This document shows, piece after piece, positions 1-32,138 of a stretch of DNA of 32,138 bases. Source of the DNA: an uncultured Chloroflexales bacterium. GTDB lineage: Bacteria > Chloroflexota > Chloroflexia > Chloroflexales > Chloroflexaceae. The position numbers and the translations under genes were made by a program. The notes beneath the pieces were generated by a model. That model was not told the origin of the DNA, made no database searches, and saw only the letters and a program-made list of their open reading frames with translations. Numbering within the stretch: the first letter of the stretch is position 1; each line of letters starts with the position of its first letter. The stretch covers positions 1 to 32,138 of the forward strand of contig CAKZSI010000075.1 in assembly GCA_937918935.1 (NCBI GenBank), in the 5' to 3' direction.

Positions 1-5248
<5,248 letters not shown>

Positions 5249-5290
5249 AGGGGATCGCTCCTTACGTGCCCCACCTGTCTTCGCGCAAGT

Positions 5291-5318
5291 CCCCGCCCCC
5301 GCACAGGCGGGAGCGGGG
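5291..5318. other. GC-rich hairpin between acyl-CoA dehydrogenase and synthase genes
   Basis: CCCCGCCCCCGC (5291-5302) and GCGGGAGCGGGG (5307-5318) pair over 12 positions with one C-A mismatch and an ACAG loop. No T-run follows on the minus strand, so it is not a classical terminator. It could stabilise, process or attenuate the joint transcript. Confidence 0.5.
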
Positions 5319-5340
5319 GCAGATGAGGGCGGGTGAATGG

Positions 5341-6978
5341 CTACTCGGCCGGGAACGCCTCGATCAGGCGCTGAGCGACGACGTTCATATCCTCGATCTG
5401 GCCGGCCTGGGCGTTGAAGATCGCCGGCAGGTTGATGCTGGCCGCCAGGTTCGGGTCAGTCTGGCCGGCGCTGATGCACCAGCGCAACCCGTCGGCGGCG
5501 ACCTTCATCGCGGCCTCGCGGGCGTGAACGCGGGCCATAGTCTTCAGCGTGTCCTGCGAGAAGGGCACGGCCACGCTGGGCCTGGTAGCGGCACGCTCGC
5601 TGAAAATCGCCGCGGTCTCGGCCCAGGCGATCAGTTCGCCGAGGCGGAAGAGAATATGCTGGTTGCGGGTGAGCCGGTCAAGGCGGGCGCGCTCGAGAAT
5701 GACCGCCAGGGCGCGCATCCCCAGGGCCGCCGTCGCCGCGCCGCTATCCGGGTGCTGGCGGGCGACCTGGTCAAGCTGGGCGGCCCAGTCATTGTAGAAG
5801 GCCCCGCGGGTCTTCAGGTGGGCCTGCCAGCGGTCGCGGGCGATGGTCCACTCCATAATCTCCGAGGTGCCCTCGTAGATGCAGGTGATGCGCACATCGC
5901 GCTTGATCTTCTCGACCATGTACTCCTTGGTGTAGCCGTAGCCGCCGTGGGCCTGGATGGCGTCCTCGGCTGCCTTGTTGCCACTCTCAGTGGCGAAGTA
6001 CTTCGCCACGGCGCCTTCGGTCTGCTGGTCGGGGTCGCCGCCATCAATGCGTTCTGCAACCCACTCGATGTAGGCCCGCGAGGCCTCGAGGCGCACGGCA
6101 TTCGGCACCAGGAGCTTGTGGGTATAGGCCTGCTTGGTGGAGAGCAGCCCGCCGCCCTGCACGCGGGTCTGGCTGTAGCGAATGGCGCGCTCGAGGGCCG
6201 CCCAGCCGGCCCCCAGGCCAAACGAGCCGACCATCAGACGGGTGTAGCCAAACACCGCCTGGGCCTGCGCCAGACCCTGGCCCTCGACCCCGCCAACCAG
6301 GTTTTCGACCGGCACAAACACCTCATCGAGGAACAGGGCCGCGGTGTTCGAGGCGCGAATACCGTGCTTATCCTCCGGCTTGCCGTAGCTGAAGCCCGGC
6401 TGCCCGGCCTCCATAATAAACCAGGAGATGCCGCCGGGGGCGTTAGCCAGAATGGTGTAGAGCTTCGCCACGCCGCCGTTCGAGATCCACTGCTTCCGGC
6501 CGGTGAGCTTGTAGCCGATAATCTTACCGTCCTCTTCAACCGGAACAGCCCTGGTCGTCAGGGTGCCGAGGTCTGAGCCGGCCTGCGGTTCAGTCGCTCC
6601 GTAGGCCACCAGCAGACCCTCGGAAGCGATACGGCCCATCCAGTGGGCCTTCTGCTCTTCCGTCCCCCCCACCACGATCGGGTCGGTACCGAGGAAGGTC
6701 GCCAGCACACCGGTCGCAATACCGAGATCGATGCGAGCCATTTGCTCCGAAACGCGGTAGACATCGTAGGCGCCACCGCCGAGACCGCCATACTCCTCGG
6801 GGATGAAGATGAGATGCAGTCCGAACTTCTCAGGGTCATAGAGGTCACGGAGGACGTCGTGCGGGAACTCGTCGCGCTCGTCGAGCTCGCGCAGGTACTC
6901 GGGCTTGAGCCGCTTGGCCGCGTAGTCGCGAAGGGTCGTAAGCACCATCTCCAGCGTATCGGTGTCCAGGGTCGTCAT
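5341..6978 (-). CDS. acyl-CoA dehydrogenase family protein with C-terminal extension
   Basis: The 545-residue product is a flavoprotein of the acyl-CoA dehydrogenase family, which introduces an alpha-beta double bond into acyl thioesters using FAD. Seen: [11 protein letters not shown] (the family's TEP-GSD motif), [20 protein letters not shown] and [11 protein letters not shown], with Glu369 at the position of the catalytic base of medium-chain enzymes. Ordinary members end near 380-400 residues; this one carries about 150 extra residues, as in long-chain or very-long-chain types. I chose the ATG at 6978 because AGAGG lies 9-10 bases upstream. An in-frame start at 7107 would lie inside the -10 box of the promoter described here and encode an implausible Arg/Cys-rich leader. 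It is the first gene of the probable operon with the KS-AT-KS synthase, so it may act on acyl chains made or consumed there (inference). Confidence 0.93.
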
Positions 6979-7106
6979 CGGCCTGATCCTCTCCACTAGT
7001 GACTTGCCGCCAATCCGTCCGCACGCGCGCAACGAATAGCTATGGAGTGCGGCAACCGCGCTCCTTCGCTGGCAGCAAGTTCTACACACGTTTAGTTCTG
7101 CCTGCA

Positions 7107-7135
7107 ATCATATGCCACGGGCCGCGAAATGTCAG
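7107..7135 (-). promoter_or_regulatory. sigma70-type promoter for the acyl-CoA dehydrogenase / synthase operon
   Basis: On the minus strand CTGACA (7130-7135) is followed after exactly 17 bases by TATGAT (7107-7112). Each box differs from consensus at one position. Transcription would start near 7100, giving a leader of about 120 bases before the ATG at 6978. Confidence 0.6.
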
Positions 7136-7206
7136 GTGAAGGGTCTTTCTTGTGAGAGGAGGTTTGTTCACTATTTAGCAAGGAATTCTTCACCTGATGG
7201 ACGCTC

Positions 7207-7223
7207 GCGCGGCTTCGCCGCGC
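7207..7223. terminator. hairpin downstream of the GT39 gene
   Basis: GCGCGGC (7207-7213), loop TTC, GCCGCGC (7217-7223): a perfect 7-bp stem ten bases past the stop of the minus-strand glycosyltransferase gene. There is no clear T-run, so termination is only possible. Confidence 0.35.
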
Positions 7224-7232
7224 ACCACCGGG

Positions 7233-9530
7233 TCAATCAGGAAGCTCCGGAGGGGGCGCGCGACCCTCCGAACCCTCCCACCGAAAAGAGGCCTGGGGAA
7301 TACCGGTTTCCCCATCCCTGACCGGGGCAGATAGCTGGTACACGATAAAAAGCGGCGCTCCGTCCACGGGCGAGGGCGCCTCCTCGAACGTGCCATAGGG
7401 AAAGGCGAACTGCACCAACCCCAGTTCACCCGCCCGCTCGGGCACAAAGACGAAGGCCGTTGGGTGGTCGTGGGCGGCAAGGGTTGGGCCTGGCGGTTCC
7501 CGCAGCGGATCGTGCACGTCGACCCGTTCGATGTGCGGGGCGAGGTAGGGAAGGGTGCCGAAATCAGCGCCCATCCGCGGCCAGCCGAAGAAGACCAGCC
7601 GGCTATTGGGTGGAAGATGGTCGTTGGCGTAATGCGCCAGTTCGGTGGCCAGCAGGGCGTTGGCGTTGCCATAGACCCGCGTGGGCGTATACTCAACGAA
7701 GTAGTAGCGCACGCTCAACCCTGCCAGGGCCACCGTGGCAATGCCCAGGACGGGCGCCAGACGTGCGGGGCGCGGCGCGCTCAGGGCCTGGGCCAGGCCC
7801 TGAACCAGCAAAGCCAGCCCCAGGGCCACGAAAACGATCGCCGGGATGGCCGTGGTAACCAGACGCTGGCTCGATGGGGGGCTCTCGGTGAGCATCCCGC
7901 CCAGAACGATGGCCCCGCCCCACCAGGCGACGAGGGGGAAGATCCGCCGGTCGAAGAGGCGCGTGAGGGCGAACCCCAACCCCAGGATGAAGAGCGTGCC
8001 GTGGGCCAGATCGAAGAGGGGACGTGGCGACCCATACCAGACCGTGCGGTCCGGGTAGGCGTTATAGGCCAGGGCGGCGCGCCAGAACTGATCGATCAAG
8101 ATCGGCACGGCCCCCTGGTTCCGAATGACCTGCTCGCGCTCCAGCCAGCCGCTCTGAATGATCCCGACCTCATTCAGCCGGGCGTTGTACTCGGCAGGGA
8201 AGCGGAGGGCGTACTGGATCATCGGCGCGGCGCTGAGCAGCAGCGCGCCCGCCAGGATGGCCACGCCCCAACCCTGCTCGCGCCAGAAGCGCCGCCCATC
8301 GCGCAGGGCCAGCACCGCCACCACCACAAGAACCAGGATGCCGACGAAGCGCGCCCCGGCGTAGAAGTACTGGGCGACGCCGATCAGCGCGCCGCAGAGG
8401 GCGTAATCGAAGGGGTTGCGCCGGTCGTAGCCCCGGTACAGACAGAGCAAGGCCAGGGTGGCGAAGAGACCATCGGCAATCTGATTGGAGCCGAGCCGCG
8501 AGAAATGGATGTGGTAGTGATAGCCGGCCAGGAGCGCGGCGCTGATCAGCGCCAGGATGTGGCCGTGCAGCCGGGCAACCAGGGCGTAGGCGCCGATCAC
8601 CGTGGCGACGCCAACGAGCGCCCAGGGCAGGCGCAGGGCCGCGGCATTCTGGCCAAACAGGGCAATGCTCGGGGCGTTGAAGTAGAAGCTCATCGTTGGC
8701 ACACCGAGCCAGCCGGTGCTGAAGGGGTTCCGAATGCCCCCCGCCAGCACGCGCATAGCCTCCAGCCCCTGGGACCCCTCATCGCCGCTCAGGGTAGGCG
8801 GGATGGCGCCAATGTTCCAGGCGCGCAGCACCAGGGCGAGCGCCCCGATCGCCAGAGGTATGAGCAGGGTCGCGGACGCGAAACGGGGGCGCCGCAACCT
8901 TCCGGCAGTAACGGCCGTAGCCCCCAGATAGCAAGCCACCGCCGCGGCCCAGGGGGCGAAGGTCCAGTTGAGATCCTGCTGCGGCGGGGCAGGCCGGGCG
9001 CCGGCCAGGGCCGCGAGGGTCAGCAGCATCAACAGGCCCGCGGCCAGCAACAACCCCACCCGCCACGGGGCCAGGGAGAGGGCGGTTGTGTCGCGGCGAG
9101 GCTCCGCGGGGCCGGCGCCGCGCGCCCACCACAAACGCTGTCTGGCGAAGGCGAGGCTGATGGCCACGGTCGCCAGCACCGCCAGGCCCAGCGCCGTCCA
9201 CGAAAACGCGGCGCGTTGCAGAAAGAGGTACTGGGCCGCCGCAGCCAGGGCCGCGCCGCTTAACGCCAGGGCCGACCCGCCCAGACGCACCCAGGCGCCG
9301 CGTGGTTGGACCGCGTGGCCAGTGAGTGCATCGAGTGGCCGGAAGCCGCTCCCTTTGTGACGCGCCACGCCCGTGTTTGGGGTGGAGCGACGCTCCGCCG
9401 CAAACGCGGGCCTGGCAGCCGGCGGATTGTGTGGCCCGGAAGCAGGGTACATACGCTGGCGCGCGATACTTGTACCTGTCCAGATAATTCCCGGTCGCTC
9501 TGGCCGGAGCATCGGGCCGAGAGATGGCAT
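7233..9530 (-). CDS. GT39/ArnT-like polytopic membrane glycosyltransferase (GT-C fold)
   Basis: About 765 residues, with an N-terminal region of about 85 residues and then many hydrophobic segments. The loop after a long hydrophobic stretch reads SGDEGSQGLEAMRV (Asp250-Glu251), the acidic motif of GT-C enzymes that use polyprenyl-phosphate sugars (PMT_2/ArnT-like). A soluble C-terminal part follows (from VEYTPTRVYGN). The likely role is transfer of a sugar to a lipid or protein on the outer membrane face; the acceptor cannot be told. The start is uncertain: ATG at 9530 is the first in frame after the promoter at 9571-9599, but its ribosome site is weak. ATGs at 9512 and 9452 are alternatives, and a frame open to 9788 would cross the promoter. 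The last 30 or so residues are encoded by repeat-like DNA (hairpins at 7248-7270 and 7295-7313), suggesting the original end was extended. Confidence 0.82.
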   Translation of the reverse strand: MPSLGPMLRPERPGIIWTGTSIARQRMYPASGPHNPPAARPAFAAERRSTPNTGVARHKGSGFRPLDALTGHAVQPRGAWVRLGGSALALSGAALAAAAQYLFLQRAAFSWTALGLAVLATVAISLAFARQRLWWARGAGPAEPRRDTTALSLAPWRVGLLLAAGLLMLLTLAALAGARPAPPQQDLNWTFAPWAAAVACYLGATAVTAGRLRRPRFASATLLIPLAIGALALVLRAWNIGAIPPTLSGDEGSQGLEAMRVLAGGIRNPFSTGWLGVPTMSFYFNAPSIALFGQNAAALRLPWALVGVATVIGAYALVARLHGHILALISAALLAGYHYHIHFSRLGSNQIADGLFATLALLCLYRGYDRRNPFDYALCGALIGVAQYFYAGARFVGILVLVVVAVLALRDGRRFWREQGWGVAILAGALLLSAAPMIQYALRFPAEYNARLNEVGIIQSGWLEREQVIRNQGAVPILIDQFWRAALAYNAYPDRTVWYGSPRPLFDLAHGTLFILGLGFALTRLFDRRIFPLVAWWGGAIVLGGMLTESPPSSQRLVTTAIPAIVFVALGLALLVQGLAQALSAPRPARLAPVLGIATVALAGLSVRYYFVEYTPTRVYGNANALLATELAHYANDHLPPNSRLVFFGWPRMGADFGTLPYLAPHIERVDVHDPLREPPGPTLAAHDHPTAFVFVPERAGELGLVQFAFPYGTFEEAPSPVDGAPLFIVYQLSAPVRDGETGIPQASFRWEGSEGRAPPPELPD
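7248..7270. repeat. GGAGGG-type dispersed hairpin inside the 3' end of the GT39 gene
   Basis: CGGAGGG (7248-7254) and CCCTCCG (7264-7270) form a 7-bp stem with a 9-base loop. A second hairpin, GGGGAA (7295-7300) with TTCCCC (7308-7313), lies just upstream in the gene. Both resemble elements seen between genes elsewhere in the window, but here they are translated. Confidence 0.5.
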
Positions 9531-9570
9531 TTGAACAGGTTCTTCGATTAGTGGCCGATGGATACCTGAC

Positions 9571-9599
9571 AGTATAAAGATCTGCGGGGCGCTCGTCAA
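9571..9599 (-). promoter_or_regulatory. promoter for the GT39 gene
   Basis: On the minus strand TTGACG (9594-9599), a 17-base spacer and TATACT (9571-9576). Both boxes are 5/6 matches. Transcription would begin near 9563, which rules out translation starts above that point. Confidence 0.6.
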
Positions 9600-9622
9600 C
9601 CGTTTTGGCATCTGTGAAGCAA

Positions 9623-9651
9623 TTCCCAAATGCGCCGATATGTGGTATACT
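9623..9651 (+). promoter_or_regulatory. promoter for the pnt operon (extended -10)
   Basis: TTCCCA (9623-9628), 17 bases, then TATACT (9646-9651) preceded by TGG, an extended -10. The -35 is weak (4/6). Transcription would start near 9658, inside the palindrome at 9649-9664. Confidence 0.5.
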
Positions 9652-9664
9652 TGAGATCTCAAGT
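9649..9664. promoter_or_regulatory. perfect 16-bp palindrome, candidate operator
   Basis: ACTTGAGATCTCAAGT is fully self-complementary. It overlaps the last three bases of the pnt -10 box and the predicted start site, a classical place for a repressor dimer. The opposed GT39 promoter lies only about 50-70 bases away, so one regulator could affect both. No candidate regulator gene is in the window. Confidence 0.5.
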
Positions 9665-9769
9665 GCCCAGGACAAGTCCAGGGGATGAAAGGGTCTTGCA
9701 CAGCGCCGTGCGAACTGCTCTGTGGGTTATTGGCGGTGAGCGTTTGTCGCATCGTGCACGGGGGTATCC

Positions 9770-10939
9770 ATGATTGTTGGCGTTCCACAGGAGGTCTTTC
9801 CCGGAGAGCAGCGTGTGGCGCTGGCGCCTGGCGATGTGCCCACGCTCAAGAAGCTGGGGTTGGAGGTGCTGATCGAGAGCGGGGCCGGGCTACGAGCCGG
9901 TTTTCCCGATGAGCAGTACGTCGAACGGGGCGCCAGAATGGCCGCCTCACGCGCCGAGGTGTTCGGCGCCGCCGATGTGCTGTTCCAGGTGCGCGCGGGC
10001 GGCGCGGCGCCATTGCAGGCCGAAGGCGATTTGCGGCTCCTGCGCGCCGGGCAGACCATTCTGGCGTTCCTCGATCCGCTCTGGGAGCCGCGGCAGGTCG
10101 CCGCTCTGGCCGAGCGGGGCGTGAGCGCCCTGGCCATGGAACTGGTGCCGCGCATCAGCCGCGCGCAGAGCATGGACGCGCTCTCGTCCATGGCAACCAT
10201 TGCCGGGTACAAGGCGTCAATCCTGGCGGCCCTGCATCTCCCGCGCATGTTCCCCATGCTAATGACCGCCGCCGGCACCATTAACCCCGCGCGGGTCTTC
10301 GTCATCGGCGCTGGTGTGGCCGGGTTGCAGGCCTGCGCCCACTCGAAGCGCATGGGCGCCCGCGTCGAGGCCTACGATGTGCGCGCGGCGGTAAAGGAGC
10401 AGGTGGAGAGCGTCGGCGCCAGGTTCGTCGAACTGCCTCTGGAGACCGGCGATAGCGAGGACAAGGGCGGCTATGCCAGGGCCCAGGGCGAGGAGTTCTA
10501 CCGGCGCCAGCGGCAGTTGATGAGCGAAGTGGTGGCGCGGAACGACGCCGTGATCAGCACCGCCTCCATTCCCGGCAAACGCGCCCCGGTGTTGATTACC
10601 CGCGACATGGTTGCCGGCATGCAGCCCGGCTCGGTGATTGTTGATCTGGCGGCCGAGCACGGCGGCAATTGTGAGTTGACGCGCCCAAATGAAATCGTGG
10701 TCGAGTACGGCGTGACGATCATTGGCCCGACGAACATTGCCTCCACGGTGCCCAACCACGCCAGCCAGCTCTACAGCCGCAACCTGGTTAACCTGCTCAA
10801 GCTCGCGGTCAAGGATGGCCGACTGGCGCTCGACACCGACGATGAGATTGTGCGCGAGACGCTGGTGGCCCACAATGGCGCCATCACCAACCCGCGCCTC
10901 CGCGAGTTGCTCGCCCAGACCGATACGGTTACGTCGTGA
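9770..10939 (+). CDS. pntAA: proton-translocating NAD(P) transhydrogenase, subunit alpha part 1 (NAD-binding domain I)
   Basis: 389 residues, the usual length for the separate NAD(H)-binding subunit of three-gene transhydrogenases. The N-terminus IVGVPQEVFPGEQRVALAP is typical of the alanine dehydrogenase/PntA family. VIGAGVAGLQACAHSKRMGA is the dinucleotide-binding fold with the acidic residue following in EAYDVR. SIPGKRAPVLI and GSVIVDLAAEHGGNCELTRP are family signatures. The cytoplasmic enzyme half passes hydride from NADH to NADP+ bound by PntB, coupled to proton entry, supplying NADPH for biosynthesis. The start ATG has only a G-rich stretch (GGGGG) upstream. It is the first gene of the pntAA-pntAB-pntB operon, with a 131-base gap containing a hairpin before pntAB. 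Confidence 0.96.
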   Translation: MIVGVPQEVFPGEQRVALAPGDVPTLKKLGLEVLIESGAGLRAGFPDEQYVERGARMAASRAEVFGAADVLFQVRAGGAAPLQAEGDLRLLRAGQTILAFLDPLWEPRQVAALAERGVSALAMELVPRISRAQSMDALSSMATIAGYKASILAALHLPRMFPMLMTAAGTINPARVFVIGAGVAGLQACAHSKRMGARVEAYDVRAAVKEQVESVGARFVELPLETGDSEDKGGYARAQGEEFYRRQRQLMSEVVARNDAVISTASIPGKRAPVLITRDMVAGMQPGSVIVDLAAEHGGNCELTRPNEIVVEYGVTIIGPTNIASTVPNHASQLYSRNLVNLLKLAVKDGRLALDTDDEIVRETLVAHNGAITNPRLRELLAQTDTVTS

Positions 10940-10986
10940 ACCTGTGGAGGCATCGCGCCCATGGACGCTCCACAGCTCTACCCCTC

Positions 10987-11006
10987 CACAACTCTACAGA
11001 GTTGTG
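10987..11006 (+). other. hairpin between pntAA and pntAB
   Basis: CACAACTC (10987-10994), loop TACA, GAGTTGTG (10999-11006): a perfect 8-bp stem without a following T-run. It may act as an mRNA processing or stability element. Similar short motifs (gaacctgtg followed by a GGAG-type stretch) stand at both ends of this gap. Confidence 0.4.
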
Positions 11007-11070
11007 ATCGAACTGAGGGAATGCCGATCTCTACAATGAAGTCCGATCCAGAACCTGTGAGGAGACATCC

Positions 11071-11352
11071 GTGGAACTGCTGGTCGTTTCGCTGACAGTC
11101 TTTGTGCTTGCCATCTTCGTCGGCTTTGAGATCATCACCAAGGTCCCGCCGACGTTGCATACCCCGTTGATGTCCGGCTCGAACGCGATCTCCGGCATTA
11201 CCCTGGTGGGGGCGGTGATTTCGGCGGGAGCCCAGATCTCGCTCTTGACGACGATCCTGGGCTTCCTGGCGGTGGTGTTCGCGACCATTAACGTAGTGGG
11301 CGGCTTTCTGGTGACCGAGCGCATGCTCGCAATGTTCCGGCGGAAGGATTGA
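11071..11352 (+). CDS. pntAB: NAD(P) transhydrogenase, subunit alpha part 2 (small membrane subunit)
   Basis: 93 residues, almost all hydrophobic, starting with GTG behind a clear AGGAG (six bases upstream). It corresponds to the C-terminal membrane helices of long PntA proteins: FVGFEIITKVPPTLHTPLMSG followed by the conserved SGSNAISGI. With PntB it forms the proton-conducting domain II in the inner membrane. Its stop codon lies a few bases before the pntB start, so the two are translationally linked. Split PntA subunits like this are common in several bacterial phyla. Confidence 0.95.
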   Translation: MELLVVSLTVFVLAIFVGFEIITKVPPTLHTPLMSGSNAISGITLVGAVISAGAQISLLTTILGFLAVVFATINVVGGFLVTERMLAMFRRKD

Positions 11353-11357
11353 CGGCG

Positions 11358-12740
11358 ATGCGTGAGAATCTAATCAATCTGGCCTATCTGATTGCCGCGG
11401 TGCTGTTTATTCTTGGCATTAAGGGTATGACCCATCCGCGGACGGCGGTGCGGGGCAATCGCCTCGGAGCGATCGGCATGCTGATCGCCGTGGTGGCCGC
11501 GCTGCTCGATCTGCACGTGGTGCGCTACGAGTGGATCATCGCCGGTGTGGTGCTCGGGGCAGGGATCGGCGCGGTGATGGCCCGGCGCGTGCAGATGACG
11601 GATATGCCCCAGATGGTGGCCCTGCTCAACGGCTTCGGCGGCGTCGCCTCAACCCTGGTCGCCGGCGCGGCGCTGATGGAGGCGCTGGCGCTCGCCACCG
11701 GCGTTCCATTGCAGTTCACCATCGCCACCGCCGCCTCGGGGCTGATCGGCGCAGTGACGTTCTGGGGCAGCCTGGTGGCCTTCGCCAAATTGCAGGGCCT
11801 GACCGGCGATATCCGTATCAAAGGGGCGCAGATGCTCAACGCTGCGCTCCTGGCCCTCACTACCGCCTTTGGCGTCTGGCTGGTGATTGACCCGAGCGCC
11901 ACCTGGGCCTACTGGGCGCTGGTGGTCACGGCGAGCATCCTCGGCCTCTCGCTGGTCTTCCCCATCGGCGGCGCGGATATGCCGGTGGTGATCTCGCTGC
12001 TCAACTCCTACTCGGGTCTGGCCGCGGCGGCAACCGGCTTCGTGCTCAACAATAACGCGCTGATCATCACCGGCTCGCTGGTAGGCGCCTCGGGCATCAT
12101 CCTGACCAATATCATGTGCAAGGCAATGAACCGCTCGCTCACCAACGTGCTCTTCGGCATCTGGGCGCCCTCCGAAGAGACGGCCAGCAGCGATGAGGTC
12201 TACGCCGGCAAGGTCAAGGCCGCTCACGCCGATGAACTGGCCCTGTTGCTGGAGGGGGCGCGGCGGGTGGTCATCGTGCCGGGCTATGGCATGGCCGTCT
12301 CACAGGCCCAGCACGCCGTGCGCGACCTGGTGCTCATGCTCGAGGAGCGCGGGGTGGAGGTTGAGTTCGCCATCCATCCTGTAGCGGGACGCATGCCCGG
12401 CCATATGAACGTGCTGCTGGCCGAGGCCGACATTCCCTACGAGCAGATGAAGGAGATGGACGAGATCAATCCGACCTTCGAGCAGACCGACGTGGTGATT
12501 GTGATCGGCGCGAACGATGTGGTCAACCCCCTGGCCCGCACCAACCCCAGCAGCCCGATTGCCGGCATGCCTATTCTGAATGTAGATAAGGCCCGCAGCG
12601 TGATCGTCATCAAGCGCAGCCTCAGCCCGGGCTTTGCCGGCATCCCCAACCCGCTCTTCGCCGCCGAAAATACGCTGATGCTGTTCGCTGATGCCAAGAA
12701 GGGCGCGCTCGACCTGATGAACGCTCTCAAAGCGGCCTGA
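11358..12740 (+). CDS. pntB: NAD(P) transhydrogenase subunit beta
   Basis: 460 residues. The first about 270 are a run of hydrophobic helices (domain II, proton channel). The C-terminal third is the NADP(H)-binding domain III, with GYGMAVSQAQ (from Gly309), HPVAGRMPGHMNVLLAEA, GANDVVNP and KRSLSPGFAGIPNPLF, all hallmark PntB sequences. I chose ATG 11358, which has GGAAGG about 10 bases upstream; a TTG at 11349 overlapping the pntAB stop is in the same frame but has its ribosome site too close. The gene is followed by the strong terminator at 12838-12875. Confidence 0.96.
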   Translation: MRENLINLAYLIAAVLFILGIKGMTHPRTAVRGNRLGAIGMLIAVVAALLDLHVVRYEWIIAGVVLGAGIGAVMARRVQMTDMPQMVALLNGFGGVASTLVAGAALMEALALATGVPLQFTIATAASGLIGAVTFWGSLVAFAKLQGLTGDIRIKGAQMLNAALLALTTAFGVWLVIDPSATWAYWALVVTASILGLSLVFPIGGADMPVVISLLNSYSGLAAAATGFVLNNNALIITGSLVGASGIILTNIMCKAMNRSLTNVLFGIWAPSEETASSDEVYAGKVKAAHADELALLLEGARRVVIVPGYGMAVSQAQHAVRDLVLMLEERGVEVEFAIHPVAGRMPGHMNVLLAEADIPYEQMKEMDEINPTFEQTDVVIVIGANDVVNPLARTNPSSPIAGMPILNVDKARSVIVIKRSLSPGFAGIPNPLFAAENTLMLFADAKKGALDLMNALKAA

Positions 12741-12837
12741 ATGCCTGCTGACCTGGTAAGGCATGATGAGGGTTTCGCACTCATTTGACCTTCTTCCAGA
12801 AACCCGGCATGATGAAAGTGAGGTTCCGAGCAGGAGG

Positions 12838-12875
12838 TTCTGGGAGGGCTTCGCCCTCCCAGAAAACGTTTTTTT
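12838..12875 (+). terminator. intrinsic terminator after pntB (GGGAGGG family hairpin)
   Basis: TTCTGGGAGGGC (12838-12849), loop TTC, GCCCTCCCAGAA (12853-12864): a perfect 12-bp stem. A run of seven T (12869-12875) follows after four bases. It ends the pnt operon and separates it from the SDR gene. Confidence 0.8.
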
Positions 12876-12905
12876 CAGCAACGAGCAGCATAAGGAGTTC
12901 GATAC

Positions 12906-13859
12906 GTGGCACAGCACTGGACAATTGACGCGATGCCTGACCAGCGTGGCCGTCTGGTGGTGATCACCGGCGCCAACAGCGGCATCGGCTTTGAGGCGGC
13001 AAAAGCCCTGGCGGGCAAGGGGGCGCACGTGATCCTCGCCGTGCGCAGCGCTACCAGGGGTCAGGCCGCCATAGAGAAGATCCGCACGGCCCATCCGCGG
13101 GCGCAGGTAGAACTGGAGATGCTCGATCTGGCCGATCTGGCCAGCGTGCGAGCCTTCGCGGAGCGCTTCGAGGCGCGCTACGGCGCCCTGCCATTGCTGA
13201 TCAACAACGCCGGGGTCATGGCGACGCCCTATCGCCGCACCGCCGATGGGTTCGAGTTGCAGTTCGGCACGAACCATCTGGGGCACTTTGCCCTGACCGG
13301 CTTGCTGCTGCCGGCTATCCTGGCCGCGCCGGGAGCGCGAGTGGTGACGGTGAGCAGTATGGTCCACAGCTTTGGAAAGATCGACTTCGACAACCTGGAT
13401 GGCTCGAAGGGCTACCAGCGTTGGATAGCCTATAGCCAGAGCAAGCTGGCCAACCTGCTTTTTGCCTACGAGTTGCAGCGGCGTTTCGCGGCCACCGGGG
13501 CCAGGGCGATCAGCGTGGCCTGCCACCCCGGCTATGCCGACACCGAATTACAGAAGGTCGGCCCGCGGATGGATGGCTTCGCGCTCGGCGAAGTCATGTC
13601 GGGAATGCTGAACCGCGTCTTCGCCCAGAGCGCCGGGATGGGCGCCCTGCCAACGCTCTACGCCGCCACGGCCCCCGAGGTCCATGGCGGCGACTTCATC
13701 GGCCCCGATGGCCTCGGCGGCGCGCGCGGCTACCCGGTGCCGCAGCGTTCCAACGCTCGCTCCTACGATCCGGAGCTGGCCCGCCGGCTGTGGGAGGTCT
13801 CCGAGCAACTTACCGGCGTGCGCTACGCCTTCCCCGAAGAGGTCTACGCGGCAGATTAA
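12906..13859 (+). CDS. short-chain dehydrogenase/reductase (retinol dehydrogenase / protochlorophyllide reductase-like)
   Basis: 317 residues. Rossmann glycine motif TGANSGIG (residues 21-28), NNAG in the middle, VSS before the active site, and catalytic YSQSK (Tyr176, Lys180), the complete classical SDR set. The cofactor is NAD(P)H; an Arg soon after the first strand-helix (AVRSATRG) hints at NADPH. FGTNHLGHFALTGLLLP and the overall length fit the retinol-dehydrogenase-like branch, but the substrate cannot be assigned. The start is GTG with AAGGAG eight bases upstream; an ATG 27 bases later (Met10) has no ribosome site of its own. It lies alone between two terminator-like hairpins, convergent with gltA. 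Confidence 0.9.
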   Translation: MAQHWTIDAMPDQRGRLVVITGANSGIGFEAAKALAGKGAHVILAVRSATRGQAAIEKIRTAHPRAQVELEMLDLADLASVRAFAERFEARYGALPLLINNAGVMATPYRRTADGFELQFGTNHLGHFALTGLLLPAILAAPGARVVTVSSMVHSFGKIDFDNLDGSKGYQRWIAYSQSKLANLLFAYELQRRFAATGARAISVACHPGYADTELQKVGPRMDGFALGEVMSGMLNRVFAQSAGMGALPTLYAATAPEVHGGDFIGPDGLGGARGYPVPQRSNARSYDPELARRLWEVSEQLTGVRYAFPEEVYAAD

Positions 13860-13904
13860 CACGATGTTTAAAGGCTAATTGGTGCTACCACGCCGCACCG
13901 AAAA

Positions 13905-13931
13905 CCAGGGAGGGACTTCGTCCCTCCCTGG
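13905..13931. terminator. bidirectional terminator hairpin between SDR and gltA
   Basis: CCAGGGAGGGAC (13905-13916), loop TTC, GTCCCTCCCTGG (13920-13931): a perfect 12-bp stem, with TTTT a few bases on in the plus direction and AAAA on the other flank. It serves two convergent genes and belongs to the GGGAGGG hairpin family. Confidence 0.65.
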
Positions 13932-13958
13932 CCCCTTTTCCTCGTCTCGAAGAACCGA

Positions 13959-15245
13959 TCAGCGCTGGTCCACCGGAATGTAGTCGCGGCGGGCCGGGCC
14001 AAGGTAGACCTGCCGTGGGCGGGTGATCTTCTGCTCTTCATCGGCGAGCATCTCCTGCCACTGCGCCAGCCAGCCCGAAGCGCGGGGGATGGCGAAGAGG
14101 CAGGGGAAATACTCGATCGGGAAGCGCAGCGCCTGGTAGATCAGGCCGCTGTAGAAGTCCACGTTGGGGTAGAGCTTGCGGGAGACGAAGTACTCGTCCT
14201 GCAGGGCGATGCGCTCGAGTTCCACAGCGATCTCCAGCAGCGGGTTCATCTCGGTTGCCTCGAAGACCTCGTAGGCCACTTTGCGAATGATCTTGGCCCG
14301 CGGGTCGTAGTTCTTGTAGATGCGGTGGCCAAAGCCCATCAGGAGGCGCTCGCCCTTCTTCACCTTTTCGATGAAAGCCGGCACATTGGCCCTGGTGCCG
14401 ATTTCCTGCAGCATCCGCAGCACCGCCTCGTTGGCGCCACCGTGGAGCGGGCCATAGAGTGCAGCGGCAGCGGCTGAGAGGGCACAGTAGGGGTCGCCCC
14501 GACTCGAACCGACGCTGCGCATGGTCGAGGTCGAGCAGTTCTGCTCATGATCGGCGTGCAGGATAAACAGCACGTCCAGCGCCTTGGCCAGCACCGGGTT
14601 CACCTCGTAGTCCCGCTGGTTCATATAATCCATCATGTACAGCAGGTTGGCAGTGTAGCTCAGCGAGTTGTCGGGGAGGTTGAAGGGGCGCCCGATGCGG
14701 TGGCGGTAGGCGAAGGCGGCGATGGTCGGGATCTGGCCGATGATGCGCCAGACCTGCTTCTCGCGCACGGCAGGATCGTCAATGTTCCTGGCTTCCGGGT
14801 AGAGGGTGGACATGGCCGCGACCGAGCTGATCAGAATGCCCATGGGGTGGGCGTCGTAGCGAAAGGCCTGGATCAGCTCGACCAGGCTGTTGTGGAGGAA
14901 GAGGTGCCGGCTGATGCGGTACTTCCACCACTCCAGACGTTCCCGGCTTGGCAGTTCGCCGTAGATCAGCAGATAGGCCACTTCAAGATAGGAGCTTTGC
15001 TCAGCCAGTTGCTCAATCGGGTAGCCGCGATACTCCAGAATGCCCTTGTCGCCGTCAATGTAGGTAATCGTGCTCTTGCACGCAGCGGTGTTCATGAACG
15101 CCGGGTCGTAGGACATCAGTCCAAAATCGTCTTCCGAGACGCGGATCTTGCGCAGGTCGGTGGCCCGGATCGTGTTATGTTCGATGGGGATCTCATACGT
15201 CTTGCCGGTACGATTGTCGGTGATCGTCAGCGTGTCTTTACTCAT
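13959..15245 (-). CDS. gltA: citrate synthase
   Basis: 428 residues, close to the 427 of E. coli GltA, with the N-terminal extension of the hexameric type II enzymes. It condenses oxaloacetate and acetyl-CoA to citrate. Catalytic residues are all present: His268 in GPLHGGANE, His307 in GFGHRIYKNYDPRA and Asp363 in NVDFYSG, matching His264, His305 and Asp362 in E. coli. LHADHEQNCSTSTMRSVGSS is also conserved. I chose ATG 15245 because AGGAG stands nine bases upstream; an in-frame ATG at 15302 would add 19 unconserved residues. A minus-strand TATAAT at 15369-15374 is a likely -10. The gene is monocistronic, ending at a bidirectional terminator. Whether it keeps NADH allostery cannot be read from the sequence. 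Confidence 0.97.
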   Translation of the reverse strand: MSKDTLTITDNRTGKTYEIPIEHNTIRATDLRKIRVSEDDFGLMSYDPAFMNTAACKSTITYIDGDKGILEYRGYPIEQLAEQSSYLEVAYLLIYGELPSRERLEWWKYRISRHLFLHNSLVELIQAFRYDAHPMGILISSVAAMSTLYPEARNIDDPAVREKQVWRIIGQIPTIAAFAYRHRIGRPFNLPDNSLSYTANLLYMMDYMNQRDYEVNPVLAKALDVLFILHADHEQNCSTSTMRSVGSSRGDPYCALSAAAAALYGPLHGGANEAVLRMLQEIGTRANVPAFIEKVKKGERLLMGFGHRIYKNYDPRAKIIRKVAYEVFEATEMNPLLEIAVELERIALQDEYFVSRKLYPNVDFYSGLIYQALRFPIEYFPCLFAIPRASGWLAQWQEMLADEEQKITRPRQVYLGPARRDYIPVDQR

Positions 15246-15368
15246 AATGAACTGCTCCTGATATCTATGCTCGAGCGCACTCACCCAGAGGTCAGGCATC
15301 ATCGCCTGTGGATCGGTTCAGGTCGGGCGGAGGAGGGCGACGTTCCCAGGCAAGGATGTCTTCTTGTT

Positions 15369-15374
15369 ATTATA
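15369..15374 (-). promoter_or_regulatory. -10 box, probable gltA promoter
   Basis: A perfect TATAAT on the minus strand, about 117 bases of leader before the gltA ATG. No convincing -35 lies 16-18 bases upstream, so an activator may be needed or the call may be wrong. Confidence 0.4.
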
Positions 15375-15600
15375 TTGCACCGAATTACAACGGAAGAATC
15401 TGTCGCGACTTCTCTACGCCGAGACGGCCGGCAGTTGCAACCGCGTCTGCCGCGCCTTCGTGGGAGCGTCCACCTGCATAGAGGCTGCCGTCGGCCCGCA
15501 CGAACGGCTAGCTTCAGCCGCTCCAGGCCCGATTTCAATCGTCAGCGCAGGGTTCTATCAAAGCGTGTCTCACTTGATTAAAGTTAGGGGACGAGGATTT

Positions 15601-15623
15601 CTGGGAGGGCCTGGCCCTCCCAG
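15601..15623. terminator. GGGAGGG-family hairpin downstream of the quinone oxidoreductase gene
   Basis: CTGGGAGGGC (15601-15610), loop CTG, GCCCTCCCAG (15614-15623): a perfect 10-bp stem, 21 bases past the stop of the minus-strand gene. No long T-run follows on the minus strand. Confidence 0.55.
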
Positions 15624-15633
15624 CACTGCCGTG

Positions 15634-15664
15634 GTGCTGCGTGTCAGGGCCTGACGCGCAGCAC
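15634..15664. repeat. 15-bp inverted repeat spanning a stop codon
   Basis: GTGCTGCGTGTCAGG (15634-15648) and CCTGACGCGCAGCAC (15650-15664) pair with a single G-T wobble around one central base. It covers the last codons and stop of the minus-strand oxidoreductase gene. Together with the adjacent 15601-15623 hairpin it makes two stem-loops in a row. Confidence 0.5.
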
Positions 15665-16618
15665 TACTTTGCCGGCGTTGCGGTTGGCTTCGAGCACGCG
15701 ATGGGCCTCCGCAGCCTGGTCGAGGGGGTAGACGGCGTCAATCACCGGGCGCAACTCGCCCCGTTCAAAACGCGGCAGGGCAAACTCACAGAAGGCCCGT
15801 GTAAGGGCGATCTTGCGGTCGAGGGGCGTGCGTCGCAGGGTGGTGCCGGTAACGGTGAGGCTGCGCGCGAGAATCGGCCCGAGGTCGAGCTGGCCCGCGG
15901 AACCGCCCAGGAAGCCGATCAGCATAAGGCGCCCGCCAATGGCCAGGGAAGCCAGGTTGGACTCCCAGTATGGCGCACCCACGAAGTCAAGGATCACGTC
16001 AACGCCGCGTTCGTGGGTCGCGGCGCTGACGTGCTCACGAAAATCTTCCTCGTGATAATCAATCGCCAGTTCGGCCCCCAGTTCGCGGCACAGGTCGAGT
16101 TTGGCCCTGCTTCCCGCAGTGGCAAACACTCGCGCCCCGGCGGCGCGGGCGAGTTGAATGGCTGCCGTGCCGACTCCGCTGGCCCCGGCATGCACCAGTA
16201 CGCTTTCGCCGGCCTGAAGCCGCCCCAGGGTAAAGAGGTTGAGAAAGGCCGTCACAAAGGCCTCGGGGATGGCAGCGGCCTCTTCGAACGACAGTGAATC
16301 AGGGATGGGCATGGCCATGCCGACGGGTACCGTTGCCAGTTCGGCGTAGCCGCCCCCGGTCACGACGGCCATTACCCGGTCGCCCGGCTGCCAGGGGCCC
16401 GCCGGTTCGAGCACCTCGCCGGCCAGCTCCAGGCCCAGGATCGGCGAGGCCCCGCGGGGCGGGGGATAGGCGCCGCGGCGCTGGAGCAGGTCGGCCCGGT
16501 TCACGGCCGTGGCGTACACGCGCACCAGGATCTCGCCGGCGGAGAGTTGGGGATCTGTAACCTCGTCCAGGCGGAGCACGTCGGGATCGCCCGGCTGGTC
16601 GAATACAATCGCGCGCAT
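15644..16618 (-). CDS. zinc-free MDR oxidoreductase, NADPH:quinone reductase / TP53I3 (PIG3)-like
   Basis: 324 residues of the medium-chain dehydrogenase/reductase superfamily. N-terminal GroES-like domain with NRADLLQRRGAYPPP, the quinone-oxidoreductase signature, and GLELAGEV. The nucleotide-binding fold has VLVHAGASGVGTAAIQLA (the AxxGVG variant). The C-terminal substrate part has RPVIDAVYPLDQAAEAHRVLEANRNAGKVVLRV. No structural-zinc cysteine cluster is seen, as expected for the group. It should reduce quinones or reactive enones with NAD(P)H in the cytoplasm. ATG 16618 is chosen with GAGAAG about 11 bases upstream; a TTG at 16627 is possible but too close to it. A minus-strand extended -10 (TGC-TATACT) lies at 16671-16679. 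Confidence 0.92.
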   Translation of the reverse strand: MRAIVFDQPGDPDVLRLDEVTDPQLSAGEILVRVYATAVNRADLLQRRGAYPPPRGASPILGLELAGEVLEPAGPWQPGDRVMAVVTGGGYAELATVPVGMAMPIPDSLSFEEAAAIPEAFVTAFLNLFTLGRLQAGESVLVHAGASGVGTAAIQLARAAGARVFATAGSRAKLDLCRELGAELAIDYHEEDFREHVSAATHERGVDVILDFVGAPYWESNLASLAIGGRLMLIGFLGGSAGQLDLGPILARSLTVTGTTLRRTPLDRKIALTRAFCEFALPRFERGELRPVIDAVYPLDQAAEAHRVLEANRNAGKVVLRVRP

Positions 16619-16670
16619 GGGGTGCAATGCTTCTCAATACGGATGATTACACGTAGCGGTCCTTCCCTCC

Positions 16671-16679
16671 AGTATAGCA
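16671..16679 (-). promoter_or_regulatory. extended -10 promoter of the quinone oxidoreductase gene
   Basis: Minus strand TGCTATACT: TATACT (16671-16676) preceded by TGC. There is no good -35, as is common for extended -10 promoters. It gives a leader of about 45 bases. Confidence 0.45.
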
Positions 16680-16861
16680 CGACTTTTTTGTCGGGCGCTG
16701 CGGTGAAGGCGGGGGAACCCGGAGCCGGTGCAAGTTCCCCGGGCCAGGTCCCAAACCCCGGTTTGTTCGGTGGTTCTGGCAGCGCAGCCGCCTCACGGCC
16801 CACTGTCGCAGAAGCTCTGGCGAAGACTCCGGCGCCCACGATCCTGGCAGAAGCACGGGCC

Positions 16862-17722
16862 TCACGCCTGACGCGGAACGAAGCGCAGTTCGACGCTGTC
16901 AACCACCGGCTCAAAGCCGATCGCCTGGTAGACGTGGTTCGAGGTGGGATTGTTCAGATCGGCATAAAGAAAGCAGCAGCGCTTTCCGGCATTGAGCTGG
17001 ATCTGGCTGATGGCGGCCACCAGGGCGCTGGCATAGCCTTGCCGTCGATGTTCTGGCGGAGTGTAAACCGCGCTGATGCGCACGCCGTGGGGGGTGGGGC
17101 CGGCGACGCCGGCCATTGATACCGGTGCGTCCACTTCCCAGAGGTACAAATGACGGTCCGGCGAGGTCAGCCAGCGGGTAACGGTGGTCTGGCTATCACC
17201 CGGAGCGGCGCCGGGGTAGACTTCGGCGCGGAAGGCATTGAACCAGCATTCTAGCAATGGGCGGTCATCTTCGGTGGTCAGGCGTATATGGCCCGGCGGG
17301 GGCGCGGGCGAGCGCACGGTGGTAAGTTGATAGATCCGCTGCGGCATACCCTGCTCGACGCACCCACCGCTCCGGGCCGCCCAGTGGCGGCCAAACGGCT
17401 CCGCCACCGAGCGCGGGCCGATCACGCCGGGCAGGGGGTATGCCGAACGGTGCAGTTCTTCCACCAGCGCCTCGATGGCCCCGGTGTGCCGGGTATGCGA
17501 CAGTACCAGCTTGTTGGGGGGCGTTTGCAGGGCCGCGAATACCACGACGCCCCCTTCCTCGACCGTGACCAGGAGCGGCGCTTGCGGTCCGAACGTTTCG
17601 GGGTTGTGGGTCAATTCCGCGCAGAGGCCGAGGATCAGATGGTTGTGCGCCTCGTGGGCCAGAAGCAGGGGCATGGCCCGTTCGACGAAGCTCTGGATGT
17701 CGGTATGCTGGACGATCCGCAT
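16862..17722 (-). CDS. GNAT-family N-acetyltransferase
   Basis: 286 residues. The C-terminal half is a GNAT fold: ISAVYTPPEHRRQGYASALVAAISQ is motif A with the acetyl-CoA pyrophosphate-binding R-R-x-G-Y-A loop, and LYADLNNPTSNHVYQAIGFEPV is motif B. The N-terminal half (to about residue 140) probably is a degenerate second GNAT-like domain, as in the two-domain acetyltransferases resembling FeeM/DUF4081 proteins (family assignment tentative). The substrate is unknown. The start ATG has GGAGG six bases upstream. A minus-strand TGG-TATAAC extended -10 lies at 17756-17764. It is a single gene, separated from the caspase-like gene by a 430-base divergent region. Confidence 0.88.
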   Translation of the reverse strand: MRIVQHTDIQSFVERAMPLLLAHEAHNHLILGLCAELTHNPETFGPQAPLLVTVEEGGVVVFAALQTPPNKLVLSHTRHTGAIEALVEELHRSAYPLPGVIGPRSVAEPFGRHWAARSGGCVEQGMPQRIYQLTTVRSPAPPPGHIRLTTEDDRPLLECWFNAFRAEVYPGAAPGDSQTTVTRWLTSPDRHLYLWEVDAPVSMAGVAGPTPHGVRISAVYTPPEHRRQGYASALVAAISQIQLNAGKRCCFLYADLNNPTSNHVYQAIGFEPVVDSVELRFVPRQA

Positions 17723-17755
17723 AGATTACCTCCGCGGGAATACCAGATGAACAGG

Positions 17756-17764
17756 GTTATACCA
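17756..17764 (-). promoter_or_regulatory. extended -10 promoter of the GNAT gene
   Basis: Minus strand TGGTATAAC, with TATAAC at 17756-17761. No clear -35 is present. The leader would be about 27 bases. Confidence 0.4.
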
Positions 17765-17880
17765 CGCCCACCCCCGGGCCGGGTCGTGGAGAAAAGCGGG
17801 TTCCCCCGATTAAACCGGGTTCCCCGGATTGACGAAAGAAGTAGCGCCGCAACCACGATGGGATGAGAAAACGCATTCCT

Positions 17881-17897
17881 GGGGGGCGCAGCCCTCC
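17881..17897. repeat. degenerate member of the GGGAGGG hairpin family
   Basis: GGGGGGC (17881-17887), loop GCA, GCCCTCC (17891-17897), 7 bp with one G-T wobble. It is not close downstream of any gene end, so it is probably a dispersed repeat rather than a terminator. Confidence 0.4.
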
Positions 17898-18016
17898 CGG
17901 ACCCACCCCGGTTCGATCGAGGGACAGGACAACCGGGTTTCTCCGTATTCGTGTTGGCGCGGGTTTTTGTTGTCCCTGTAGTATACCCGACGAGTCGGTG
18001 GAGGTGAAGGCTCGCG

Positions 18017-18022
18017 TATAAT
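18017..18022 (+). promoter_or_regulatory. -10 box upstream of the pseudo-caspase gene
   Basis: A perfect TATAAT followed by an A-rich stretch. The -35 region is not recognisable. The leader would be about 120 bases. Confidence 0.4.
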
Positions 18023-18152
18023 AAAAAAAGAGGATCGGCTCAACGCGCCCGCGTCGTGGCCACCTTGCTCATGCGTGTCGTATTGCCTGCCGGGAACGCC
18101 CGCGCCGGTCGTCGACCGTTCCGCGCAGGCGCGTAGCAATAAGGAGTTGCCG

Positions 18153-19367
18153 ATGAGAGACGATCTCGCCGCCACCCTGCGGAGTCTCCGCGATCTACAC
18201 GCGATGGGCCTGCTTGACGATGCGGAGTATGCCGACAAACTGGAGCGTTTGCGCGAACGCTTCGGCCATACCATCGTAAACGCGCTGCTGCGCGTCGTGG
18301 TGGCCTCTCCGGAGAGCCGCTCCGGCTCTCCCGCCGATGCGGACGGCCCGATCACCGGCACGGGGCTGACAGCACCGGGCGCGGCGACCCGCGCCGAGCC
18401 CCTTCCGGCCAGCCTGAGCGCCGACGGCATGCACTTCAGCTATGGTCACGCCCTGATTGTCGGCGTCTCCGAGTATGCCCATCCCCATCTCCGCCTGCCT
18501 GGCGGCACGACCGCCAGCGATGCCCGGTCCCTGGCCAGTCTGCTCCGTGACCCGCACCTCGCGGCCTACCCCGAGCAGCAGGTGCGCCTGCTGGTGGACG
18601 GCAAGGCGACCCGCAACTTCGTGCTTGACGCGCTGGAAGAACTTGCCCACCTGGTTGATGGTGGAACAGCGCTGATCTGCTTCTCCGGGCGCGGAGCCTC
18701 TACCGAGGCGGGCTACGCCTTACTACCCTTTGATGCCGATCCCGCTCGCCTGGTCGAGACCGCGTTGACCGCCGAGGTGTTCCAGCGGCGTGTGGCGAAG
18801 GTCCGCGAGCGCGCGTGTCGGCTGGTGGTGCTGCTCAATTGCTGCCAGGCCGCAGAAGAGGACGACCCTGACGGTCCTGTGGCGGCGTTATCGGGGGCGG
18901 CGCCGCCTCCAGAGTTTTACCGGCCCCTGTCGGTTAGCAGCGATCAGGTGGTCATCTCCTCGGCGCGGCCAGGGCAGCGCGCCGGTAGTCGCTCGGCGGT
19001 CAATCCGCGCCACACGATCTTCGGCGAACACCTGCTCCTGGCCCTGGGCGGGCAGGCGCCGGGCGCCGGGCCAGCCATCGGTGTGTTCGATCTGTTCGCC
19101 TACCTGCGGGTGGCCGTGCCTGCCGATGGACGCTCGTTGCAGCACCACGAGGCCCTGCTCCAGGAGCCGCTGTTCTATACTGCCGCCCTGGGCGAGAACC
19201 TGCCCCTGGCCCTGCGCCCGGCGGGAGGGGTCGCCGGGGGCGATTCCGCGGCGGTGCAACGCCTGATTGAGTTGGAGTTGCGCCTGGAGGCGGCCGATGG
19301 CGAAGCCGTATACGGGCTACTCGGCGAACGTGATGAGATCCTGGCCGCCCTGGCGGCATCGTTGTGA
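18153..19367 (+). CDS. caspase-fold (peptidase C14-like) protein with degenerate active site and SHOCT-like N-terminus
   Basis: 404 residues. The N-terminus (about 3-40: LAATLRSLRDLHAMGLLDDAEYADKLERL in two pieces) matches the pattern of SHOCT domains. A Pro/Ala/Ser linker follows, then a caspase-like domain: YGHALIVGVSEYAHPHL, TASDARSLASLLRDP, ALICFSGRGAST and LVVLLNCCQAAEEDD. In active metacaspases the fourth-strand motif is FSGHG and the Cys motif is DxCHSG or DCCHSG. Here the catalytic His is Arg180, the Asp before the Cys pair is Asn229 and the following His is Gln232; Cys231 remains. It is therefore predicted to be a non-proteolytic pseudoenzyme acting as scaffold or sensor (inference). 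The C-terminal about 40 residues (LIELELRLEAADGEAVYGLLG) are acidic and helical. ATG 18153 has AAGGAG six bases upstream. It stands alone, convergent with the GT-C operon. Confidence 0.85.
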   Translation: MRDDLAATLRSLRDLHAMGLLDDAEYADKLERLRERFGHTIVNALLRVVVASPESRSGSPADADGPITGTGLTAPGAATRAEPLPASLSADGMHFSYGHALIVGVSEYAHPHLRLPGGTTASDARSLASLLRDPHLAAYPEQQVRLLVDGKATRNFVLDALEELAHLVDGGTALICFSGRGASTEAGYALLPFDADPARLVETALTAEVFQRRVAKVRERACRLVVLLNCCQAAEEDDPDGPVAALSGAAPPPEFYRPLSVSSDQVVISSARPGQRAGSRSAVNPRHTIFGEHLLLALGGQAPGAGPAIGVFDLFAYLRVAVPADGRSLQHHEALLQEPLFYTAALGENLPLALRPAGGVAGGDSAAVQRLIELELRLEAADGEAVYGLLGERDEILAALAASL

Positions 19368-19380
19368 GGTGAATGTTCCT

Positions 19381-19399
19381 GGGAGGGTTTTGCCCTCCC
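19381..19399. terminator. GGGAGGG hairpin between convergent genes
   Basis: GGGAGGG (19381-19387), loop TTTTG, CCCTCCC (19393-19399), 14 bases after the caspase-like gene and 24 before the end of the minus-strand GT87-like gene. It can serve both directions. Confidence 0.55.
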
Positions 19400-19422
19400 G
19401 GCCTCCCATAAAGGGCACGTTT

Positions 19423-21375
19423 TCAGGCGGATCTGACGATCCAGGCAATCACCAGGATCAGGTATCCTGCCACGGCGGGCCAGGGCGGCATACCCAGACC
19501 AAACTCGATTGGACGGGTGGCCTGGATCAGGCCAAGGGCCAGCAGGGCCAGCCCTGGCCACGGCCCTCGCCCCGGGGCGGCGAGGGCCAGCCATGCCAGG
19601 GGCAGGGCCAGGAACACCAGGTGGTGGTACCAGATCAGGCTGGAGCTGATGGTCAGGATGGCTACGCCGCAGGCCAGGATGGCCCCGTCATTCGCCTCGC
19701 GGCGCCGCCAGCAGATGGCGGCCCAACTGCCCAGCAGCCCCAGGCTGAAGGCCCGCCCCAGCCAGGCTGCCGCCTGCTCTGCCGCCGAGCCGGGGGCCGT
19801 CAATCCGGTCAGCAGGGCCGCCATGGCCTGGTTGTAGGGGTTGCGGGGCACGCCCCCCAGCAGATCGGGGAGCAATTGCGCGAAGGCTATCCACGGTGCC
19901 GGCCCGTAGAGGGCGAGGGCCGGCAGGCTCAGCCCGACCGCCCCTATGGCGACCCGCGCCAGTCGGCGCCAGTCGCCACGGGCCAGCGGCCAGAGCAGCA
20001 GCGCCACCGGCGTGAGTTTGATCAGTATAACCGCGGCAAGCGCCACGTCGCCCGCCCACGCCAGGCGCCGTATGGAGTGACCCAGCACGAAGAGCGCCAA
20101 CCCGAACAGCATCAGGCTGTTGATCTGGCCGATCGCCACGTTCTCCAAAAAGGGGGCAAAGCCCAGCCCCAGACCAAGCACGGCAAGCAGACCGGCGCGC
20201 CCCACCCCTTCCTGCGCCGCGTAGATCCCCAGCAGGGCCAGCGTGTAGAGGGCGACCGAACCAACCAGCCAGAGACCGTGGGTAAGCCAGGGCTCTACGG
20301 CGGCGAGGGCAGCAAAGAGGGGAACCGTCGGCGGCGGATAGACGAAGGAGACGCCGATCACGTTGAGTTCGGGCGGATCGTAGGGGATCTGCCCGGCCAG
20401 GGCCAGGCGTCCGGCCCGCAGGTAGATCTCCAGGTCCAGGGCCAGGCCGGGATGCACGTTCCGGTGGTTCCACAGCCCCGCCGCCAGGTACAGGCCCATG
20501 CCCCCGATCACCACACCCGCGCAGGCCATGGCCCGCGAAGCGCCGCCACGCTTCCCACCGGCCCGGACGCGCGCGCCAATGTCACCTGCCGCCAGTGCCC
20601 GCCCATCCCCGGCGGCTCGCCAGCGCCCTATCGCCCCCAGCGCGAGCGGCCATCCCCCGGCAACCAGAGCCGCAACCAGGGCGGCGATGGCGCTGAGGGG
20701 CGCGAAGGTCCACGCGGCCCAGCGCCCACCCAGGTGCCAGGCGAGCAGCGATGCCATCACCAGAGCGACGGTTGTTGCCGCGCCCCGAGGGGGCAGGATG
20801 GCGCGTATGGCAAGGTGGAGGGCCACGGTGCTGAGCAGCGCCGCCGCGACGAGGGCCCGTGGCGCCGCGCCCCCGCCCCACACCCCGACCTCGCCCAGCA
20901 CGACGCCAACTTCTCGCGTTTCGCCGGGCGGCACGAACGGCGGCGCGGACAGTTCCAGGGCGATGCGCTCGCCGGCTTGCGCCGGGACAAGTATCTGGTA
21001 CCGTCGAAGATCCGTTCCGAGGCGCCACCGGGTGTTGATCGGCCCGCTCAGCGCCGCCTCGACGCTCCGCCGCGCCCCGGCCGAGAGGTCCAGACGCAGG
21101 AGCAACGTCCCGCCCGGATTGGGCAGGTCGAGGCGGGAGCGGCCGGTCGTCCAGCGGTAGGCAGCGCCCCCGTCGGCGCGCCGTTCGAGGGCGTGCAGGC
21201 CGGTGGCCGGCGGCGGGGCTTCGGGCGTGTAGCGCGCCACCCGCGGGCCGCTGGCAAGGAGCCACACCATCAGGGCCATTCCGGCCAGGAGAAGAACGAT
21301 GATGCCAGGCTCACCACCAGAGGGAATGAGGGCCAGGGCTGGCAGGCGGGGGGGTGGTTTACCGCGATCGGCCAT
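19423..21375 (-). CDS. GT87/DUF2029-like polytopic membrane glycosyltransferase with N-terminal lumenal-type domain
   Basis: 650 residues. The C-terminal about 330 residues carry the DUF2029/GT87 pattern: DLEIYLRAGRLALAGQIPYDP, then SFVYPPPTVPLFAAL, GQINSLMLFGLALF and KLTPVALLLWPLARG, between many hydrophobic helices. Such proteins use polyprenol-phosphate mannose or similar donors. The N-terminus has one helix (about 27-45), then a soluble beta-rich stretch (about 50-165), then a hydrophobic block. ATG 21375 is seven bases after GGAGG; an in-frame GTG two codons earlier is less well placed. It follows the 721-residue membrane protein gene by 42 bases, so the two are co-transcribed. The acceptor is unknown; a role in surface glycan assembly is inference. 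Confidence 0.82.
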   Translation of the reverse strand: MADRGKPPPRLPALALIPSGGEPGIIVLLLAGMALMVWLLASGPRVARYTPEAPPPATGLHALERRADGGAAYRWTTGRSRLDLPNPGGTLLLRLDLSAGARRSVEAALSGPINTRWRLGTDLRRYQILVPAQAGERIALELSAPPFVPPGETREVGVVLGEVGVWGGGAAPRALVAAALLSTVALHLAIRAILPPRGAATTVALVMASLLAWHLGGRWAAWTFAPLSAIAALVAALVAGGWPLALGAIGRWRAAGDGRALAAGDIGARVRAGGKRGGASRAMACAGVVIGGMGLYLAAGLWNHRNVHPGLALDLEIYLRAGRLALAGQIPYDPPELNVIGVSFVYPPPTVPLFAALAAVEPWLTHGLWLVGSVALYTLALLGIYAAQEGVGRAGLLAVLGLGLGFAPFLENVAIGQINSLMLFGLALFVLGHSIRRLAWAGDVALAAVILIKLTPVALLLWPLARGDWRRLARVAIGAVGLSLPALALYGPAPWIAFAQLLPDLLGGVPRNPYNQAMAALLTGLTAPGSAAEQAAAWLGRAFSLGLLGSWAAICWRRREANDGAILACGVAILTISSSLIWYHHLVFLALPLAWLALAAPGRGPWPGLALLALGLIQATRPIEFGLGMPPWPAVAGYLILVIAWIVRSA

Positions 21376-21417
21376 CTCCACACCTCCACATACTCTGCCA
21401 GCCCGGGCCGCCCATAG

Positions 21418-23583
21418 CTATGGATCGAGGCGTGCTTCAAGCAACACAATACTCAACAGGCGCGAGCTGTCAGGCAACTCCTCCCGATCGGCGGGCGCCT
21501 GCAACACCAGGCGATGCTCGCCGGGGGGCAGCCAGAAGTGCAAATACACCCGCGTCGGTCCCCGCCTGACCAGCCAGGTCCCCGCGGGGGCGTCGTTGAG
21601 GCTGAGCGTCACTGCGCGGGGCGCGCGGTAGCTCTGGGCAACGAGGAGCAAGGTGAACCGCCGCACCTCCGTGCCGGGATTGATCAGCGTCAGGGCGCCC
21701 TCCGGCCCCATCCAGCGCCAGGTCTGCTGGCCGTCACTCTCGGGGCGCTGCCAGCCATCGCCGCTGAAGGCGGCAATCGCTCGCCCGGGGCTGGCCGGCA
21801 CCTGATACAGGCTGCGCGTTCCATCTTCGAACACCGGGGCCAGTCCGGGCAGGGCCTGCTCCAGTGCCGCCCGCACGCCGGGGATCCCTTCCGGCTCGAT
21901 CTGATCCCAGCGCACCACCACGTCGCGCACGCCGTAGAAGGTCAGCGCGGCAAGGGGGCCATCGGAGCCTTCGAGGAAGGGTGAGACAGGTTCGGGGTGC
22001 ATGCTCCAGAGCGCGCGTACAGCCGGCGTCGTGTACGGCCAGGTGTAGCGTGGCGGGCGAGCCAGGTAGCCGCCCGGGATGGGCCGGCCGTGCACGAGTT
22101 GCGCCCGCTGGGGCTCGACGTGCTTGTATCCGGCCGCAGGCATATCGAACACCACGCCCGTGCCGGCGGCCAGGCGCTGGTTGAGCGGGTGCGTGTCCGC
22201 CAGCAGCAGGGGCCAGGGACCAATCGCCAGTTCGAAGGCGATCAACCCCAGCGGCAGGGCCAGCAGCCAGCGACGCCGGTCACCCGCCAGCGCGCCGAGG
22301 GCCCGCAGGCCCAGGGCGATAGGCGGCGTCAGCGCGATGGTCGCCACCATAGTGAACAGCAGCGGACGTCGCCCCAGGCTGATGCCCGGCAGCGCCTCGA
22401 GCAGGGCGTAGGGCAGTGGCAGGCCGGTCTGCCACGGGCCAATCTGCAGGCGGGGTCCGAGGGCGAAGACGAGGGCCATGCCGGCGAGCGCGAGCCAGCG
22501 CCAGGCGCGTTGGGGGCGCCGCGCCGCGCCCAGGGCGCTCAGCGCCAGGGCGCCGTAGCCCAGGGCCACGTTCCAATCGCCGCTGTAATCGTGCCAGGCC
22601 TTGCCCACGCGCGTGAAGAGCCAGTCGCCCCAGAGCGGATGCAGATAGCTCGGCAGCCAGAAGTCGAGCAGGTTCGCCGAGCGCCGCAGCGCCTCTTCAC
22701 CCTCAAACTGGTGCACCGCCCCGGGCGAGCCGAGCGCCAGGCGCAACGCCGGCGCCAGCACGGGGAGCAGCAACAGCCCACCTGTCAACAGACTCAGCCC
22801 GGTCTGGCTCGCCGCCTGGCGGGGCGCGACACGGGTCCCACCAGGCCCGCTGGCCCACAGCAGCGCAAAGCCGAGAGCGTAGAGGCCCATGAATAGCAGA
22901 TAGTACCAGCTTGACAGACCGGTGCAGGCCAGGAACACCCCGGCAAGGAGGGCGTCGCGCCGGTGACCATCTTCGACGGCGCGCAGCAAAAACAGGGCGT
23001 ACAGCGCCGGCCAGTGGAGGCTGGCGAGTTCCAGTTGCCCGTCCCAGATCCGTGTCAGGTGGAAGGGCGAGAGCGTGAAGATCAGCCCGGCGACAAAGGC
23101 GGCCCACCGCGCACCGCAGACGCGCAGGGCCAGGGCGTAGCCGGCCAATCCGCCCAGCACCAGACCCAGGAGCATAGCCGCGTTGTAGCCTGCCACCGGC
23201 CCCCGGAGGGCCGTCACCGGCGACACCAGCACCCCGTTGATGAACCCCAGGGTTTGCAAGTGCAATGCGGCGCCCTCCGGAACGAACAGCAGATCGGTGA
23301 CAAACGGATTGCGGCCAGTAAAGAGCGCCAGATGCACCCACCACAGGTTCCAGACATTTTGCCAGCCGTCCACGGCGGCCACCGGCCCGCCGGGGATGGC
23401 GGCGCCGAATGCCGGCAGGGTGGGGGCCAGAAGCAGCAACGCGACCAGGGTGTAGCCGGCAAGGGCCGCCAACCAGACCGGCCGCGCCGCGCCGTGGCGG
23501 CGCGCCAGAAGAATGGTGGGCGCGTCGGGGGCCGTCCCCGGGTGAACCGAGGTCTCGGGACGGTTTGGCGAAGCGTCTGACAT
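21418..23583 (-). CDS. polytopic membrane protein, probable GT-C-type glycosyltransferase (YfhO/ArnT-like layout)
   Basis: 721 residues: a hydrophilic N-terminus of about 40, many hydrophobic helices up to about residue 475, then a soluble C-terminal region of about 240 residues. The first extramembrane loop has DGWQNVWNLWWVHLAL and a following NPFVTDLLFVPEG, and later GRNPF and WDGQLELASLHWPALY, common in uncharacterised GT-C membrane proteins. The C-terminus ends in a beta-rich stretch (LPPGEHRLVLQAPADREELP), like carbohydrate-binding or YfhO-type tails. I chose ATG 23583 because an in-frame GTG at 23634 would lie only about ten bases from the predicted transcription start. CAGG lies about nine bases upstream. 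The stop codon sits in a 12-bp palindrome, CCATAGCTATGG (21412-21423). It is the first gene of a two-gene operon. Confidence 0.78.
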   Translation of the reverse strand: MSDASPNRPETSVHPGTAPDAPTILLARRHGAARPVWLAALAGYTLVALLLLAPTLPAFGAAIPGGPVAAVDGWQNVWNLWWVHLALFTGRNPFVTDLLFVPEGAALHLQTLGFINGVLVSPVTALRGPVAGYNAAMLLGLVLGGLAGYALALRVCGARWAAFVAGLIFTLSPFHLTRIWDGQLELASLHWPALYALFLLRAVEDGHRRDALLAGVFLACTGLSSWYYLLFMGLYALGFALLWASGPGGTRVAPRQAASQTGLSLLTGGLLLLPVLAPALRLALGSPGAVHQFEGEEALRRSANLLDFWLPSYLHPLWGDWLFTRVGKAWHDYSGDWNVALGYGALALSALGAARRPQRAWRWLALAGMALVFALGPRLQIGPWQTGLPLPYALLEALPGISLGRRPLLFTMVATIALTPPIALGLRALGALAGDRRRWLLALPLGLIAFELAIGPWPLLLADTHPLNQRLAAGTGVVFDMPAAGYKHVEPQRAQLVHGRPIPGGYLARPPRYTWPYTTPAVRALWSMHPEPVSPFLEGSDGPLAALTFYGVRDVVVRWDQIEPEGIPGVRAALEQALPGLAPVFEDGTRSLYQVPASPGRAIAAFSGDGWQRPESDGQQTWRWMGPEGALTLINPGTEVRRFTLLLVAQSYRAPRAVTLSLNDAPAGTWLVRRGPTRVYLHFWLPPGEHRLVLQAPADREELPDSSRLLSIVLLEARLDP

Positions 23584-23650
23584 GGGGGCGCCTGTTCGTG
23601 GAGGCTGCGTTCTGGCGGGGGGGGTGAGGACCACCGCCTGATTTCACGTC

Positions 23651-23656
23651 AGTATA
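23651..23656 (-). promoter_or_regulatory. -10 box for the two-gene membrane glycosyltransferase operon
   Basis: TATACT on the minus strand with a poor -35 (TTCGCG) 17 bases upstream. The leader to ATG 23583 would be about 60 bases. It lies about 63 bases from the divergent deacetylase -10. Confidence 0.4.
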
Positions 23657-23718
23657 GCCGATCGTCGCGGAAGCGCGAATCTCCGTACCTGTAACATCGC
23701 ACGAGCCCGGCGCATCAG

Positions 23719-23724
23719 TATAAT
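23719..23724 (+). promoter_or_regulatory. -10 box for the PIG-L deacetylase gene
   Basis: A perfect TATAAT, about 35 bases of leader before the start codon. The -35 is weak. Confidence 0.45.
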
Positions 23725-23765
23725 GATAGACTAATGCACTGTCACAGTAAAACAAGAGGACGATG

Positions 23766-24488
23766 ATGTCATACGATGCGCTGGTGATCTCCGCCCACCC
23801 CGACGATGCCGAGGTGCAGATGGGCGGGACGATTGCGCGGCTGGTGGATGAAGGGTTGCGCGTGCTCCTGGTGGACCTCTGCGATGGGGAGCCGAGCGAT
23901 TTCGCCGCGCCGGGTGAGCGGGCGGCCCAGGCCCGGCGCGCGGCGGCCATGCTTGGTGCTGAGCGGATCTTCCTGGACGGGCAGGATCGGCTGCTTGGCG
24001 ACACCATCCCCCTGCGGTTGCAAGTCGCGCGCCTGATCCGCCTCCACCGGCCCCAGATCGTCTTCGGCACCACCGATGCCTGCGTGCATCCCGATCACGC
24101 CGCCGCGGGCGCACTGCTCAGCGCGGCGGTGTTCTACGCCCGGCTGGATCACTGGGAACGGGTGCCCGGCGGCGAGTTGCTGGCCGATACGGAACCCTGG
24201 AACGTGGAACGGCTCTTTTTCCCCCACTGTAAAATGGAGCCGCCCTGGGGCCGTGACTTTGCCTTTGCCGTGGACGTGAGCGACACTTATGATCGCAAGC
24301 GCGCCGCCCTGGCCGAGTATGGCTCGATCTTCCGCGTGGAAGAGGGCGACCGCCTGCTGACCCTCTACGAAGCCGAAGACGCCTACCTGGGCCGGCTGTT
24401 CGGGGTCGCCTACGCCGAGGCCTTTAAGAGCCACAGCCCCTTGCTGGTGCCCAGCCCAACCGTGTTTCTGCCGGGATTGCACGGGTGA
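23766..24488 (+). CDS. PIG-L/LmbE family N-acetylglucosamine deacetylase-like protein
   Basis: 240 residues. The zinc site of the family is complete: AHPDD (His11, Asp13, Asp14) at the N-terminus and HPDH (His108, His111) in the middle. DGEPSDFAAPGERAAQARRAAAMLGAERIFLDGQDR is the typical substrate-side region, here a variant of the DGE..T/SRG...R..E found in BshB-like enzymes. Members remove acetyl from GlcNAc groups on small molecules (bacillithiol/mycothiol precursors) or glycolipids. Two ATGs stand in a row; the second (23766) has the better spacing from AGAGG. It is divergent from the membrane glycosyltransferase operon, which fits a role on a glycolipid, but thiol biosynthesis is an equal alternative. 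A GC hairpin follows at 24562-24584. Confidence 0.88.
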   Translation: MSYDALVISAHPDDAEVQMGGTIARLVDEGLRVLLVDLCDGEPSDFAAPGERAAQARRAAAMLGAERIFLDGQDRLLGDTIPLRLQVARLIRLHRPQIVFGTTDACVHPDHAAAGALLSAAVFYARLDHWERVPGGELLADTEPWNVERLFFPHCKMEPPWGRDFAFAVDVSDTYDRKRAALAEYGSIFRVEEGDRLLTLYEAEDAYLGRLFGVAYAEAFKSHSPLLVPSPTVFLPGLHG

Positions 24489-24561
24489 GCATTCTTGCAT
24501 ACAGCGCCGCCCGAAGGCCCGGCAACGCCACCCGTCGCCCCGCAGGGGCGGCCACGAGCCA

Positions 24562-24584
24562 GGGGCGGCCCTCCTGGCCGCCCC
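24562..24584. terminator. GC-rich hairpin downstream of the deacetylase gene
   Basis: GGGGCGGCC (24562-24570), loop CTCCT, GGCCGCCCC (24576-24584): a perfect 9-bp stem, 73 bases past the stop. Only CTT follows rather than a T-run. Confidence 0.45.
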
Positions 24585-24747
24585 CTTACCCCGCCAACCC
24601 CACGGCATCGAGGTCGTGACAGGGTCCGGGGGTACGCGACCGTTGCCGGAAGGGTCACGAATGCACAGGTTTCGTGCAAACCACAATGCCACACGCCCGA
24701 GATAACATCTCGTTGGACGATGAATGAACTCAGGAGGCCCCGAACGC

Positions 24748-25221
24748 ATGTCCTCAACCTCTCGCCCTGCGACCTTCCGTAAGCGGTACTACCACAGTAT
24801 GGCCATGTTCTGGAGCGATCTGCGCCATCTGGCCAGCCTGCTCGGGCGCGGCTCGATCAGCCCGGCGCTGCGTGAGCGCTTGATGCTCACAGTCACAGCG
24901 GTAAACCGCTGCCGCTACTGCGCCGCCTTCCACGGCTACATCGGCCAGCTTAGCGGCCTGCCCCCGGAGGAAGTGCACCGCCTGCTCGACGGCGATGTCG
25001 CGACGGCCCCCCCGGCCGAGCTGCTGGCGCTGCTGTACGCTCGCCAGTGGGCCGAGGCGGGCGGCAAGGCCCCGCCGGAGCTCCAGGCCCAACTGGCGAC
25101 GATCTACGGTGTGGAGCAGGCCCGCGCCATCGAGCGCGCGCTGCGCATGATCTGGATCGGCAACCTGCTCGGCAATACCTGGGACGCGCTGCTCTTTCGG
25201 TGTTCGGGCGGGCGATTGTGA
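24748..25221 (+). CDS. AhpD-like carboxymuconolactone decarboxylase family protein
   Basis: 157 residues, all helical in appearance. NRCRYCAAFHGYIG carries the CxxC...H motif (Cys55, Cys58, His62) of the AhpD/YurZ-like alkylhydroperoxidase family, whose members reduce peroxides or act as disulfide partners. SPALRERLMLTVTAVN before it is the usual helix. I chose ATG 24748 with GGAGG ten bases upstream; ATG 24724 in the same frame has no ribosome site. The true substrate is unknown. It lies between the deacetylase and a methyltransferase on the same strand but is separated from both by hairpin-bearing gaps of 259 and 402 bases, so an operon is unlikely. Confidence 0.85.
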   Translation: MSSTSRPATFRKRYYHSMAMFWSDLRHLASLLGRGSISPALRERLMLTVTAVNRCRYCAAFHGYIGQLSGLPPEEVHRLLDGDVATAPPAELLALLYARQWAEAGGKAPPELQAQLATIYGVEQARAIERALRMIWIGNLLGNTWDALLFRCSGGRL

Positions 25222-25242
25222 GCAAAGACCCTCCACGGGAGA

Positions 25243-25269
25243 ATTTGGGAGGGCTCCGCCCTCCCGAAT
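25243..25269. terminator. GGGAGGG-family hairpin after the AhpD-like gene
   Basis: ATTTGGGAGGGC (25243-25254), loop TCC, GCCCTCCCGAAT (25258-25269): 12 bp with one G-T wobble, 21 bases past the stop. No T-run. Confidence 0.55.
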
Positions 25270-25362
25270 CCCTGCCTCGACAGACACCCGCCCCTGCGGG
25301 GCGAGTTCAGGAGCAATACCTTTTTAAAGAAGACAAGGCTTACGGCACGGCCCCCCTCCCGG

Positions 25363-25380
25363 CCTCCCGCCGGCGGGAGG
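25363..25380. repeat. 18-bp perfect palindrome
   Basis: CCTCCCGCCGGCGGGAGG is fully self-complementary. It sits in the hairpin-rich intergenic region. Confidence 0.6.
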
Positions 25381-25462
25381 AGCCGGATGCAGCGCGCGGC
25401 GGGTCACGTGCTGGCGAGCCGCCGGTATGCCTCCGAACCGCGCCAGCAGAGAGGGGCGCCTC

Positions 25463-25491
25463 CCAGCCCTCCCCCGGCGGGGGAGGGTTGG
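25463..25491. repeat. 13-bp stem-loop of the GGGAGGG family
   Basis: CCAGCCCTCCCCC (25463-25475), loop GGC, GGGGGAGGGTTGG (25479-25491), with one G-T wobble. Flanking GCGCCTC and GAGGCGC can extend the structure. Confidence 0.55.
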
Positions 25492-25623
25492 GAGGGGGCG
25501 AGGCGCGTATGTGAAACGTATCGGGTTCAGGAGGGCACGGCCCTCGCGAACAAACGCTTATCATCCCTGGAGTGTGCGGCACGGTCGCATCAGGCCCGCC
25601 CCGACTCCTGAAGGAGATCACCA

Positions 25624-26238
25624 ATGATCGATCATTTCGACCTGATCGCGCCCCTCTACGACCGGCTCATCGGCCCGCCGGATCTGGAGCGACTGCGCGA
25701 GGTGCTGGCCGTGCCGCCGGGGGGGCGCGTGCTCGACGCGGGTGGAGGCACCGGGCGCGTGGCAACCCATTTGCGCGACCTGGCAGGTGAGATCGTGGTG
25801 CTCGACCGCTCGACGCCTATGCTGCGCCAGGCGCGGGCCAGGGGCCTCGACGCGCTGGCCGCCGACGTGACGCGCCTGCCCTTCGCCGATGCCACCTTTG
25901 ACCGGGTGGTGGTCGTTGACGCACTGCATCACTTCACCCGGCCGGCGGAGGCCATCCGCGAGTTGTTGCGCGTGCTGCGCCCCGAGGGCCGGCTGGTGAT
26001 TGAAGAGCCGGACATTCGCCTCAGAGTGGTGAAATTCGTCGCTCTGGCCGAGCGGCTGCTGCTGATGGACAGCACCTTTTTCGCGCCAGCGGAGATCATC
26101 CAGATGATCGAAGCCTGCGGGGTCCCGGCGCAGGCCATGGCCGATGATCGCTTTGCGGCCTGGGTGGTCGCCGACAAAGGTCTCAGCCCAGCACCAGGAA
26201 CACTAGCACCGCGATCAGCCCGCCAACCAGCGAACTGA
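25624..26238 (+). CDS. SAM-dependent class I methyltransferase
   Basis: 204 residues. Motif I VLDAGGGTG (residues 36-44) binds S-adenosylmethionine; VVLDRSTPML is motif II, AADVTRLPFADATFD motif III and VVVDALHHFTRPAEAIRELLRVLRPEGRLVIEEP motif IV onward, the Methyltransf_11 pattern of UbiE/COQ5-like enzymes. The start ATG has AAGGAG seven bases upstream. It is short for UbiE (usually about 230-250) and the substrate cannot be assigned. The last 18 or so codons overlap the 3' end of the opposite-strand DUF92 gene by 56 bases; the residues there (PAPGTLAPRSARQPAN) are low complexity, as expected of a sequence constrained on the other strand. Confidence 0.88.
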   Translation: MIDHFDLIAPLYDRLIGPPDLERLREVLAVPPGGRVLDAGGGTGRVATHLRDLAGEIVVLDRSTPMLRQARARGLDALAADVTRLPFADATFDRVVVVDALHHFTRPAEAIRELLRVLRPEGRLVIEEPDIRLRVVKFVALAERLLLMDSTFFAPAEIIQMIEACGVPAQAMADDRFAAWVVADKGLSPAPGTLAPRSARQPAN

Positions 26239-27022
26239 GTAGATTGACCATGTCATTGTTCATCCAGCGCCAGCCGCGCACGAAGGTGTTGGGCGTGCCG
26301 TCCTTGCCAACTGTCTTCTCGGTCTCCTTGCCGTTGGGGTAGCGGTAGATCGCCTGCACCGTCGCGCCCATCAAACTGTCGGCCAGCGAACCGCCCAGAC
26401 CGCCGAGCACTGCTGCCGGCAGGATCCACCACTGCCACGTCACCGGCTGACCGGCGAGGGTCTGGCCGATCCCGAAGCTCAACAACATCACCAGGCCGAT
26501 CAGCAGCCCGCCGAGGGCCGAGGCCGTGGTGCCCAGGAGCGAGATGCCGCCCGAGGTGCCTGGATCCACCGGCTTCCCGGTGGTGATCAGGCGCGGGCGA
26601 TGCGGGCTGAGCACTCCCAGTTCCGTCGCCCAGGTATCAGCGGTAACGGTGGCCATCACGCCAAGGAAGAGGGCCAGCAGCACCGGCGGCCCATCGAGCA
26701 GGGCATAGAGCAACGCCAGCAACGCCCCGACGCCGCCATTGGCCAGGGCCTGGGCCAGGTCGCGCCGGCCGCCCTTGGCGAATTTCTCGGCCGCGCGCTG
26801 CTCCTTGATACGCTCTTTGTAGTGCGACAGCGCGCTGCTGCTTACGAAAAAGGCGATCAGCGCCATACCCCAGGCCCAGCCGCCAAAACCCATGGTCGCC
26901 GTGCCGGTGAGAATGGCGCCGGCCCAGCCCCCCATCGTCAGTGACTGGCGCCAGTAGGCCAGCCCGCCGATGGCCGTGCTGAGCAGTAAGCCCAGGCCGA
27001 TTTGTGAGACATCAACGCCCAC
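26183..27022 (-). CDS. DUF92 family membrane protein (TMEM19 / phytyl-phosphate kinase VTE6-like)
   Basis: 279 residues, five or six hydrophobic segments. GGRRDLAQALANGGVGALLALLYAL, MATVTADTWATELGVLSP and PGTSGGISLLGTTASALGGLLIGL are the characteristic DUF92 blocks. The plant member VTE6 phosphorylates phytyl phosphate; in bacteria the function is mostly untested, so phytol or isoprenoid salvage is only a family-based possibility. The gene starts with GTG; GGAGG stands five bases upstream. It lies 73 bases after ilvD on the same strand and is probably co-transcribed, with an inverted repeat (27044-27053/27080-27089) in the gap. Its 3' end overlaps the convergent methyltransferase gene. Confidence 0.88.
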   Translation of the reverse strand: MGVDVSQIGLGLLLSTAIGGLAYWRQSLTMGGWAGAILTGTATMGFGGWAWGMALIAFFVSSSALSHYKERIKEQRAAEKFAKGGRRDLAQALANGGVGALLALLYALLDGPPVLLALFLGVMATVTADTWATELGVLSPHRPRLITTGKPVDPGTSGGISLLGTTASALGGLLIGLVMLLSFGIGQTLAGQPVTWQWWILPAAVLGGLGGSLADSLMGATVQAIYRYPNGKETEKTVGKDGTPNTFVRGWRWMNNDMVNLLSSLVGGLIAVLVFLVLG

Positions 27023-27043
27023 GGAGTCCTCCGGGTCTTATCA

Positions 27044-27089
27044 GGAGGTGTGGAATGTAGGTAGTGGTTTCGTACACCTCCACACCTCC
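27044..27089. repeat. 10-bp inverted repeat between ilvD and DUF92 genes
   Basis: GGAGGTGTGG (27044-27053) and CCACACCTCC (27080-27089), 26-base spacer. The CCACACCTCCAC core recurs just upstream of the GT87-like start (about 21378-21389), where on the minus strand it supplies the ribosome site. Confidence 0.45.
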
Positions 27090-27095
27090 ACACCG

Positions 27096-28784
<1,689 letters not shown>

Positions 28785-28895
28785 TGGTCGCCTCCTCACA
28801 AGGAATCGTCTGTCTTCCCACACCAGTCATCGGGCAGACAGGGCAGGCACAATTGTTGCCGGCGCCCTTTCCGCCGAGGGCTAGATACGCCTCTT

Positions 28896-28904
28896 ATTGT
28901 ACCA
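28896..28904 (-). promoter_or_regulatory. extended -10 for ilvD
   Basis: Minus strand TGGTACAAT, with TACAAT at 28896-28901. The -35 is not recognisable. The leader would be about 105 bases. Confidence 0.4.
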
Positions 28905-29168
28905 GCATCCGCTGCCGGTAGTGCTGGCGGGCATAGAAGTTGGAGGAGGGGAACCAGGTTTCCCTCCTTCCAACCGAGCGAGGCAAGCGGATTCCTGGAA
29001 TGGCTGTACCCCCCGGAACCTCCCGGAGCAAGTGTCCGGCCAGGCTCTTCGCCTAGCCAAAGGTCGAGCCTGCTGACTGACCGCCGGGTTGATCTAAAAA
29101 TCGGCCCTGGGAGCGATACTTCCTCTGGCCCGGAAAAATGTCACTGGTCTGAAGTGAGCCGAGCAGTG

Positions 29169-29218
29169 GCCTTTGTGCTGCTCTTGTCTGGACAACGCCG
29201 GTCGCAGGCCACAAAGGC
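29169..29218. promoter_or_regulatory. nested inverted repeats upstream of the YsnF-like genes
   Basis: GCCTTTGTG (29169-29177) pairs with CACAAAGGC (29210-29218), enclosing TTGTC-TG-GACAA (29184-29195). It is 60-110 bases before the start codon and could be an operator or leader structure. Confidence 0.4.
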
Positions 29219-29281
29219 GTTCAAGCTGGCACTCTCCCCCCCACTTCCCCACGTGTCGGCGCAACTCACGAGACACCTGGT

Positions 29282-29917
29282 ATGCAACCAGTAAAGGTTA
29301 TTCGTCCTGACGGCCAGGTCGGCACAATCGTTGGACGGATCACGTCTCAAGAGGGCACATTCCAGGTAGCCGTCAGCTTTGACGACGGCGCCCGCCTGAT
29401 TGTCCCTTTCAACGAGCTTATTCGTCAGAACGACGGCTCCTATTTGCTCCCCCATGAGTTCACCAGAGCCGTTGACACCGCGACCAGCCAGACAGAACTG
29501 AGTGAAGAGATCGTCATCCCGGTCGTCGCTGAGGAACTGAGTATTGAGCGCCAGCGCGTAAAGCGCGGCACGGTGCGTGTGCACAAGCGGATTGCCACGC
29601 GCGAAGAAGTCGTTGACGAACCGACGATCCGCGAGGAGATCCACATCGAGCACGTCCCCGTCAACGCGCTGGTCGAGAACGAGCCGCCACAGCCCCGTAC
29701 CGAGGGGGATGTCTTTATTATCCCCATCATCGAGGAGGTGCTGGTGGTCGAACGGCGGCTGTTGGTCCGAGAAGAGGTGCGTATCTCGCGGCGCCGTACC
29801 AGAGTGAGCAACCCCCAGCGCGTAACCCTCCGCCGCGAGTATGTCGAAGTCGAGCGAATCCCGGCCGAGCCTGAGACGACAACGGACGCGAACACCGCGT
29901 CGGAAGACACACCCTGA
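29282..29917 (+). CDS. YsnF/AvaK (DUF2382) domain stress protein with PRC-barrel-like N-terminus
   Basis: 211 residues. The N-terminal 60 (GQVGTIVGRITSQEGTFQVAVSFDDGARLIVP) look like a small beta-barrel of the PRC type. Then come two DUF2382-like copies: EEIVIPVVAEELSIERQRVKRGTVRVHKRI with REEVVDEPTIREEIHIEHVPVN, and VFIIPIIEEVLVVERRLLVREEVRISRRR with RVTLRREYVEVERIP. Members occur in stress-tolerant bacteria; the biochemical role is unknown. The ATG has only a weak ribosome site (GAG ten bases upstream). It is followed after 130 bases by a second DUF2382 gene on the same strand, so the two may act together. Confidence 0.85.
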   Translation: MQPVKVIRPDGQVGTIVGRITSQEGTFQVAVSFDDGARLIVPFNELIRQNDGSYLLPHEFTRAVDTATSQTELSEEIVIPVVAEELSIERQRVKRGTVRVHKRIATREEVVDEPTIREEIHIEHVPVNALVENEPPQPRTEGDVFIIPIIEEVLVVERRLLVREEVRISRRRTRVSNPQRVTLRREYVEVERIPAEPETTTDANTASEDTP

Positions 29918-30047
29918 CATCCCCGAACCAGCCAACGCCCCCTTCACCGTCACTACGCGCGGCATGCGAGCAACCTGACCGCTCGCGCCGACGCTGGTGA
30001 ATAGATAGCCCGAACGTAACGCAACCTTGATAGGAGAGGAGAGGATC

Positions 30048-31031
30048 ATGCGCACCGTCATTGGTCTGTTCGACGACCGCGAGGAGGCGATGAAGTGCTA
30101 CACCTACCTGATCGAGGAGGGTGTGGCCAGGGCTGACCTGGATATCCTGACCAACGATGACGTGACCGACCAGCCCAAACTGGCCCACATGCGCACCTGG
30201 GTTCCCGAGCCCGATGTCAACGTCTACCTCGAAGGCGTGCGCCAGGGTGGCACGTTGATCACCGCCAATGTCGCCGATAGCGCGGCCGCCCGCGTGGCCG
30301 AGATCATGAGCGGCTTCAAGATGGTCAACATCCAGGAGCGCGCCGCCCAGCTCCAGCAGTCCGCCCCGGAGACCGAACGGGCCAACCTGACCCTCAGCAA
30401 CCCCGCCACCAACGATCAGGTGCTCGAGGTGATCGAGGAGGAACTGGAGGTCGACAAGCAGCAGGTCGAGCGCGGTCGCATGCGCATCTACAGCGTTGTT
30501 ACCGAGCGCGAGGCCACCCAGGATGTGGCCCTTCGCGATGAGACCATCAAGATCCAGCGCCGCCCGGTCAACCGCGCGGTGAGCGCCCGCCCCGACCTCT
30601 TCAAGGAGCGCTCCTTCGAGATGGTCGAGATGGACGAGATCGCCCTGGTTAACAAGGTCGCTCGCGTGATCGAGGAAGTCAGCCTGGGCAAGGAGGTCAG
30701 CGAGCAGATCCAGACGATCAAGGAGACGCTGCGCCGGCAGGACGTCGAGATCGAGGAGATCAAGGCTCTGCTCCCCTTCGAGGCCTACAACACCGACTTC
30801 CGCGCCTTCGTGAATGAGAAGCTGGCAGCCAGAGGGATGGCATGGGAGGATGCCCTGCCCGGCCTGAAGTTCGGCTACCAACTGGCCACTACCGAGCCCT
30901 TCCGCTCGATCCCCTGGAACGCGGTAGAGGCCGACGCCAGCAAGATCTGGGAGAAGAAGAACCCGGGCACCTGGGAGCAGAATAAGGCCATCGTGCACTA
31001 CGCGTGGGAGAAAGTGCGCAGCGCGCGCTGA
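30048..31031 (+). CDS. general-stress protein 17M-like / YsnF (DUF2382) fusion
   Basis: 327 residues in three parts. Residues 1-90 (TVIGLFDDREEAMKCYTYLIEEGV..GGTLITANVAD) match the general stress protein 17M/YflT-like domain. Residues about 120-220 are DUF2382 (EVIEEELEVDKQQVERGRMRIYSVVTEREATQDVALRDETIKIQRRPVNR, in parts, then MDEIALVNKVARVIEEVSLGKEV). The C-terminal 70 (FRAFVNEKLAARGMAWEDALPGLKFGYQLA..WNAVEADASKIWEKKNPGTWEQNKAIVHYAWEKV) have the Trp-rich pattern seen after DUF2382 in other bacteria. ATG 30048 has GAGAGGA just upstream; an in-frame ATG at 30027 is less well placed. The protein is acidic and has no signal or membrane segment, so it is cytoplasmic. Function unknown. Confidence 0.88.
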   Translation: MRTVIGLFDDREEAMKCYTYLIEEGVARADLDILTNDDVTDQPKLAHMRTWVPEPDVNVYLEGVRQGGTLITANVADSAAARVAEIMSGFKMVNIQERAAQLQQSAPETERANLTLSNPATNDQVLEVIEEELEVDKQQVERGRMRIYSVVTEREATQDVALRDETIKIQRRPVNRAVSARPDLFKERSFEMVEMDEIALVNKVARVIEEVSLGKEVSEQIQTIKETLRRQDVEIEEIKALLPFEAYNTDFRAFVNEKLAARGMAWEDALPGLKFGYQLATTEPFRSIPWNAVEADASKIWEKKNPGTWEQNKAIVHYAWEKVRSAR

Positions 31032-31057
31032 CGCATCTTACCATGCCCGCTCAACGG

Positions 31058-31089
31058 CGGTCGGGGCAGCCCTGAGCCTGCCCCGACCG
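31058..31089. terminator. strong hairpin between the stress gene and the Ig-repeat gene
   Basis: CGGTCGGGGCAG (31058-31069), 8-base loop, CTGCCCCGACCG (31078-31089): a perfect 12-bp stem. There is no T-run, and the next ribosome site is only 12 bases on, so it may reduce read-through or shield the start region. Confidence 0.5.
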
Positions 31090-31115
31090 TTGGAGAGAAT
31101 GAGGAGAAACAAGCG

Positions 31116-32138
31116 ATGGCAATATCGATCGACACGATCGCTGACCTCGACGCAAAGATTAAGAGCCGCCTGCGCGCCGTCGGCATTGAAGACATTGAAC
31201 AGTTGCTTGCGCGGGGAGCAACCCCGGAGGGCCGCGCGCAGCTCATGTCGGCGACCGGACTGAGCGAGGCTGAGATCCTGAAGCTGCTGGACTCCGCTTC
31301 TCAGACAGGTGGCGCGAGCAAGGTCGGTGTCTATGGGGCGCAGACAATCGCGGAAGATTACGGGGCACGCAAGGTTGGCGTGTACGGAGAGAGTACGCCG
31401 CCACCCGCCCCCGTGCGCCCCCAACCTACGCCCGCACGTACACCCGCGCCCCCGCCCCCAACAACCGTGGTCCAAGAGCGGAGGGGCTTTCCCTGGTGGC
31501 TCCTGCTCCTGCCGCTGCTCCTGCTTGCCCTGCTCGGGCTGTTCTGGTGGCTCAACCAGCGCCAGCAGGTTGCCGCCCCCGCTGTTGCACCGACGACTGC
31601 CCCGGCTGTCATGGCCACCATGGCGCCCACCGTCGCACCGACCGCGGTGGCAACCGCCATCGCTACCGCTGCCCCGCCCGCTGCCGCGATCCCGGAGATC
31701 AAGCCCCTGAGCACGGGCGGCGCCCTGCTTCTCGGCACCGCCACCGTTATCGAGGGTAAAGGGACTCCTGGCGCGACTCTCGAACTCCTTGACGGCGATA
31801 CAGTGGTCGGTACGACAACTGTCGATCCAAACGGCAACTGGCGCTTCTCCTACACGCCCACGACTGCAGGCGCGCGCACGCTGAGCGTCCGCGAGCAGGG
31901 CGGCGCCACCACGGCCGCCACCATTGACGTGACGGTTGAGGGTGCCCCGCCCGCTGCCGCGATCCCGCAGATCAAGCCCCTGAGCACGGGCGGCGCCCTG
32001 CTTCTCGGCGCCGCCACCGTTATCGAGGGCACAGGGACGCCTGGTGCGATTGTCGAACTGCTTGACGGCGATACAGTGGTGGGGACAACCACCGTTGGCC
32101 CCAACGGCAACTGGCTCTTCTCCTACACGCCCACGACT
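31116..32138 (+). CDS. membrane-anchored protein with helical N-terminus and tandem Ig-like (Big) repeats (partial, C-terminus off the right edge)
   Basis: 341 codons visible. ATG 31116 has GAGGAG nine bases upstream. Order: a helical N-terminus (1-60, DLDAKIKSRLRAVGIEDIEQLL..LSEAEILKLLD) resembling helix-hairpin-helix/DUF4332 domains; two KVGVYG motifs (about 69-90); a Pro-rich stretch; RRGFPWW then a membrane helix (about 128-142); an Ala/Pro/Thr-rich spacer; and then Ig-like repeats of 91 residues, each with IEGxGTPGA..ELLDGDTVVGTTTV.PNGNW.FSYTPT. With few Lys/Arg after the helix and more before it, the repeats are probably outside the cytoplasm. Such stalks often end in an OmpA-like or peptidoglycan-binding domain, but that would lie beyond the window. 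It follows the stress gene by 84 bases. Confidence 0.85.
   Translation, partial: MAISIDTIADLDAKIKSRLRAVGIEDIEQLLARGATPEGRAQLMSATGLSEAEILKLLDSASQTGGASKVGVYGAQTIAEDYGARKVGVYGESTPPPAPVRPQPTPARTPAPPPPTTVVQERRGFPWWLLLLPLLLLALLGLFWWLNQRQQVAAPAVAPTTAPAVMATMAPTVAPTAVATAIATAAPPAAAIPEIKPLSTGGALLLGTATVIEGKGTPGATLELLDGDTVVGTTTVDPNGNWRFSYTPTTAGARTLSVREQGGATTAATIDVTVEGAPPAAAIPQIKPLSTGGALLLGAATVIEGTGTPGAIVELLDGDTVVGTTTVGPNGNWLFSYTPTT
31671..32138 (+). repeat. 273-bp tandem repeat coding for Ig-like domains
   Basis: The unit starts GCCCCGCCCGCTGCCGCGAT at 31671 and again at 31944. The 195 visible bases of the second copy differ from the first at about 19 positions by my count, roughly 90% identity. The period is 91 codons, in frame. 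Confidence 0.85.

What the first reader, a model, noticed from the sequence alone, without database searches (positions are those of the whole stretch)
18153..19367. Caspase-fold protein with the catalytic histidine replaced by arginine
Seen: FSGRG (Arg180) where active C14 peptidases have FSGHG, and NCCQ (Asn229-Gln232) instead of DCCH around Cys231. Three conserved positions have changed while the fold-defining segments stay, and a SHOCT-like segment is fused in front. This suggests a selected pseudo-protease rather than a decaying gene. Inactive caspase homologues as signalling scaffolds are known in eukaryotes; the SHOCT fusion in bacteria is, as far as I know, not well described.
Basis: partly seen in the sequence, partly recalled or inferred. 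Interest (0 to 1): 0.6.

Follow-up and report, generated by a model that had tools for sequence, protein, structure and literature searches.

The report
Dead caspase wearing a sensor's tag
A gene kept in three related Chloroflexales-type bacteria joins a caspase-like protease that has lost its catalytic histidine to the front-end domain of immune-type sensor proteins, which suggests a non-cutting regulator or decoy rather than a decaying gene.

Summary
In detail: window 18153-19367 (+) encodes a 404-aa caspase-fold protein with Arg180 at the catalytic His and Cys231 kept. Arg is fixed (codon CGC) in the 3 readable orthologs of the genus; the 29 other rows of my tree have His. The gene is under purifying selection (dN/dS 0.12-0.18) and syntenic, so an error or decay is unlikely. 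The closest relatives (52-58% identical) are intact His/Cys orthocaspases; 7 of their 10 contigs also carry a STAND-NTPase/FGE sensor or a reverse-transcriptase piece. One such locus is a proven diversity-generating retroelement. The N-terminal SHOCT-like domain is the one found on those sensors: in 41 family genomes its strong matches are the three Arg-caspases and 17 others, of which 14 lie in sensor sequence and none in a caspase. The protein thus combines a sensor's adaptor with a dead effector, and lacks a short motif that some sensors share with active caspases. Best reading: a cFLIP-like non-proteolytic regulator derived from a diversified immune-type system. Main weakness: no SHOCT-bearing sensor was found in the genomes that carry it.

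The parts
18141..18146 (+). Shine-Dalgarno-like AAGGAG, 6 bases before the ATG
   Evidence: read directly from the sequence
18153..19367 (+). Arg-caspase gene, 404 aa: SHOCT-like N-terminal domain plus caspase-fold domain with H-to-R at the catalytic His
   Evidence: orthologs; dN/dS
18153..18308 (+). N-terminal SHOCT-like adaptor, aa 1-52; predicted helices 2-17, 23-37, 39-51; homologous to N-termini of STAND-FGE sensors
   Evidence: dN/dS 0.02-0.04 by NG86
18309..18413 (+). low-confidence linker, aa 53-87; no match to the motif shared by some sensors and active caspases
   Evidence: pLDDT under 50 for residues 54-95; no match
18444..18989 (+). Peptidase_C14 (caspase p20-type) match, aa 98-279
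18690..18692 (+). Arg180 codon CGC at the catalytic-His position
18837..18848 (+). Asn229-Cys230-Cys231-Gln232; Cys231 = catalytic Cys position, kept
16862..17722 (-). GNAT acetyltransferase, upstream neighbour, also in G002 (not part of the mechanism)
19423..21381 (-). GT87 glycosyltransferase, downstream neighbour, also in G002, G003 and G004 (not part of the mechanism)

Best explanation
It is a maintained, probably non-proteolytic caspase-fold regulator. SHOWN by sequence: (1) the caspase part belongs to a clade of orthocaspases whose intact members mostly share their contig with STAND-NTPase/FGE sensor genes or a reverse-transcriptase piece; in one of these loci (G015:C319) the sensors are proven targets of a diversity-generating retroelement (DGR); (2) the N-terminal domain is one that starts such sensors; (3) the catalytic His is Arg in the three readable orthologs, with selection kept on the whole protein. 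INFERRED: (4) with Arg in place of His the Cys cannot be activated in the usual way, so classical peptide hydrolysis is lost; (5) the N-terminal domain associates with itself or with like domains, as adaptor (EAD-type) domains are thought to do; (6) the dead caspase domain binds what the active caspase binds (substrate or sensor platform) and so blocks or tunes a death effector, much as cFLIP (death-effector domains plus dead caspase) works. A plausible origin is a deletion joining the 5' end of a sensor gene to a [17 protein letters not shown] gene of the same operon, followed by H-to-R and fixation at a stable chromosomal site.
For: Arg in 3 of 3 readable orthologs versus His in 29 of 29 other tree rows; the Arg rows form one branch at 100/100 inside an 11-row clade at 100/100. 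dN/dS is 0.12-0.18 over the gene and 0.02-0.04 in the N-domain; over aa 88-404 it is 0.12-0.19, no higher than among active relatives (0.17-0.24). N-domain matches in 41 family genomes: the 3 Arg-caspases and 17 other strong ones; 11 of the 17 are in sensor frames of 974-1068 aa, 3 in shortened or broken frames with sensor homology, 2 cut by contig ends, 1 a short ORF; none is a caspase. Active relatives share a contig with a sensor (6) or a reverse-transcriptase piece (1) in 7 of 10 loci. DGR in G015: 13 of 13 and 15 of 15 repeat mismatches at template A. Caspase fold recovered by AF2 and Foldseek (best hit MALT1, E 6.4e-11, TM 0.41).
Against: No SHOCT-bearing sensor was found where the gene is: G000, G002 and G004 each have the N-domain once, on the Arg-caspase itself (E up to 0.01), so a homotypic partner is not seen. 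The Pfam SHOCT domain failed an oligomerisation test in its own paper (PMC3581485, passages read). Changes at columns invariant in active relatives are not clearly concentrated at the active site (2 of 9 full changes, p 0.35; 7 of 21 with partial ones, p 0.0075). Two new His (110, 135) arose in the same clade. Template/variable repeats were found in only 2 of 5 loci examined, and the second (G002:C3) has a sensor without SHOCT beside another caspase type. One active caspase locus, G026:C956, shows no sensor in 5 kb upstream. No biochemical data exist.
Confidence: 0.45

Rival explanations
1. Non-proteolytic peptide-binding or scaffold protein: the dead caspase domain binds a ligand and the N-domain assembles it, with no role in restraining an active caspase.
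For: Same constraint and architecture evidence. No SHOCT-sensor found in the 5 genus genomes. Kaur 2020 proposes peptide binding for inactive caspases (PMC7159879 section 12).
Against: Origin inside a sensor/effector clade makes a link to that pathway the more economical idea; the HAGG motif after the Cys, kept in 8 of 8 active relatives, is loosening.
Confidence: 0.28
2. Trans-acting antidote: a domesticated chromosomal copy that protects the cell against incoming or sibling STAND-caspase modules carrying the SHOCT domain.
For: Same locus in G000 and G002 on both sides and in G004 on the GT87 side, no such module beside it in the window, and the sensor tag under the strongest constraint.
Against: No evidence that SHOCT modules enter this genus; none seen in its 5 genomes (G003 is 84% complete).
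Confidence: 0.12
3. Still a protease: Cys231 is activated by a relocated base (His110 in the loop after strand 1, or conserved His287/His293) or assisted by Arg180.
For: His110 and His135 are present in 3 of 3 Arg-caspases and 0 of 8 active relatives; Cys231 is kept in all three.
Against: His287/293 are equally present in active relatives, so they are not compensatory. The Glu after GHG (7 of 8 active relatives) is lost in 3 of 3 and the HAGG motif is loosened. No caspase-clan peptidase known to me works this way (recalled).
Confidence: 0.09
4. Decaying remnant of a former module.
For: Partner sensor not found; linker evolves fast (dN/dS 0.20-0.36).
Against: dN/dS 0.12-0.18 with intact frames in three genomes at synonymous divergence of 0.50-0.74.
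Confidence: 0.05
5. Sequencing error or strain variant at Arg180.
For: His to Arg is a one-base change.
Against: Same codon CGC in three separate genomes.
Confidence: 0.01

Closest known systems
Bacterial pseudo-orthocaspases (PMC6426788; SyOC of Synechocystis, PMC7889975)
   Same: Caspase p20 fold with a substituted His-Cys dyad; maintained clades (passages read). SyOC deletion raises oxidative-stress tolerance (abstract read).
   Different: Dyads named in the passages read are mainly YS, YN, YA, FS, QC, HA and 18 types in a cyanobacterial survey, with RG but not RC (PMC8283722, passages). Three pseudo-variants were reported in Chloroflexi. The word SHOCT does not occur in PMC6426788.
DGR-diversified STAND/EAD/FGE systems (Dore 2024, PMC10907252) and EAD-effector systems (Kaur 2020 PMC7159879, Kaur 2021 PMC8195603)
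   Same: FGE-type variable sensor with STAND NTPase; short domain shared by sensor and a peptidase protein, proposed to recruit by homotypic contact (passages read)
   Different: Here the shared domain is SHOCT-like, the peptidase is dead and stands away from the system. None of the three main texts contains the word SHOCT.
Inactive caspases in vWA/MoxR systems (Kaur 2020)
   Same: About 70% of effector-position caspases there are stated to be inactive and proposed as dominant-negative or peptide-binding (section 12 read)
   Different: No vWA or MoxR domain among the 10 neighbour ORFs scanned here
cFLIP(L), human pseudo-caspase (PMC7586951; listing and start of abstract)
   Same: Dead caspase paralog used as regulator; adaptor domains in front (recalled)
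   Different: Unrelated adaptor; regulation not tested here
SHOCT domain PF09851 (PMC3581485, passages)
   Same: Helical hairpin core aligns (aa 8-33)
   Different: Ours is at the N-terminus, about 52 aa with a third predicted helix; the paper's main text names no caspase

Membership tests
Pseudo-orthocaspase | caspase p20 (Peptidase_C14) fold | tested here: met
   34.1 bits against cut-off 21.4; Foldseek hits MALT1, caspases and metacaspases
Pseudo-orthocaspase | catalytic His-Cys dyad substituted | tested here: met
   Arg180/Cys231 in 3 of 3 readable orthologs
Pseudo-orthocaspase | no p10 domain | tested here: inconclusive
   Pfam match ends at profile 175 of 233; two active relatives reach 229-230; parts of the C-terminal half of the model are low confidence
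Pseudo-orthocaspase | no protease activity | not testable with these tools
   needs an enzyme assay
SHOCT (PF09851) | score above Pfam gathering cut-off | tested here: inconclusive
   whole protein 25 bits, isolated 54 aa 28.0 bits, cut-off 27
SHOCT (PF09851) | C-terminal location | tested here: not met
   aa 8-33 of 404; also N-terminal on sensors
EAD-type adaptor | same short domain on sensor and on effector-type proteins | tested here: met
   N-domain on STAND-FGE sensors and on the Arg-caspases, in different genomes
EAD-type adaptor | sensor and effector sharing it in one genome | tested here: not met
   one match only in G000, G002 and G004 at E up to 0.01
DGR-STAND conflict system | reverse transcriptase, template repeat and variable target near the gene | tested here: not met
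   no such gene among the 10 neighbours scanned and no sensor or RT match in the window beyond the N-domain itself; met in the relative G015:C319
cFLIP-like regulator | binds and restrains an active caspase or its platform | not testable with these tools
   needs co-expression or pull-down

The most novel reading that the evidence does not exclude
A bacterial counterpart of cFLIP made by gene fusion: the adaptor of retroelement-diversified STAND sensors joined to the inactivated caspase of the same module and fixed on the chromosome as a brake or antidote against caspase-mediated cell suicide.
Probability: 0.25. Interest if true: 0.8.

Novelty: new variant of a known kind. Interest (0 to 1): 0.5.

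Why it matters
Inactive caspases that regulate active ones are known from animals. A bacterial case built from the two ends of a sensor/effector operon would show that such brakes arise wherever STAND-caspase death modules exist, and it names a small testable protein. It also gives the N-terminal 'SHOCT' hairpin of these systems a candidate role as a sensor adaptor.

Tried and rejected
Rejected: sequencing error or strain variant (orthologs); decay (dN/dS); 'NCCQ' as an inactivating signature (Asn ancestral, Gln not fixed). No support found: phage origin (one viral-contig scan: 110 pattern matches, none a relative); a defence island in the window (10 neighbour ORFs scanned, 8 with housekeeping-type or membrane-enzyme families, 2 without a family).

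Led nowhere: phmmer of the protein against PDB sequences gave nothing at E up to 1. PADLOC gives a generic caspase match to the window protein and no match at E up to 0.01 to the two SHOCT sensors scanned. The test for active-site concentration of substitutions is equivocal. The repeat test gave DGR-like pairs in 2 of 5 loci; L034 and L048 gave none and L117 one repeat without the A pattern. No coordinates come with the model, so Arg180-Cys231-His110 distances could not be measured. The fold model is moderate (mean pLDDT 65.7). The reverse transcriptase of G000:C15 was not classified. YN00 failed for some short or distant pairs.

Dropped rows: one search listed 78 places and gave 30 loci. L010 (His site outside the contig) and L030 (wrong frame in my script) are in no tree count. 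A later look found GHG in L030, L054, L056, L059 and L060 and could not read L057, L058 and L061 with its pattern. Unfetched places were not checked for His or Arg. In one search the region before the caspase of G026:C956 was not found by my pattern and was left out.

Full report
OBSERVATION. The ORF at 18153-19367 (+) reads as 404 aa from an ATG preceded by AAGGAG. Pfam finds Peptidase_C14 at aa 98-279 (34.1 bits, cut-off 21.4) and SHOCT at aa 8-33 (25 bits, cut-off 27); the isolated 54 residues score 28.0. A profile of the subfamily matches Metacaspase-4 (6w8s; E 0.00024) and aligns FaGhG with YSGHG and nCCh with DSCH, so Arg180 lies at the catalytic His and Cys231 at the catalytic Cys.

ORTHOLOGS. 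In 61 genomes searched (43 with a match), the two closest proteins are 87% (G004) and 84% (G002) identical over the full length and read FAGRG; the codon is CGC in all three. Of 32 rows in the tree, 3 have Arg and 29 have His. The Arg rows form one branch (100/100) inside an 11-row clade (100/100) of otherwise FAGHG/NCCH proteins. Asn of NCC is thus ancestral; Gln232 is His in G002. The genus has 5 held genomes. G003 keeps only the last 46 codons, at a contig edge, so its His/Arg site is unseen. G001 has the neighbouring GT87 gene without this gene beside it and no close match elsewhere. The record matching G004's contig is titled uncultured Chloroflexi; other relatives are titled Chloroflexi, Oscillochloris, Ca. 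Viridilinea and Ca. Chloroploca, plus one titled Gracilibacteria. Oscillochloris and Viridilinea are Chloroflexales.

SELECTION. Pairwise dN/dS over the gene is 0.12-0.18. By part it is 0.02-0.04 in the N-domain, 0.20-0.36 in the linker and 0.09-0.19 in the C14 part. Over aa 88-404 it is 0.12-0.19 among Arg-caspases and 0.17-0.24 among active relatives. DNA synteny covers both sides in G002, the GT87 side in G004 (whose contig ends upstream) and the GT87 side in G003. Of 112 columns invariant in 8 active relatives, 9 are changed in all three Arg proteins (His180 among them) and 21 in at least one. Enrichment near the active site is absent for the 9 (p 0.35) and modest for the 21 (p 0.0075).

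THE N-TERMINAL DOMAIN. It is 47-56% identical to the N-termini of proteins of about 970-1064 aa. Of four sensor proteins scanned, one passes the Pfam cut-offs for both NACHT and FGE-sulfatase, two pass for FGE-sulfatase with NACHT below cut-off, and a shortened one has NACHT just below cut-off. In 41 genomes of the family a profile of the domain gives 25 matches at E 0.01 or better: the 3 Arg-caspases, 17 stronger others and 5 weak ones in short frames. Of the 17, 11 are in frames of 974-1068 aa that match the sensor, 3 are in shortened or broken frames with sensor homology, 2 are cut by contig ends and 1 is an 82-aa ORF. None is a caspase. In 158 genomes of the class (E up to 1e-4) no further SHOCT-caspase appeared; the extra hits were two P-loop sensor-type frames and generic, mostly C-terminal SHOCTs. 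AF2 predicts three helices, 2-17, 23-37 and 39-51 (pLDDT blocks 74-87).

THE PARENT SYSTEM. Ten contigs carry the active clade (eight genes with a readable active site, two fragments). A STAND-FGE sensor or part of one lies within about 4 kb in six (G033:C19, G015:C319, G026:C771, G026:C312, G022:C2, G020:C452), and a reverse-transcriptase piece in a seventh (G001:C2). None was seen in G026:C956 (5 kb upstream read) or in the cut contigs G014:C388 and G025:C531. In G015:C319 (Ca. Viridilinea mediisalina) two sensors, a reverse transcriptase and the caspase lie on one strand. A template repeat at 3091-3171 differs from the ends of both sensor genes only at template A (13 of 13 and 15 of 15), the hallmark of a DGR. 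G002:C3 shows 14 of 18, for a sensor without SHOCT beside a caspase of another clade. The other three loci tested gave no such pair.

A SECOND SHARED MOTIF. Between the N-domain and NACHT of several sensors, and next to the catalytic domain of some active caspases, lies a stretch of about 25 residues, often Gly-rich. Of 84 sensor-caspase pairs compared, 17 align at or below p 0.01 by 300 shuffles, uncorrected. They include the cognate pairs in G033 (score 70) and G015 (score 50, a different version) and the tail of the other caspase of G000. The caspases of G025, G022 and G026:C312 and the sensor of G002:C3 gave no match, nor did the three Arg-caspases. The placement resembles bacterial amyloid signalling (BASS) motifs reviewed in PMC7889193 (passages read); membership was not tested.

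MECHANISM. The gene pairs a sensor's N-domain with a dead effector. I infer a regulator or decoy that docks through the N-domain and presents a non-cutting caspase fold. The main difficulty is that no SHOCT-bearing sensor was found in G000, G002 and G004, so self-association or a divergent partner must be allowed. G000 has one other C14 gene over the Pfam cut-off, with YAGHG/NACH (C38). The fusion origin is suggested by gene order in G033:C19, where the sensor is followed by the caspase; it is not proven.

KNOWN WORK. Pseudo-orthocaspases are common: 858 of 9,994 bacterial orthocaspases, three sequences in Chloroflexi (PMC6426788, passages). A cyanobacterial survey lists 18 substituted dyads, with RG but not RC (PMC8283722, passages). 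About 70% of effector-position caspases in vWA systems are stated to be inactive (PMC7159879, section 12). Library searches joining SHOCT with caspase, NACHT or metacaspase showed no paper on such a fusion: 'SHOCT domain' with 'caspase' returned 0 papers, and the 15 listed have no SHOCT. Papers outside that library were not searched. The finding is a new variant of a known kind.

Noticed in passing
L113 (G015:C319) 502-11690; L112 (G002:C3) 2957-7822: DGR with STAND-FGE targets near a caspase gene: template-repeat A positions account for 13/13, 15/15 and 14/18 mismatches.
   Followed up: partly
L035 sensor about aa 60-85 and the caspase downstream; L103 caspase tail: Motif of about 25 aa (QxxxGxAxVGxAxAGDxHG) shared by some sensors and active caspases, possibly a RHIM/BASS-like signalling motif.
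   Followed up: partly
L094 and L095 N-terminal region; L035 3838-4473: Three active-clade caspases start with a glycine-containing hydrophobic stretch (AARxVLLxIAPLIAGGAL-like), possibly a membrane or pore segment.
   Followed up: no
L100 (JAAUTF010000266.1): Record titled Candidatus Gracilibacteria but the genome groups with the window's family in the genome search (G020); possibly mislabelled or mis-binned.
   Followed up: no
window aa 110, 135, 176 (18480-18482, 18555-18557, 18678-18680): His110, His135 and Cys176 are fixed in the 3 Arg-caspases and absent from the 8 active relatives.
   Followed up: partly
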